From: Bacteroidota bacterium
GTDB taxonomy: Bacteria; Bacteroidota; Bacteroidia; Chitinophagales; Chitinophagaceae
Length of the DNA stretch: 64,000 bases
Direction: 5' to 3'
Assembly: GCA_016868475.1 (NCBI GenBank)
Contig: VGGU01000001.1
Span: 57,405 to 121,404 of the forward strand
In this document: in pieces, positions 1-64,000 of the stretch
How positions within the stretch are numbered: the stretch's first letter is position 1
Layout: each line of letters starts with the position of its first letter
Made by a program: the position numbers and the translations under genes
The notes under the pieces: model-generated
The model's database searches: none
What the model saw: the letters and a program-made list of their open reading frames with translations, nothing else
What the model was told of the DNA's origin: nothing

Positions 1-1
1 T

Positions 2-454
2 AATGTGGAGAACGTTCTCTCATTAATGCCCGAGATCAGCAAGTTTGATTCGATCCTCACTCATTATCAGCAAGACTCTATCAATCCACAGTATGCCTCT
101 CTGATTCAAACTTATCAGTACAAAGACAGTGTATACAAAGACACGTTGAAGCCACCGCCAGCTGCTGTTAAAAAGCAATTGGAAGAGGAATTGCCTCAGC
201 TGGTCAATACTATTCAAAACTGGCAGCAAATTGTAAATCAAGCAATGGAAGCAAAGCAGAACGAACTGCTTGCGCCGCTTTACAGAAAGATCTATGACGC
301 CATCCGTGCTGTAGCCAAGGAAAAAGGATATACGCATGTGATGAATAAGGAATCTTTACTAGTGGCACCTGATGCGGATGATATGATTGCCGCAGTTGCC
401 GCAAAACTAAAGTTGACCTTGCCAAAGGCTCCCGCAGCTCCGGCCGCAAAATAA
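2..454 (+). CDS. OmpH/Skp-family periplasmic chaperone, C-terminal part (5' end outside window)
   Basis: Helical C-terminal segment with 'YRKIYDAIRAVAKEKGYTHVMNKESLLVAPDADDM', typical of the OmpH/Skp C-terminus; frame is open to the left edge. Confidence 0.8.
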   Translation, partial: NVENVLSLMPEISKFDSILTHYQQDSINPQYASLIQTYQYKDSVYKDTLKPPPAAVKKQLEEELPQLVNTIQNWQQIVNQAMEAKQNELLAPLYRKIYDAIRAVAKEKGYTHVMNKESLLVAPDADDMIAAVAAKLKLTLPKAPAAPAAK

Positions 455-475
455 AATATTGATAGCTATAAGTGG

Positions 476-505
476 CGCCCGATCCTTTGGATCGGGCGTT
501 TTACT
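476..505 (+). terminator. Rho-independent terminator after ompH-like gene
   Basis: Perfect 10-bp stem CGCCCGATCC-TTT-GGATCGGGCG followed by TTTT. Confidence 0.85.
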
Positions 506-515
506 TTTCGGTGCA

Positions 516-523
516 TACATTTG
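516..523 (+). promoter_or_regulatory. Bacteroidota -7 element TACATTTG for murI
   Basis: Matches TAnnTTTG; 4 nt before ATG at 528. Confidence 0.55.
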
Positions 524-527
524 TACA

Positions 528-1382
528 ATGCTGAATCCACTTTCCACTGCTAAAGGACCGATTGGTGTATTCGACTCCGGTTACGGAGGACTAACTGTAC
601 TTAGCAGTTTGGTGCAACAGCTTCCACAACACGATTTTTGTTATTTGGGAGACAGTGCGCGTTCGCCCTATGGCAATAGATCTTTTGACGCCGTTTACCA
701 ATATACCCTCGAAGCCGTGCAATGGTTTTTCAATCAGGGATGCCCATTGGTAATCTTAGCATGTAACACAGCATCTGCAAAAGCATTACGCACTATTCAA
801 CAAAAAGACCTGATGCAATTGGCCCCAACTAATCGTGTGTTAGGTGTAATCAGACCTACCACAGAAGTATTAGGACAATACACCAAAGCAGGAGCCGTAG
901 GCATACTGGCTACAGAAGGAACGGTACAATCCCAATCCTACCCAATAGAAATAGAAAAATTTTACCCGCAATTAAAAGTCTATCAAGAGGCTTGTCCCAT
1001 GTGGGTACCGTTGATTGAGAATAACGAACAGGAAGGACCTGGTGCTGATTATTTTGTAAAAAAACATCTTGACGCTATTTTTAAAAAAGATCCTACGATT
1101 GATCTTTTATTATTGGCCTGTACCCATTACCCGTTGTTAGAACAAAAAATCCGGCAATACCTTCCCTCAAACGTACAATTGCTTTCACAAGGTCAGATTG
1201 TGGCTGCCAGTTTGGTAGACTATCTGAAAAGACATCCCGAGATTGCCAACCGTTGTACACAACAAGCCACAGTTACGTTTAGTACCACAGATAGTGCTGC
1301 TGCCTTTGACAAACAAGCGGCTCATTTTTTTGGAGCTCCTGTTAGCTCCCGAGAGGTTCAGCTGATGCCGCCTAATTGCTAA
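528..1382 (+). CDS. murI: Glutamate racemase
   Basis: GPIGVFDSGYGGLTVL, ACNTASAKAL and LLACTHYPLL motifs. Start moved from 459 to ATG 528 because a terminator and -7 element lie in between. Confidence 0.95.
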   Translation: MLNPLSTAKGPIGVFDSGYGGLTVLSSLVQQLPQHDFCYLGDSARSPYGNRSFDAVYQYTLEAVQWFFNQGCPLVILACNTASAKALRTIQQKDLMQLAPTNRVLGVIRPTTEVLGQYTKAGAVGILATEGTVQSQSYPIEIEKFYPQLKVYQEACPMWVPLIENNEQEGPGADYFVKKHLDAIFKKDPTIDLLLLACTHYPLLEQKIRQYLPSNVQLLSQGQIVAASLVDYLKRHPEIANRCTQQATVTFSTTDSAAAFDKQAAHFFGAPVSSREVQLMPPNC

Positions 1383-1433
1383 ATTGCTGATTAATAAGAT
1401 CTTATTTTTCTTTTTCTCCTCCCCTGAAAACCT

Positions 1434-1441
1434 TACCTTTG
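1434..1441 (+). promoter_or_regulatory. -7 element TACCTTTG upstream of rpmH
   Basis: Exact TAnnTTTG about 107 nt upstream of rpmH ATG. Confidence 0.5.
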
Positions 1442-1547
1442 CCGTCCTTTCACAAAGCGTCGGGTGTGGTGACCTGCCGTATGAAAATGGAAATCCGAAT
1501 CGTTCTCCCGATTCATCTTTCATCAAACGTGAAAAATTGAGAATATT

Positions 1548-1703
1548 ATGAAACGTACATTTCAACCGCATCGCAAACGCCGCAAAACTGTACACGGTTT
1601 TCGTAAGCGTATGCAAACCGCTAATGGTCGTAAAGTGTTAGCCAGCCGCCGTGCAAAAGGTCGCAAGAAGCTAACAGTTTCTGACGAGCGTAAATTGAAA
1701 TAA
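1548..1703 (+). CDS. rpmH: 50S ribosomal protein L34 (51 aa; absent from supplied ORF track)
   Basis: Translates to [51 protein letters not shown]. Confidence 0.97.
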
Positions 1704-1735
1704 TAAAACCTCCGTTGAGGTTTTGATAACTTTAT

Positions 1736-1762
1736 AGCTCCGGATAAACCGGAGCTTTTTTA
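1736..1762 (+). terminator. Intrinsic terminator between rpmH and rnpA
   Basis: Perfect 8-bp stem AGCTCCGG-ataaa-CCGGAGCT plus T-tract, ending about 13 nt before rnpA ATG. Confidence 0.8.
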
Positions 1763-1772
1763 TTTCTACAGG

Positions 1773-2156
1773 ATGACCCGCAATACATTTGGTAAAACAG
1801 AAAGACTAAAAAGCAGAAAGTCCATCGATCAACTTTTCAAGGATGGACAACGCTTTAACGTAGGGATGATTCGTGTATTTTATAAAACCGTGAAACAAAC
1901 GGGAATTCGTGCAGGGGTGGGCGTTTCTGCAAGAGTATTTAAAAAAGCTGTTGACCGTAATCGTATCAAGCGTCAACTTCGGGAATCCTATCGTTTACAA
2001 AAACAAATCCTTGTTTTACCAGACACAACCGAAAAAGGACTGGACCTTTTTTTTATTTATACTGCACAAGAGTCTACTGAATTTCAGGAATTGTATAAAG
2101 CAGTAGAGAAAGCATTACAAAAAATAAATGCTAACCTTGGTCAATCAGTTTTATGA
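1773..2156 (+). CDS. rnpA: Ribonuclease P protein component
   Basis: RNR motif context '[18 protein letters not shown]'; follows rpmH. Confidence 0.93.
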
Positions 2157-2377
2157 TAAAAAAAATATTGATTTTTCCTTTTTTAGTGCTCATCAGAATT
2201 TATCAGTGGGTAATTTCCCCTTGGCTGGGTCCAAAGTGCAGATTTACTCCTTCTTGTTCGCACTATGCAGCTTCAGCTTTACAAAAGCATGGCCTTTGGA
2301 AAGGATCAGGCTTAGCTATAAAAAGAATTAGCCGCTGTCATCCCTGGGGAAGCAGCGGCTACGATCCGGTTCCTTAA
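2153..2377 (+). CDS. yidD: Membrane protein insertion efficiency factor YidD
   Basis: [34 protein letters not shown]...[17 protein letters not shown]. Confidence 0.95.
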
Positions 2378-2386
2378 CAAGTGTAT

Positions 2387-2992
2387 TTACTGCGCGTTTT
2401 CAAAACGTGTGGCAATGGCATTCCAATTGACCACATTCCAAAAAGCAGCTAAGTAATCTGCTCTTCTATTTTGGTACTTAAGATAATAAGCGTGTTCCCA
2501 CACATCAACTCCTAACAATGGTGTTCCTTTGGTTTCGGCAATTTCCATGAGTGGATTGTCTTGATTGGGAGTAGAGCAGATCTCTAATTTTCCCTCTTTC
2601 ACAATCAACCAAGCCCAACCACTTCCAAAACGAGTTAAGCCGGCAGCCGCAAACTTTTCCTGAAATCCGGCATAAGAACCAAATGCTTGCTGAATGGCTT
2701 CTTCCAGTTTACCAGATGGGGCTCCTCCTGCTTGTGGTGCTAAACTCTCCCAAAAAAAAGTATGATTCCAATGTCCGCCACCATTATTGCGAACAGCTGG
2801 AGAAATGCTTCCCGCTTCTTTTACTAACTGCTCGATCGATTTGTTTTCATGAGGGGTACCGGCTATTGCTTTATTCAGGTTATCGACATAAGCCTGGTGA
2901 TGTTTTCCATGATGAATTTGCATGGTAAGTGTATCGATGTGTGGTTCCAAAGCATCGTGAGCGTAAGGGAGAGGCGCTAATGTAAACGGCAT
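2387..2992 (-). CDS. Superoxide dismutase (Fe/Mn)
   Basis: [40 protein letters not shown] ... [19 protein letters not shown]. Confidence 0.97.
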
Positions 2993-3035
2993 GATTTATT
3001 TTTTTAGAATAACAAAATTACAACAGACTGGCTGG

Positions 3036-3473
3036 TCAACGACGAGCTTTGAAAAAATCCTTCATTAATTGGGCTGCTTCTTCTGCACAGCAACCTGTGG
3101 ACAATTTTGTTTGGGGATGCAATGCCCAGTTTGACCCTGCTAATCGTCTATATCCATTTTTTTCATCGGCGGTGCCATATACCACACGACCTATTTTGCT
3201 CCAATATAAAGCACCGGCACACATGGGGCAGGGTTCTACTGTTACATATAAAGTAGCTTCAGGCAGGTATTTACTACCCAGCGCATTAAAAGCAGCCGTA
3301 AGAGCAATCATTTCAGCATGGGCTGTTGGGTCCTGCAGGCGCTCAGTCATATTATGTCCTCTGGCAATCACTTTTCCGTCTTGAACCACCACGGCACCAA
3401 CAGGCACTTCTTCTTCCTGCATGGCATTTTTTGCTTCTTGCAGGGCCATTTTCATGAAATGTGCGTCATCCAT
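3036..3473 (-). CDS. tadA: Nucleoside/tRNA adenosine deaminase (TadA-like)
   Basis: HAEMIAL and PCPMCAGAL zinc motifs. ATG at 3473 chosen over the alternative start at 3500. Confidence 0.85.
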   Translation of the reverse strand: MDDAHFMKMALQEAKNAMQEEEVPVGAVVVQDGKVIARGHNMTERLQDPTAHAEMIALTAAFNALGSKYLPEATLYVTVEPCPMCAGALYWSKIGRVVYGTADEKNGYRRLAGSNWALHPQTKLSTGCCAEEAAQLMKDFFKARR

Positions 3474-3509
3474 AGTGGTGGTTTTCTTAACTTGGTTCAA
3501 AAATTAGAT

Positions 3510-4883
3510 ATGGACTATGTTCCAACCTTAACAAAGATGCGGGAATATTTTTCATCTGGAATAACGCAACCAGTTGAATTTAGAAAACAGCAGTTAAGAT
3601 TATTACGCGAGTCCATTCTGCATCATGAACAAGCCATTAATGAGGCCTTGTATCAAGATTTACACAAAAGTCCCGAGGAAGTATGGGCATCAGAAACAGG
3701 ATTGGTAATTGCTGAAATCAATCTGGCCCTTAAGAAGCTGGATCAGTGGGTTCAACCACAAACCGTTAGTACAAATCTGCTTAACCTTCCTTCCTCCAGC
3801 CGTATCATGTCTGAACCGTTGGGGGTAGTGTTAATTATTGCACCCTGGAATTATCCCTTACAGCTATTATTCAATCCATTGGTAGGAGCAATTGCAGCCG
3901 GCAACTGCGTGGTATTGAAGCCCAGCGAATTTGCGCCCGCAACAACAGCCATCATGCAAACAATCATTGCATCAGTTTTTCAACCCACTTATGTTTATCT
4001 GGTGGAAGGAGATGGAGCTACGGTGATTCCATCGTTGATGGACTCATTCCGTTTTGATCATGTATTTTATACCGGTAGTACAACAGTAGGGCGAATTATT
4101 TACCGAATGGCGGCAGATAAATTAACACCCGTTACATTGGAGCTTGGCGGAAAATGTCCCTGTGTGGTGGAGGATGATGCTTCAATTGAAGTAGCTGCTA
4201 AACGAATTGCACTTGCCAAATGGAGTAATGCCGGGCAAATGTGTGTGGCGCCTGATTATATTTTAGTACACGCTTCGGTGCGGGACCGATTTATTGCCGT
4301 ACTGCAAAAGGTGATGAAAGAATTTTTCTCCGCTGATCCATCGAATTGCAATCATTATGGACGAATCATCAATACCCGACAATTTGATCGATTGGTTAAT
4401 TATCTCTCTATGGGAACCCTATTGACCGGAGGTTCCTATGATCGGGATACACGATATATTGCGCCTACGCTATTGACGGATGTAAATCTGGATTCTCCGT
4501 TGATGCAGGAAGAAATTTTTGGGCCCTTGCTTCCGATAATTTCATTTACTTCTTTTGAGGAAGCCTATGCTATCATTGCACGCAATCCAAACCCGCTTGC
4601 TTTCTATGTATATACAGGAAGTAGGAAAAAAGAAAAACAATGGTTACAGCGTATTCCTGCAGGCGGGGCCTGTGTCAACAATTCGGTATTTCATTTATTG
4701 AATCATCGCCTTCCATTTGGCGGTCGCGGAAACAGTGGAGTAGGCGCCTATCATGGTAAATATTCTTTTGATACGTTTAGTCATCGGAAGAGTATTTTAA
4801 AAACACCCACTTGGACAGATCCTTCTGTGAAGTACCCTCCCTTTCGCGGAAAATTGTGGATATTTAAAAAGTTAATTGGATGA
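3510..4883 (+). CDS. Aldehyde dehydrogenase family protein
   Basis: IIAPWNYPLQLL, LELGGKCPCVV, NAGQMCVAPDY, EEIFGPLLP motifs. Start trimmed to ATG 3510. Confidence 0.93.
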   Translation: MDYVPTLTKMREYFSSGITQPVEFRKQQLRLLRESILHHEQAINEALYQDLHKSPEEVWASETGLVIAEINLALKKLDQWVQPQTVSTNLLNLPSSSRIMSEPLGVVLIIAPWNYPLQLLFNPLVGAIAAGNCVVLKPSEFAPATTAIMQTIIASVFQPTYVYLVEGDGATVIPSLMDSFRFDHVFYTGSTTVGRIIYRMAADKLTPVTLELGGKCPCVVEDDASIEVAAKRIALAKWSNAGQMCVAPDYILVHASVRDRFIAVLQKVMKEFFSADPSNCNHYGRIINTRQFDRLVNYLSMGTLLTGGSYDRDTRYIAPTLLTDVNLDSPLMQEEIFGPLLPIISFTSFEEAYAIIARNPNPLAFYVYTGSRKKEKQWLQRIPAGGACVNNSVFHLLNHRLPFGGRGNSGVGAYHGKYSFDTFSHRKSILKTPTWTDPSVKYPPFRGKLWIFKKLIG

Positions 4884-4896
4884 AAAACAATTGCCT

Positions 4897-5937
4897 TTAA
4901 TTAACAGGACAATGTTGGTGGTAGTTGATCAGTTCAATGGGCGTTTTTTCAAATTGATAACCAGCATAAGTATTGGTCACCTGATCCAGAACCGCATTGA
5001 TCTCTGCCTCGGTTTTTAAAGTAACCAGTTGGTTGCGAAACTCTTTAATGTTAGGAAGTCCTTTGAGATAATTTGCGTAATGCCTTCTCATTTCATTGAC
5101 GCCAACCACTGGATTTTTCCAATCAATGGAAAAACGCAGGTGTTTACGACACACCGCTACTCTTTCTTCCACACTGGGTGGATCCAGCTGCTTACCGGTT
5201 TTTAAAAAATGATTGATCTCACGGAAGATCCACGGGTACCCAATAGCGGCTCTGCCAATCATAATTCCATCCACCCCGTATCTATTTTTATAAGCCAATG
5301 CTTTTTCTGGCGAATCGATATCTCCATTTCCAAAGATGGGTATTTTGATGCGAGGGTTATTCTTTACTTTCCCAATAAGCGTCCAGTCTGCTTCTCCTTT
5401 ATAGAGTTGCATTCTGGTTCGTCCATGAATGGCTAGTGCTTGTATGCCCACATCCTGTAATCGTTCTGCTACTTCTTCTATGTTTTTATTATCCTGATCC
5501 CAACCTAATCGTGTTTTTACAGTAACAGGTAATGAAGTAGATTTTACAACAGCGGCTGTTAAGCGTACCATCAGGTCAATATCTCGCAACACACCGGCGC
5601 CGGCTCCTTTCAAAGCCACTTTTTTTACCGGGCAACCAAAATTAATATCCAGTAAATCGGGTTGAGTAACTTCTACTATTTTGGCTGCAAGTGCCAAGCT
5701 TTCTTCATCCCCTCCAAAAATTTGTATACCAATAGGACGTTCGTAATCAAAAATGTCCAATTTTTTTCTGCTCTTAATGGCATCTCTAATCAATCCCTCG
5801 GAGGAAATAAACTCCGTATACATCAAATCGGCTCCATTATCCTTGCACACAGCACGAAAAGGCGGATCACTCACATCCTCCATAGGCGCAAGCAAAAGCG
5901 GGAAGTCAGGTAAAGAAATGTTGCCAATTCTGACCAT
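4897..5937 (-). CDS. dusB: tRNA-dihydrouridine synthase
   Basis: APMEDVSDPPFRAVC, DINFGCPVKKV, GRAAIGYPWIF motifs. Confidence 0.93.
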   Translation of the reverse strand: MVRIGNISLPDFPLLLAPMEDVSDPPFRAVCKDNGADLMYTEFISSEGLIRDAIKSRKKLDIFDYERPIGIQIFGGDEESLALAAKIVEVTQPDLLDINFGCPVKKVALKGAGAGVLRDIDLMVRLTAAVVKSTSLPVTVKTRLGWDQDNKNIEEVAERLQDVGIQALAIHGRTRMQLYKGEADWTLIGKVKNNPRIKIPIFGNGDIDSPEKALAYKNRYGVDGIMIGRAAIGYPWIFREINHFLKTGKQLDPPSVEERVAVCRKHLRFSIDWKNPVVGVNEMRRHYANYLKGLPNIKEFRNQLVTLKTEAEINAVLDQVTNTYAGYQFEKTPIELINYHQHCPVN

Positions 5938-6016
5938 CGTTTGGATTTACTTATTTTTGATCATTACGCAGTTCAACAAGAACGCACAAATTTACAACCT
6001 AAACAGCCACGGATTC

Positions 6017-6961
6017 ATGAAGGGACTTTTTCAGCACAAAACAGCAGGCCAACAGCTTTTTTTATTACTCAGTATTTCACTCCTTAGTTTTTTTGTAATA
6101 GGAATGATGGGCACTTATGCGTTGACAATAATAACGGGTATAACGCTGGAACAAGTAGCTGCACTGGATACTATTGATCCTAAACATCCCTGGCTTCCTT
6201 TTTTTATCCGAGGGATGCAAGCAGTTCAGTTCATTGGACTTTTTTTAATTCCCAGCTGGTTTGCGGGAAAATATTTTACAGCACAATCAACGATAACCTA
6301 CCTGGGATTAAGAAAACCTAATTATTCAGGTTTTTGGTTTGTGGGAGCGGCTGCTATATTAATTGCATTACCCATGGTACAATGGTTGGGTGAGGTTAAT
6401 AGGACTATAGAATTTCCTGCTGAATTAACTAACTGGATTCGTTCCAAAGAGGATGAAGTCAATGAAACTGTAAAAGCCTTACTGTCTCGACATTCGGTGA
6501 AGGATCTTTTTTTGAATTTATTTTTTGTGGCAGGATTGGCCGCAGTGGGAGAGGAGCTGTTATTTCGCGGGGTAATACAACGCATTTTTGTTCGACAGTT
6601 TGGTCAGGCCTGGCCGGCTATAATTTTTTCGGCTTTCTTGTTTGCGGCATTACACATGCAGTTTTATGGTTTCTTTCCGCGTTTTGCATTGGGAATATTG
6701 TTAGGAGCCATCTATTGGTATAGCGGTAGTTTGTGGGTAGCCATATTGGCGCATTTTTTATATGATGCCACACTTATCACGTTGGTCTATTTTAATCCAT
6801 CTATGTTAAATGAAGAAACTGTGGTTGCACCTGACGCATTACTTTACGCAGGATTGGTCAGTGCATTGATGGTAACCATGAATTTGCATTGGATGATCAA
6901 TCATGGTAATCCCGTATCCGATGAACAAATTGAAACGGAAGAAACAATTACAAAGGAATAA
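6017..6961 (+). CDS. CPBP-family intramembrane metalloprotease
   Basis: EELLFRG and H motifs ('AAVGEELLFRGVIQ', 'AALHMQFYGFFPRF', 'ILAHFLYDA'). Start trimmed to ATG 6017. Confidence 0.88.
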   Translation: MKGLFQHKTAGQQLFLLLSISLLSFFVIGMMGTYALTIITGITLEQVAALDTIDPKHPWLPFFIRGMQAVQFIGLFLIPSWFAGKYFTAQSTITYLGLRKPNYSGFWFVGAAAILIALPMVQWLGEVNRTIEFPAELTNWIRSKEDEVNETVKALLSRHSVKDLFLNLFFVAGLAAVGEELLFRGVIQRIFVRQFGQAWPAIIFSAFLFAALHMQFYGFFPRFALGILLGAIYWYSGSLWVAILAHFLYDATLITLVYFNPSMLNEETVVAPDALLYAGLVSALMVTMNLHWMINHGNPVSDEQIETEETITKE

Positions 6962-6972
6962 CAACAGGTCCA

Positions 6973-7686
6973 ATGCCAATTAATCGTTCCATATTTTCCA
7001 CCAGGGTCACCACGTCTTTTTTCTTTGTGGCGGTAATGCTAACCGCACTTTTGTGGAATGATATCAGTTTTTGGATGTTGATGATAGTAATTCACGCAGG
7101 CTGCTGGGTAGAGTTTCAAAAAATCATTCAAGGATTCAAGCATTCTCTTCTTTACATTCTCTTGGGGCTTGTTTATATTACGCTGAGTTGGGTGTTGTTT
7201 TTGGATCTGCATTACATTACGCTACATCAAGCAAGCACAGGACTTGCTGCTCCTGCCTGGGCACAGTGGCCCTTGGTTGTTTTTGTGTTTATGTGGATCA
7301 ATGATACCATGGCCTATATAGTAGGTACATCCATTGGGAAAACACCACTTTCGATCGTTTCTCCAAAAAAAACATGGGAGGGTACAATAGGGGGCATACT
7401 CCTTACGCTATTGGCAGGTGGCGCCATTGCGGATCTTTTATTGGGAGATCTGCTGATGTTTGATCAATTAACTCCAATTGATTCCTTTCATTGGTACATC
7501 ATTGCTCTTGTGGCGGCTATTGCCGGAACCTTGGGAGATTTATTTGAGTCTAAACTTAAACGAATGGCGGGCATAAAAGACAGCGGTTCTATCTTGCCTG
7601 GGCATGGAGGGTTTTTGGATCGGTTTGATTCCATATTGATTACCATACCTGTTATTTGGCTTTATATTCGATTGTTTCTTTCCTAG
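6973..7686 (+). CDS. cdsA: Phosphatidate cytidylyltransferase
   Basis: SPKKTWEGTIGG and 'KRMAGIKDSGSILPGHGGFLDRFDS' signature. Confidence 0.96.
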   Translation: MPINRSIFSTRVTTSFFFVAVMLTALLWNDISFWMLMIVIHAGCWVEFQKIIQGFKHSLLYILLGLVYITLSWVLFLDLHYITLHQASTGLAAPAWAQWPLVVFVFMWINDTMAYIVGTSIGKTPLSIVSPKKTWEGTIGGILLTLLAGGAIADLLLGDLLMFDQLTPIDSFHWYIIALVAAIAGTLGDLFESKLKRMAGIKDSGSILPGHGGFLDRFDSILITIPVIWLYIRLFLS

Positions 7687-7699
7687 AAACGGCAATACC

Positions 7700-7707
7700 T
7701 ATATTTG
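7700..7707 (+). promoter_or_regulatory. -7 element TATATTTG for psd
   Basis: Exact TAnnTTTG, 21 nt before ATG 7729. Confidence 0.45.
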
Positions 7708-7728
7708 CGTCCAATTAAAGCGCAAGCA

Positions 7729-8379
7729 ATGACTTTACATCGAGAAGGTACGCCTACTATTTTATGGGTAACTGGGGCAGTAGTGCTCATTAATGCCGGC
7801 GTCTGTTATACCAGCACTTCTACATTGGTGATGGGTCTAACTTTGTTTACTACTATAAGCTTTTGGATTTTTATCCTTTCTTTTTTTCGCGTACCATCCC
7901 GTACGCATACGTTGCAAGAAGGGGCCGTAATTGCACCTGCAGACGGTCAAGTAGTGGTAATCGAGGAAGTGCAAGCGGACGAATACTTTAGTGATCGTCG
8001 TATTCAGGTATCTATATTCATGAGTCCTTTAAATGTGCATGTGAATCGTAACCCGGTAAGCGGCCAAGTTTTGTATAGCCAATACCACCCCGGTAAGTAC
8101 CTGGTAGCCTGGCATCCAAAATCTTCTACTGAAAACGAAAGACATAGCGTGGTATATCAATCGAATGGCAAAGAAATTCTGGTAAAACAAATTGCTGGGG
8201 CATTGGCTAAACGCATAGTCAATTATTTAAAACCGGGTCAAGAGGTAAAACAAACCGAGGAAATGGGTTTTATAAAATTTGGATCAAGGGTAGATTTATT
8301 ATTACCCCTTGATGCAAAGATTCTAGTCAAATTAGGAGATAGGCCTAAAGGTGGCGTTACCGTATTGGCCACACTCTGA
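7729..8379 (+). CDS. psd: Phosphatidylserine decarboxylase, short form
   Basis: IAPADGQVV, MSPLNVHVNR, and FGSRVD autocleavage motif near the C-terminus. Confidence 0.92.
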   Translation: MTLHREGTPTILWVTGAVVLINAGVCYTSTSTLVMGLTLFTTISFWIFILSFFRVPSRTHTLQEGAVIAPADGQVVVIEEVQADEYFSDRRIQVSIFMSPLNVHVNRNPVSGQVLYSQYHPGKYLVAWHPKSSTENERHSVVYQSNGKEILVKQIAGALAKRIVNYLKPGQEVKQTEEMGFIKFGSRVDLLLPLDAKILVKLGDRPKGGVTVLATL

Positions 8380-9153
8380 TCAGAGAATATTTTTTAGCTC
8401 AAGCAATGAAAATACGGTGTGAGTAGGAAAGCTTCCATCGGAAAGCGGCTCTATTTCTTGCGAAATATGATTTACGTGGATCTGATGAATGCCTGCATTA
8501 CGCGCTCCCAGAATATCTACTTCCAACGTATCTCCGATCATCACACTCTCCGCTGGCATCGCACCTGCTTTTTCAAATGCGTAGGTAAAAATTTCAGGCT
8601 TTGGTTTTAAACTGCCTGAGGCTTCAGAAGTGATTACCGCATTAAAATAATGTGTGAGTCCCGAATATTTTAGTTTGCTATGTTGTGTTTTTTCAAAACC
8701 ATTGGTAATTAAATGCAGTACATACCCTTTGTTGCTTAAATAATCCAATATTTCAATTGCATGAGGAAAAAGTAAGGTCCTACTGGGAAGCAGATCCAGA
8801 AATGCTCTACTCATAGTCTCCGCTAAAGGCTCGTCTGTTATTTTAAAATCCAATAGACTAAGACGCATCCGCTTGATACGTAGCTCATCTTGACGAATAA
8901 AACCATTTCGGTAACGCCCCCATAATTTCTCATTATGCAGCAGATAATTCCTATAGAATCGTTCAAAGTCATCCACCCCGCGTGTGGCTAAATCCAATGT
9001 TGTATAAAGATGTTGCAGAGTTGCTTTTGCATTGGCTTCAAAATCCCAAAGGGTATGATCCAGATCAAAGAAAATATGTTTGTAAGTAATTGCGGAGGAC
9101 AAATGAAATGATTTAATCAGGGGTTGATACCTTTGCAAAATAAGGATAAACAA
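8380..9153 (-). CDS. YjjG-family HAD pyrimidine nucleotidase
   Basis: HIFFDLDHTLWDFEANA ... ITNGFEKTQHSKL ... MIGDTLEVDILGARNAG. The true start is probably further in (e.g. TTG near 9102). Confidence 0.88.
   Translation of the reverse strand: MFILILQRYQPLIKSFHLSSAITYKHIFFDLDHTLWDFEANAKATLQHLYTTLDLATRGVDDFERFYRNYLLHNEKLWGRYRNGFIRQDELRIKRMRLSLLDFKITDEPLAETMSRAFLDLLPSRTLLFPHAIEILDYLSNKGYVLHLITNGFEKTQHSKLKYSGLTHYFNAVITSEASGSLKPKPEIFTYAFEKAGAMPAESVMIGDTLEVDILGARNAGIHQIHVNHISQEIEPLSDGSFPTHTVFSLLELKNIL
9128..9135 (+). promoter_or_regulatory. -7 element TACCTTTG for SDR gene
   Basis: Exact TAnnTTTG, 17 nt before ATG 9153. Confidence 0.5.
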
Positions 9154-9863
9154 TGGGTATGGCGTTAACAGTAATTATTACAGGAGCATCTCGTGGAATT
9201 GGAAAGGCATTGGCTATTCAATTTGCCACAGCAGGATATAAATTATTGCTATCAGCCAGACATGCAGAAGGGTTGGCAGTTACGGCTAAGGAGCTGCGCA
9301 AGCAATTTCCTAATAGCGAGATTCACGAAAAGGCAGTAGACCTGTCCATTGCGGAGCAAGCCATGGAATTGGGTCAATGGTGCCTTTCTTTATCCACCCC
9401 CGATATTTTAATCAACAATGCAGGAGTATATCAGCCCGGGTCACTAGCAGATGAACCGGCTGGTCAACTGGAAAAACATTTACAAGTGAATTTAGGTAGC
9501 GCGTATCACCTGACTCGAGCCTTGCTTCCCACCATGATACAAAGAGGCGCAGGGCATATTTTTAATATCTGTTCCATTGCTTCCTTACAGGCTTATCCAA
9601 ATGGAGGCTCTTATTGCATCAGCAAACATGCGCTGCATGGATTTACACAAAACCTGCGGGAGGAGTTAAAACCAACCGGAGTTAAGGTAACAGGAGTGTA
9701 TCCTGGAGCGGTACTGACGGACTCCTGGGGTGATTTTGATAATTCATCCGGGCGAATCCTGGAAGCTGATGATGTAGCTAAAATGGTGCTACAAGCTGCT
9801 CAATTGTCGCCTCAGGCCTGCGTAGAGCAAATTGTATTGCGCCCCCGGTTAGGAGATCTATAA
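9153..9863 (+). CDS. SDR-family oxidoreductase
   Basis: ITGASRGIGKALA, NNAGVYQPG, YCISKHAL motifs. Confidence 0.93.
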   Translation: MGMALTVIITGASRGIGKALAIQFATAGYKLLLSARHAEGLAVTAKELRKQFPNSEIHEKAVDLSIAEQAMELGQWCLSLSTPDILINNAGVYQPGSLADEPAGQLEKHLQVNLGSAYHLTRALLPTMIQRGAGHIFNICSIASLQAYPNGGSYCISKHALHGFTQNLREELKPTGVKVTGVYPGAVLTDSWGDFDNSSGRILEADDVAKMVLQAAQLSPQACVEQIVLRPRLGDL

Positions 9864-9867
9864 CCTA

Positions 9868-10575
9868 TTAATCCGAATACTTATAACCTACGCTACGAAC
9901 AGCATGAAAGTAGCGGGGATTACGGCTATCTGTTTCAAAATACTTTCTAAAATTCAGGATAAAATTATCAATGGTACGTGTGGTGGGATATACCTGATAG
10001 CCCCAAACGGTTTGTAATATTTTTTCCCGAGGAACCACCTCGTTCTTATTCTCGATGAGCAATTTCAATAGCATGGTTTCCTTCTTGGAAAGTTGAATAG
10101 GTGTTCCAGCCACTCCAATGGCTTCCTGTGCTTTAAAGTCAATTGTGTTGGACCCAAATTGATATACCAGATCTATGGAGTTTCTGTCCTGCAGTCTTTT
10201 ATTTTTATCAATGAGTTTAGAAACACGCAAAAGAAGTTCTTCGAGATTAAAGGGTTTGGTCAGGTAATCATCCGCTCCTTTTTTTAATCCACAAACCCGG
10301 TCCGCACTTGTATTTTTTGCACTTAAGATGATAATGGGGATTTCATTATTGCTGATACGGATTGATTCTGTAACATCCAATCCATTTATCTCAGGAAGCA
10401 TTACATCCAGAATAAGTAGGTCAAAATACTCGTTAGCAATTGCTTTTAAGGCAGCAGCACCATCGTAGGCCGAACTAACGCCGTATCCTTCCAATTCAAG
10501 ATTTAGCTTGAGTGCTTCGTGTAAATTTTCTTCATCCTCCACTAAAAGGATGGACCCTTTTTCCGGTTGGTTCAT
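9868..10575 (-). CDS. OmpR-family response regulator
   Basis: Receiver (ILLVEDEENLHEAL, LLILDVMLPEINGLDV, LSAKNTSADRVCGLKKGADDYLTKPF) plus winged-helix C-terminus. Confidence 0.95.
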   Translation of the reverse strand: MNQPEKGSILLVEDEENLHEALKLNLELEGYGVSSAYDGAAALKAIANEYFDLLILDVMLPEINGLDVTESIRISNNEIPIIILSAKNTSADRVCGLKKGADDYLTKPFNLEELLLRVSKLIDKNKRLQDRNSIDLVYQFGSNTIDFKAQEAIGVAGTPIQLSKKETMLLKLLIENKNEVVPREKILQTVWGYQVYPTTRTIDNFILNFRKYFETDSRNPRYFHAVRSVGYKYSD

Positions 10576-11567
10576 GGAGCAAAGTTAATATGGAAAATAC
10601 TGCCTCTTGGAACATTGTCCTTAACTCCTATTGTGGCTTTGTGATGATGGGCAATACGCTCGCATAAATATAATCCCAGGCCTGTGCCCTTGGTAGTGCG
10701 AGTAGCTTCATTGCCGATTCGATAAAATCGTTCAAAGATTTTATCTTTTTCTGTATCCGCTATGCCTTCTCCTTGATCAGCCACTTCCAAATACACTTCA
10801 TTTCCTGTTTTATTAAGTTGAACCGAAATGATGGATTGCGCTGGCGAATAATTTATTGCGTTTTCCAAAAGGTTATTCATTAGCATTTGAAGCAGCAAAG
10901 CATCTCCCTGTAAATCTATTTCTTGTTCAATCGAGGATTCAATTACCCGACCTGGAAACCGATTGCTCATATCTTTAATACAATCTGTTACCAACAACGA
11001 AAAATCCAGCTCTTCCTTTTCACTGGCAAAACCATTATTCTCTAACTGTGAGGAAATCAGAATATTATTAGTCAACAGATTCAATCGACTGGTTTCATCT
11101 AAGGCAATACGGATAAGTTTCTCTTGTTTTTCGGGTTCCAGCTTATAGCGTTGTATGGTTTCCAGGTTCAATCGAGTTACGGCTATAGGCGTTTTTAACT
11201 CGTGGGTTACCGCCATCATAAATTGCTGCTGTTGTTGTTGCGCTCGTAGCTGTCTGCGAACAGCCCTAAATACGCCAATAGCACCAATAAGTATCACTAT
11301 TAAAAAAGTAAGGCCTTCGCCATAGAATTTTGTACTGTTCCTGTTGGCCAGGGATTCGATAGCTGCTACTCTTTTTTCTTTTTCAGCCAGATCTAACTGC
11401 GGCGTCTGCAATTCCAGCAATTGAAGTTGCTGAGTGCGGATTTGTTGATTTTGGTTTTCAAGTGAAACTAACCACCAAAGTAATGCGGCAAGTATATAGA
11501 CCAGTAAGGACCAGTACACAATGGTGGTCCTTCTGAGTTTTAATTTGCGAGAATCTGTTGCCATCAA
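10572..11567 (-). CDS. Sensor histidine kinase
   Basis: H-box FMMAVTHELKTPIAVTRLN, N/G boxes NNLLENAINYS and GTGLGLYLCERI. Confidence 0.95.
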   Translation of the reverse strand: MMATDSRKLKLRRTTIVYWSLLVYILAALLWWLVSLENQNQQIRTQQLQLLELQTPQLDLAEKEKRVAAIESLANRNSTKFYGEGLTFLIVILIGAIGVFRAVRRQLRAQQQQQQFMMAVTHELKTPIAVTRLNLETIQRYKLEPEKQEKLIRIALDETSRLNLLTNNILISSQLENNGFASEKEELDFSLLVTDCIKDMSNRFPGRVIESSIEQEIDLQGDALLLQMLMNNLLENAINYSPAQSIISVQLNKTGNEVYLEVADQGEGIADTEKDKIFERFYRIGNEATRTTKGTGLGLYLCERIAHHHKATIGVKDNVPRGSIFHINFAP

Positions 11568-12058
11568 TGCCTTTTTTCAACTCTAAGCCCAACATTCAAC
11601 ACTTGTTCCAAAGGATCTTCGCGCATAATTTGTTTGACGGACACAGTATATTTTCCTTTTTTTCGAAAAGACACCTGGTTTTCTATTAATTCATTCAGCA
11701 AGGAAATGCGGTGTTCGTAGACATCGTCCATGCCTGTACCCAACCATCCTGCTTGATTGGTGCCCAATTGCTTTTCTGTTTTGAATCGGTATTGTTTTCC
11801 GTCTGGGCTTTGCAAGGCTACTTCCAGCCAAATATTGTTATAATGATACAGATCTCGGTGCCGAATTGTAATTGAAAAATCATAACGATCAGCGGTATCA
11901 GCAATTACAAAAGCAAACTGTGGAATAAAATTACTATGCCATCTGTGGGCAGGAATAGCAATGGTTTGTTCATATAAATTGATGGAGGTACAAGAAAAAT
12001 TGCTTGTACTGAGCAGCAATAGAAAGCTCAGTGTAAAAAGAAAACGCGATTTACGCAT
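11564..12058 (-). CDS. gldH: Gliding motility lipoprotein GldH
   Basis: Lipoprotein signal (LLLLSTSNFSC); 'FSITIRHRDLYHYNNIWLEV' and 'GWLGTGMDDVYEHRISL' resemble GldH. Confidence 0.85.
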   Translation of the reverse strand: MRKSRFLFTLSFLLLLSTSNFSCTSINLYEQTIAIPAHRWHSNFIPQFAFVIADTADRYDFSITIRHRDLYHYNNIWLEVALQSPDGKQYRFKTEKQLGTNQAGWLGTGMDDVYEHRISLLNELIENQVSFRKKGKYTVSVKQIMREDPLEQVLNVGLRVEKRH

Positions 12059-12062
12059 GCAA

Positions 12063-12070
12063 CAAAATTA
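12063..12070 (-). promoter_or_regulatory. -7 element TAATTTTG for gldH
   Basis: Minus strand TAATTTTG-TTGC-ATG; exact TAnnTTTG with a 4-nt gap to the start codon. Confidence 0.55.
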
Positions 12071-12095
12071 AGCCGAAAAAACAGGGATTCTGTGG

Positions 12096-12971
12096 CTAAA
12101 GTATGTTAAGCACCTGTTCTTTTGCCTTTTCCAGTTCGTCCTTCATTTCTACCACTAATCGCTGGATGCCGGCATCATAGGCCTTAGAACCCGTTGTATT
12201 GATTTCGCGACCTATTTCTTGTAGAATAAAGGAGAGCTTTTTCCCTTTTCCCTCTTCGGCTGATTCGACCTGCTCTCGAAAATAACTGCAATGATTGCTA
12301 AGACGAACCAACTCTTCAGTGATATCCATCTTTTCGATATAATAAATCAGCTCCTGTTCCATTCTGTTCCGGTCAATGGCTTCCTCCTTGAGATGTTCTT
12401 TCATGGACTTATTCATTGAAGCACGAAGCTTTTCACGACGCACCGGATCTAATTCGGCTATTGCTATTTGTCGCTTTTCTATTTGAGCGATTCGCTCCAG
12501 CAGATCTGTTTCCAATGCCTTTCCTTCCTCTGTACGATGCTTATTTATGGCAGTAATAGCTTCTTGTAAACCTTGCTTGAATAGTTCCCACTCTGTTTCT
12601 GCCAGCCCTTCGCTTCCGGAAGTAATCACATCCGGTAATTTTAATAAAGAAGGCAACAATTGGCTGGTGTCCAAGCCAAGTTCAACAGCTAATTGTGCTA
12701 ACGATTGGTAGTAGGAGCGAGCCATCTGCGTATTGATCGATACAGGAATAATGGGGCCTGCATCTTTTAAACTGACTTGACAATCAATGGTGCCCCGTCC
12801 CAGATTTTCTGCTAAGCATTTTCGAATTTCAAATTCAAATGGTTTGAGTAAGGCAGGCATTTTTAATTGTAGTTCAAATTGTTTGCCATTGAGAGATTTG
12901 AGATCAATGGCAAACAGCTTATCGCCTACTGAAATAGCGGCTCTGCCAAAGCCGGTCATGGATTTAAGCAT
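12096..12971 (-). CDS. yicC: YicC-family endoribonuclease
   Basis: MLKSMTGFGRA N-terminus and C-terminal 'LSFILQEIGREINTTGSKAYDAGIQRLVVEMKDELEKAKEQVLNI'. Confidence 0.94.
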   Translation of the reverse strand: MLKSMTGFGRAAISVGDKLFAIDLKSLNGKQFELQLKMPALLKPFEFEIRKCLAENLGRGTIDCQVSLKDAGPIIPVSINTQMARSYYQSLAQLAVELGLDTSQLLPSLLKLPDVITSGSEGLAETEWELFKQGLQEAITAINKHRTEEGKALETDLLERIAQIEKRQIAIAELDPVRREKLRASMNKSMKEHLKEEAIDRNRMEQELIYYIEKMDITEELVRLSNHCSYFREQVESAEEGKGKKLSFILQEIGREINTTGSKAYDAGIQRLVVEMKDELEKAKEQVLNIL

Positions 12972-13005
12972 AGAATTGCTTTATGTAAAGGTATCAGAAT
13001 TGGTA

Positions 13006-13035
13006 AATAAAAAATCCCTCCGTAATCGGAGGGAT
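13006..13035 (-). terminator. Minus-strand intrinsic terminator upstream of yicC (end of a candidate small RNA)
   Basis: Minus strand ATCCCTCCG-ATTA-CGGAGGGAT-TTTTTATTT; perfect 9-bp stem. Confidence 0.7.
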
Positions 13036-13192
13036 CTATATGGATGGGTTAGTAAGTACTGGGAAACGAATTTCCCTTCACAATATTAAGAACTTATTTG
13101 TTTATTAAAAAAATATTTTAGGATCCATTTTATCAACATTTTAAAAATTCATGTGGATAAGCGTAATTGAAAGACGGCATTGCAATCGCTAC

Positions 13193-13200
13193 TACCTTTG
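13193..13200 (+). promoter_or_regulatory. -7 element TACCTTTG for lpxD
   Basis: Exact TAnnTTTG, 15 nt before ATG 13216. Confidence 0.5.
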
Positions 13201-13215
13201 TAAAAATCAAATCGC

Positions 13216-14166
13216 ATGCAGTTTGAAAACCCCATTCCACTTACCACAATTGCACAATTAATTGGTGCTACACTCATAGGAGATAATGACTTTGTAGCAA
13301 AGGGTATCAATGAAATTCATTGCGTACAAATGGGCGATTTAGTTTTTGTGGATCATCCCAAATATTATAACACCTGTATTCAGTCTGCAGCGAGTTTTAT
13401 CATCATAAACCAAAAAGTGGAAGTGCCTGCAGGAAAAGCGCTGTTGGTTGTAGAGAACCCTTTTGAGGCATATCTGCGTATTGTAGAAGCCTATCGCCCT
13501 TTTAATCCATCACTGCAACCTATCAGCACAACAGCTGTAATTGGAAAGGACACACAAATACTGCCGGGAGTATATATTGGTAATCATGTAAAGATTGGAG
13601 CTAATTGTATTATCCATCCTAATGTTACCATTCTGGATCATTGTGTTATTGGCAACCATGTAGTGATTCAAGCGGGCTCGGTAATTGGGAGCGATGCATT
13701 TTATTACAATAGAAAAACAAACCGTCCGGTACAGTATAAAAAAATGAATAGCTGTGGACGGGTGTTGATACATGATGAGGTGGAAATAGGAGCCAGCTGC
13801 ACCATTGATCGAGGGGTAACATCCGATACCATCATCGGAGCCGGAACAAAACTGGACAATCAGGTTCATATTGGGCATGATACTGTTATTGGACGCAATT
13901 GTTTATTGGCCGCACAGGTAGCAATAGCGGGGGCTGTTACCATTGAAGATGAAGTAACGCTTTGGGGTCAGGTAGGCGTAAACAAAACCCTTCGAATTGA
14001 AAAAGGGGCCACCATACTAGCGCAAAGCGGAGTGCCAGGTAACCTAATTGGAAATAAAATTTACTTTGGTACGCCTGCCGAAACTGCTATGAGAAAAAAA
14101 AGAGAGCTGGTTTGGGTAAAACGAATTCCTAAGATCTGGGAAAAAATCAAAAACATTCAAGCGTAG
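13216..14166 (+). CDS. lpxD: UDP-3-O-acylglucosamine N-acyltransferase (LpxD-like)
   Basis: Left-handed beta-helix hexapeptide repeats after an LpxD-type N-terminal domain; 'GSDAFYYNRKTNRPVQYKKMNSCGRVLIHDEVEIGASCTIDRG'. Confidence 0.85.
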   Translation: MQFENPIPLTTIAQLIGATLIGDNDFVAKGINEIHCVQMGDLVFVDHPKYYNTCIQSAASFIIINQKVEVPAGKALLVVENPFEAYLRIVEAYRPFNPSLQPISTTAVIGKDTQILPGVYIGNHVKIGANCIIHPNVTILDHCVIGNHVVIQAGSVIGSDAFYYNRKTNRPVQYKKMNSCGRVLIHDEVEIGASCTIDRGVTSDTIIGAGTKLDNQVHIGHDTVIGRNCLLAAQVAIAGAVTIEDEVTLWGQVGVNKTLRIEKGATILAQSGVPGNLIGNKIYFGTPAETAMRKKRELVWVKRIPKIWEKIKNIQA

Positions 14167-15149
14167 TACTGGCTATAACGGGCACAGGCCTGCTCAATGG
14201 TTTTTACCAGCGGAGTATATTGAAAAGAAGGAAAAGCAGAAAGCAACTTTTGATTATCAAACATTGTTTTACTCTGAGCTACTCTTGCACTTTCCTTTGT
14301 TAGCAAGGGCTTTTTGCCTGTGATCAGCGAACGAAAGGCCTCTATCCGCCAGGCCAACCCTAAAATAAACGCATTGGCTTTTAATCGAGGAGCCGGTTTA
14401 ATAAAACTTTTTGCAATTTGTTCTTGTAATTGTTGAAAAGGCCAGGTATCTCCATTTATCACATAGCGTTGCCCATTTTTCCCCTCTTCTAATAATAATA
14501 ATGTTGCCTTTGCCACATCCTGAACGTCTACAAATCCATTGAGGCCGGGAGTATACCATTTGAATCCATCATGCATTTGTTTAAAAATAGCGCAGCTACT
14601 CTTGGTCCAATCTCCAAATCCCAGAATAGTGCTGGGGTTGAGAATAACAGTATCAAGGCCTTCACAATGTCCTCGCCATACGTGCAACTCAGCTTTATAT
14701 TTGCTACGCGCATAATGCGTTTGCAGCGGATTTTCTTCCCATTTTGCTGTTTCGTCTACATGACCTCCACCAACCTTCCTGCCCAACGCGGCTACTGAAC
14801 TAATATGCACCAAACGTTTCACTTTTTTCTCCAAACAGGCATTGACAACATTGGCGGTACCCTCCACATTGGTCTGATAGAGTTCTTTTCTTTCACTTGA
14901 AGCAAAAGATACCATGGCTGCTGCATGAATTACAGCATCTATATTTTCCATGGCTTCCTCAAGCCCTACAATATCCAGCACATCTCCATTAATCCATTGC
15001 ACCTTATCCATTAAAGCAGGATCTATCCAATGAGGAACGGTTGAACCACGCCTTAAAGCATGCACTGTGTAGCCCTGATGAACAAGAAGAGCCAAAATAT
15101 AGGAACCCAAAAAACCAGTTCCACCGGTAAGCAGAATTTTTTTTGTCAT
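14157..15149 (-). CDS. NAD-dependent epimerase/dehydratase (extended SDR)
   Basis: KILLTGGTGFLGSYI, HAAAMVSF, YARSKYKAE motifs. Confidence 0.92.
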   Translation of the reverse strand: MTKKILLTGGTGFLGSYILALLVHQGYTVHALRRGSTVPHWIDPALMDKVQWINGDVLDIVGLEEAMENIDAVIHAAAMVSFASSERKELYQTNVEGTANVVNACLEKKVKRLVHISSVAALGRKVGGGHVDETAKWEENPLQTHYARSKYKAELHVWRGHCEGLDTVILNPSTILGFGDWTKSSCAIFKQMHDGFKWYTPGLNGFVDVQDVAKATLLLLEEGKNGQRYVINGDTWPFQQLQEQIAKSFIKPAPRLKANAFILGLAWRIEAFRSLITGKKPLLTKESARVAQSKTMFDNQKLLSAFPSFQYTPLVKTIEQACARYSQYYA

Positions 15150-15997
15150 GAATGATACGTGTAATAGCCCTCTCCGGATTTTTTACCCCATTTACCCTGT
15201 TGCACTAACTGTTGTTGTATCCAGGAAGGTTCCAACCGTTCAGGTTTCCCTAATTGTTCATATACGGAACAACTAACGGCATAATTGATATCGTTTCCTA
15301 TCAGGTCCATCAATCGAAATGGCCCCATTCTAAAACCTGCTGATTCCAACAAACGATCAATTTGTTCAAAACCACCGGCGTTGTTTTCGGCTATGCGCAG
15401 AGATTCAATATAATAAGGACGAGCAACGCGATTTACAATAAATCCAGGCGCATCAGCACAAACAACGGCCGTTTTTCCAATTTGATTGATGAGCGTAACC
15501 GCTGTATCAAGAATTTCGGGCTTGGTAAATGAAGTTTGCACTACCTCCACCAATTTCATTAAGGTAGCCGGATTAAAAAAATGTAACCCAATTACCCGCT
15601 CAGGGTGTAAAACTTGTTTAGCAAGTTCTGTAATGGATAAGGAAGAAGTGTTACTTGCAAAAATGCAATCACCATGATTCAACTCTGCCAATTGATTAAA
15701 GAGAGCCACCTTAGCTGCAGGCTTTTCTACAATGGCTTCTATAAATAATTCTGCCAAACATTCCTCCAGTTCAGGAGTATAGCGGATTAATGCCAGTGTT
15801 TTTGCTTTCTCCGCTTCTGAGATCTTTCCTTTTGCAACTGCTTTGGCCAATTCTTTTTCATGCTCCAATTGCGCCTGTGTCAGTGCCTGTGGATTTAGAT
15901 CAAATAGCAGAGTGGAAAAACCTGCACCTGCCATTGTAAGCGCAATGCCTTTTCCCATGGTACCTGCACCACAAACCCCAACTGTTTGAATTTCCAT
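15146..15997 (-). CDS. 3-hydroxyacyl-CoA dehydrogenase family protein
   Basis: VGVCGAGTMGKGIALTMAGAG, GLHFFNPATLMKLVEVV, DAPGFIVNRVARPYYIE. Confidence 0.94.
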   Translation of the reverse strand: MEIQTVGVCGAGTMGKGIALTMAGAGFSTLLFDLNPQALTQAQLEHEKELAKAVAKGKISEAEKAKTLALIRYTPELEECLAELFIEAIVEKPAAKVALFNQLAELNHGDCIFASNTSSLSITELAKQVLHPERVIGLHFFNPATLMKLVEVVQTSFTKPEILDTAVTLINQIGKTAVVCADAPGFIVNRVARPYYIESLRIAENNAGGFEQIDRLLESAGFRMGPFRLMDLIGNDINYAVSCSVYEQLGKPERLEPSWIQQQLVQQGKWGKKSGEGYYTYHS

Positions 15998-16010
15998 ACA
16001 CGCAGATTTA

Positions 16011-17042
16011 TCAGGTAGCGGCTGTAAACTGTTTTAAGAAGCGCACATCATTTTCACTGAAGAGTCTCAAGTCATTTACTCCGTATTTCAACATGGCCGG
16101 GCGTTCAACACCCATGCCAAAAGCAAATCCGCTGTATTGTTCCGGGTCAATACCACAATTAGTTAACACATTAGGATGAACCATGCCACAGCCCAGGATT
16201 TCTACCCAACCTGTTTTTTTACAAACATGACAACCTTTGCTATCACAGATAAAACAGCTTACATCCATTTCCGCACTGGGTTCAGTGAAAGGAAAATAAG
16301 AGGGTCTAAAACGAACTTTTGCCTGTGGGCCATACATCTCTTGTACAAAAAAATAAAGTGTTTGTTTCAGGTCTGCGAATGAAACATTCTTATCGATATA
16401 GAGCCCTTCGATTTGATGAAAAAAGCAGTGACTACGCGCACTGATGGTTTCATTTCGAAACACTCGACCAGGCATTAGCATGCGAATCGGAAGCTTTCCT
16501 TTTTCCATTTCCCGAATTTGTACACTACTGGTATGTGTGCGCAATACCCAATCGGGATTTTGTTGGATATAAAAAGTATCCTGCATATCTCTTGCCGGGT
16601 GATGGGCCGGTAAATTCAAAGCACCAAAATTGTGCCAGTCGTCTTCAATTTCAGGTCCTTCAGCTACTGCAAACCCCAGTCGTTGAAAAATAGATACAAT
16701 CTGATTGCGCATTAAGGTAACCGGATGACGAGATCCTACCGGAAATGCATCGCCAGGCAAGGATAAATCTGCGGGGGTATCTTTTGCTGAAGCCTTCGGG
16801 GTTGATGCAGCACGAAGTGTTTCATAATGTGCCTCGGTAAACTGCTTGAATTCGTTCAATAGTTGACCCGCTTCTTTCTTTTGCTCGGGAGCAACCTCTT
16901 TCAACAGCCCCATCAAATTCTTGAGCAGCCCCTTTGTACCCAGGTATTTGATACGAAATTCCTCTACCTGTGAAAGGTCTTGAGTTTGAAACGCGCTGAT
17001 TTCCTGACGAAGATTTTCGATTTGGTCCCGGAGATTCTTCAT
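16011..17042 (-). CDS. pheS: Phenylalanine--tRNA ligase subunit alpha
   Basis: LRTHTSSVQIREM, GRVFRNETISARSHCFFHQIEGLYID, GFAFGMGVERPAMLKYGVNDLR. Start trimmed to ATG 17042. Confidence 0.96.
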   Translation of the reverse strand: MKNLRDQIENLRQEISAFQTQDLSQVEEFRIKYLGTKGLLKNLMGLLKEVAPEQKKEAGQLLNEFKQFTEAHYETLRAASTPKASAKDTPADLSLPGDAFPVGSRHPVTLMRNQIVSIFQRLGFAVAEGPEIEDDWHNFGALNLPAHHPARDMQDTFYIQQNPDWVLRTHTSSVQIREMEKGKLPIRMLMPGRVFRNETISARSHCFFHQIEGLYIDKNVSFADLKQTLYFFVQEMYGPQAKVRFRPSYFPFTEPSAEMDVSCFICDSKGCHVCKKTGWVEILGCGMVHPNVLTNCGIDPEQYSGFAFGMGVERPAMLKYGVNDLRLFSENDVRFLKQFTAAT

Positions 17043-17046
17043 CTGA

Positions 17047-17054
17047 CAAAAGTA
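17047..17054 (-). promoter_or_regulatory. -7 element TACTTTTG for pheS
   Basis: Minus strand TACTTTTG-TCAG-ATG; exact TAnnTTTG with a 4-nt gap. Confidence 0.55.
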
Positions 17055-17086
17055 AGTCCAAACCTTCAATTAAGTATCTTGCGTGT

Positions 17087-18223
17087 ATGTCCGATCAGCT
17101 TGGAATTGCCGATTTTTTATCGCCGGTTAATAAAGCCTTTCTTTCGCAGGATGCGGGATATAAAGAAGGTCAGATAGGGTATTCGATTGCTACCTATGAG
17201 GAGTTTATGCCCGAACTGGAAGACGTTTCATTTGTACTGGTGGGATGTCCGGAACATCGTGGTGCCGGTATTGAGCAACAACAAACGGATGCCCCAGATG
17301 TTATTCGCGCTCAGTTTTATTCATTGTACTATTGGCATGCCGATTTAAAACTTGCCGATTTGGGCAATGTTAGAATGGGAGCCAGTATTTCCGATACTTA
17401 TGCAGCCCTTAGAACCGTGGTACAAGCAATCATCGCAGAGGGTAAAACAGTAATAATACTTGGCGGCTCGCATGATCTTACGTTGGCACAATATCAGGCC
17501 TATGCCAGTACCCGCCAGTTGATAGAAGCCACTTGTGTTGATGCATTAATTGATCTGCAACCCGATGCAATTTTACCCGTTGAAAATTTTCTGATGGAAA
17601 TGCTAACGGGCATGCCTAATTATCTAAAACACTATAATCATATTGCTTTTCAGAGTTACTATGTTCATCCTACAGTATTGGAAACCCTTGATAAATTACG
17701 TTTTGACTGTTACCGGGTAGGCAATGTAAAAGAATCGCTGGACGAAATGGAACCCGTGATCCGCAATAGTCATCTCTTTAGTTTTGATATTAGTGCCTTG
17801 AGCAATGCCCATTCTCCGGCCAGTACCATTTCTCCCAATGGACTAACGGGCGAAGAAGCCTGCGCTTTATTCCGCTATGCAGGCATGAGCCCTGCCGTAA
17901 ACTCAGTAGGAGTGTATGGATATGATCCGCGATTAGATCGACAGGAACTTTCAGCTAAACAAATTGCGCAACAACTCTGGTACTTATTAGACGGAAGAAG
18001 CCGAGGTAAAAGAGAAGCCTCTCTCACAGAAAAGGATTCATTCAATGAATACTATATGGCTTTTGCCGAAGTAGAAACGGTGTTCTTGCAAAGCAAAAAA
18101 ACCGGACGTTGGTGGATGCAATTACCAGATAAGAAATTTATTGCCTGCAGTTATAAAGATTATCTGTTGGCAAGTAGTAACGAAATTCCGGAACGCTGGT
18201 TACGCGCGCAGGAAAGAGGATAA
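17087..18223 (+). CDS. Arginase/agmatinase/formimidoylglutamase superfamily (ureohydrolase fold), divergent metal site
   Basis: VIILGGSHDLTLAQYQ, TCVDALIDL, FSFDISALSNAHSPA align with ureohydrolase motifs but with substitutions. Confidence 0.82.
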   Translation: MSDQLGIADFLSPVNKAFLSQDAGYKEGQIGYSIATYEEFMPELEDVSFVLVGCPEHRGAGIEQQQTDAPDVIRAQFYSLYYWHADLKLADLGNVRMGASISDTYAALRTVVQAIIAEGKTVIILGGSHDLTLAQYQAYASTRQLIEATCVDALIDLQPDAILPVENFLMEMLTGMPNYLKHYNHIAFQSYYVHPTVLETLDKLRFDCYRVGNVKESLDEMEPVIRNSHLFSFDISALSNAHSPASTISPNGLTGEEACALFRYAGMSPAVNSVGVYGYDPRLDRQELSAKQIAQQLWYLLDGRSRGKREASLTEKDSFNEYYMAFAEVETVFLQSKKTGRWWMQLPDKKFIACSYKDYLLASSNEIPERWLRAQERG

Positions 18224-18230
18224 TAGTCTC

Positions 18231-19562
18231 ATGAATAAATACAGCCTATCATTTGTAATATTCCTAGTCAGTGCAATCCTGTCAGGATGCAGTATTCCGC
18301 AAGCATTACAACGCAGGGCGAACAAAGAAATCATTAAACAACAGGCCTTTCAAACGGCTCATGTAGGAATTAGCCTCTACGATCCATCCACTAAAAAATA
18401 TTGGTTCAATTATCAGGGCGATAAATATTTTATTCCGGCAAGCAATATCAAGATCCCCACTTGTTATGCGGCCATGAAGTATCTGGGAGATAGTTTACCA
18501 AGCGCCTATGTTTGGGATAGTGCAGGAGCTTGCTACATAACCCCATTAGGGGATCCTACTTTTTTATTAGCTGAATTTAGCTATCAGCCACTCTGGGATA
18601 AAATGCGTTTGGCAAATGGTCCAGTGATAATTAATTATTCTACGCAACATACATTTACGCCCTATGGAAGTGGGTGGTCCTGGGATGATTATCAAGAAGC
18701 GTATCTGGCAGAGCGAAGCGCCTTTCCTATTTATGGAAATGTGATTAGTTTTCAGCGAAAGAACGGCCAGCTTCATTCGGTTCCATCATTGGCATTGCAA
18801 CCACCCTTTATGCAGGAGTCGATGATACAGCAGTTAGGGAAAAGCGATCAATTCCAAATAACTCGTTCGTTCGATCAAAATCAATTTAGTGTTATCCCGG
18901 CTACAGGATCATTTCGTGGAGCTATCCTGCCTTTCAAAACCAAGGATGGTGTTACGGCATTTCAATTTTTACAAGACACGTTGCAGCGCATCGGAATTGC
19001 CGCTTCCCTTCAATTATCCAATAGACAACCAGCGGGGAAGTTAATTTATTCCATTCCTACTGATTCATTGCTCAAACTCATCATGCATCGTAGCGATAAT
19101 TTTTTTGCAGAGCAATCGCTGTTAATGGTCAGCCAACAATTATTGAATCGGATGAGCGATGAGCAATTGATAGATACCCTGCTGAAAAGTGATTTTGTTG
19201 ATCTTCCCCAACAACCTCGTTGGGTTGATGGATCCGGACTGAGTCGGTACAATCTGTTTTCTCCTCAAGATTTTGTGCATATCCTTGAAAAAATGAAGGA
19301 TCAATTTGGAATGGAACGGATCAAAGGAATTTTTACTACGGGAGGCGAAGGTTCATTAACGAAATATTACAAGCAGGACAGCGGCTTTATCTATGCAAAA
19401 ACCGGTACACTTAGCGGAGTGGTAACCTTGAGTGGCTATCTGTATACAAAGAAGGGAAAATTGCTTTTATTTTCCACGATGGTAAATAATCATCGTTCCA
19501 GTACCACTGAAATCAGAAAACAAATTGAAAAATTCTTGACCCAGGTCAGGGCTGCTTATTGA
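18231..19562 (+). CDS. dacB: D-alanyl-D-alanine carboxypeptidase/endopeptidase (PBP4 / DacB family) lipoprotein
   Basis: Lipobox SAILSGC; 'IPASNIKIPT' SxxK, 'SDNFFAEQ' SxN, 'AKTGTLSGVVTLSGY' KTG. Confidence 0.9.
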   Translation: MNKYSLSFVIFLVSAILSGCSIPQALQRRANKEIIKQQAFQTAHVGISLYDPSTKKYWFNYQGDKYFIPASNIKIPTCYAAMKYLGDSLPSAYVWDSAGACYITPLGDPTFLLAEFSYQPLWDKMRLANGPVIINYSTQHTFTPYGSGWSWDDYQEAYLAERSAFPIYGNVISFQRKNGQLHSVPSLALQPPFMQESMIQQLGKSDQFQITRSFDQNQFSVIPATGSFRGAILPFKTKDGVTAFQFLQDTLQRIGIAASLQLSNRQPAGKLIYSIPTDSLLKLIMHRSDNFFAEQSLLMVSQQLLNRMSDEQLIDTLLKSDFVDLPQQPRWVDGSGLSRYNLFSPQDFVHILEKMKDQFGMERIKGIFTTGGEGSLTKYYKQDSGFIYAKTGTLSGVVTLSGYLYTKKGKLLLFSTMVNNHRSSTTEIRKQIEKFLTQVRAAY

Positions 19563-21404
19563 TCAACGGTTCAGCAGCAGCTGTTCTACTTCTTCTTTTT
19601 GCAATGTTCTAAATACCGGCACACCAAAAGGAGATAAATGTGGTTCCTTACAGGCAAACAGATCGGTGATCAATTGTTTCATCTCAGGCTCATTCAATAC
19701 TGTTCCTGCTTTGATGGCTTGTTGTTTGGCCAAACTCCTGCATAACTTTTCATGAAGCGGCAGGGCCAGCGCAGTGTTAAAGTGCTTGTATTCCTCTAAC
19801 ACGGCTTCCAAAATAGTCTCTTCTTTTCCATTTTCAAATCCGGCAGGGAGGCCTTGAATTAGAAAATCGGTTGTGTTTATTTTTTCGACCAAAAACCCAA
19901 AGGTTGTTAAATCCGCTAATAATTCTTGGAGCAAGCTGGCATCGGTTAGGCTCAATGTAATAGTATTGGGAAACAACAAAGGTTGAGTAGTTGTTTTTTT
20001 ATCCGCACGCTGTTGAACATATTTTTCATAGAGAATTCTTTCATGCGCTGCCTGTTGATCGATCAAGGTGCAGGTATGAGCTTGTGCAAAAAGAATATAA
20101 GACTGCAATAGCTGAACTGTAGTATTTGGCGCGGACGAACCCAGGACTCCTGCATGTAAATTCAATTCAGGTTCTGCTACGCCATCTTCTTTTCCCGAGG
20201 AACTATAACCTGTAGTAAGTGGTTGAAATGGTTTCCAATTTTTGGCAGATTGTGTGGAATCCGGTTCAATCCGATGAGCTTGATTTTTCTGTGTAAAATG
20301 CTGATATAAGTTACCCTCTTGAATAGCCGAACGAGTTTGCTCGGTAAAAGGTTGTTGTATGGAATCGAGTTGCTGTATAGAAGCATCTAGTTCAAAATCA
20401 AGGGTAGGAGTAATGCTAAATTGCGCTAGGGCATGCCGGATAGCAGCCTGTACAAAGGCGTACACGATTTTATCGTCCTCAAACTTAATCTCCTGCTTGG
20501 TTGGATGAACATTGATGTCTACTTGTTGTGGGTCAAGATCTATGAACAATACATAAAGTGGAAAATGATCTGCAGGTAATAAAGCCTGAAATGCGTTCAT
20601 CACTGCATGATGGAGATAAGAACTTTTAATAAACCGGTTATTGACAAAAAAGTACTGATCTCCCCTTGTTTTACGTGCAGAATCCGGTTTGCCAACAAAA
20701 CCACGAATGGTTAAATAATCAGTTTCTTCTTGTACTCCTACCAGTTTTGAAGCATAATTACTCCCCAATAATTGAACTATGCGTTGTTTTAAACTACCAG
20801 ACTCCAATTGATAGAGTTGTTGATTATTGGCGTGCAGCGAAAATTGAATAGTCGGAAATGCCATGGCCACCCTTGTGAACTCCTCTATAATATGGCGCAT
20901 CTCTGCTGCATTGCTTTTCAAAAAATTTCTACGGGCCGGAATATTGAAAAACAAATTTTTCATGGCCAGACTGGTGCCGGTAACCATACCAATGGGTTCC
21001 TCACGCGTAATAACACTGTGTTCAACCTCAATAAATATACCTGATGGGTTAGTAGCAAGTTTTGTTTTTAGTTCCACTTGTGCCACAGCAGCAATACTAG
21101 CCAATGCCTCTCCCCGAAAACCCATGGTTCGGATATGAAACAGATCCTCAATGCTGCTGATTTTGGAAGTAGCATGCCGGGCAAAACAAAGACGAGCATC
21201 CTCTTCCGACATGCCCTTTCCGTTGTCTGTTACCTGTACCAAGGATTTGCCCGCATCCTCAATGATCAACTCAATAGCTGTTGCACCCGCATCCACGGCA
21301 TTCTCTAACAACTCTTTGACCGCACTGGCAGGACGTTGAATTACTTCGCCTGCGGCAATCTGATTGGCAATATGGTCAGGTAAAATCTGTATCAAGTGCG
21401 CCAC
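19563..21404 (-). CDS. mutL: DNA mismatch repair protein MutL
   Basis: ILPDHIANQIAAGEVIQRPASAVKELLENAVDAGA; DNGKGM; GFRGEALASI. Start placed at GTG 21404 because a -7 element overlaps the track start. Confidence 0.95.
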   Translation of the reverse strand: MAHLIQILPDHIANQIAAGEVIQRPASAVKELLENAVDAGATAIELIIEDAGKSLVQVTDNGKGMSEEDARLCFARHATSKISSIEDLFHIRTMGFRGEALASIAAVAQVELKTKLATNPSGIFIEVEHSVITREEPIGMVTGTSLAMKNLFFNIPARRNFLKSNAAEMRHIIEEFTRVAMAFPTIQFSLHANNQQLYQLESGSLKQRIVQLLGSNYASKLVGVQEETDYLTIRGFVGKPDSARKTRGDQYFFVNNRFIKSSYLHHAVMNAFQALLPADHFPLYVLFIDLDPQQVDINVHPTKQEIKFEDDKIVYAFVQAAIRHALAQFSITPTLDFELDASIQQLDSIQQPFTEQTRSAIQEGNLYQHFTQKNQAHRIEPDSTQSAKNWKPFQPLTTGYSSSGKEDGVAEPELNLHAGVLGSSAPNTTVQLLQSYILFAQAHTCTLIDQQAAHERILYEKYVQQRADKKTTTQPLLFPNTITLSLTDASLLQELLADLTTFGFLVEKINTTDFLIQGLPAGFENGKEETILEAVLEEYKHFNTALALPLHEKLCRSLAKQQAIKAGTVLNEPEMKQLITDLFACKEPHLSPFGVPVFRTLQKEEVEQLLLNR

Positions 21405-21416
21405 TTTTCGAGCCTT

Positions 21417-21424
21417 CAAAAATA
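21417..21424 (-). promoter_or_regulatory. -7 element TATTTTTG for mutL
   Basis: Exact TAnnTTTG on the minus strand, 12 nt before GTG. Confidence 0.45.
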
Positions 21425-21483
21425 CGGCTTTGCCCTCGATACAGCCAACAAATTACTTGCTTCAAATGAAGTACTTTTAACCG

Positions 21484-24387
21484 ATGAGGGCAACTATACA
21501 ACGGGCTTGCTTGCTGCTGTTGCTAGCAACCACTTTAAATGCCAATGCACAAAACACTCAGGAACATGCCCAACAAAAATGGGTGGACAGTGTTTTTAAC
21601 AGTTTAACTCCTGAGCAACGCATTGCACAACTCATGGTGATTCGCGCGCATTCTAACCTGGGCGCGGAACATATTGCTAAAGTGGAAAGTGATATTAGAA
21701 ATTATAATGTGGGTGGGCTTTGTTTTTTTCAGGGCGGACCTGTGAGACAAGCCTTACTTACCAATCAATATCAGTCCATTGCCCAAACCCCCTTGCTTAT
21801 TACTATTGATGGAGAATGGGGAGTAGGTATGCGGTTGGACAGTGTTGATCGGTTACCCTATCAACTTAGCTTGGGGGCTGTTAATGACGCTACATTATCA
21901 TACCGCATTGGAGTTGCCATGGGTCAACAATGCAAGCGTTTGGGCATTCATGTAAACTATGCACCCGTAGTAGACGTAAATAATAACCCAAATAATCCGG
22001 TAATTGGATTTAGATCATTTGGGGCTGATAAAGAAAAAGTGGCAAGATTTGCTGTGGCCATTACAAAGGGAATGCAGGATGTGGGAATCATGGCCTGCGC
22101 AAAACATTTTCCGGGTCATGGCGATGTGAATGTTGATTCACACTACGATTTACCGATCATAAACAAATCAATGGACCAACTGAATGCAGTAGAGTTGTAT
22201 CCATTTAAAAAAGTTTTTGAAGCAGGTATTGGTAGTGCCATGGTGGCACATCTTTCCGTGCCCGCCATAGATACCACTATCAACAGACCAACATCTATTT
22301 CAAAACCAGCCATTACCGGCATTTTGCGTAACCAATTGAATTTTCAGGGACTCGCTTTTACGGATGCGTTGGAGATGAAAGGAATTGCAAAACATTATCC
22401 TGGTGGAACTATTGCTGTGGAAGCTATTATTGCAGGGAATGATATACTTTGTTTACCAGCCAGTGTTCCAGCATCTATTCAGGCTATTCAACAGGCTATC
22501 ACCGATGGAAGATTAACACAAACGGAAGTAGATGCCAAGGTTATTAAAGTGCTCAATGCAAAATATGCTTTGGGGTTAAGTGCCCCACAATTGGTAGATA
22601 CCACAAATTTGATCGCAGATCTCAATGAAAAATCCACTTCTTTGCGAAAAGAAGCTGCTCGCAAAGGACTTACCTTGCTTAAACAATTGCCTGCAACCTT
22701 ACGTGCGCAATTCAAGAAAGAGCAGCCACGCGTTGCCTATGTTCAATTGGGGGGTAATGAACCTACTGTTTTTGGAAAAAGAGTACAGCAAGATTGGAAC
22801 GCTGCCTCCTATCATTTAAATTATCTCGACTCTATTGAAAAGGCCCACTCCATCTTGACTGAAATAAAAACAAAAGGTTTTGATATAGTATTGGTAGGCT
22901 TGCACGATTACGCCAACAAGCCAATGAATAATTTTAATATCAGCACGGCTGCTATTTACCTGGGTAATGCATTACAAGGAGATAGCACACTGACGCTACT
23001 ATTTGGAAACGTTTTAGCTGCAAAAAATTTCTGTTCAGCCAACTCAGTGGTGGCTTTACAACAAGATGATTCAATCACCAATCAAATTGCCGCAGACTGG
23101 TTGCAAGGAGATTTTCCGGCTCGTGGTCGATTACAAGTGGAAGTTTGTGAATTTTCATTGGGTGATGGGGTGCAACAACCCAAGGTAAAGCGTTCTTCCG
23201 TTCAACTCAGAAAGCGATTAGCTGAAGTTGATGATATACTAGAGGAGGGGCTTGCAAAAAAAGCATACCCCGGTGCAGTGGTGCTTGCCGTTCAACGTGG
23301 TACAATTCTCTATCAAAAATCAGTAGGGCAGCAAGCAGTTACTGATTCCACGCCCATTAAACCTGAACATATTTTTGATCTGGCCTCTGTGACAAAAATT
23401 TCAGCTACTACGGTGGCTGTTATGAAATTAGTAGAAGAGGGAAAATTAAAGTTATCCGGACAACTTAAAGATTATCTGCCTTGGGTCAAAGGATCTGATA
23501 AAGAGACCTTGAATATTAAAGACATTTTACTGCACCAGGCAGGGCTGGTTCCTTTTATTCCCTTTTATAAAGAAACTATCGATGCAAATGGTAACCCCGA
23601 CACCAGCTTATACGTTACGGTAGCTAAAAAAGGGTTCACCGTACGGGTTGCAGAAAATTTATATCGAAGAGATGATTGGAAGGATACTTTACTTGCACGT
23701 ATTTTAAAAAGTCCACTCGGGCCACAAGGCAAATACGTTTACAGTGATAATGATTTTATTTTTTTGGGATTGATAGTTGAACAGCTCACTGGAAAAACAT
23801 TGGAACAATATGTACAGGATAATTTTTACCGTCCATTAGGAATGTATACTACAGGATACACTCCTCGCCGACGCTTCCCGTTGCAGTCAATAGTGCCTAC
23901 AGAAACAGAAACGCAGTTCAGAAAGCAAACAATGCGCGGGGATGTTCATGACGAAGGCGCTTCTTTATTTGGCGGGGTTGCAGGACATGCCGGATTATTT
24001 TCTAACGCCTGTGATTTAGCCATGCTTTATCAAATGCTACTACAAGGAGGAAAGTTCAATGGCAGACGATATTTAAAAGAGTCCACCATTCAACTGTTTA
24101 GCAATTACCAATTGGAAAATAGCAGACGAGGTCTGGGGTTTGATAAACCAGAAAAAGATAATCAGTTCAAAAAAGACCCCTATCCTTCTCTTTTAGCTTC
24201 TCCAGCTACTTTTGGTCATACTGGTTTTACCGGTACCTGTGTTTGGGTTGACCCCAAACAAGAGCTGATATATGTGTTTCTCTCCAATCGAGTAAATCCC
24301 ACCCGTGCTAATAATTTACTAGGCCAACTGCAGATCCGCGGACGCATCCAAGATGCAATTTATCGGGCTATTGGGGTAGATGACTAA
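21484..24387 (+). CDS. Fusion protein: GH3 NagZ-type beta-N-acetylhexosaminidase + beta-lactamase-family serine hydrolase
   Basis: N-terminal GH3 with KHFPGHGDVNVDSHYDLP; C-terminal SVTK (SxxK), YSDND (YxN-like), HTGFTGT (H/KTG). Signal peptide. Confidence 0.93.
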   Translation: MRATIQRACLLLLLATTLNANAQNTQEHAQQKWVDSVFNSLTPEQRIAQLMVIRAHSNLGAEHIAKVESDIRNYNVGGLCFFQGGPVRQALLTNQYQSIAQTPLLITIDGEWGVGMRLDSVDRLPYQLSLGAVNDATLSYRIGVAMGQQCKRLGIHVNYAPVVDVNNNPNNPVIGFRSFGADKEKVARFAVAITKGMQDVGIMACAKHFPGHGDVNVDSHYDLPIINKSMDQLNAVELYPFKKVFEAGIGSAMVAHLSVPAIDTTINRPTSISKPAITGILRNQLNFQGLAFTDALEMKGIAKHYPGGTIAVEAIIAGNDILCLPASVPASIQAIQQAITDGRLTQTEVDAKVIKVLNAKYALGLSAPQLVDTTNLIADLNEKSTSLRKEAARKGLTLLKQLPATLRAQFKKEQPRVAYVQLGGNEPTVFGKRVQQDWNAASYHLNYLDSIEKAHSILTEIKTKGFDIVLVGLHDYANKPMNNFNISTAAIYLGNALQGDSTLTLLFGNVLAAKNFCSANSVVALQQDDSITNQIAADWLQGDFPARGRLQVEVCEFSLGDGVQQPKVKRSSVQLRKRLAEVDDILEEGLAKKAYPGAVVLAVQRGTILYQKSVGQQAVTDSTPIKPEHIFDLASVTKISATTVAVMKLVEEGKLKLSGQLKDYLPWVKGSDKETLNIKDILLHQAGLVPFIPFYKETIDANGNPDTSLYVTVAKKGFTVRVAENLYRRDDWKDTLLARILKSPLGPQGKYVYSDNDFIFLGLIVEQLTGKTLEQYVQDNFYRPLGMYTTGYTPRRRFPLQSIVPTETETQFRKQTMRGDVHDEGASLFGGVAGHAGLFSNACDLAMLYQMLLQGGKFNGRRYLKESTIQLFSNYQLENSRRGLGFDKPEKDNQFKKDPYPSLLASPATFGHTGFTGTCVWVDPKQELIYVFLSNRVNPTRANNLLGQLQIRGRIQDAIYRAIGVDD

Positions 24388-24394
24388 GGAATAA

Positions 24395-25639
24395 TTACCC
24401 TTCCTTTCTCGGAGGTGTATTCCCACGCGGTCCGCGGGGTTGATTTTGTGGAGGGCGTTGCGGGCCACCTGGTTTGTTTCCACTGTTATTATTGCTGCGA
24501 GGGTTTCGTTGTTGTTGCTGCTGTTGTCTTTTACGTTGTGCCGCACGATCCAGTGTTTTAAGACTGAACTGTCCAACCAATTCCACAAATTCGGGCACAT
24601 CCTCTTTGGGTTTGGACGAAGTAATTTCTACTGGTTCGAGTTCTTCCGGACGAACACCTTGCTTATTGAGCTCTTTTATTTTTCTTACACGCTCCAGTGT
24701 CAACGGGTATTGTTTGTTGCTATCGGGCAACGTGTACCACATTAGATTTTTGAAAATATCTTTCTTAATCAAAAAGGCATTTCCTTTTGCAACCTGTAAT
24801 ACATCACAATTATCAGGAAAATGTTGGAGTGCATCCAAATAGGTATCCAGTTCGTAATTCAAACAACATTTGAGACGACCACATTGTCCACTCAACTTTG
24901 TTTGATTGATCGATAAATTTTGATAACGAGCCGCCGCTGTGTTGACGGATTTAAACTCTGTTAACCAGGTGCTGCAACAAAGTTCTCGACCACAACTTCC
25001 AATCCCACCTACTTTACCAGCTTCCTGTCTGGCTCCAATTTGACGCATCTCTACTTTTACCTTGAACTCCGATGCGTATACTTTAATTAATTCACGAAAA
25101 TCTACACGTCCATCGGCAATATAGAAGAAGGTGGCTTTACGACCATCCGCTTGCATTTCTACCTGGCTAATTTTCATATCCAGTCGGAGTTGCTTAGCAA
25201 TGGCCCGGCTACGAATAACTGCTTCGGGTTCCCGCGCTTTATTTTGTTTGAGTAATTCAATATCCCGATCAGTAGCTAGTCGTAAAACTTTTTTCATTTC
25301 GGGATTATCTTCCTTAACGCCTCTTTTTTTCAACTGTAAACGAACAATTTCTCCGGTGAGTGAAACCTCCCCTACATCAAATCCACCAACGCCTTCTACG
25401 GCTATCAGGTCTCCTTTTTCAAATTGCTGCAAAGAGAGATTGCGGAAAAAATCCTTACGGGTGCCTTGGCTAAAGCTTACTTCAATTGCCCGACATTGGT
25501 TGTCTGTACCTACCAATGGGAGATTATGTAACCAATCATGTGCATTCATGCGGTTGCATCCGCCTGAACTACATCCACCGTTACTTTTACATCCATTTGG
25601 TTTTCCGCCAGTTGCGGTCCCACATCCAGAACAACTCAT
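24395..25639 (-). CDS. ricT: RicT / PSP1-domain protein
   Basis: 'GIGSCGRELCCSTWLTEFKSV' and 'KLSGQCGRLKCCLNYELDTY'; Cys-rich N-terminus and Q/N/P/G/R-rich C-terminus. Confidence 0.9.
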   Translation of the reverse strand: MSCSGCGTATGGKPNGCKSNGGCSSGGCNRMNAHDWLHNLPLVGTDNQCRAIEVSFSQGTRKDFFRNLSLQQFEKGDLIAVEGVGGFDVGEVSLTGEIVRLQLKKRGVKEDNPEMKKVLRLATDRDIELLKQNKAREPEAVIRSRAIAKQLRLDMKISQVEMQADGRKATFFYIADGRVDFRELIKVYASEFKVKVEMRQIGARQEAGKVGGIGSCGRELCCSTWLTEFKSVNTAAARYQNLSINQTKLSGQCGRLKCCLNYELDTYLDALQHFPDNCDVLQVAKGNAFLIKKDIFKNLMWYTLPDSNKQYPLTLERVRKIKELNKQGVRPEELEPVEITSSKPKEDVPEFVELVGQFSLKTLDRAAQRKRQQQQQQRNPRSNNNSGNKPGGPQRPPQNQPRGPRGNTPPRKEG

Positions 25640-26781
25640 TCTAACAAAAGTACGGTATTGTCCTGAATGATATGGTAGAGCTTGATTGTCAATGCATGAA
25701 AGAGAATCTTGGCGTTTGCATTTCTCTCAACATGATAATGTGCTTGGTCAATCTCACGCATCATGGCTTCTTGTTGCTCAAAACCGGCAATTCGATTTAA
25801 TCGGGCTGCAAAATCCTTTTCTGTATCGCTGATCAGTAAATTTTCTCCTTGAATCCTATAATGAACCGCTTGCTCCAATAAATGATTGAAGTAGCGTAAA
25901 AATTGTTTTTGTTTCTCTCTTCCTAGTTTGGCAATTTCTTCCACCCATTTTGTTTGTGCAACCGGACCGGTCTTTAAAATGGAATTCAACCAAGTTCTAA
26001 TCAGCTCTTGCCAGTCTTCTTCGGCATGCTGCGTCAACAGTAAGGCCTCTCGATAATTTCCATCAGCCAGTGCCGCTAATTGACCGGCAATTGCTGGGGC
26101 GGTTTTATTGTTGAGGACCAATGCCTTTTCAATATCCGCGGTTTTCAACGGGGGAACTTTGATGAGTTGGCAACGACTCACAATGGTAGAAAGTATTCCG
26201 CTCTCATTTTCACTTACTAATAACAAGAGTGTTTGCGGAGGGGGTTCTTCAATCAATTTGAGCAGTTTGTTCCCTTCGTTCCCTAGCAATTCAGGCAACC
26301 AAAGTATCAATATTTTCCAGGGGCTCTCAAAGCTTTTTAAACTTAGTTTTCGCAATACATCTTTACACTCTTCGGCTGTAATTTTTCCCTGACTGTTATC
26401 TTTTTCTTTGATCAATTCAATCCAGTCAAAGAGATTTCCGTAAGGGTGTTGCGTAATAAACTCTCGCCACTCTTTTATAAAATCAGCGGCAATGGGTTTT
26501 TCGCCAGGTTTTTTTGTAACAGTTGGATACGAAAAATGAATATCAGGATGAACCAATTCACTGGCTTTTTTACAAGCAGGACAAACTCCACAAGGTGCAG
26601 CAAGGTTAGCAACCGCTGCTTTTTCGCAAACCAAATATTGTGCAAACGAAATAGCAAGCGGCAATGCGCCTACACCTTCCTTTCCAAGAAAAAGTAAGGC
26701 ATGACTAAGTCGGTTTTGTAATACCAACTCAGTAAATTGTTTTTTTAGTGGCTCCTGACCAATCAGTGCATCCCAGTTCAT
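25636..26781 (-). CDS. holB: DNA polymerase III subunit delta'
   Basis: 'MNWDALIGQEPLKKQFTELVLQNRLSHALLFLGKEGVG', Cys-rich zinc module, 'NKLLKLIEEPPPQTLLLLVSE'. Confidence 0.9.
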   Translation of the reverse strand: MNWDALIGQEPLKKQFTELVLQNRLSHALLFLGKEGVGALPLAISFAQYLVCEKAAVANLAAPCGVCPACKKASELVHPDIHFSYPTVTKKPGEKPIAADFIKEWREFITQHPYGNLFDWIELIKEKDNSQGKITAEECKDVLRKLSLKSFESPWKILILWLPELLGNEGNKLLKLIEEPPPQTLLLLVSENESGILSTIVSRCQLIKVPPLKTADIEKALVLNNKTAPAIAGQLAALADGNYREALLLTQHAEEDWQELIRTWLNSILKTGPVAQTKWVEEIAKLGREKQKQFLRYFNHLLEQAVHYRIQGENLLISDTEKDFAARLNRIAGFEQQEAMMREIDQAHYHVERNANAKILFHALTIKLYHIIQDNTVLLLE

Positions 26782-26844
26782 GCTTGGCGAATGTAGGGTT
26801 TCCCTACCCTAAATCAAAGGGCAGGGTCCTTCAAATATCACAAC

Positions 26845-27366
26845 TTATTGTAGTCGGCTTGTAATCTCCTCGCTAAGTGGGGAGGTGCGAGGAGAAAAAG
26901 TTGCAATGAGTTCTCCTTTTTCGTCCAGTAAAAATTTTCCAAAGTTCCAGGTTACAGGGTCGTCCAATTTTTTGGCCTTTGCCTGCTCCTTGAGGTATTT
27001 ATAAATTGGATGAACATTACTTCCTTTTACAGAAATCTTTGCAGCCATTGGAAAACTAACGCCGTAATTGCGCTTACAAAATGCACTGATCTCTTCGTTA
27101 GAACCAGGCTCCTGTCTCAGGAAATTATTAGCAGGAAAACCAACTATCACTAGTTTTTTCCCGTAGGTTTTGTACAGTTGCTCGAGCCCTTGGTACTGTG
27201 GAGTTAGGCCGCATTTAGAGGCCGTATTTACAATCAATATTTTCTTGCCTTTGAAGCTGGCAAAGTCAATGGTATTCCCCTCCAAATCGGGTACGGAAAA
27301 TTGATAAATAGAATTTGCTGTATTTAGCATAAAAAGGGTAGCGATTAAAGCTAAGATAAGTTTCAT
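26845..27366 (-). CDS. Glutathione peroxidase (Cys type)
   Basis: IVNTASKCGLTPQYQGLEQLY, GFPANNF, WNFGKFLLDEKG. Confidence 0.95.
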   Translation of the reverse strand: MKLILALIATLFMLNTANSIYQFSVPDLEGNTIDFASFKGKKILIVNTASKCGLTPQYQGLEQLYKTYGKKLVIVGFPANNFLRQEPGSNEEISAFCKRNYGVSFPMAAKISVKGSNVHPIYKYLKEQAKAKKLDDPVTWNFGKFLLDEKGELIATFSPRTSPLSEEITSRLQ

Positions 27367-27404
27367 GAGAAAAAGTTTGAGCAATACAATTTACTAAAAA
27401 ATGA

Positions 27405-28154
27405 TTAACGACTACTATAACAAACACTGGCTATCCATAACCTTCGATCACCCTCTTGCAACAGAGCTTGACCACAGGCTTCCAGTGTAGCGCCAGTAGT
27501 AATTACATCGTCAACCAGCAATATGTTTTTATATTTCAATTGGGGGGCAGGCAATGCTTCAAATACTTCCTGCATATTTTTCCATCGCTCAGTGCGGTCT
27601 TTTTTGGTTTGGGTACTTCGCTCGGCATTTCTCCGAAGCAAGTTTGTACAAACGGGCAGTCCGGTTACGGCAGCAATACCTTGGCAAATAAGGGTAGCCT
27701 GATTAAACCCTCTACTTCTTTCTTTGGAAGGATGAAGGGGAACCGGAACCAAAACATCCACTTGAAAGCGACCATTGTTTTTAAGTGCTGCACCCAATAA
27801 ACTTCCCAACTGAATTCCTAAGGCTTGATTGCCTCTGTATTTTAATTCATGTAGCAATGCTTGCACTATGGAGTTCTGCGAATAAAAAAAGAGACTGGTG
27901 GCTGCCTGTACCGGCGTTCGTCCCCAAAAAATTTTTTCTACGGGATTATCAGCTTGTTCTGTAAAATGAGTCTGAGGGAGTTGGTGTAAACAACGTAAAC
28001 AGATTTCAGTTTGTTGACTCAATCGATCTGCGCCACACCCTGCACAATAATGCGGATAAAAAAGACAGGCAGCCGCCTCTGCCCACTTAGTTAATAAACC
28101 CACGGCTATATTATCTTTCGAATAAGTAACGATAGAGTTCCTCGACCCGGGCAA
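27405..28154 (-). CDS. ComF-family phosphoribosyltransferase
   Basis: CAGCGADRLSQQTEICLRCL zinc module; PRPP loop 'ILLVDDVITTGATLEACGQAL'. Overlaps radA, so the start is uncertain. Confidence 0.9.
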   Translation of the reverse strand: MPGSRNSIVTYSKDNIAVGLLTKWAEAAACLFYPHYCAGCGADRLSQQTEICLRCLHQLPQTHFTEQADNPVEKIFWGRTPVQAATSLFFYSQNSIVQALLHELKYRGNQALGIQLGSLLGAALKNNGRFQVDVLVPVPLHPSKERSRGFNQATLICQGIAAVTGLPVCTNLLRRNAERSTQTKKDRTERWKNMQEVFEALPAPQLKYKNILLVDDVITTGATLEACGQALLQEGDRRLWIASVCYSSR

Positions 28155-29502
28155 GCGCCACTACTTCAATACCGCTTTGTTTGGAAGCTGGTCGGTTCTT
28201 TTTCTCTTTGTAATTATAACGGGAAACAATAATTTTTTCAAAGCCCAATTTGGCAGCTTCGGCAATTCGCTGTTCAATTCGGTTAACTGCTCTTATTTCG
28301 CCACTCAATCCTACCTCACCGGCAAAACAAATGGAGGAGGGGAGAGGGATATCCTCGTAAGAGGAAAGTAACGCACACAAAACGGCTAGATCAATGGAGG
28401 GATCTTCCACCTTGAGTCCTCCGGCAATATTCAGGAACACATCTTTATTGCCAAATTGAAAGCCGCCTCTTTTTTCCAGCACAGCTAATAATAATTGTAA
28501 ACGTCGCAGATCAAACCCACTCACTGTTCGCTGCGGTGTACCGTAAACGGACTGAGTAACCAATGCTTGCACCTCGATCAATAATGGCCGCATTCCTTCA
28601 AGGGTTGCAGCAATTGCAATTCCACTGAGTGCTTCTTCTTTTTGTGTAAGTAATATTTCACTGGGGTTAAGCACACCGCGCATACCGGTTTCGTTCATCT
28701 CATAAATGCCTAACTCGGCAGCACTCCCAAAACGATTCTTGAGTGTACGCAGTATCCGGTAAGCATAGTGTCTGTCCCCTTCAAATTGCAGGACCGTGTC
28801 TACCATATGCTCCAATACTTTGGGACCTGCAATCTGTCCTTCTTTAGTAATATGGCCAATCAGAAATACGGGTGTGTTGGTTTCTTTAGCAAATCGTTGA
28901 AATTCTGCTGCACATTCTCTGATCTGAGATACCGATCCTGCTGATGCATCCAGGAAAGGAGTTTGTAGCGTTTGAATTGAATCAACAATGATCAATCCCG
29001 GTTTTAATTTTTTTATTTCCTGAAAAATTACACTGGTGTTGGTTTCTGTCAATAAATAAAAATCCGGATTTTGCAATTGTAAACGATCAGCTCTCATCTT
29101 TATCTGTTGCTCACTTTCTTCGCCACTGATATAAAGCACAGAAACATTTTTTAACCAAAGTCCTGTTTGTAAAAACAAGGTTGACTTTCCAATACCTGGT
29201 TCTCCGGCAACCAATATCAAACTTCCTTGCACAATTCCACCGCCGAGTACACGATTCAATTCTGCATCACCCGTTACCATTCGTCGCTCCTGATTACTTT
29301 TAACCTGATCAAGCGTGGTGATTTTTCCTTTTCTTTTTTCTTCTCCATATGCAGACCAATCCTGCTGATCCTTTGCATTGTCTTTGTGAACTATTTCTTC
29401 TACATAACTATTCCATATGCCACATCCGGGACATTGACCCAACCACTTTACGCTTTGATGACCGCAGTGTTGGCAGAAAAACATTTTTTTAGTTTTATTC
29501 AT
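28111..29502 (-). CDS. radA: DNA repair protein RadA/Sms
   Basis: CQHCGHQSVKWLGQCPGC zinc finger; Walker A GEPGIGKST; KNRFG motif. Confidence 0.96.
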   Translation of the reverse strand: MNKTKKMFFCQHCGHQSVKWLGQCPGCGIWNSYVEEIVHKDNAKDQQDWSAYGEEKRKGKITTLDQVKSNQERRMVTGDAELNRVLGGGIVQGSLILVAGEPGIGKSTLFLQTGLWLKNVSVLYISGEESEQQIKMRADRLQLQNPDFYLLTETNTSVIFQEIKKLKPGLIIVDSIQTLQTPFLDASAGSVSQIRECAAEFQRFAKETNTPVFLIGHITKEGQIAGPKVLEHMVDTVLQFEGDRHYAYRILRTLKNRFGSAAELGIYEMNETGMRGVLNPSEILLTQKEEALSGIAIAATLEGMRPLLIEVQALVTQSVYGTPQRTVSGFDLRRLQLLLAVLEKRGGFQFGNKDVFLNIAGGLKVEDPSIDLAVLCALLSSYEDIPLPSSICFAGEVGLSGEIRAVNRIEQRIAEAAKLGFEKIIVSRYNYKEKKNRPASKQSGIEVVALARVEELYRYLFER

Positions 29503-29506
29503 ACTT

Positions 29507-29545
29507 AAAAAAATGAAAAGGGCCAATCTTTCGACTGACCCTTTT
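29507..29545 (-). promoter_or_regulatory. Attenuator/terminator-like hairpin in radA leader
   Basis: Minus strand AAAAGGGTCAGTC-GAAA-GATTGGCCCTTTT-CATTTTTTT. 13-bp stem; its two non-Watson-Crick pairs are G-U only on the minus strand. Confidence 0.6.
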
Positions 29546-29858
29546 ACTTACTAACCCATTAAATTCTTCTGCTAAATTAGCAAGTGGGGGGTAATTTTTA
29601 AAAAAAAATTTAGGGATTGTGCATAACTTTTGAGTTCTTACACCCGGTTGACAGGGGGGATAAATGGGGGAAAGAAACATATCTAATATATTGATAATCA
29701 ATAATAAAAAATCAATTTATTTACAACCGATCTGGGGGTAACCCTCGCCTTAAAATAATTTTTACCCCTTTTTGAATGACAAAAAGGCGCATATAAATGA
29801 GGGTGAGCCAGTGGCGACAAATTTGTAGTAATATTGAGTACTAAAATATTCAATTTAC

Positions 29859-30551
29859 ATGACCAACGAAATTATGTTTGTCTCCATTCTGTTCCTGGGG
29901 ATCAGCTTTTTGGTGTCTTCCATCTTAAAAGGGAAGTTTAGCCGTTACAGTAAGCTTCAATTATCTAAAGGCCTGTCAGGCAAGGAGATAGCTGAGAAAA
30001 TGCTGCGTGAAAACGGTATTTATGACGTATCCGTAACCTCTGTGGAAGGGTTTCTTTCCGATCACTATAATCCGCTCAATAAAACGGTAAACCTGAGCCC
30101 GGATGTTTACCACGGCGTTTCTGTTTCAGCTGCTGCCGTTGCCGCCCATGAATGTGGCCACGCTGTACAACATGCAACAGCCTATGGACCCTTGGTTTTC
30201 AGAAGCCGCATGGTACCTGTTGTTCAGTTTAGCTCTACCATTGTTAATTGGGTATTGATGGCCGGCATCATTATGTTGGCAGTAAGCAATAATGCAACGG
30301 TATTGTTGATTGGTATCATCATGATGTCTCTTACGGTTTTATTTAGTTTAATCACTCTGCCTGTAGAATTTGACGCCAGCAAGCGTGCTCTGGCATGGCT
30401 GGAACAAACCAATGTTACCAACTCAGAGGAATATCCATTGGCAAAAGACGCATTGAAATGGGCCGCTACTACTTATGTTGTGGCTGCACTTGCTGCGGTG
30501 GTTACGCTGATTCAGTATATCATGATTTACCTGAACAATCGCGAACGTTAG
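29859..30551 (+). CDS. Neutral zinc metallopeptidase (YugP family)
   Basis: AAHECGHAVQHA zinc motif; multiple TM helices; VEFDASKRAL. Confidence 0.93.
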   Translation: MTNEIMFVSILFLGISFLVSSILKGKFSRYSKLQLSKGLSGKEIAEKMLRENGIYDVSVTSVEGFLSDHYNPLNKTVNLSPDVYHGVSVSAAAVAAHECGHAVQHATAYGPLVFRSRMVPVVQFSSTIVNWVLMAGIIMLAVSNNATVLLIGIIMMSLTVLFSLITLPVEFDASKRALAWLEQTNVTNSEEYPLAKDALKWAATTYVVAALAAVVTLIQYIMIYLNNRER

Positions 30552-30561
30552 TATAATTGTT

Positions 30562-32118
30562 TCAGGAGAGTTTTATCTCTTCTTCGTTCTTATCAAAAAA
30601 ACGATATTCGGTCAGATGATAGGAACTGTCTGCAAGGACAGTTGTTTTCTGACCGAATTTTTTATTCCATAAGGAGATCTTGGTTTTCCAAAACCAACCT
30701 TTAGTCAGGTAAGCGTAGAGAATAGGATGAACAACTAATTTGAGTTGTTGATGCTTATGGGTAATTAGATAACTTAAGTTCTTTTCTATCTCATCTTCCA
30801 GCAATAAGGTTGAAGCAATTTTTCCGGTACCATTACAAGTAGGACAAGCTTCTTGCGTGTTGATGATTACCTCTGGCTTCATGCGTTGACGGGTAATTTG
30901 CATGATGCCAAATTTTGAAATAGGAAGTACGGTGTGCTTGGCCCGATCCTGAGATAAGCACTCTTCCATTTTATCATGAAGTTTGCGTTTGTTTTCCGGC
31001 AACTTCATATCAATAAAATCTACTACAATAATGCCACCCAGGTCGCGTAAGCGTAATTGACGTGCAATTTCCTCCGCAGCCTCAAGATTTGTTTCCAGCG
31101 AATTTTGTTCCTGATTACTTCCTACGCTTTTATAGCCACTGTTTACATCAATAACATGCAGGGCTTCGGTGTGTTCAATTATGATATAAGCGCCACTATC
31201 CAGATTTACGGTTTTCCCAAACGCAGATTTTACTTGCTTGGTAATTCCATAAGTATCATAAATAGAAGAATCACTCCCATAATAGGAAACAATTTCTTCT
31301 TTTTCAGGAGCTATGCGTTGGATATAACTTTTAGTATCGTTGTAAAGCGTTTTATCATTGATTTCAATTCGGTTAAATTCTGCATTGAGTAAGTCGCGCA
31401 GAATGCTTGTGGTTTTGGTTTGTTCACTCAGAATTTTTGCAGGAGGAACAGCTCCTTTTAAATTCTGTTGAATGGTTGTCCAGGTGGCCGTGAGTGTAGC
31501 CAGGTCTTCGTGCAGGTCTGCTGTTTTTTTGCCTTCGGCAGCTGTACGAACTATAACCCCAAAATTCTTAGGTTTAATAGCTTCGATCAGTTTTTGCAAA
31601 CGCTTTCTTTCCTCAGACGAGTGTATTTTTCGGGATACGGCCACTACATTATTAAATGGAGTCAATACCACAAATCGGCCGGGTAGTGAAATTTCACAAC
31701 TCAAACGGGGTCCTTTAGCAGCGATGGGTTCTTTTAAAATTTGCACCAGCACGGAAGGTTTTCCGTTCATCACTTCGCTGATTTTTCCTGTTTTTAAAAT
31801 TTCAGGCTCAACGGTAAACTTGCTAAAGTCCAATCCTTTCTCACTTTGATCGTTCACGGAAAATTGAGTGAACTTCAACAGCGATTTGATGTAAGGGCTG
31901 AGGTCTGTATAGTGGAGAAAGGCGTCTTTTTCAAACCCTACATCCACGAAGGCAGCATTTAAGCCGGGAATTAGTTTTTTTACCTTTCCAAGGTAGAGGT
32001 CGCCCACTGCGAAACGGGCATCGCTTTTCTCGTTATGAAGTTCAACGAGTTTCTTATCCTCAAGCAAGGCTATTTCCACACCTTGCCCGGTGACATTGAT
32101 GATTAATTCTTTGTTCAT
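30562..32118 (-). CDS. rng: Ribonuclease E/G
   Basis: LGKVKKLIPGLNAAFVDVGFEKDAFLHYTDL; DLGGIIVVDFIDM; CPTCNGTG. Confidence 0.96.
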   Translation of the reverse strand: MNKELIINVTGQGVEIALLEDKKLVELHNEKSDARFAVGDLYLGKVKKLIPGLNAAFVDVGFEKDAFLHYTDLSPYIKSLLKFTQFSVNDQSEKGLDFSKFTVEPEILKTGKISEVMNGKPSVLVQILKEPIAAKGPRLSCEISLPGRFVVLTPFNNVVAVSRKIHSSEERKRLQKLIEAIKPKNFGVIVRTAAEGKKTADLHEDLATLTATWTTIQQNLKGAVPPAKILSEQTKTTSILRDLLNAEFNRIEINDKTLYNDTKSYIQRIAPEKEEIVSYYGSDSSIYDTYGITKQVKSAFGKTVNLDSGAYIIIEHTEALHVIDVNSGYKSVGSNQEQNSLETNLEAAEEIARQLRLRDLGGIIVVDFIDMKLPENKRKLHDKMEECLSQDRAKHTVLPISKFGIMQITRQRMKPEVIINTQEACPTCNGTGKIASTLLLEDEIEKNLSYLITHKHQQLKLVVHPILYAYLTKGWFWKTKISLWNKKFGQKTTVLADSSYHLTEYRFFDKNEEEIKLS

Positions 32119-32277
32119 TACAGCTTGGGTACTGTATTACCTATGGATCCTGACCCACTAATGGTTATGGGCAGGGGCGGTAAACACCGGCTGACTATAT
32201 ACGCAATTGCGTAAACGGCTACAATGTTCGAGAACAGTATCGAATAAATAGTCGGAAACAACCGGAGACTGAAAACA

Positions 32278-32316
32278 AAAAGTAAGTACCGGGCCAAGAA
32301 GGCCCGATTACTTATT
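32278..32316 (-). terminator. Intrinsic terminator after the small basic-protein gene
   Basis: Minus strand TAAGTAATCGGGCC-TTCTT-GGCCCGGTACTTACTTTTTG. Confidence 0.65.
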
Positions 32317-32407
32317 TGTTTCTTTTCTTATGACGATTTTTTCTCAGTCTTTTTTTACGCTTGTGCGTCGCAATCTTATGACGCTTCCTCTTTTTACCAC
32401 AAGGCAT
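32312..32407 (-). CDS. 31-aa basic protein, AURKAIP1/COX24 (mS38/bS22-like) domain family; absent from ORF track
   Basis: Translates to MPCGKKRKRHKIATHKRKKRLRKNRHKKRNK. Confidence 0.85.
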   Translation of the reverse strand: MPCGKKRKRHKIATHKRKKRLRKNRHKKRNK

Positions 32408-32460
32408 ACCAGAAATTTTTTTATTTGTTAAAAATTAGTTTTCAATTTGTTTTGGAACTA

Positions 32461-33306
32461 TTACTTGAGTGCTTCGATCCTATCCTTTAAAGCTTGTCTG
32501 ATTTCAGGGTGTGCAATCAGTTGCATGCATTTTTCATACCACTTTACAGCTTCCTTTTTGTTATCCGTTCTTTCATAGAGATCTGCCATTAGTAAATGGG
32601 CTTCTATGTTTTGAGGGGCTACCCTAACTACAGTCTGTAAACGGGTTATGCCTTTATCAAACTGTCCGGATAGTATGGATGCTTTTACCAGGGTTAGTTG
32701 AGCGTAAACATTGGCACTGTCTCGCTGAACCACTTCCCGGATAAGTACAATTCCTTCCATGGGGCTGCTACTGATGTTGCCAAACAAATAGCAAGCACCT
32801 AGTCCAACTTTGGTGGAATCGTTATTGGGATTGATCTTCAAAGAGCGCTCGTATAGGTCCTTGGCTTGCAAAGCTTTCCATTGGCGTCGTGGGCCATCTG
32901 GGTCCTCTTGCAGGTTATCCAGGAACAAACGGGCTGCGAAGGTGAGGCTTTTTTCGGAATTTTCCAATCTTGCAGCAAGAGCTTCGTTCCAAGCATAGAG
33001 TTCAAAAAACTTAGTCTTTTCTGACCAAAAATGAGCAAGTTGATGATAGGCAGCAAGTTGTGCGGCAGGAGTAGAGGCTGAACTTAGCTTTTGCTCCAGA
33101 TTTTTGAGTTCTAAATTAAATTGGTCTGAGATGGTTTTTTCTGCAGAACTACGAGCAGAGTCAATAGAAAAAGAGTTGGGAGCTGCTGAAGCTGCTATAG
33201 TGGGTTTGCTAACTTTTTCTTTTTCAGGAACAAAGCGACCAAAAACAAAAAGAATAACTACCAGGGACATGCCAATGCCCGCCAATATCAATTGGGGTTT
33301 TTTCAC
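32461..33306 (-). CDS. Tetratricopeptide repeat protein with N-terminal TM anchor
   Basis: TPR-like repeats 'AHLLMADLYERTDNKKEAVKWYEKCMQL'. TAACTTTG -7 element at 33324-33331 (-). Confidence 0.85.
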   Translation of the reverse strand: MKKPQLILAGIGMSLVVILFVFGRFVPEKEKVSKPTIAASAAPNSFSIDSARSSAEKTISDQFNLELKNLEQKLSSASTPAAQLAAYHQLAHFWSEKTKFFELYAWNEALAARLENSEKSLTFAARLFLDNLQEDPDGPRRQWKALQAKDLYERSLKINPNNDSTKVGLGACYLFGNISSSPMEGIVLIREVVQRDSANVYAQLTLVKASILSGQFDKGITRLQTVVRVAPQNIEAHLLMADLYERTDNKKEAVKWYEKCMQLIAHPEIRQALKDRIEALK

Positions 33307-33344
33307 GATCTAAATTTTCCGGGCAAAGTTACCGGATTGATCGC

Positions 33345-33662
33345 TTAATTGTCTTCACCAGGTCCAGTGTCGGGTTTGGGCTCTTTCAGTTTCTTCACCT
33401 CAGCAACAAATTCTTTTGCAGGCTTAAAGGCGGGAATGTAATGTTCTGGAATGTGAACGGCTACATTTTTCTTGATATTTCGGCCAATTTTCGCGGCCCG
33501 CTTCTTTGTGATGAAACTACCGAATCCCCTGATATAAATGTTTTCGCCACCGGCAAGTGTGTCTTTGACTTCCTTAAACATGGTTTCAAGAGCCACAAGT
33601 ACATCCACCTTAGGTATGCCAGTTTTTTCCGCGATCTGATTTACAAGGTCGGCCTTTCTCAT
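33345..33662 (-). CDS. HU/IHF-family DNA-binding protein
   Basis: MRKADLVNQIAEKTGIPKVDV...GFGSFITKKRAAKIGRNIKKN...PAFKPAKEF. Confidence 0.96.
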   Translation of the reverse strand: MRKADLVNQIAEKTGIPKVDVLVALETMFKEVKDTLAGGENIYIRGFGSFITKKRAAKIGRNIKKNVAVHIPEHYIPAFKPAKEFVAEVKKLKEPKPDTGPGEDN

Positions 33663-33753
33663 GATGCGTGTTTTGGGTTTATACTGCCAATTTAAGTTAA
33701 AATATTGTGATTATCAAATAAATAGGTGTATTTTTTTTTAGCTTTATCGTGAA

Positions 33754-34842
33754 ATGCCCCTCAAAAAGTCTAAAAACTCCTTTTCTTCCGCCCTTTTTGC
33801 ATGGAATTTGACAAAAAACCATCGAAAAATGCCCTGGAAGGGAGAAAAAGACCCCTACAGAATCTGGCTCAGCGAGATCATTTTACAGCAAACGAGGGTG
33901 GAGCAAGGGTTGGAGTATTATCAACGGATGCTAAAAGCCTTTCCGACAGTTAAAAAGCTTGCAAAAGCTGATGATAATCAAGTGTTTAAGATTTGGGAGG
34001 GGTTAGGTTACTATTCCAGATGCAGAAATTTGTTGGAAACGGCTCGATTTATTGCTGAAAAAAAGAAAGGGGCCTTTCCTAATTCTTTTGAAGAGCTAAA
34101 GTCTCTAAAGGGGGTGGGCCCTTACACAGCAGCGGCCATTGCATCTTTTGCTTTTGACCTGCCTCATGCTGTGGTGGACGGAAATGTATTTCGAGTGCTG
34201 GCCAGAGTTTTTGGCATTGAACTTCCTATAGACTCAACTGAAGGCAAAAAGAAATTTACTGAATTGGCTAATTCCGTGATGGACCGGGAAAAACCTGCTA
34301 CTTATAATCAGGCAATCATGGATTTTGGAGCTACTATTTGTAAGCCGCGAACACCCAGTTGTCTGAGCTGCCCATTTAAAAAAACCTGCATTGCTTTTCT
34401 GGAAAAAAAAGTTAACCAACTGCCCGTTAAGCAGAAAAAGATAGTGCTAAAGAAACGTTGGTTTTATTTTCTACTGCCTTCCTATCGGGGTCAACTGCCT
34501 GTAAAAGTTCGTACTGAAAAAGATATTTGGCAGGGGCTGGCTACATTTCCGATGTTGGAAAGGGATAAAGAAACCTCCATAAAAGCAGTATTGAAGCTGG
34601 CAGAAAAAAGCAAACTGCTTCTACCCAACGCTTATGTTGTTGAATCTGTTTCGGCACTTTATCGACAAACATTGTCTCATCAGCTTATTGCCGGGCAGTT
34701 TATTCGTATCCGATTACAAAAAAAACCTGCACTGGACAAAGAATGGAAATGGCAGCGTACTGACGGATTGAAATCTCAGGCCTTTCCACAGTTGATCAAT
34801 CAATATTTATACGCTACTGCCACTCAAACAATTCTATTCTAA
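33754..34842 (+). CDS. mutY: A/G-specific adenine glycosylase
   Basis: HhH-GPD 'LKGVGPYTAAAIASFAFDLPHAVVDGNVFRVLAR'; C-x6-C-x2-C-x5-C cluster 'CKPRTPSCLSCPFKKTC'. Confidence 0.96.
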   Translation: MPLKKSKNSFSSALFAWNLTKNHRKMPWKGEKDPYRIWLSEIILQQTRVEQGLEYYQRMLKAFPTVKKLAKADDNQVFKIWEGLGYYSRCRNLLETARFIAEKKKGAFPNSFEELKSLKGVGPYTAAAIASFAFDLPHAVVDGNVFRVLARVFGIELPIDSTEGKKKFTELANSVMDREKPATYNQAIMDFGATICKPRTPSCLSCPFKKTCIAFLEKKVNQLPVKQKKIVLKKRWFYFLLPSYRGQLPVKVRTEKDIWQGLATFPMLERDKETSIKAVLKLAEKSKLLLPNAYVVESVSALYRQTLSHQLIAGQFIRIRLQKKPALDKEWKWQRTDGLKSQAFPQLINQYLYATATQTILF

Positions 34843-34895
34843 GCATACGCGGTAAATTCAATAAATTTGTAACGCGTTAATCAAAAACAATCCGC

Positions 34896-36224
34896 TTGGA
34901 GCCTCCGTCATACGGGCCACTATTTGTTCCCCATTTATTGCTCAACGTCCTGGCTGTAGTGCCACAGGGAGTTACTTTCCTGGTTGTACTATTGGTGCTA
35001 CTGCTGGTTTTATCCTTTGTGATTGCCGGCAACGAAGCAGCGCTATTTTCTCTTTCTCAAAAAGATATTGATATTCTTAAGACCAAACAACATGAGTCCG
35101 CTAGACGAATAGTGCAATTGCTGGCTGCGCCCAAACAGCTCTACGCCACACTACTCATGTCAGGAACCTTTGTTAATATTTGCAGCATCTTATTGGCCAA
35201 CTATCTCTTACTACCCTTGTTTCCTTCGGGATGGCTGGCTGTTCTGGTTCGAATTTTACTACTTGTTTTTTTAGTTTTTTTTACAGCTAGAATTCTTCCA
35301 AAGATCTGGGGTACGCAACACAACCTTCGCTTTGCCCACGATTGGTCCTTTGTGGCGGGGGGGCTAAACGTCATGTTATACGGATTTAGCAATTGGATAG
35401 TAAAGCTGGCCGATCAAATAGCCAGAGCCACCGGTGCAAACCGATTGCAGGAAATCAGCAAACAAGAATTAGACGAGGCTATTGAATTTAAATCTGATGA
35501 AGAGGCAACTCCGGCGGAGAAAAATATCATGAGGGGCGTGGTTAAGTTTGGTGATATTGCCGTTAAACAAATCATGCGAAGTAGGATGGATGTTTCCGGT
35601 GTTGACTATAAACTTTCTTTTGCTGAGTTGTTACAACGTGTTCAAGAATTACATTATTCAAGATTGCCTGTGTATAAGGGGAGTTTAGATGAAGTAGTAG
35701 GGATACTTAACACAAAAGACTTACTTCCTCATCTGGATGCTGCCGCTAATTTTGATTGGCATCAATTATTACGTGCTCCGTATTTTGTTCCGGAGCCCAA
35801 GCTTATTGAGGACCTGCTAAAAACATTTCAGCAGCGACGGATTCATTTTGCGATAGTGGTAGATGAGTTTGGAGGAACCAGTGGAATAGTTACGATGGAG
35901 GATATTTTGGAAGAAGTAATCGGGGATATCCGCGATGAGTATGATGAGGAGGAAGTCACCGGACAACAACTAGATGAGCACACTTTTCTATTCGAAGGCA
36001 AAACCCTGCTAACTGATTTGTGCAGGGCGCTAGCTGTTCCTATAGACACTTTTGAAGCAGTAAAAGGTAATAGTGATTCTTTGGCCGGGTTATTATTGGA
36101 ACGAGTAGGCGCGCTGCCTGCAAAAGATCAAGTAATTGTATTTGGAGATTTTGAATTTAAAGTAGTGGAATTGGAGCACAATAGAATTCAACGTGTTCAG
36201 GTATCTATTCATTATCCCTCTTGA
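34896..36224 (+). CDS. gldE: GldE (CorC/hemolysin-like CBS protein, gliding-associated)
   Basis: DUF21 membrane region, CBS domains, CorC_HlyC C-terminus; directly upstream of gldD. Confidence 0.88.
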   Translation: MEPPSYGPLFVPHLLLNVLAVVPQGVTFLVVLLVLLLVLSFVIAGNEAALFSLSQKDIDILKTKQHESARRIVQLLAAPKQLYATLLMSGTFVNICSILLANYLLLPLFPSGWLAVLVRILLLVFLVFFTARILPKIWGTQHNLRFAHDWSFVAGGLNVMLYGFSNWIVKLADQIARATGANRLQEISKQELDEAIEFKSDEEATPAEKNIMRGVVKFGDIAVKQIMRSRMDVSGVDYKLSFAELLQRVQELHYSRLPVYKGSLDEVVGILNTKDLLPHLDAAANFDWHQLLRAPYFVPEPKLIEDLLKTFQQRRIHFAIVVDEFGGTSGIVTMEDILEEVIGDIRDEYDEEEVTGQQLDEHTFLFEGKTLLTDLCRALAVPIDTFEAVKGNSDSLAGLLLERVGALPAKDQVIVFGDFEFKVVELEHNRIQRVQVSIHYPS

Positions 36225-36228
36225 AAAA

Positions 36229-36843
36229 ATGCGCCTGATAAACTACATAGGATTTTTTTTATTTACGATTGCGGCTATCAGTAGCTGTAACAGCCCTTAT
36301 ACGGTAGGGAAAAAGCGAGGCTATTTTGCCATTGAATTTCCTGCCAAACAGTATCAGCACTTTGATCAGCCCGGATATCCTTATACATTTGAATACCCGG
36401 TATATGCACAAATAAAAAAAGATTCTACATTTTTTCAGGATCAGGCAGAGGATTGGTGGATCAATATTGAATTTCCTCGTTTTGCCGGAAGAATTCATAT
36501 TAGCTACAAACCCATCGATAGCAAGAATAAACTTGATTCTTTAGTGGAAGATGGGTTTAGAATGGCCTACCGTCAACACATCAACATTGCTACCGGAATT
36601 AAAGACAGTGTATTTCAAACACCTGCGGGCATTGAGGGAATTTATTTTGATTTAGGAGGAAATACCGCCACGGCCAATCAATTTTTTATAACGGATTCTA
36701 CACAACATTTTTTACGGGGGGCGCTGTATTTTGATGCAACACCCAATGCGGATTCATTGGGGGTAGTGAATAATTTTTTAAAAGAAGATTTGCTGCATTT
36801 AATTCAAACGCTCAGGTGGAGAAATGCAGACAATAAAAAATAA
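36229..36843 (+). CDS. gldD: Gliding motility lipoprotein GldD
   Basis: Lipobox AAISSC; 'PYTVGKKRGYFAIEFPAKQYQHFDQPGYPYTFEYPVYAQI' is GldD-like. Confidence 0.92.
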   Translation: MRLINYIGFFLFTIAAISSCNSPYTVGKKRGYFAIEFPAKQYQHFDQPGYPYTFEYPVYAQIKKDSTFFQDQAEDWWINIEFPRFAGRIHISYKPIDSKNKLDSLVEDGFRMAYRQHINIATGIKDSVFQTPAGIEGIYFDLGGNTATANQFFITDSTQHFLRGALYFDATPNADSLGVVNNFLKEDLLHLIQTLRWRNADNKK

Positions 36844-36845
36844 AC

Positions 36846-37439
36846 ATGATACTCGTAGACAATAAAATTATCAGCGACGATGTGCTGGAGAAACAATTTG
36901 TATGTGATCTGACCAAATGCAAAGGAGCTTGTTGTGAGGACGGCGATGCCGGAGCACCACTGGAGGAAGCCGAAAAAATCATCATCGAATCTGTGTATGA
37001 AATAATAAAACCTTATTTAACTAAGGAGGCCATAAAGGAAGTTGAAAAAAATGGAAAGTATGTTTGGCACGAAGAATTTGGTTGGGTTACTCCTACCTTA
37101 CCCAGCGATAAGGAAATTTGTGTGTATGGTTTACGCGAAAAAAACGGACCCATCCATTGCGCTTTTGAAAATGCCTATATCGAGAAAAAAATAGATTGGA
37201 AAAAGCCCATTAGTTGCCACTTGTATCCAATCATAGCCGAAGGGAGTGAATATGCCAATACGGAACGGATCAATTATGATCCCCGACCAAAAGTATGTTT
37301 GCCAGCCTGTCAATTGGGCAAGAAATTAAGAGTACCTGTTTACCAATTTTTAAAAGAACCCATTGTTCGTAAATGGGGCTTGCCGTTTTGGGAAGCCCTG
37401 GATACCATAGCAAAAGGGGAGTGGAAACTAAAAGAGTAG
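36846..37439 (+). CDS. DUF3109 family protein
   Basis: CDLTKCKGACCEDGDAGAPLEEAE; CHLYPI; CLPACQLG cysteine pattern. Confidence 0.9.
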   Translation: MILVDNKIISDDVLEKQFVCDLTKCKGACCEDGDAGAPLEEAEKIIIESVYEIIKPYLTKEAIKEVEKNGKYVWHEEFGWVTPTLPSDKEICVYGLREKNGPIHCAFENAYIEKKIDWKKPISCHLYPIIAEGSEYANTERINYDPRPKVCLPACQLGKKLRVPVYQFLKEPIVRKWGLPFWEALDTIAKGEWKLKE

Positions 37440-37468
37440 TTTATCTTCGAGGGAACTGCAGCAATAAT

Positions 37469-38854
37469 ATGGAGGCGAAAGAGATTCAGGAACAATTTAT
37501 AGCCAGTAGCACAATCAAGGCTGCTGATCGGGAGCATCGCCGTAAAATCAATTTTAATATTGGCAAGTACAACGCCGCTGTGCCAAAGGGGAAGCAACAA
37601 TTCATGAATGTTGAACTGGCTCGTGAAAAAGCAAAGAATGCAAAATGGAAAGCTATTGCCGCTCTTGATAAACAGTTGGAACTTTTTGAATCTATTATCA
37701 CGGCACGTGGAGCAAAAGTGATTTGGGCCGAAGATGCTGCGCAAGCACAGGAAGCCATAGGAAAAATTTGTCGGGAAAAAAATTGCAAGACACTGGTAAA
37801 AAGCAAAAGCATGGTAACCGAAGAGATTCATCTCAACGATTATCTGACTTCCATTGGCGTGGAGAGTGTAGAAACAGATCTGGGGGAATACATTCAGCAA
37901 TTAGATGGCGAACCTCCTTACCATATTGTTACACCTGCCATGCATAAAAGCAAAGAAGATGTAGCTAAACTTTTTGCTCAAAAACTAGGAACGGACTCCA
38001 AAGCCACTCCCGAGCAATTAACTTTGAAAGCAAGAGAAGTACTTCGTAATAAATATGTGCAGGCTGAAGTGGGATTGACCGGTGGAAACTTTATTGTAGC
38101 AGATATGGGAGGAATAGCTGTTACAGAAAACGAAGGCAATGCGCGCTTGAGTTGTGCGTGGCCCTCCACGCATATTGTAGTGGTAGGAATCGAAAAAGTG
38201 ATTTCCTCCTGGAGTGATCTTCAACTTTTTTGGCCCTTACTGGCTACTTATGGAACAGGACAACGTGTTACGGTTTATAATTCTTTAATAACGGGTCCTC
38301 GCCAGCCACAGGAAACTGATGGCCCAAAAGAAATGATTGTGATTTTATTGGATAATGGCCGTACCACTATTTTAGCCGACGAAAAACAACGTGAAAGTTT
38401 ATACTGTATTCGGTGCGGGGCTTGTTTGAATGCTTGTCCGGTTTATAAGAACATTGGTGGGCATGCTTATGGCGTTACCTATAGTGGTCCGATTGGATCT
38501 GTGATTACACCCCACTTGCAAGGAATGGCGGAGTATAAACACCTTAGTTACGCTTCTTCGCTCTGTGGCAACTGCACTGCTGTTTGTGCCGTTAAAATTA
38601 ATCTCCACGAATTATTACTGGAAAACAGAAATCAATCCGTTCGTGAAAAAAAGAATAACTGGAAAGAAAAAGCAGTCTGGCAAGTCTGGAAGAAAGCCAT
38701 GTTATTCCGCCCAGCTATGAATTTGGTAAATGGGAAAATGAAAAACTGGTTTGTCAATAAAGTATTCACTGCCTGGACAGCTCATCGAGGGCCACTCTTA
38801 TTTCCGGACCGATCGTTCAATCAACAATGGCGAGATAAATACGGCGATCAATAA
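37469..38854 (+). CDS. lutB: LutB-like LUD-domain iron-sulfur protein
   Basis: LUD domain plus CIRCGACLNACPVY and CGNCTAVC clusters. Start trimmed to ATG 37469. Confidence 0.9.
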   Translation: MEAKEIQEQFIASSTIKAADREHRRKINFNIGKYNAAVPKGKQQFMNVELAREKAKNAKWKAIAALDKQLELFESIITARGAKVIWAEDAAQAQEAIGKICREKNCKTLVKSKSMVTEEIHLNDYLTSIGVESVETDLGEYIQQLDGEPPYHIVTPAMHKSKEDVAKLFAQKLGTDSKATPEQLTLKAREVLRNKYVQAEVGLTGGNFIVADMGGIAVTENEGNARLSCAWPSTHIVVVGIEKVISSWSDLQLFWPLLATYGTGQRVTVYNSLITGPRQPQETDGPKEMIVILLDNGRTTILADEKQRESLYCIRCGACLNACPVYKNIGGHAYGVTYSGPIGSVITPHLQGMAEYKHLSYASSLCGNCTAVCAVKINLHELLLENRNQSVREKKNNWKEKAVWQVWKKAMLFRPAMNLVNGKMKNWFVNKVFTAWTAHRGPLLFPDRSFNQQWRDKYGDQ

Positions 38855-38857
38855 ATC

Positions 38858-39868
38858 TTACATCCCTTCTGTTTCGGGTTGCTCTACACTGGTGGTATTT
38901 TTAAAAGCTTGATTAACCAGCCATACGCCCAGTAGCGCAATAGCGCCGCCAAGTAAAATGAAGAAGGAGATCTTTTCGTCAAATAACCAGGTTCCCAATA
39001 AAAGTGCTACCACCGGATTAATATAAGCGTAAATGGAAACCTGTTCCGTTGGTAAATGTTGCAGCGCATAGAGGTAACACAAGAAAGCAAAAATAGATCC
39101 CATTAACACCATGAATCCTATTACAGCCCAGGATTGCCAAGGGATGGATTCGAGTGAAATGGAAAAGCCAGTAAAGTAAGTGCCAGCAGTAAGCACAGTA
39201 CCTGAAAGCAACATCTGAATTCCCATGCTGAAATACGGATTGAAGTGAGCTGCTTGTTGTTTGGTGTAAAGTGTAGCAAATGCCCAACTCCAGGTAGCTA
39301 ATAAAGAAAGCAGAATGCCAAACCGAAATGAAGGATCCAGAAAATCCTGCAGATGATCATAAAAAATGATACAAACACCGGCAAACCCTATCAACAGACC
39401 TGTAATAGCTTTACGCGGTAATCTCTCATTGGAAGTAAATAACCCAATCACCACCAACCAAATGGGAAAGATGGCTCCCATGATTGCGGCCAGTCCAGCC
39501 GAAATATATTTAATGCCCCAAGTACTTAGCCCATTGCTCAGCGCAAAATTTAAAAGAGCCAATAAAAAAATTGGAGACCACTCTTTTCCTTTTGGGAAGG
39601 GAGCTTTGATGATTAAAAAATAAGTGACAAAAAGTATTCCTGCAATCAATTGTCTTAGTCCGGCCATTTGCAAGGCAGGTATATGCCTAACACCTTCTTT
39701 TGAAGCCACCCAGGTTGTTCCCCACAAGATGCAAACGGCTGCCAAAGCAAAAATGGCCTTGGTTCGTGTTCCTTTTTTGTGAAGAGTAAAAGGGTTGAAT
39801 TCGGCCAACCTCCTTAATTTTTCCGCAGGGGATTGAAGGAATAGCCGATTAAAATCAAACCGTTTCAT
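38858..39868 (-). CDS. EamA/DMT-family transporter
   Basis: Ten hydrophobic segments, 'ILWGTTWVASKEGVRHIPALQMAGLRQLIAG'. Confidence 0.92.
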   Translation of the reverse strand: MKRFDFNRLFLQSPAEKLRRLAEFNPFTLHKKGTRTKAIFALAAVCILWGTTWVASKEGVRHIPALQMAGLRQLIAGILFVTYFLIIKAPFPKGKEWSPIFLLALLNFALSNGLSTWGIKYISAGLAAIMGAIFPIWLVVIGLFTSNERLPRKAITGLLIGFAGVCIIFYDHLQDFLDPSFRFGILLSLLATWSWAFATLYTKQQAAHFNPYFSMGIQMLLSGTVLTAGTYFTGFSISLESIPWQSWAVIGFMVLMGSIFAFLCYLYALQHLPTEQVSIYAYINPVVALLLGTWLFDEKISFFILLGGAIALLGVWLVNQAFKNTTSVEQPETEGM

Positions 39869-41379
39869 CAGTGTTTGAAGTGACGAAGCCCGGTAATGAC
39901 CATGGCTAGTCCGTTTTGTTTACAATAATCAATAGAGTCCTGATCTCGAATGGAGCCTCCGGGTTGAATAAATGCGGTAATACCCGCTTCGTGTCCCATT
40001 TTTACGCAATCATTAAATGGGAAAAAAGCATCACTGGCCATAACGGCACCATTTAAATCAGCGCTAAACTGTTTGGCTTTTTCAACAGCCTGTCTTAAGG
40101 AATCAATTCGACTGGTCTGTCCACATCCCTTTCCGATCAATTGTTTATTTTTTACCAAAGCAATGGCGTTTGACTTTAAATGTTTACAAACGATATTGGC
40201 AAATAACAGATCCGCTTTTTCTACATCGCTGCAATGGCGTCCGCCTGCTTCATTCCAGGTTGCGGCGTTGCCTTGGTCTGAACCTTGAGTAAGCACACCA
40301 CCCAATACGCCTTTGAAAGTAAGTGGCGCTGACAATTGTTGTTTTTGTTGCAGTAAAATTCGATTCTTTTTACTTTGTAAAAGCGCCAGGGCTTCCGAAT
40401 CAAATTCAGGGGCAATTAATACTTCAAAGAAAATAGCGTTGATTGCTGCTGCCGTTTCTGTGTCGATGGTTTTATTGGTAATTAACACACCCCCGAAAGC
40501 ACTCTCAGGATCCCCTGCTAATGCAGCGTCCCAACTTTCTTTTACCGTGGATCGTTGTGCAACACCACATACATTAGTGTGTTTGATAATTGCAAATGTG
40601 GGGGCATCAAACTCGTGCATGAGTTGCAGCGCTGCGTCTACATCCACCAGATTATTATAGGAAAGCTCTTTACCGCCTTGTTGAGTAAATAATGTAGTTA
40701 GATCTCCATAGAAGGTGGCTGTTTGGTGAGGGTTTTCGCCATAGCGTAAAGAACGCGGATTGCCAGCGGCTTCTACAAATTGCAATGTTGCAGTCGGGTC
40801 AAAATATTTTGCAATGGCCACATCATAACGAGCAACCACCTGGAAGGCTTTGGCAGCAAGTTCTTTTCGCTGCTCCAATGTGGTGGCGCCTTGTTGTTGG
40901 GTGAGTAGTTCTACCAGTGGAGCATATTCAGTTTTTGCAGCAACAACAGCTACACTATTAAAATTTTTTGCTGCAGCACGAATCATCGAGGGTCCACCAA
41001 TATCAATTTTTTCAATAATGGCTTTTTGATCGTTAGTTGAGGCTACGGTTTCTTCAAATGGATAAAGATCCACAATCACCAGGTCTAATGAAGGGATATG
41101 ATACTGCTCCATTTCCCGCACATGTGTTTGGTCTTCCCGCTTGCCTAAGATCCCTCCAAAAACAGAAGGGTGTAAGGTTTTAACTCGTCCTCCTAAAATA
41201 GAGGGATATCCTGTTAGTTGTTCAACAGGTACAACCGATACACCCAACGATTCAATAAAAGTTTGCGTTCCGCCGGTGGAGTAAATGGTTACTCCTTGTT
41301 GATGCAATAGGCGAATTAAAGGTTCCAGCCCGACTTTGTAAAAAACTGAAATTAGGGCAGTGCGGATTGTTTTATTCAT
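39868..41379 (-). CDS. purH: Bifunctional AICAR formyltransferase/IMP cyclohydrolase
   Basis: YSTGGTQTFIESLGV; GGRVKTLHPSVFGGIL; RYGENPHQTA; KHTNVCGVA. Confidence 0.96.
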   Translation of the reverse strand: MNKTIRTALISVFYKVGLEPLIRLLHQQGVTIYSTGGTQTFIESLGVSVVPVEQLTGYPSILGGRVKTLHPSVFGGILGKREDQTHVREMEQYHIPSLDLVIVDLYPFEETVASTNDQKAIIEKIDIGGPSMIRAAAKNFNSVAVVAAKTEYAPLVELLTQQQGATTLEQRKELAAKAFQVVARYDVAIAKYFDPTATLQFVEAAGNPRSLRYGENPHQTATFYGDLTTLFTQQGGKELSYNNLVDVDAALQLMHEFDAPTFAIIKHTNVCGVAQRSTVKESWDAALAGDPESAFGGVLITNKTIDTETAAAINAIFFEVLIAPEFDSEALALLQSKKNRILLQQKQQLSAPLTFKGVLGGVLTQGSDQGNAATWNEAGGRHCSDVEKADLLFANIVCKHLKSNAIALVKNKQLIGKGCGQTSRIDSLRQAVEKAKQFSADLNGAVMASDAFFPFNDCVKMGHEAGITAFIQPGGSIRDQDSIDYCKQNGLAMVITGLRHFKH

Positions 41380-43505
41380 GGAGTATGGAGCGTTGAAAGA
41401 AGAGCAAATGTACTTGAAGGTGGGGAGTATACAAAAGCGCCATTGATTAACATATCATGAACAGGAATGCTATGAAGCAGCAGTAATTTTTTCCAATTTT
41501 CGCGGGTTTTTGCACCAAGGGTCCCATCCAGTATGGCCATTGATATAGTATTGTGTTGTATCCAGCTTTCTCCATCATAAGGGGCAGACTTTGTTACAAG
41601 TAGAATGGTATTGGTTCTTGCTGTAGTGGAAATAGGCGGTTTAAATTTTCGATGGGGCACTATAACTGTCCATTCTCCAATTTGAAAATAGGGGGTTAAC
41701 AGCGTATCTATTTGTTGTTGAATCCGATAGAACTGATTACTGGCCAGGAGCAACCCATTTTTTTTCCTTTCTCTTGTACGGACGGTACTGTCCAGTAGAT
41801 GTAAGGCATGATTTCCTTTGATCCAACTGAGCATAGAGCCAGTTTTTGATTGGTAGATCACAACAGCTTCTTGTTGTTGATGAAAAAGAATGTCTCCACA
41901 TTGTATGACTATCAAAAAACAACTCAGACAACCAGCAATAATTGCGCCGGACTTGCTTTTCAATAATAACCATCCGGCTCCCGCGCAAAGGATGCCCAGT
42001 AGCAAAACAGCCTCTCCCCAGGTCCAATGCAATTTGTCTAATTGAATACCGGGCACTTCACTGATGGATTGAATGTATTGATTCATCCACAGGATTAATT
42101 TTTCTGCAAGTATCCCTATAGCCTTATTGAGGAAAGGAATATTAGCAGTGATCAATAAAAAAACCAACACATAAAGAATATAACTGGATAGTGGCACAGC
42201 TATCAGATTACTCAATAAAAATCCAAGCGGGAATTGCTGAAAATAAAACAACGTAAAAGGAGTGGTCAGTATTTGCGCAGCTAACGTTACGCTTATAAGC
42301 GTGGTCAGGAGTTTTAGTAAAGAATATGGGGTAGGTAGCGTATCCTGAATTGGTTTTGCAAAAAGCAGTATGCTTAATACAGCAACAAAAGACAATTGAA
42401 AACCCAGATCCCAAAGCCAATAGGGTTGAATCACTAACAATAAAAAACCTGCCGCCGCCAACGTATTTAGCGACGAGGGTTTACGTCCAATCATTTTTCC
42501 AATGGATACAATGGTAAAGGCCAGGGCTGCTCGTAGTACCGAAGGTGAAGCCCCAGCCAGTAAGGTAAATAGCCAAATAATTGGGATAACCAACAACTGA
42601 GAAAGCCAGCGACCTATTTTATTTTTTTCAAATGGTCCTACAAAAAATTGTAGCAACCATCCCAGTAAAGCTAGGTGCATGCCCGAGATAGCAATGATAT
42701 GCACCACACCTGTTTTGCTATAACTTTCTTGCAATATGGGATCCAAATGTTGTCTATAACCAATCAACAATGCGGCAGCTAATCCTGCAGATTGAGGATC
42801 CTGAATGGTTGAATCAAGCAATAACACTATTTTTTGTTGAAGCTTGGCAAGCCATCGGGTAAATGCGTAGTTACTGGCTCTTCTATCAAGAAGCAGCACA
42901 TCCTCGGTTTTAACCGTGCATCGATGGGTGATTTGCTGACGAGCAAAATATGTTGCCCAATTTCGTTCGCCTGGATTACCTGCATGTACAATCAACGTTG
43001 GCGTTTTAAGCAATAAGAGCTTATTTCCGGGAAACAATGGCGCCATTACTTCTTTTTGATAACTGGTAAGTAAAATTTTACCCGCTGCTGGCTGCGATGT
43101 TTTTCCTCTATGTAATGCCAGCACCTTAGCCACTACTTGCGTTGCCTGTAATTTTTCAACAGGGGTGGTTTCAACAATTACCTCCAATGCAGATGCCGGA
43201 AATGCAAGGTTAAATTTTCCGATCCAGTTTTTTTGTTGATGAATATCCTTTTGGATCAATAAAAGCTGTCCGGTGGTGATGAAAAACAACAGATAGGCAA
43301 TGGGAAGTAACTGTTGCCATTGATATTTTTTTTTGAAGGGAAGGAAAAAAAATAAGGCAAACAACAAAAGGCCTGCACTTGCTGGCAGTATTTTAGTTAT
43401 AGGCGTAAGGGGCAGATACTCTGCTATCAATATGCCCAAAAAAAGTCCCAGGAAAGGAAAGAAAAAGGGAGTACGATTAATAAAAAAAAGCAGCGCTTGT
43501 AACAC
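41376..43505 (-). CDS. comEC: ComEC/Rec2-family competence protein
   Basis: 'LLIGYRQHLDPILQESYSKTGVVHIIAISGMHLALLGWLL' competence-domain signature; multiple TM helices. Start uncertain (TTG inside carB terminator). Confidence 0.9.
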   Translation of the reverse strand: MLQALLFFINRTPFFFPFLGLFLGILIAEYLPLTPITKILPASAGLLLFALFFFLPFKKKYQWQQLLPIAYLLFFITTGQLLLIQKDIHQQKNWIGKFNLAFPASALEVIVETTPVEKLQATQVVAKVLALHRGKTSQPAAGKILLTSYQKEVMAPLFPGNKLLLLKTPTLIVHAGNPGERNWATYFARQQITHRCTVKTEDVLLLDRRASNYAFTRWLAKLQQKIVLLLDSTIQDPQSAGLAAALLIGYRQHLDPILQESYSKTGVVHIIAISGMHLALLGWLLQFFVGPFEKNKIGRWLSQLLVIPIIWLFTLLAGASPSVLRAALAFTIVSIGKMIGRKPSSLNTLAAAGFLLLVIQPYWLWDLGFQLSFVAVLSILLFAKPIQDTLPTPYSLLKLLTTLISVTLAAQILTTPFTLFYFQQFPLGFLLSNLIAVPLSSYILYVLVFLLITANIPFLNKAIGILAEKLILWMNQYIQSISEVPGIQLDKLHWTWGEAVLLLGILCAGAGWLLLKSKSGAIIAGCLSCFLIVIQCGDILFHQQQEAVVIYQSKTGSMLSWIKGNHALHLLDSTVRTRERKKNGLLLASNQFYRIQQQIDTLLTPYFQIGEWTVIVPHRKFKPPISTTARTNTILLVTKSAPYDGESWIQHNTISMAILDGTLGAKTRENWKKLLLLHSIPVHDMLINGAFVYSPPSSTFALLSTLHTP

Positions 43506-43510
43506 GCTGC
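43482..43510 (-). terminator. Intrinsic terminator downstream of carB
   Basis: Minus strand GCAGCG-TGTTACAAG-CGCTGC-TTTTTTTT. Confidence 0.75.
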
Positions 43511-43550
43511 CAGTATAATAACCTTACTTGATCAAAGCAAGAGGTAAAAC

Positions 43551-46376
43551 TTATTTACTCAGATACATGCTTCTATCCTTGTATAGCTGACGGAAGTAGG
43601 GATCACGTAAATCTTCGATAAAACGAATGGCCTCACCGGTTGATTTCATTTCAGGGCCCAGCTCTTTGTTAACGCCAGGGAATTTATTGAAGCTAAATAC
43701 CGGTTCTTTGATGGCAAAGCCTTTGAGTTTTTTCTCAAACTTGAAATCTTTTAATTTATGTGTTCCCAACATTACCTTGGTAGCCACATTCAAATAAGGA
43801 ATCTGGTACGCTTTGGCAATAAACGGTGTGGTTCTAGAGGCACGTGGATTTGCTTCAATCACATATACTTTTCCGTCTTTGATGGCAAATTGAATATTGA
43901 TCAGTCCTTGAATTTTTAAAGAACGGGCAATTTTCTCTGCGTATTCTTCCATCTTTTGCACAAGCAATGGAGAAAGATTGAAAGCAGGCAGCACAGCATT
44001 GCTATCACCTGAATGAATGCCGGCTGGCTCAATATGCTCCATCACGCCCATCACATGAAAATCAGTGCCATCAAAAATGGCATCGATCTCTGCTTCTTGA
44101 CACCGATCCAGAAAATGATCGATCAAAATTTTATTTCCAGGAATGTGTTTGAGCAAACTCACAACGGCTTTCTCCACTTCTTCGTCATTGATCACAATCC
44201 GCATGCGTTGTCCGCCTAGTACATATGAAGGACGAACCAAAACCGGATATCCTACCTTATTAGCCACTGTAACGGCCTCATCTACATTCCAGGCTGTGCC
44301 ATATTCAGGATAAGGAACACCAAGTTCCTTAAGCATATCGCTGAATCGGCCTCGGTCTTCCGCAATATCCAAACTGTCAAAGGAGGTGCCGATTATTTTG
44401 ATACCTCGTTGATGTAATCGTTCGGCCAGTTTCAATGCGGTTTGTCCTCCCAGCTGTACAATAACACCTTCGGGTTTTTCATGTTCAACAATTTCCCAGA
44501 GATGTTCCCAATAAACCGGTTCAAAATATAATTTATCCGCCATGTCAAAGTCCGTGGATACTGTTTCGGGATTGCAGTTGACCATGATCGCTTCAAACCC
44601 GGCCTCTTTGATGGCTAATAAACCATGCACACAGCAGTAGTCAAATTCAATTCCCTGCCCAATTCTATTGGGACCGGATCCAAGTACAATGATCTTTTTC
44701 TTATCAGAAACCACACTTTCCGAGTGATTTCCTTTTTCAAAAGTAGAATAGAAATAAGGAGTCTTTGCTTCAAACTCAGCAGCACAAGTGTCCACCATCT
44801 TATATACACGTGTGATACCGGCCTTCTTTCTTTTTTCATAGACTGCATCCTCATCGCCATTACGAACAATACGTGCAATTTGTTCGTCACTAAATCCTTC
44901 CACTTTTGCTTCCTCCAATAAGGAAAGCGGGAGTTCGTCCAAACTATACTTGGCCAACTCTTTTTCAAGGTTGACAATTTTTTGAATCTCATATAAGAAC
45001 CAACGATCAATGCCATTGGTAGCTTTGGAAATGGAGCTTACAGAAATTCCAGCTTGCAAGGCATCTTTAATGCGAAACAAGCGATCCCATTTTGGTGTTT
45101 TGATATAGTCCAGCAACTCTTCGGCGTGCATTAAACTCTTACCATAATAACCAAGCCCCACGGCATTATTCTCCAAACTCTGACAAGCTTTTTGAATGGC
45201 CTCAGTGAAACTGCGTCCAATAGCCATTACTTCCCCCACACTTTTCATCTGCAGTCCCAATGTATCATTGGCGCCCTTGAATTTATCAAAGTTCCAACGC
45301 GGAATTTTTACAATTACATAATCCAGTGTTGGTTCAAAATAGGCAGAAGTGGTTTTTGTAATTTGATTCTCCAGTTCGTCCAAACGATAACCAATGGCCA
45401 ATTTTGTTGCAATTTTAGCAATGGGGTAGCCCGTTGCTTTACTGGCTAAGGCAGAAGAACGGCTTACACGTGGGTTGATCTCAATGGCAATGATCTCCTC
45501 TGTATCTGGATTAAGGGCGAACTGTACATTGCATCCTCCGGAAAAATTTCCCAGATCGCGCATCATCCGTATAGCTGTGTTGCGCATCAGCTGCATGGCC
45601 GTATCGCTGAGTGTCATAGCGGGAGCCACCGTAATGGAATCGCCGGTGTGAACCCCCATCGGATCAAAATTTTCTACTGTACAAATAATACAAACGTTGT
45701 TGGCCGCATCGCGCAGTAACTCTAATTCAAATTCTTTCCACCCTAATACGGCTTGCTCTACCAACACCTCGTGAATCGGAGAGGCTTGTAAACCTCTATT
45801 AAGCGCTTCGTCCAAATCATTTTTATCATGCACAAATCCGCCACCTGTACCTCCCAGTGTAAACGAAGGACGGATGACCAGCGGAAATCCAATTTCCTGG
45901 GCAAATTCCTTTCCTTCTAAAAATGAATTTGCTGTTTTTGCGGTGGCCACTTGCACTCCCAACTGAATCATCCATTGCCTGAACTTTTCTCGATCCTCTG
46001 CTTTATCAATGGCTTTTATATCTACACCTATCAAACGAACATTATATTGTTTCCAAATTCCCAATTCCTCTGCTTCCTTAGCTAAATTCAATGCGGTTTG
46101 TCCTCCCATGGTGGGCAGCACAGCATCAATTTCATTCTCCTGTAAAATCTTTTCAATACTCTCAACCGTTAGGGGTAACAGATATACCCTGTCTGCCATC
46201 ATGGGGTCTGTCATAATGGTGGCCGGATTACTGTTGATCAGTATTACTTTAATGCCCTCCTCGCGGAGAGAACGGGCGGCTTGCGTACCAGAATAATCAA
46301 ACTCACAGGCTTGACCAATAATGATGGGCCCGGAGCCAATAATCAGGACGGATCGTATGGAGGTGTCTTTAGGCAT
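43551..46376 (-). CDS. carB: Carbamoyl-phosphate synthase large subunit, without C-terminal allosteric domain
   Basis: Two ATP-grasp halves (VLIIGSGPIIIGQACEFDYSG; IIVLGSGPNRIGQGIEFDYCCVH). Ends shortly after 'GPEMKSTGE'. Start trimmed to ATG 46376. Confidence 0.95.
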   Translation of the reverse strand: MPKDTSIRSVLIIGSGPIIIGQACEFDYSGTQAARSLREEGIKVILINSNPATIMTDPMMADRVYLLPLTVESIEKILQENEIDAVLPTMGGQTALNLAKEAEELGIWKQYNVRLIGVDIKAIDKAEDREKFRQWMIQLGVQVATAKTANSFLEGKEFAQEIGFPLVIRPSFTLGGTGGGFVHDKNDLDEALNRGLQASPIHEVLVEQAVLGWKEFELELLRDAANNVCIICTVENFDPMGVHTGDSITVAPAMTLSDTAMQLMRNTAIRMMRDLGNFSGGCNVQFALNPDTEEIIAIEINPRVSRSSALASKATGYPIAKIATKLAIGYRLDELENQITKTTSAYFEPTLDYVIVKIPRWNFDKFKGANDTLGLQMKSVGEVMAIGRSFTEAIQKACQSLENNAVGLGYYGKSLMHAEELLDYIKTPKWDRLFRIKDALQAGISVSSISKATNGIDRWFLYEIQKIVNLEKELAKYSLDELPLSLLEEAKVEGFSDEQIARIVRNGDEDAVYEKRKKAGITRVYKMVDTCAAEFEAKTPYFYSTFEKGNHSESVVSDKKKIIVLGSGPNRIGQGIEFDYCCVHGLLAIKEAGFEAIMVNCNPETVSTDFDMADKLYFEPVYWEHLWEIVEHEKPEGVIVQLGGQTALKLAERLHQRGIKIIGTSFDSLDIAEDRGRFSDMLKELGVPYPEYGTAWNVDEAVTVANKVGYPVLVRPSYVLGGQRMRIVINDEEVEKAVVSLLKHIPGNKILIDHFLDRCQEAEIDAIFDGTDFHVMGVMEHIEPAGIHSGDSNAVLPAFNLSPLLVQKMEEYAEKIARSLKIQGLINIQFAIKDGKVYVIEANPRASRTTPFIAKAYQIPYLNVATKVMLGTHKLKDFKFEKKLKGFAIKEPVFSFNKFPGVNKELGPEMKSTGEAIRFIEDLRDPYFRQLYKDRSMYLSK

Positions 46377-46471
46377 TTTAAAAAAAACAAATTGTGTAAA
46401 GCTAAGGGAAATCAAGGGTTGTGAAGAGTGTTCCTGTCATAAATTTCTTGGCTGGGACCTTACCTTTACGC

Positions 46472-48265
46472 ATGCAAAAAAAACTACTACTTTTTTCTTT
46501 TCTTTTTCCTGCTTTTTTTATCACTCTTGCTCAGCCCCCTCAAATCCCAAGAGGTTATTTTAGAAATCCCATGGGTATTCCCATGGAGCTTACTGCCAAC
46601 TTTGGAGAGCTTCGTACTCATCACTGGCACATGGGTTTAGATATTCGTACAAATGCCAAGGAGAACCTGCCCGTATATGCGGCAGCTGGCGGTTATATTG
46701 CTGCAGTAGGGGTAAGGCCGCTCAGTTTTGGCCGTTTTATCATCGTCAATCATCCCAATGGTCTGTCTACATTATATGCGCATCTGAATGATTTTGCTCC
46801 GGAGTTGGAAGCCTATGTAACCAACCAACAATATCAACAGGAATCCTGGGCCATTGAACTAAAATTTTCTGCAAACCAATTTCCGGTATCCAAGGGAACG
46901 CACATAGGATATAGTGGAAATACCGGTGGATCAGCTGGGCCACACTTGCATTTTGAAATAATGGATACTCAAACGGAGCGTCGTTTAAACCCACTGCTAT
47001 TTGGTTTTCCATTGGAGGACAAAGTTCCTCCGGTAATCAAAGGACTGGCAGTATATGACAGAGGCCGCTCCATCAATGGACAATCTCCCAAGATAGTTCC
47101 CATAAAAAAAACAGCTACGGGTTATACATTGGCCAATGCAGGAACGCTCATCACTTCACTCAATCAAATTGGATTGGCCATTCAAGCTATAGATCAGGTT
47201 AGCGGTTCGTCAAATCCTAATGGCATTTATGCTGCAACCCTTGAAGTAGATGGGCAAACAATGTTGTCTTTTATTTTGGATAGTCTCAACTATGAACAAA
47301 CAGGGTATATCAATGCGCATATTGATTACGGGCATAAAAAAGCTGGGGGCGCTTTTTATCAGCATCTTTCCATGTTGCCGGGAGAAGGAGGCGTTGCATA
47401 CCATCCTTATCAATCCAACGGAGTAATTAGATTAACAGATACTTTACCTCATCAAGTTGCAATTATTGTTACCGATCCATACCAAAACAAATCAGTACTT
47501 CAGTTTTTATTAAAAACTACCAATCCCTGGTTGGGCCCGGCCGCCAATCCGGCTAAATTACCAGGTAAGGAACCTACTCATTTTGTTCCCGGTAACCCGG
47601 TATTAATTCGGAAGCCTGATTTTCAGATTGATTTCCCTGCCATGGGACTTTATGATAGTCTTCCCATTTATTATCGTCGGGACCTATTTCCAATTTTGCC
47701 TGGAGCTATAACTGCACGATATCAGCTGAATGACCCAAACACTCCGGTTCATCTCAATTTTACGGTTAGATTAAAACCTGAACGTGAAATTCCCCAAAGC
47801 CTTAGAAATAAAGTAGTGGTGCAACGAACTTATGGGGCAATTAAGAAAGTAAAAAAAGCAAATTTTGAGAACCAATGGGCAACTGCAGAATTTGACGACT
47901 TTGGTTATTTCCAGGCATTTGTAGACACCATCCCTCCGCAGATTACACTGGCTGGTAAAGGAGATACTATTGATGTAAGTGCCGCTTCGCGATTGATTTT
48001 TACTCCTACTGATAATTTAAGTCCCATTAACTATTTCCGCGCTGAACTAAATGATAGTTGGATACGATTTACTAATGACAAGGGGCGCAACTGGATTTAT
48101 CGGTTTGATGAACGTTGCCCTTACGGAGTACATAAGCTAAAAGTAACCGTGGAGGATCTGGTCGGGAATAGCACTACCAAAGTCTGGTGGATCAAGAGAG
48201 GTCCTTACAAACCTCCTGTAAAAAAATCAAGCCAAAGAAAATTCGGTAAAAAAAAGAAACAATAG
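46472..48265 (+). CDS. M23-family metallopeptidase (LytM-like), secreted
   Basis: Signal peptide; 'HHWHMGLDIRT', 'GNTGGSAGPHLHFEIMD'. Confidence 0.92.
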   Translation: MQKKLLLFSFLFPAFFITLAQPPQIPRGYFRNPMGIPMELTANFGELRTHHWHMGLDIRTNAKENLPVYAAAGGYIAAVGVRPLSFGRFIIVNHPNGLSTLYAHLNDFAPELEAYVTNQQYQQESWAIELKFSANQFPVSKGTHIGYSGNTGGSAGPHLHFEIMDTQTERRLNPLLFGFPLEDKVPPVIKGLAVYDRGRSINGQSPKIVPIKKTATGYTLANAGTLITSLNQIGLAIQAIDQVSGSSNPNGIYAATLEVDGQTMLSFILDSLNYEQTGYINAHIDYGHKKAGGAFYQHLSMLPGEGGVAYHPYQSNGVIRLTDTLPHQVAIIVTDPYQNKSVLQFLLKTTNPWLGPAANPAKLPGKEPTHFVPGNPVLIRKPDFQIDFPAMGLYDSLPIYYRRDLFPILPGAITARYQLNDPNTPVHLNFTVRLKPEREIPQSLRNKVVVQRTYGAIKKVKKANFENQWATAEFDDFGYFQAFVDTIPPQITLAGKGDTIDVSAASRLIFTPTDNLSPINYFRAELNDSWIRFTNDKGRNWIYRFDERCPYGVHKLKVTVEDLVGNSTTKVWWIKRGPYKPPVKKSSQRKFGKKKKQ

Positions 48266-48283
48266 CGTGCGTGTTACTATAGT

Positions 48284-49048
48284 CTAGCCGGATTTGATCC
48301 TCCATTCCAACTGACCATGTTGTATGGGTTGTTCAATTCTGTCAAGTAATAATTCGCCATTAGCGTTAACGCCAAGCGGAATGGCTTGAAAGCTGGTGCC
48401 TGCCCTTGAAAAACTACAAAGTTGGCCTCGGCAGTAAAGAAACTGTTGGTATTGCTCTAAAATTGTATCTGGACTCCAGGTTATTGCTTTTTGCAAGTAA
48501 TCCGAGAGCGATGCGCACAAACTTTCTGCAGCAGTTGCCGGTGCTGATTTTTTTCCAATGAGTTGAAACAGCGAAACGGGATTTGGCAAGTTGCTGGAAA
48601 ACTGTTCTTGATTGAGGTTGATCCCAATGCCGGTAATAGCCCAGCTCCATTCTCCGCCACTGCTTACCATATTTTCAATTAGAATACCTCCGATTTTCTG
48701 ATTATTCCAGTATAGATCATTAGGCCATTTAATACGAAATTGGTCGGTGTTTACATGCGTTGCCAACCAGGCCCGGGTTCCAAGGGCAATCAGCGCACTG
48801 AGTAGAAATTGTTGCTGAATCGTTAAAAAAACAGGTTTAATAAGAAGGCTTAATGCAATGCCCTGGTCTTTTTCTCCCTGCCAATTTTTTCCACGTTGGC
48901 CCTTTCCGCTTTGCTGATCCGCAGTGAAAATAGCCAGTCCGGGACTTGCTTTTCCTGATAAAATATATCGACGAGCCTCCTCATTGGTGCTGTCCACCGA
49001 AGGAAGGTTTACAAAAGGGGTACCTAAGGGGTATGGAAGAGGTGACAA
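48284..49048 (-). CDS. birA: Biotin--[acetyl-CoA-carboxylase] ligase
   Basis: STNEEARRYI; GKGQRGKNW; IKWPNDLYWNNQKIGGILIE. Confidence 0.95.
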   Translation of the reverse strand: MSPLPYPLGTPFVNLPSVDSTNEEARRYILSGKASPGLAIFTADQQSGKGQRGKNWQGEKDQGIALSLLIKPVFLTIQQQFLLSALIALGTRAWLATHVNTDQFRIKWPNDLYWNNQKIGGILIENMVSSGGEWSWAITGIGINLNQEQFSSNLPNPVSLFQLIGKKSAPATAAESLCASLSDYLQKAITWSPDTILEQYQQFLYCRGQLCSFSRAGTSFQAIPLGVNANGELLLDRIEQPIQHGQLEWRIKSG

Positions 49049-49104
49049 TTAATTATGTATTTTTGCAAGGTTAAAGGAAATACGAAACTAAAGCAATCGA
49101 ATAG

Positions 49105-49539
49105 TTGGAACAACTGGCATTACTAGCCGGGGGAAGGACAAAGGGATCCTCTGCTGGGAAAAAAGGGGTCAAACGTCTCACCAAGAGCTCCAAGATCATC
49201 AAAACCATCATTGCTGCCATTGAAGCTAAAAAGGGCGAGAAAATTGTTTTGTTAGACCTGCGGAAGATCAATGAGGCTGTTGCGGACTTCTTTATTATTT
49301 GCGAAGCAGGCAATCACCCTCAAATCAGGGCCATTGCTGATTATGTAATGGATGAGCTGCAGGACCGATGCGCTGAAAAGCCCTATCGGCAGGAGGGGCA
49401 AAAGCAAATGCAATGGGTGTTGATTGACTATGTGAATGTGGTGGTGCATGTAATTACTCCGGAATTACGCCGTTTTTACAAACTGGAAGACATGTGGAGT
49501 GATGCGGATTGCACAGAGATTGGCGCATCAAAAAAATAA
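49105..49539 (+). CDS. rsfS: Ribosome silencing factor
   Basis: EKIVLLDLRKINEAVADFFIICEAGNHPQIRAIADYV; WVLIDYVNVVVHV. TATTTTTG element at 49057-49064. Confidence 0.93.
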   Translation: MEQLALLAGGRTKGSSAGKKGVKRLTKSSKIIKTIIAAIEAKKGEKIVLLDLRKINEAVADFFIICEAGNHPQIRAIADYVMDELQDRCAEKPYRQEGQKQMQWVLIDYVNVVVHVITPELRRFYKLEDMWSDADCTEIGASKK

Positions 49540-49591
49540 ACAATTAAGCAGATCTGCTTTGTAGCAGTATAGTTATAGAAGAATAAAATTT

Positions 49592-51664
49592 ATGGAACCA
49601 AACAAGGAAAATAGAAAAAAAGGAGACTTACCTCCGGGAACTCCCAATCGAAAAGGCCCTCAATTCAATATTTATTGGCTTTATGCTATTATTCTAGTCT
49701 TTTTGGTTGGGTCTTCCTTATCTGGCCCCTTGACTCCAAATATGGCCAAGATAAATGAGCTTGAGTTCAAGAACATGGTTGCACAAGGTCAGGTGGACCA
49801 TTACACTATTATTGATAACAGAAAGTTGGTAAAAGTTCATCTCAATGCCACCGGGCAAAAAGCACATGCCAAAATAATTAAGGAAGCTGCCGGTAAGGTG
49901 AATCCCAAAGGTCCTCATATGGCATTTAAGATTACGGGTGCCGACGGATTTAAAAAATCCATGGATGATTTTTACAGAGAAAAAAGAGACAATGCAGCCC
50001 GCGATCAGGTACCCTATACGGCAATTGAAGTGCCCTACGAAGTAGAAAGTGAAAGAGATTGGATTGGAGGCGCTATTCAGTTGATCCTTCCCATTTTATT
50101 ATTTGCGGCCATTTGGGTGATGATGATGCGTAAAATGAGTGGTGGCGCTGGAGGGGGACCAGGCGGTGGAGGTATTTTTAGTATCGGTAAATCCAAAGCC
50201 ACTTTGTTTGACAAAGGAACAAAAGTGAACATCACTTTTGCCGATGTGGCGGGTTTGGATGAAGCCAAGGTTGAGGTCATGGAAATTGTGGACTTCCTAA
50301 AAAATCCTAAGAAGTATACCAATTTAGGAGGTAAAATTCCAAAGGGTGCCTTGTTAGTTGGACCTCCCGGTACCGGAAAAACATTATTGGCTAAAGCAAT
50401 GGCAGGTGAAGCACAGGTTCCCTTCTTTAGTTTGAGTGGCTCGGATTTTGTAGAAATGTTTGTGGGAGTTGGTGCCAGTCGTGTACGAGATCTTTTCAAA
50501 CAGGCCCGTGAAAAAGCCCCCTGTATCATTTTCATAGATGAAATTGATGCCATTGGTCGTACACGCGGCAAGAATGCAATGATGAGTAATGACGAACGGG
50601 AGAGTACGCTCAATCAAATGCTGGTGGAGATGGATGGCTTTGGTACGGATACCGGAATTATTGTCTTGGCTGCCACTAACCGGCCGGATGTATTAGATAG
50701 TGCGTTATTACGCCCAGGTCGTTTTGATCGACAGATAGCAATTGATAAACCAGATCTGAAAGGAAGAGAGGATATTTTTAAAGTGCATCTCAAGGCAATA
50801 AAAATTGCCACAACGCTGGATATCCATAAGTTGGCAGAACAAACTCCTGGATTTGCGGGAGCGGATATTGCCAATGTCTGCAATGAAGCTGCGTTGATTG
50901 CAGCGCGCAACAACAAAGAAGCCGTAGACATGAAAGATTTTCAAGACGCAGTGGATCGTGTGATTGGTGGTTTAGAAAAAAAGACAAAGATCATTTCTCC
51001 GGAAGAGAAAAAAATTATCGCTTATCACGAAGCAGGTCATGCTATTTGCGGATGGTTCCTGGAGCATGCTTATCCACTTTTGAAAGTGACCATTGTTCCT
51101 CGAGGTACCGCTGCATTAGGTTATGCGCAGTATACACCCAAAGAGCAATATCTCTATAATACCGATCAACTCAATGATCAACTCTGCATGACATTGGGCG
51201 GCAGGGCCAGTGAGGAAATTTTCTTTGGAAAGATTTCTACCGGAGCGCAAAATGACCTGCAACAAATTACTCGTACAGCTTATGCTATGGTAACGGTTTA
51301 CGGGATGAACCAAAAGGTAGGTAATGTAAGCTTTTACGATCCTCAGCAAGAGAGTGCATTTACAAAACCCTATTCAGACGATACGGCTAAGTTGATCGAC
51401 TACGAAGTGCGTCATTTAATTGATGCCGCTTACGAACGCACAAAAAGTTTATTGACTAGTAAAAAGGAGGAAGTAGAGAAACTGGCTAATGCACTCTTGG
51501 AAAAAGAAGTGTTGTTTCAAAGCGATGTGGAGGGCTTGATCGGTAAGCGTCCTTTTGAAGAAAAAAAGATTCTTGCTACAGCAGAAACAACTACTGCTGA
51601 ATCCATTCCTACTGCAACCTCATCAACCGAGCAAGAAAGTAATACTACTGAGAGCAAAGATTGA
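49592..51664 (+). CDS. ftsH: ATP-dependent zinc metalloprotease FtsH
   Basis: [30 protein letters not shown]; two N-terminal TM helices. Confidence 0.98.
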
Positions 51665-51666
51665 TC

Positions 51667-52302
51667 ATGAATATCTTACCTGCCAAGGAAAATATTCTTA
51701 AACGCATCCGGAAAGCACTGGCACACGAGACCCCTATGCCATTTCCAAATAGTGAAAAGGGTGGAATTGTTTTTCCCGGGCCCACTCAGGAGCTGGAGGT
51801 AGAGTTTGCTGAGCAATTCGTTCAATTACAGGGAAAATTTATTTACTGCATCAATCGTCAGGAATTGGCCTTTCAATTTGGAAGCTTGGTCAGGAAACAA
51901 GATTGGGCTCCTATATTTTGTGCCGATCAAAAATTAATTCAGCTAGTGGGAGAGCCGCTGGAGGAGCGATTAACACAAACAGACTTGGCAGGATGTAATG
52001 TTGCGGTTACGGGTTGTGAGTTTTTAGTAGCCAGAACAGGTTCCATTTTATTGAGTAGTGCACAAGTACAAGGAAGAACGGCAAGTGTATATGCCCCCAT
52101 ACATATCTGTATTGCATTTGTCGATCAACTGGTGTATGATATCAAGGATGCATTCCAGGGGATCCGTGAAAAGTACGGCCCGAATTATCCTTCCTTAGTT
52201 TCCTTGGCCACCGGACCTAGCCGAACTGCAGATATCGAAAAAACGCTGGTAGTTGGGGTTCATGGTCCAAAAGAAGTTTATCTGTTTTTGGTAGAGGCCT
52301 AA
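51667..52302 (+). CDS. lutC: LutC/YkgG-family LUD-domain protein
   Basis: GCEFLVARTGSILLSSAQVQGRTASVYAPIHI; TGPSRTADIEKTLVVGVHGPKEVYLFLV. Confidence 0.88.
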   Translation: MNILPAKENILKRIRKALAHETPMPFPNSEKGGIVFPGPTQELEVEFAEQFVQLQGKFIYCINRQELAFQFGSLVRKQDWAPIFCADQKLIQLVGEPLEERLTQTDLAGCNVAVTGCEFLVARTGSILLSSAQVQGRTASVYAPIHICIAFVDQLVYDIKDAFQGIREKYGPNYPSLVSLATGPSRTADIEKTLVVGVHGPKEVYLFLVEA

Positions 52303-52339
52303 GATTCAAAAAAGTTTTCAATCTTCGCGTAATTAAATA

Positions 52340-53143
52340 TTGGCTGTGGCAGACGCACAAAAAATTTATTTTCTTTCTGATTTTCATCTAGGCGCTCCGG
52401 ACCCGCAAAGCAGTCTTGAACGAGAAAAGACAATTTGTAAATTTCTGGATGAGGCAAGGCAGGATGCTACGGAAATCTTTTTGATGGGAGATCTTTTTGA
52501 TTTTTGGTTTGAGTATAATGAAGTGGTTCCAAAAGGGTATACTCGTTTATTGGGCAAGTTGGCCGAGTTGAGTGATCAGGGAATAGCGCTGCATTTTTTT
52601 GTGGGAAATCATGATATGTGGGTGCGAGATTATTTTTCGAAAGAATTGAATTTTACAATTTATCATGAACCCATTGCCATTATTCGAAATGGCTTACGCA
52701 TTCATTTGGGACATGGCGATGGACTAGGGCCAGGTGATCGCGGGTACAAAAAACTCAAACTAATTTTTAGAAACCCGTTGTGTCAATGGTTGTTTGGAAT
52801 GCTTCCGCCGCGAATAGGGTTGGGGATTGCTTCCTATTTTAGCCAAAAGAGTAGAGCACAAATAGCTGATCGTGAAGAACAATTTCTGGGTCCGGACAAG
52901 GAATGGCTGCTCCACTATTGTAGAGAGCAGTTAAAGGCCCAGCCCGTTGATTATTTTATTTTCGGGCACCGTCACCTCCCTATTGATTGGCCAGTTGTTG
53001 ATCTTGCACTTTCTAGAGAGGCTCGTTATATTAATCTCGGAGACTGGATACGCTATAACACCTATGCTGTACTTGAAGGAACATCGGTTTCCTTGAACGC
53101 TTATCAAAAAATAGAGTCAGCTATTATAAGACCCGATCGCTGA
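52340..53143 (+). CDS. UDP-2,3-diacylglucosamine diphosphatase (LpxH-like)
   Basis: YFLSDFHLGAPD; LMGDLFDFWFEY; FVGNHDMW; GHGDGLGPGD; FGHRHLP. Confidence 0.9.
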   Translation: MAVADAQKIYFLSDFHLGAPDPQSSLEREKTICKFLDEARQDATEIFLMGDLFDFWFEYNEVVPKGYTRLLGKLAELSDQGIALHFFVGNHDMWVRDYFSKELNFTIYHEPIAIIRNGLRIHLGHGDGLGPGDRGYKKLKLIFRNPLCQWLFGMLPPRIGLGIASYFSQKSRAQIADREEQFLGPDKEWLLHYCREQLKAQPVDYFIFGHRHLPIDWPVVDLALSREARYINLGDWIRYNTYAVLEGTSVSLNAYQKIESAIIRPDR

Positions 53144-53189
53144 TTAGTTCGCCGATATTATTTGGTATATTTAATCAGCAATTATTGTT

Positions 53190-54248
53190 ATGAACAGTAT
53201 TTGGCAACAACAATATGGCAACAATGGAATTGCAGATTACCTGGTGGTATGTGCTGTGATTTCTTTTGTATGGGTCATGCGGCACCCCATTTCCAACTAC
53301 ATTGCAGGCCTGCTATTTCGGTGGCTGCGTCACTTGTTAAAAAAAGTAGAGCGTCCATTATTCAACGAATTGGTGGTTGGCCCACTGGAGAAATTTGTGT
53401 TGGTGCTGGTTACGGTGGTGATGCTTTATCGATTGAATTTTCCTCCTGAACTTAATTTTTCTATCTACAAGTTTGATAGCAAGGAGCTGCTAAACAGCTT
53501 GGGTACTCTATTGCTGATTTCAACCTTTACTTCGTTGATTATTCGCGCGATAGATTTTGCTGCAATTTTATTGGAACAGCGTGCGGGACAAACTCCTGAT
53601 CAGTCGGACAATCAATTGATTGTATTTTTCAAAGATTTTTTCAAGGTCTTACTCATTACGCTTTCCGGGTTAGTTATCCTTCGCTTTGCATTTGGCCTGA
53701 ACATTGGAAGTTTGTTGACAGGATTGAGCATCTTGGGTGCGGCTATTGCGTTAGCACTTAAAGAAAGTTTAGAAAATTTAATTGCTTCCTTTATTATTTT
53801 CTTCGATAAACCCTTTACTGCCGGCGATCTGGTAAAAGTAAATGCTATAACCGGCACGGTAGAAAAAATCGGATTGCGGAGTACGCGTATTCGCACAGAA
53901 CAAAAAACATTTGTAACAGTACCCAATAAACAAATGGTAGACAGTGTGCTCGATAATTTTTCAATGCGAACACAACGTCGGGCAGAATTGAAATTAGAAT
54001 TTTCCAATGCCAACACCCCGTATGTGATCCAGGAATTTATGAAAAGAGCACGCATCATTTTGCAACGTGAAGCGGTGGAGCAAAGCAGTGTGTTGTTGAG
54101 TGATCTTCGTTTAAATCGAATTGTTGTGGAAATTGAATATTATACAGCCGCTCTGCCTATGGCTGAGTTTAATGTAATCAGAGAAGCGGTAAACCTTGAC
54201 TTATTACATGCAGCGCACGCGCTGGATTTAGCGTGGCCCACCGAATGA
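53190..54248 (+). CDS. MscS-family mechanosensitive ion channel
   Basis: 'GLSILGAAIALALKESLENLIASFIIFFDKPFTAGDLVKVNAITGTVEKIGLRSTRIRT'. Confidence 0.95.
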   Translation: MNSIWQQQYGNNGIADYLVVCAVISFVWVMRHPISNYIAGLLFRWLRHLLKKVERPLFNELVVGPLEKFVLVLVTVVMLYRLNFPPELNFSIYKFDSKELLNSLGTLLLISTFTSLIIRAIDFAAILLEQRAGQTPDQSDNQLIVFFKDFFKVLLITLSGLVILRFAFGLNIGSLLTGLSILGAAIALALKESLENLIASFIIFFDKPFTAGDLVKVNAITGTVEKIGLRSTRIRTEQKTFVTVPNKQMVDSVLDNFSMRTQRRAELKLEFSNANTPYVIQEFMKRARIILQREAVEQSSVLLSDLRLNRIVVEIEYYTAALPMAEFNVIREAVNLDLLHAAHALDLAWPTE

Positions 54249-54755
54249 TTGCTGAATAATCTCCCCCAGTTCCCGGTCAAACTGCCCGAACTTTCCATAC
54301 TCAATTACGCGGCCAATCTCTTTTCCGTTTCTGAACACCAGCAAAGTAGGAACAAGTTCAATGCCCAATGTTTTAGCGAGATTTCCCCAGGTTTCTTTTT
54401 TTCGATTTACGCCAAATAATACTATACGGCTGGAGTCTATGCCTGCCTGTTCGGTCAATGCAAAAAAGCGTGGGATGATAAACTGCGAGTCTTCACACCA
54501 GGTTCCCATAAAAGCAAGCAATTGAATGGAGTCCCGATAATTTTTTATAGTGGCAAGCCCCTGGGTATGGGGCTGATAGTTTTTGTGATTTTCAACGTAC
54601 CAAGAAAAACTAGTGTCACTGCTCAACACATTTTTGGATAAGAGACCTACCAATGATTTTTCGTTAGGACGCTCTACCAATACATCAAAGCGATTTTGCG
54701 CCTGAACTGCGAAAAAGAAAAGCAATGCGGAAAATAATAAAACATATTTTTTCAT
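54228..54755 (-). CDS. Thioredoxin-family protein with WCEDS active site
   Basis: 'LAFMGTWCEDSQFIIPRFFAL', 'LVPTLLVFRNGKEIGRVIEYGKFG'; signal peptide. Confidence 0.88.
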   Translation of the reverse strand: MKKYVLLFSALLFFFAVQAQNRFDVLVERPNEKSLVGLLSKNVLSSDTSFSWYVENHKNYQPHTQGLATIKNYRDSIQLLAFMGTWCEDSQFIIPRFFALTEQAGIDSSRIVLFGVNRKKETWGNLAKTLGIELVPTLLVFRNGKEIGRVIEYGKFGQFDRELGEIIQQSFGGPR

Positions 54756-54760
54756 GTGGA

Positions 54761-55354
54761 CTAGAAATTGGAACGTAATTCTACCAGAAAGGCGCGCAAT
54801 TGTTGTAAGGATTGGATCAAGGCAAATTTTTCTTCGGCCTTTTTATTTTTTTTCAGAAAATCACGCGCTCCATCAATAGTAAATTTTCTGCGACGTAGCA
54901 GATCATAGATCAATACCAGATTTTTTACATCTATGGGACGAAAATATCGATCTCCTTTTTTATTCTTCCTCGGCTGCAGAATATCAAACTCAGATTCCCA
55001 ATAACGAATCAATGACTGGTTTTCCTGAAACATCTTTGCCACTTCACCTATGGTGTAGTATTGTTTCTTGAAAAGCTCTTCATCCGCCGGCACTTGTAGC
55101 TGATCAATCCGGCAAGCCATTTCACGCATGGATTTTCTTCCTCTTTTTCCAGCTGTATTCAATTCCTTTTTTCGAATAGTTCTTATCCCAACGCCGCTTT
55201 CCATGATTTGTTCAACTTGGGTGGGAGGGGTGGTATGGACGGGGGCTGATTCTTTGGTAGTTGATGTGGAGGTATGGGTAGCCGAGGCCTCTTCCGGTAC
55301 TGCGGAAAGGTCTTCAAAATCAAAACTGATTTGTGTCAACGACTTCTTTTGCAT
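54761..55354 (-). CDS. MerR-family transcriptional regulator with S/T-rich N-terminal extension
   Basis: 'YYTIGEVAKMFQENQSLIRYWESEFDILQPRKNKKGDRYFRPIDVKNL'. Start trimmed to ATG 55354. Confidence 0.9.
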   Translation of the reverse strand: MQKKSLTQISFDFEDLSAVPEEASATHTSTSTTKESAPVHTTPPTQVEQIMESGVGIRTIRKKELNTAGKRGRKSMREMACRIDQLQVPADEELFKKQYYTIGEVAKMFQENQSLIRYWESEFDILQPRKNKKGDRYFRPIDVKNLVLIYDLLRRRKFTIDGARDFLKKNKKAEEKFALIQSLQQLRAFLVELRSNF

Positions 55355-55423
55355 AGACTCTTGTAAAGATAACAAAGCCAAAGTCTTTTGTGAATTAAAA
55401 CGCCTTCTGTGGAAAAAACGTGT

Positions 55424-56395
55424 TTAATCCATGCTTTGGTTAGAAGCTGCCGCCTGCTTTAAGATGCGATCAAATTGTGCAGGGGTAAGATCGTTATAAA
55501 AAAAGTAGATAGGATCTATGGGGGATCCATTTTTAATAACCTCGTAATGACAATGGGGTCCGGTTGATTTTCCTGTACTACCCACCCAACCAATTACTTC
55601 ACCTCGTTTAACAGCTTGCCCTATCCGCGCTTTAACACGAACCATATGACCATACAAAGTTTTATAACCATAACCGTGAGAAATGATCACATGTCTGCCA
55701 TATCCATCTCCAAGATTTCCGGCCACTTCCACTTTCCCGTTAGCCGTTGCATAAATAGGTGTGCCTTGAGGAGCAGTAAAATCTAACCCGGGGTGCAAGC
55801 GAGGAGTTTTATAAATGGGGTCAATGCGATAGCCAAATCCGGAGGCAATTCGTTTTAAATTCTTATTGCTAACCGGTTGAATGGCGGGGGTATGAGACAG
55901 GAGTCGTTCCTTATCTTTTACCAGTTGGTCCACTTCTGTATAGGATTTTTCTTGAGAAAGGATTCGTTGAACCAAATTATCCAATGTGGCTGCAACCGAG
56001 CCAGCTAATTGCTTGCTACTGATCTTTTCGATCTTTGCAATTTCCAACTCCGTTTCAATTTTTTTAGCCCTTGCACTATCGGGAATGGGAGTGGCTTCAA
56101 AAATGGCGCGGTAAATATCATTATCCCTGGTCTCTAATTCTTTCATTTGTTGGTTCAGCACATTTGCTTTTTCAACAAGCTGGTAATAATCCTCTCGCAT
56201 CTCCTTATTTTGGAGTTCCAGCATTTTTTCGCGGGGCGAACCCACAAATCGAAAAGCAAAATAAGCAATCAGTGATGCGGTAACCAATGATGCTGCCACA
56301 AACCCAAACACACGCAATAGTTTTATTTGAATCGGGGTCACCGCTTTTTCATAGCGGAGCGTATGGGTGTTGTAGTAGTATTTGACCTTTTTCAT
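55424..56395 (-). CDS. M23-family metallopeptidase with N-terminal TM and coiled coil
   Basis: 'HPGLDFTAPQGTPIYATANGKVEVAGNLGDGYGRHVIISHGYGYKTLYGHM...GSTGKSTGPHCHYEV'. Confidence 0.94.
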   Translation of the reverse strand: MKKVKYYYNTHTLRYEKAVTPIQIKLLRVFGFVAASLVTASLIAYFAFRFVGSPREKMLELQNKEMREDYYQLVEKANVLNQQMKELETRDNDIYRAIFEATPIPDSARAKKIETELEIAKIEKISSKQLAGSVAATLDNLVQRILSQEKSYTEVDQLVKDKERLLSHTPAIQPVSNKNLKRIASGFGYRIDPIYKTPRLHPGLDFTAPQGTPIYATANGKVEVAGNLGDGYGRHVIISHGYGYKTLYGHMVRVKARIGQAVKRGEVIGWVGSTGKSTGPHCHYEVIKNGSPIDPIYFFYNDLTPAQFDRILKQAAASNQSMD

Positions 56396-56421
56396 GCAGG
56401 AGCTAACTTCCTTTATTATCT

Positions 56422-56429
56422 TACCTTTG
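56422..56429 (+). promoter_or_regulatory. -7 element TACCTTTG upstream of alaS
   Basis: Exact TAnnTTTG, 37 nt before ATG 56467. Confidence 0.45.
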
Positions 56430-56466
56430 TCCCCTTCGCAGGCAAACAAATATAGTATTTACTCGT

Positions 56467-59079
56467 ATGATGACTTCCGGTGAAATCCGACAGGCTTTTT
56501 TAGACTTTTTTCAGGCTAAAGAACACGCCATTGTACCCTCGGCCCCTATTGTGGTAAAGAATGATCCTACCCTCATGTTTACCAATGCAGGGATGAATCA
56601 ATTCAAAGACTATTTTCTGGGGAATAAAAAGGCTCCTTACTCAAGAGCAGTTGACACTCAAAAATGTTTGCGTGTTAGTGGAAAGCATAATGATCTGGAA
56701 GAAGTGGGGGTGGATACCTATCACCACACTATGTTTGAAATGCTGGGAAACTGGAGCTTTGGTGATTATTTTAAATCGGAAGCAATTGAATGGAGTTGGC
56801 AATTGCTGACCGAAGTTTACAAAATTCCCAAGGACAGATTATATGCTTCTGTATTTGAAGGAGATGCGAAAGAAGGATTGCCCCCTTCTTCGATTGCCTT
56901 AAAAAAATGGAAAGAAATTTTACCGGACCAGCGAATAGTGTTCGGCAAGAAAAAAGATAATTTCTGGGAAATGGGAGATACGGGTCCCTGTGGGCCTTGC
57001 AGTGAAATACATGTGGATTGCAGGCCGGAGGAGGAACGCAAGAAAATTCCCGGAGAACAACTAGTCAATAAAGACCATCCTCAGGTAATCGAGATCTGGA
57101 ATAATGTATTTATCCAGTACAATAGAAAAAAAGATGGAACCCTCGAGCCCTTACCCTCTACACACGTGGACACGGGCATGGGATTGGAAAGATTGGTACG
57201 TGTGATACAAGGAAAGGATTCCAATTACGATACGGATATTTTTAGCGGCACCATACAACATGTGGCCGCCATCACCGGAAAAAATTACGACGGCTCAGCA
57301 ACTCGGGAAGCCGTAGCTTTTCGTGTATTGGCCGATCATATTCGTGCCATCAGTTTTACCATTGCAGATGGACAGCTTCCTGCTAATACCGGAGCTGGCT
57401 ATGTAATTCGCAGAATTCTGCGTCGGGCGGTTCGATATTATTATTCTTATCTGGGCTACAAGCAACCATTATTGGAACAATTAGTGCCTGTGTTGGCAAA
57501 ACAATTTGAAAACGTATTTCCCGAATTGCAACAGGAGGTGGACTTTGTTAGACGCGTAGTCCGCGAAGAGGAAGAAGCTTTTTTGCGTACGCTTGAAAGG
57601 GGATTACGTAGAATTGAAGAATTGATTGCTGCTTCTGCTGGAACTATTCCCGGAGCTGCTGCATTTGAGTTGTACGATACCTATGGGTTTCCCATTGACC
57701 TCACTCGTTTGATTGCAGGGGAGAAAGGGTTGACTGTTGATGAAAAAGGATTTGAGGAACAAATGGTCAAACAAAAAGATCGCAGCCGTGCTGCCACTGC
57801 AGTAGATGCTGCAGATTGGATAGTGCTTAAGGAAGGCGGAAATCAGTTTGTGGGCTATGATAGTTTGGAAACTTCTACCGAGCTCCTCAAGTACAGAAAA
57901 GTAACAGCAAAAGGAAAAGAAGCTTATCAATGGATTCTGGAAAAAACGCCATTTTATGCAGAAAGTGGTGGACAGGTTGGCGATATTGGTTGGTTAGACT
58001 TTTCCGGAGAATCTATAGAGGTAATTGACACAAAAAAGGATAACGACCTGATTGTTCATATTACTGCGGTTATGCCTGCTGCGGTAAGCAAAACCGTTAC
58101 GGCTAAAGTGGATGCTACAAATCGGTTGAGCACCGCACAACACCATAGCGCTACTCACTTATTACATGCCGCACTCAGACAGGTATTAGGTGTTCATGTT
58201 GCCCAAAAGGGCTCCATGGTACACGCAGCTAATTTGCGATTTGACTTTTCTCATTTTGCCAAAATGAGTGAGGCCGAGATTTTGCAAGTGGAAACCCTGG
58301 TCAATGAAAAAATCAGAGCCAATATTCCTGTGGTGATTCAGTCCATGCCCAAAGAAGAGGCACTCAAGCTGGGGGCCATGGCACTGTTTGGAGAAAAGTA
58401 TGGAGATGTTGTACGTGTGGTGATCATAGATCCATCCTATTCAGTGGAGCTTTGTGGCGGAACTCATATTGGATCTACCGGACAATTGGGGTATTTAAAA
58501 ATTACAGGCGAAACTGCAGTGGCAGCCGGGGTGAGAAGAATAGAAGCCTGTTGTGGAAAGCAGGCAGAAGATTATCTACAAGAACAGATGCAACTATTGG
58601 ATGCTGTTAAGCAAGCTCTTAAGAATCCTAAAGAGTTGTTGCGTGCTATTGAGCAACTTCAATTGGAAAATGCCGAAATAAAAAAACAAGTAGAGTTGCT
58701 CGAAATGCGTGAGCTAAAGGAACGCAGCAAATCTATGGTGTCAGAAATGGAAACCATAAATGGCATCGCTTTTTTAGGTAAACAGATTACTGTAGATAAT
58801 CCCGAGGCATTAAAAAAGATCTGTGCAGCATTAAAATTGCTCCACACAGACCATGTAGCTGTACTAACGGCACAAATACTAGAAAAATCTTATGTAGCGG
58901 TTAGTGTGGCAGAATCCATTGTGCAATCCAAAGGGCTTGATGCCGGAAAAATCATAAAAGAAATAGTAGCTCCTCTGATTAAAGGAGGTGGAGGAGGACA
59001 AAAAACATTGGCAACGGCTGGAGGACAGCAGGCCGATCAATTACCTGCTGTGATCATTGCCGTCAAAACCTTGCTTTAA
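56467..59079 (+). CDS. alaS: Alanine--tRNA ligase
   Basis: VPSAPIVVKNDPTLMFTNAGMNQFKDYFLG; HHSATHLLHAALR; CGGTHI. Confidence 0.98.
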   Translation: MMTSGEIRQAFLDFFQAKEHAIVPSAPIVVKNDPTLMFTNAGMNQFKDYFLGNKKAPYSRAVDTQKCLRVSGKHNDLEEVGVDTYHHTMFEMLGNWSFGDYFKSEAIEWSWQLLTEVYKIPKDRLYASVFEGDAKEGLPPSSIALKKWKEILPDQRIVFGKKKDNFWEMGDTGPCGPCSEIHVDCRPEEERKKIPGEQLVNKDHPQVIEIWNNVFIQYNRKKDGTLEPLPSTHVDTGMGLERLVRVIQGKDSNYDTDIFSGTIQHVAAITGKNYDGSATREAVAFRVLADHIRAISFTIADGQLPANTGAGYVIRRILRRAVRYYYSYLGYKQPLLEQLVPVLAKQFENVFPELQQEVDFVRRVVREEEEAFLRTLERGLRRIEELIAASAGTIPGAAAFELYDTYGFPIDLTRLIAGEKGLTVDEKGFEEQMVKQKDRSRAATAVDAADWIVLKEGGNQFVGYDSLETSTELLKYRKVTAKGKEAYQWILEKTPFYAESGGQVGDIGWLDFSGESIEVIDTKKDNDLIVHITAVMPAAVSKTVTAKVDATNRLSTAQHHSATHLLHAALRQVLGVHVAQKGSMVHAANLRFDFSHFAKMSEAEILQVETLVNEKIRANIPVVIQSMPKEEALKLGAMALFGEKYGDVVRVVIIDPSYSVELCGGTHIGSTGQLGYLKITGETAVAAGVRRIEACCGKQAEDYLQEQMQLLDAVKQALKNPKELLRAIEQLQLENAEIKKQVELLEMRELKERSKSMVSEMETINGIAFLGKQITVDNPEALKKICAALKLLHTDHVAVLTAQILEKSYVAVSVAESIVQSKGLDAGKIIKEIVAPLIKGGGGGQKTLATAGGQQADQLPAVIIAVKTLL

Positions 59080-59098
59080 TTTTACTTATCAATCAACT

Positions 59099-60280
59099 AT
59101 GTCCATCAAACACTTCATTGGCGGTTTAATCTTGATTTTTTTTACCGCATGTTCCGGAAGCGGGTCAAAAGAATTTACAGTTAAAGGAAAGATGGTGGGC
59201 CGTTCCGCTTCCATCATTTATCTAGAGGAAGTGCCAATGGCAACCATGCAGCGCGTGTTGATTGACTCAGTAAAACCAGACAAAGACGGCTCTTTCAAAC
59301 TTCAGGCAAAAGCCGAGGAAGAAACCATTTTCAACATTCGAGTAGAAAATCAAGAATATCCTGCCGCTTCATTGGTAAATGATGCTGCAACTGTTTCGTT
59401 GACGCTGCACTATAACCCGGCTGGTCTTGATTTCCCGGATCGTTATGAGGTAACGGGTTCGCCCTTGAGTAATTCTTTGCAAGCGTACATGCTTGTTTTT
59501 AACAAACAACTGGAGCAGGTTTTTGTATTAGGCAAAGAGTTGGACAGTTTACAAAAAGCACCTGTTGTAATAAAGCCGGCTATCGATGCGTTAGTGGCAA
59601 ATCGTTCCTTGTTGATTCAAGCTGTACAGCAAACTACCGATTCTACATTGAATAGTACTACTAACCCTGCATTTACGATGTTGGTATTGGGTTATTATCA
59701 AAGTATGGCCGGCAATCCAGCAGTAGGATTATCAGGATATACTATGGAACAGGTCCAGTCTCTGGTCAAAAAGTTAATTGATAAAAATCCTAAGCATAAA
59801 GGGTTGGAAGCGGTGAGCATTATGATAGCCGAACAGCCTAAAGCTCCTCAGGGGTTGATTGGACAAACCGCTCCAGAGTTTTCATTGCCTGACCCAAATG
59901 GAAAAATGATCAGCCTCAGTTCTCTTAGAGGCCGCTATGTATTAGTAGATTTTTGGGCAAGTTGGTGTAAGCCTTGTCGTATGGAAAATCCTACTGTAGT
60001 AGAGGCGTATGCAAAATTCAAGAATAGAAACTTTACAGTATTAGGTGTTTCATTAGATAAGCCAGAAGGAAAAAATGATTGGATGAATGCTGTGATGAAA
60101 GACAGGTTAACCTGGACACAGGTTAGCGATCTGCAATATTGGAAAAGTCCGGTTGTTGCCCTCTATAATATTGAAGGTATTCCTTACAATGTATTGATAG
60201 ACCCTGACGGAAAAGTAGTGGCAGAATCATTACGCGGCCAACAGCTGGCTGCCACACTTGAGCAAGTGCTGCCGAAATAG
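59099..60280 (+). CDS. TlpA-family thiol-disulfide oxidoreductase with N-terminal DUF4369-like region, lipoprotein
   Basis: Lipobox FFTAC; 'VDFWASWCKPCRMENPTVVEAYAKF'. Confidence 0.92.
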   Translation: MSIKHFIGGLILIFFTACSGSGSKEFTVKGKMVGRSASIIYLEEVPMATMQRVLIDSVKPDKDGSFKLQAKAEEETIFNIRVENQEYPAASLVNDAATVSLTLHYNPAGLDFPDRYEVTGSPLSNSLQAYMLVFNKQLEQVFVLGKELDSLQKAPVVIKPAIDALVANRSLLIQAVQQTTDSTLNSTTNPAFTMLVLGYYQSMAGNPAVGLSGYTMEQVQSLVKKLIDKNPKHKGLEAVSIMIAEQPKAPQGLIGQTAPEFSLPDPNGKMISLSSLRGRYVLVDFWASWCKPCRMENPTVVEAYAKFKNRNFTVLGVSLDKPEGKNDWMNAVMKDRLTWTQVSDLQYWKSPVVALYNIEGIPYNVLIDPDGKVVAESLRGQQLAATLEQVLPK

Positions 60281-60281
60281 A

Positions 60282-60875
60282 TCATTTCTTTTTTGCTCCC
60301 CAGGTAGCGTAAGTAAATTGTTGACTTGCCTTTTGTGCACGGGGTTTTCGTAAGGGCTTGCATGGTTTCAACGACTGATTACAAGCAGACGGTAGCGCTT
60401 GATATAATTGAGTGCCATCTGTTTTCCATAGCAATTGTTGATCGCTGACCTTTCGGAGAATTTTTCCCGGATTACCAACCACCACCGAACGGGGTGGAAT
60501 TTTTTCTCCTTCTCGAATTAAAGTAAGTGCGCCCACAATCGATTCGTCGCCTAACTCTACATGATCCATGAGCACACTGTTCATCCCAACTAAACAATTT
60601 TTACCAATGGTAGCTCCGTGAATAATTGCCCCATGCCCGATATGTGCGCCTTCTTTTAATAAAACAGTAAGACCGGGAAATAGGTGAATGGTACAATTCT
60701 CTTGAACATTGCAACCATCCTGAAGAATAATCTTTCCCCAATCTCCACGTAAGGCTGCCCCTGGACCAATATAACAGTGTTTACCGATGGTTACATCGCC
60801 GGTAATCACCGCCTGCGGATGAACAAATGAACTGGGGTCTACAACAGGTCGGATACCATTGAAGGAGTAGAACAT
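60282..60875 (-). CDS. Gamma carbonic anhydrase/PaaY-like hexapeptide protein
   Basis: Hexapeptide repeats 'VITGDVTIGKHCYIGPGAALRGDWGKI...IGHGAIIHGATIGKNCLVGMNSVLMD'. Confidence 0.88.
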   Translation of the reverse strand: MFYSFNGIRPVVDPSSFVHPQAVITGDVTIGKHCYIGPGAALRGDWGKIILQDGCNVQENCTIHLFPGLTVLLKEGAHIGHGAIIHGATIGKNCLVGMNSVLMDHVELGDESIVGALTLIREGEKIPPRSVVVGNPGKILRKVSDQQLLWKTDGTQLYQALPSACNQSLKPCKPLRKPRAQKASQQFTYATWGAKKK

Positions 60876-60883
60876 AGTAAAAA

Positions 60884-61321
60884 TTAAATCAGTGTTTTAT
60901 GGGTACGATAACAAAGCCCCTTGAACTGTGCTACTAATTCTTGTTGTTGATTATGAATAGCAATTTGATAGAGACCGGTACTTTTTCCATTATGTAATTC
61001 TGTGGCCGTGGCCGTTAACTGATCTCCAACCTGTACAGGTTTGGTAAAATTGATTGAAGTGTCCAAGGCCACGGATAAATTATTTCTACTATTACAAGCA
61101 AATGCAAATGCACTATCGGCCAATGAAAAAGTAATTCCCCCATGCACAATTCCAAACCCGTTCACCATTTCTTCTCGTATAAGCATACGAATTTGGCTAT
61201 AACCTTCTTTTACTTCAACTATCTCAATACCTAGCCATTGAGAGAATCGATCCTCTTGCATCATGTGCTGCACCACTTGTTGAGCTAATTGATTTTCTGA
61301 TGTTGACATAAAAAATATCAA
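60884..61321 (-). CDS. paaI: Hydroxyphenylacetyl-CoA thioesterase PaaI
   Basis: Hotdog thioesterase 'GFGIVHGGITFSLADSAFAFACNS' beside other paa genes. Confidence 0.9.
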   Translation of the reverse strand: MIFFMSTSENQLAQQVVQHMMQEDRFSQWLGIEIVEVKEGYSQIRMLIREEMVNGFGIVHGGITFSLADSAFAFACNSRNNLSVALDTSINFTKPVQVGDQLTATATELHNGKSTGLYQIAIHNQQQELVAQFKGLCYRTHKTLI

Positions 61322-62091
61322 TGTCCTTTAAACACAGGTTTTCTTTTTTCTAGAAATGCAGCTACCCCTTCTTTGAAATCGTCAGTAGCAGCGGCTTGCA
61401 GTTGCAATTGATCCTCCAGGGCTAGTTGTTCTGCTAAATTATGAGTAGCGCTTTGATTCAATTGCTCTTTAATCAGTGCCAGTGCTCGAGTGGGCATCGT
61501 TGCCAGCTGCTTGACCAAGGTCATTGCTTCTTCCTGTAATTGTGCAGCCACCACTGTTTTCCAGATCAATCCCATTTGCAGGGCTTCTGCACTTGTTATT
61601 TTTTCGCCTAACATCATCAATCCTGCTGCACGTTGCCATCCAACCAAGCGGGGTAGAAAAAAACTGCCTCCAGAATCTGGAACTAATCCAATTTTTGAAA
61701 AGGCTTGTATAAAAGAAGCGTTGTCGCTGGCAATACATAGGTCACAGCTCAATGCCAAATTTGCACCTGCTCCGGCCGCTACACCATTTACTGCAGCTAC
61801 CACCGGTTTTTGTAAAGCACGAATTTGTGTAATGAGTGGATTGTAGTGTTCTTTCAATATTCGTTCCATACCCGGCCCTTGGGGGTCAATGGCTTCTTCC
61901 AAATCTTGTCCTGCGCAAAATGCTTTACCTGCCCCTGTAATCAAAACAGCACGACAATCATTTCCCTTACATTGTTCCAATGCAGCTTGTAATTGCAGGG
62001 CCATCTCTCTGTTAACTGCATTGAATTTTTCAGGCCTATTTAGCGTAATAACGACTATTTGTTCTTTGGTTTCAAATACAATAGAACCCAT
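61318..62091 (-). CDS. paaG: Enoyl-CoA hydratase/isomerase, PaaG-like
   Basis: FCAGQDLEEA; AAVNGVAAGAGANLALSCDL; 'GLVPDSGGSFFLPRLVG'. Confidence 0.9.
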   Translation of the reverse strand: MGSIVFETKEQIVVITLNRPEKFNAVNREMALQLQAALEQCKGNDCRAVLITGAGKAFCAGQDLEEAIDPQGPGMERILKEHYNPLITQIRALQKPVVAAVNGVAAGAGANLALSCDLCIASDNASFIQAFSKIGLVPDSGGSFFLPRLVGWQRAAGLMMLGEKITSAEALQMGLIWKTVVAAQLQEEAMTLVKQLATMPTRALALIKEQLNQSATHNLAEQLALEDQLQLQAAATDDFKEGVAAFLEKRKPVFKGH

Positions 62092-62104
62092 GCAAGCTGT
62101 TTTG

Positions 62105-62112
62105 ACAAAGGT
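62105..62112 (-). promoter_or_regulatory. -7 element TACCTTTG upstream of paaG
   Basis: Minus strand TACCTTTG-tcaaaacagcttgc-ATG; exact TAnnTTTG. Confidence 0.5.
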
Positions 62113-62124
62113 AGGATTTGCTAT

Positions 62125-62628
62125 TTAGTGACACTTGAAATAATCAAATGGCTCTCCACAGTCTTGACATTGTAGTAATGCTTTGCAAGCGGTACTACCA
62201 AACTCGCTGAGTAAATGAGTATGCTCGCTTTTACATTGTGGACAAGGAATACCATCAGTTGGAATAGTGAATCGTTTTTCAGGAGGAGCAATGCCGTAGG
62301 TTTTTAATTTTTCTTTTCCACGTTCAGACATCCAATCTGTGGTCCAGGCAGGAGTGATGGTGTGCTTTATGGTAATCGATTGATAACCTAAGACACCTAA
62401 TTCCATTTTAATAGTATTGGCAATCCAATCCATTGCCGGACAACCTGAGTAGGTGGTGGTGATGGTTACTTCAATAATTCCCGCATCTGCCGGTGGACTT
62501 TTTATAGCTATATCCCTTACTATTCCCAGATCCTTGAGCGAAAGCACCGGTATTTCGGGATCATAGATTTGATCCATCAATTCCCAACAGGCTTGTGTAG
62601 CTTCTGTGTGTAAATGAATGCCGTTCAT
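62125..62628 (-). CDS. paaD: 1,2-phenylacetyl-CoA epoxidase subunit PaaD
   Basis: YDPEIPVLSLKDLGIVRDI; TTTYSGCPAMDWI; C-terminal CPQC...CQDCGEPFDYFKC. Confidence 0.94.
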   Translation of the reverse strand: MNGIHLHTEATQACWELMDQIYDPEIPVLSLKDLGIVRDIAIKSPPADAGIIEVTITTTYSGCPAMDWIANTIKMELGVLGYQSITIKHTITPAWTTDWMSERGKEKLKTYGIAPPEKRFTIPTDGIPCPQCKSEHTHLLSEFGSTACKALLQCQDCGEPFDYFKCH

Positions 62629-62631
62629 ATT

Positions 62632-63375
62632 TTACCAATCACAGCTGGGGTATGTCCGCTGCATATATTGCAGGTCGGTTAAAATAAAACCCAACTCTTC
62701 GGTGTGTATCCCTGTTTTACCTCCTGTTTGCATAAAGCAAGAGGTTAATGATGCAAGAGAAACGGTGGCTTCTTCGAGAGTGGATTGAACAGCTGATAAC
62801 CAATTTGTGTACAACATAGCAGGATCAAGACCCAGTGCTAATTCGTAATCAGCTCCTTTGAATAGTTCGCCCGTGTAGGGCCATAAATTTTCTAATGCCT
62901 TGACAAGACGGGTATGGCTTTCTGCAGTACCATCTCCTAAACGCAATACCCATTCTCTGCTCCACCTACAATGATAGCTTACTTCTTTAAGAGATTTAGT
63001 AGCAATGGCCGCTAATGTGGAATCTTTTCCTTGAGTTAGTTGTGTATAGAGTTCGCGTTGAAAACAGCTGAATAAAAATTGCCGAAGTATGGTTTGTGCC
63101 CAATCTCCATTGGGCCGCTCTACCAGTAAACAATTCTTATACTCTCTTTCGCTGCGTAAAAAAGCCAGTGAATCCTCAGTGGCATCTCCCCCTTTCAGTT
63201 GTGCTGCATATTGATACAGAATCCTGGATTGACCAATCAAATCCAGCGTGATATTAGTGATAGCAATGTCTTGTTCCAGTATCGGACCATGACCGCACCA
63301 AGCAGCATTTCGCTGACCTAGTATAAGTGCGTTATCCGAAAGAGATAAGGTATAATCAAGAAGTGCTTGTTGCAT
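62632..63375 (-). CDS. paaC: 1,2-phenylacetyl-CoA epoxidase subunit PaaC
   Basis: 'DNALILGQRNAAWCGHGPILEQDIAITNITLDLIGQSR', 'VSYHCRWSREWVLRLGDGTAESH'. Confidence 0.95.
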   Translation of the reverse strand: MQQALLDYTLSLSDNALILGQRNAAWCGHGPILEQDIAITNITLDLIGQSRILYQYAAQLKGGDATEDSLAFLRSEREYKNCLLVERPNGDWAQTILRQFLFSCFQRELYTQLTQGKDSTLAAIATKSLKEVSYHCRWSREWVLRLGDGTAESHTRLVKALENLWPYTGELFKGADYELALGLDPAMLYTNWLSAVQSTLEEATVSLASLTSCFMQTGGKTGIHTEELGFILTDLQYMQRTYPSCDW

Positions 63376-63383
63376 GAGTTGAA

Positions 63384-63758
63384 TTACATGTAATTAACCT
63401 GGTCAGGTAAATTGTAAAAAGTCGGATGACGATATACTTTATCGGCGGCAGGTTCAAATAATTCTCCTGCTTCTGCTGGATTGGAAGCGGTGAGGTGTTT
63501 GCTCTCTACCACCCAAATGCTTACGCCTTCCTGGCGTCTGGTATAAACATCTCTTGCATTTTCAATTGCCATCTGGGCATCTGAAGCATGTAGGCTTCCC
63601 ACATGTTTGTGATCCAGTCCTTGCTTGCTCCTAATAAAAACTTCCCAGAGTGGCCAATCGGTTCTGGGTTGTTGATCATTGGAAGGAGTCGTGCCGCTAC
63701 CGGCATCGGGAATATCTCCGTAGTATAATTTTTTTATAAATTGTTTCATATGAATCAA
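63384..63758 (-). CDS. paaB: 1,2-phenylacetyl-CoA epoxidase subunit PaaB
   Basis: 'WPLWEVFIRSKQGLDHKHVGSLHASDAQMAIENARDVYTRRQEGVSIWVV'. Confidence 0.95.
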   Translation of the reverse strand: MIHMKQFIKKLYYGDIPDAGSGTTPSNDQQPRTDWPLWEVFIRSKQGLDHKHVGSLHASDAQMAIENARDVYTRRQEGVSIWVVESKHLTASNPAEAGELFEPAADKVYRHPTFYNLPDQVNYM

Positions 63759-64000
63759 GCTGCTTTAGTACCGGTGTTTTTTTTATTGGCGTAAGCTTGT
63801 GCGGCTTCTCTAACCCAGGCACCTTTCTCCCAAGCTTTTTTTCTAGCCTCCAATCTTTCTTTATTACAAGGGCCATTCCCTTTTACTACCTGCCAGAATT
63901 CGTCCCAATTAATTTCTCCAAAATCATAGTGATTGCGGGTGGCATTCCATTGTAATGCAGGGTCGGGCAAAGTCATTCCCAACACTTTTATCTGCTCGGC
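63755..64000 (-). CDS. paaA: 1,2-phenylacetyl-CoA epoxidase subunit PaaA, C-terminal part (truncated by window edge)
   Basis: 'PDPALQWNATRNHYDFGEINWDEFWQVVKGNGPCNKERLEARKKAWEKGAWVREAAQAY'; overlaps paaB start by 4 nt. Confidence 0.93.
   Translation of the reverse strand, partial: AEQIKVLGMTLPDPALQWNATRNHYDFGEINWDEFWQVVKGNGPCNKERLEARKKAWEKGAWVREAAQAYANKKNTGTKAA

What the first reader, a model, noticed from the sequence alone, without database searches (positions are those of the whole stretch)
13006..13200. Candidate minus-strand small RNA with 15-nt perfect complementarity to the radA leader
Seen: between divergent yicC and lpxD the minus strand ends in a perfect terminator (ATCCCTCCG-ATTA-CGGAGGGAT-T6). 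yicC has its own -7-like TACCTTTA downstream of that, so the terminated transcript appears separate. It contains GGGAAA-UUCG-UUUCCC, then UACUUACUAACCCAU (13044-13058). The reverse complement, ATGGGTTAGTAAGTA, lies in the radA leader on the minus strand (29545-29559), next to a 13-bp hairpin with a U-tract. By rough estimate a 15-mer match is expected a few times in the whole window by chance, but about 0.01 times among the roughly 3 kb of intergenic DNA. Inference: a trans-acting RNA could target radA attenuation.
Basis: partly seen in the sequence, partly recalled or inferred. Interest (0 to 1): 0.6.

Follow-up and report, generated by a model that had tools for sequence, protein, structure and literature searches.

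The report
Conserved pairing small-RNA duo, Chitinophagaceae
Two tiny RNA genes whose exposed stretches are exact mirror partners have been kept across almost a whole family of soil and freshwater bacteria, and one of them also matches the tail of the message for the DNA-repair protein RecA, so this is very probably a real but undescribed RNA control circuit rather than a chance match.

Summary
The 15-mer, the terminator and the radA-side hairpin are at the stated positions, and the pair is not chance. The 14-mer core occurs, usually exactly twice, in 266 of 299 genomes of the same family (Chitinophagaceae by record titles), but in only 6 of 383 genomes of the class outside it.

The two sites belong to two small RNA genes. 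RNA B, divergent from lpxD: promoter, 5' hairpin, exposed UACUUACUAACCCAUCCAUAUA, terminator. RNA A, upstream of radA: promoter, GAAUUUA-AUGGGUUAGUAAGUA, terminator. The A:B pairing covaries between lineages (compensatory and G-U changes). The same site sits just before the recA terminator in 19 of 27 genomes, and in some genera in the 3'UTRs of a bacilliredoxin-like and a LexA-like gene. In one genus B and the recA site changed together.

Both promoters carry DnaA-box-like sites at set distances. Nothing matches Rfam.

Best reading: B is a trans-acting sRNA; A and the mRNA tails are its partners, with A probably a sponge. radA attenuation is possible only where A abuts radA, as here. Expression, direction of regulation and DnaA control remain untested.

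The parts
13007..13077 (-). RNA 'B': predicted ~70-nt sRNA gene between lpxD and yicC (5' end inferred from the promoter position)
   Evidence: next to lpxD and/or yicC in 26 of 34 genera
13079..13088 (-). B promoter -7 element TAATATTGTG (Bacteroidota type TAnnTTTG); TTTG about 19 nt upstream in relatives
   Evidence: invariant TAATATTG in alignments; consensus of sigma-ABfr promoters in PMC7366714
13061..13076 (-). B 5' hairpin GGGAAA-UUCG-UUUCCC
   Evidence: little covariation because little variation
13044..13058 (-). B exposed pairing region UACUUACUAACCCAU (conserved on to CCAUAUA, 13037-13043)
13012..13037 (-). B intrinsic terminator, followed by U-tract
   Evidence: pairs vary on both sides between genera
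13130..13160 (.). inverted pair of DnaA-box-like sites, TTATCAACA (13130-13138, +) and TTATCCACA (13152-13160, -), upstream of B
29506..29570 (-). RNA 'A': predicted ~60-nt RNA gene directly upstream of radA (5' end inferred)
29572..29579 (-). A promoter -7 element TAATTTAG
   Evidence: TAnnTTAG nearly invariant; TTTG ~18-19 nt upstream in most relatives
29545..29559 (-). A exposed pairing region AUGGGUUAGUAAGUA, complementary to B
29516..29545 (-). A intrinsic terminator, 13 pairs
   Evidence: covariation far above shuffles
29618..29626 (-). DnaA-box-like site TTATGCACA upstream of the A promoter
12096..12971 (-). yicC (YicC-like endoribonuclease), downstream of B
13216..14166 (+). lpxD, divergent from B
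28111..29502 (-). radA, downstream of A

Best explanation
The finding is one member of a family-wide RNA pairing circuit. RNA B, encoded divergently from lpxD, is a trans-acting small RNA whose ~22-nt unstructured middle pairs with a matching site in other transcripts. Those sites lie a few nt 5' of an intrinsic terminator. Its partners are RNA A (a ~60-nt RNA upstream of radA that is little more than the site plus a terminator) and, in most of the family, the 3' end of recA mRNA, with bacilliredoxin-like or LexA-like mRNAs in some genera. Most likely A, and mRNA 3' ends such as recA's, bind and titrate B; A has the build of a dedicated sponge. Shown by comparative sequence: the genes, the conserved complementarity, its covariation, and the recA sites. 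Inferred: that the RNAs are expressed and pair in the cell, that A is a sponge, the direction of regulation, and control of both promoters by DnaA.
For: Two exact copies in the genome. Two copies in most of 299 family genomes, control near zero; family-restricted. Promoter, exposed site and terminator architecture conserved in both RNAs. Conserved neighbours: A before radA in 30 of 35 genera, B next to lpxD and/or yicC in 26 of 34. In 81 genomes (34 genera), 44 pairs are exact and the rest mostly keep 12-15 pairs. Compensatory changes in G198 (G-C to A-U), G146 (G-C to A-U and A-U to G-C) and G121 (A-U to U-A). B C>U changes (giving G-U) stand alone in four genera, but A G>A is never seen without a change in B. 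Own partners pair better than reshuffled partners (Watson-Crick 1 of 20,000; with G-U 0 of 20,000; one genome per genus mean p 7.5e-5, max 0.01). recA 3'UTR site with at most 3 mismatches in 19 of 27 genomes, shuffled 0.23, antisense 0. In genus g36 B's C>A is matched by a T in the recA site (15 of 15 pairs including one G-U). The recurrent mRNA sites are in sense orientation next to a terminator.
Against: No expression data. The window's own reduced genome lacks the recA site, so here only A is a clear partner. In g36 A itself carries an A.A mismatch with B. Covariation counts are not free of phylogeny, and many pairs outside the genus were chosen through the exact 14-mer. Some genera (e.g. 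g65, g85) show neither RNA convincingly with these models. No mRNA with a B site at its start codon was found, so the output of the circuit is unknown.
Confidence: 0.62

Rival explanations
1. Same pairing, other direction: A and the recA 3'UTR are ordinary targets of B, which binds next to their terminators and changes the stability or processing of those transcripts. A is then a radA-linked target RNA, not a sponge.
For: A lies before radA in most genera and recA carries the site, a functional theme (recombination) that suggests targets. B's conserved CCAUAUA is also used against recA in g46 and g69.
Against: A is a terminated RNA with its own promoter and little besides the site; extra A-type copies appear in some lineages, as expected of sponges.
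Confidence: 0.25
2. DNA-level site: the 15-bp motif is bound as double-stranded DNA by a protein, and the RNA complementarity is a by-product of one copy lying in the opposite orientation.
For: A protein changing its specificity would also make both copies change together; compensatory changes alone cannot tell the two apart.
Against: The A, recA and other mRNA copies are all in sense orientation shortly before a terminator. One-sided changes follow G-U logic (C>U in B, not G>A in A). Both copies lie inside promoter-terminator units, not upstream of promoters.
Confidence: 0.07
3. radA attenuation: A is the radA leader and B binding decides read-through into radA.
For: In the window A ends about 14 nt before the radA start; A is upstream of radA in 30 of 35 genera.
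Against: In 21 of those 30 genera the radA frame opens more than 100 nt after the seed; B's site abuts but does not overlap the terminator stem, and no alternative hairpin was seen; the site recurs at recA and elsewhere.
Confidence: 0.05
4. Chance 15-mer match between two unrelated intergenic sequences.
For: A 15-mer match somewhere in 64 kb is not rare.
Against: Co-conserved across the family and covarying.
Confidence: 0.01

Closest known systems
CrfA sponge and SisA-D sRNAs of Caulobacter crescentus (PMC12559287)
   Same: Non-coding RNAs that pair with each other, one titrating the others.
   Different: Those are Hfq-associated and shown by experiment. Here the lineage is Bacteroidota (Bacteroides has no obvious Hfq or ProQ homologue, PMC7366714), the seed is 15 nt, and the site is also built into the recA 3' end. 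No sequence relation was looked for.
sRNA regulation from mRNA 3' ends (reviewed in PMC9438474; abstract only seen)
   Same: A functional pairing stretch in a 3'UTR directly before the terminator.
   Different: Here the 3'UTR site is a copy of the site in a separate dedicated RNA, and the mRNA is recA.
Bacteroides intergenic sRNAs such as GibS (PMC7366714)
   Same: Stand-alone sRNA with a Bacteroidota -7 promoter and an intrinsic terminator.
   Different: Rfam, including the BTnc families, gives no match above threshold.

Membership tests
trans-encoded base-pairing sRNA | own promoter and intrinsic terminator, gene separate from its partner | tested here: met
   (sequence level)
trans-encoded base-pairing sRNA | accessible seed complementary to a distant transcript, conserved with covariation | tested here: met
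trans-encoded base-pairing sRNA | expressed, and changes its target in vivo | not testable with these tools
   no expression data held
RNA sponge | non-coding RNA whose main feature is a site complementary to an sRNA seed | tested here: met
   A consists of a short leader, the site and a terminator
RNA sponge | lowers the activity of the sRNA it binds | not testable with these tools
   needs deletion or overexpression
transcription attenuator of radA | terminator in the leader with an alternative fold switched by the ligand RNA | tested here: not met
   site and stem do not overlap; A is separated from radA in most genera
known Rfam family | match above gathering score | tested here: not met
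DnaA regulon | DnaA-box-like sites (TTATNCACA and near variants) at the promoter | tested here: met
   (A: 20 of 35 genera at a fixed position, expected 0.14; B: 29 of 34, expected 1.8); recA promoters show no fixed box
DnaA regulon | DnaA binds and changes transcription | not testable with these tools
   needs ChIP or footprinting

The most novel reading that the evidence does not exclude
A replication-linked RNA circuit: DnaA controls two small RNAs that pair with each other and with the 3' end of recA mRNA (and one of which sits before radA), coupling initiation of chromosome replication to recombination and repair capacity across a bacterial family with no known sRNA chaperone.
Probability: 0.3. 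Interest if true: 0.87.

Novelty: new variant of a known kind. Interest (0 to 1): 0.72.

Why it matters
Very little is known of base-pairing RNA regulation in Bacteroidota outside Bacteroides. This gives a near-universal, family-wide RNA pair with a built-in test (compensatory mutants already made by evolution). It points to RNA control at the 3' end of recA, for which a library search found no precedent, and it offers a possible RNA link between DnaA and recombination that can be tested directly in environmental laboratory strains.

Tried and rejected
Chance match: rejected. Dispersed repeat family: only two exact copies in the genome and no excess of near-copies. Origin of replication at B because of the DnaA-box pair: rejected; only one or two boxes within the loci, and the sampled GC skew of a complete relative puts neither B nor A at the skew minimum. 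Start-stop mini-ORF (AUG GGU UAG) in A: rejected, because the AUG is lost in G198 and the codons change in g36. Known RNA family: no Rfam match above threshold; the best sub-threshold matches (Phe_leader, BTnc231) have E of about 0.03 and scores far below gathering. Covariation of the B 5' hairpin: inconclusive, too little variation. A covariance model of site plus terminator was not built because the terminators do not align. In this genome the 2-mismatch sites lie in or at the end of open frames or are not followed by terminators. Phage B-type copies: the three viral matches lack the B layout. Literature: no paper found on this RNA pair or on an sRNA site in a recA 3'UTR.

Full report
OBSERVATION. 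The genome (G000, 1.74 Mb) holds exactly these two copies, and at up to two mismatches there are no more copies than of the reversed control. The minus-strand terminator at 13037-13012 and the 13-pair hairpin at 29545-29516 are the only terminator-like sites in their regions.

CONSERVATION. The leaders of yicC and radA from about 20 genomes of the same genus, fetched through the proteins and not through the motif, show it at both places in nearly all. In 299 genomes of the family the 14-mer ATGGGTTAGTAAGT is found in 266 (94 of 104 genera), mostly as exactly two copies, while the reversed control is almost empty. In 396 genomes of the class, the 13 of the same family all have it; of the 383 others 6 have one copy, which is the level of the control. 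Models of both RNAs found nothing convincing in 16 other families of the order (strict filters). Record titles of 80 fetched loci name Sediminibacterium, Segetibacter, Terrimonas, Flavisolibacter, Puia, Ferruginibacter, Flavipsychrobacter, Taibaiella and other Chitinophagaceae.

TWO GENES. The sites are two different small RNA genes. A: TTTG-N18/19-TAnnTTAG promoter, GAATTTA, ATGGGTTAGTAAGT(A), then a terminator whose 11 pairs covary strongly (35 both-side changes against 11.8 in shuffles). B (minus strand here): TTTG-N19-TAATATTGTG promoter, a short 5' hairpin, GUACUUACUAACCCAUCCAUAUA, then a terminator with both-side changes. The promoter form is the Bacteroidota sigma-ABfr type (-33 TTTG, -7 TAnnTTTG; PMC7366714). 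Predicted folds leave the pairing regions open. A is upstream of radA in 30 of 35 genera, while its other neighbour varies; B is next to lpxD and/or yicC in 26 of 34 (many of these loci show only 600 bases on each side).

PAIRING. For 81 genomes of 34 genera with both RNAs, 44 pairs are exact over 15 nt and the others mostly keep 12-15 pairs including G-U. G198: A ATAGGTTAGTAAGTA with B TACTTACTAACCTAT, whereas two congeners keep the consensus. G146: A ATGGGTTAGTAAATG with B CATTTACTAACCCAT, two compensated positions. G121: A-U to U-A at position 15. Uncompensated changes lean to those an RNA duplex tolerates: C>U in B (G-U) in four genera, but no G>A in A without a change in B. In g36 both sides changed at one position to an A.A mismatch. 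Own partners pair better than shuffled ones (Watson-Crick 656 of 690 against 646.3 +/- 1.8, 1 of 20,000; with G-U 669 against 661.4 +/- 1.3, 0 of 20,000); with one genome per genus the mean p for co-changes is 7.5e-5. Related species are not independent, and many pairs outside the genus were selected through the exact 14-mer, so these numbers rank the evidence rather than give exact probabilities.

MORE PARTNERS. Extra exact copies in some genera led to mRNA 3' ends: recA, a bacilliredoxin-like protein (PF06491) and an HTH plus S24-peptidase, LexA-like regulator, each with the site shortly before the terminator. A systematic look at recA found a site with at most 3 mismatches in the first 80 nt after the stop codon in 19 of 27 genomes (shuffled 0.23, antisense 0). 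In g46 and g69 the recA match shifts toward B's CCAUAUA side, which may explain why B is conserved beyond the 15 nt. In g36, where B carries C>A, the recA site carries the matching T (14 Watson-Crick + 1 G-U). The reduced genomes G000 and G003 lack the recA site.

PROMOTER SITES. Upstream of A a TTWTN[CA]ACA box starts about 66 nt before the seed in 20 of 35 genera (0.14 expected). Upstream of B an inverted pair (such as TTATCCACA...TGTGAATAA) is seen at set distances, with 29 of 34 genera having at least one box (1.8 expected). TTATNCACA is the DnaA-box consensus (established knowledge), and its background density in a relative is 0.07 per kb. recA promoters show no box at a fixed place. This is not an origin of replication: boxes are not clustered and the skew minimum of G157 lies elsewhere. 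That DnaA acts here is inference.

MECHANISM. Best reading: B is the hub RNA; A is a dedicated pairing RNA, probably a sponge; recA and a few other mRNAs carry the same site at their 3' ends and either join in the titration or are regulated there. Shown: genes, complementarity, covariation, recA sites. Not shown: expression, direction, physiological signal.

KNOWN AND NEW. It works like sRNA-sponge pairs such as CrfA/SisA in Caulobacter (PMC12559287) but lies in another phylum. No Rfam family matches, and no paper on it was found. I file it as a new variant of a known kind: the kind (base-pairing sRNA plus sponge) is known; the recA 3'-end partner, the terminator-adjacent sites and the DnaA-box-like promoter sites are the new features.

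Noticed in passing
L482:2070-2088 and L483:3127-3145 (viral contigs of 132 kb and 66 kb): One phage lineage carries TTTA-ATGGGTTAGTAAGTA followed at once by a terminator-like hairpin in an intergenic stretch, an A-like element that might titrate B in its host. One lineage only, so it may be chance.
   Followed up: partly
window 12096-12971: The gene downstream of B encodes a YicC-like endoribonuclease; from memory, E. coli YicC has been linked to sRNA decay, so the neighbourhood may be functional.
   Followed up: no
L459, L472, L136, L139, L134, L154: An A-type RNA of another form in some genera, in which (G/A)CTTAC just before the site can pair with its GTAAGT end and hide the seed in a hairpin.
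   Followed up: no
L439, L446 (genus g89): A possible second B-type RNA (ACTTACTAACCC plus terminator) near a glycosidase-like gene, kept in two species.
   Followed up: no
genera g65, g85, g93, g109: Mostly near-complete genomes of the family in which neither RNA was convincingly found; either loss of both together or divergence beyond the models.
   Followed up: partly
L448, L454 (genus g98): The B site lies in the 3'UTR of an HTH plus S24-peptidase (LexA-like) regulator, which fits a DNA-damage theme.
   Followed up: partly
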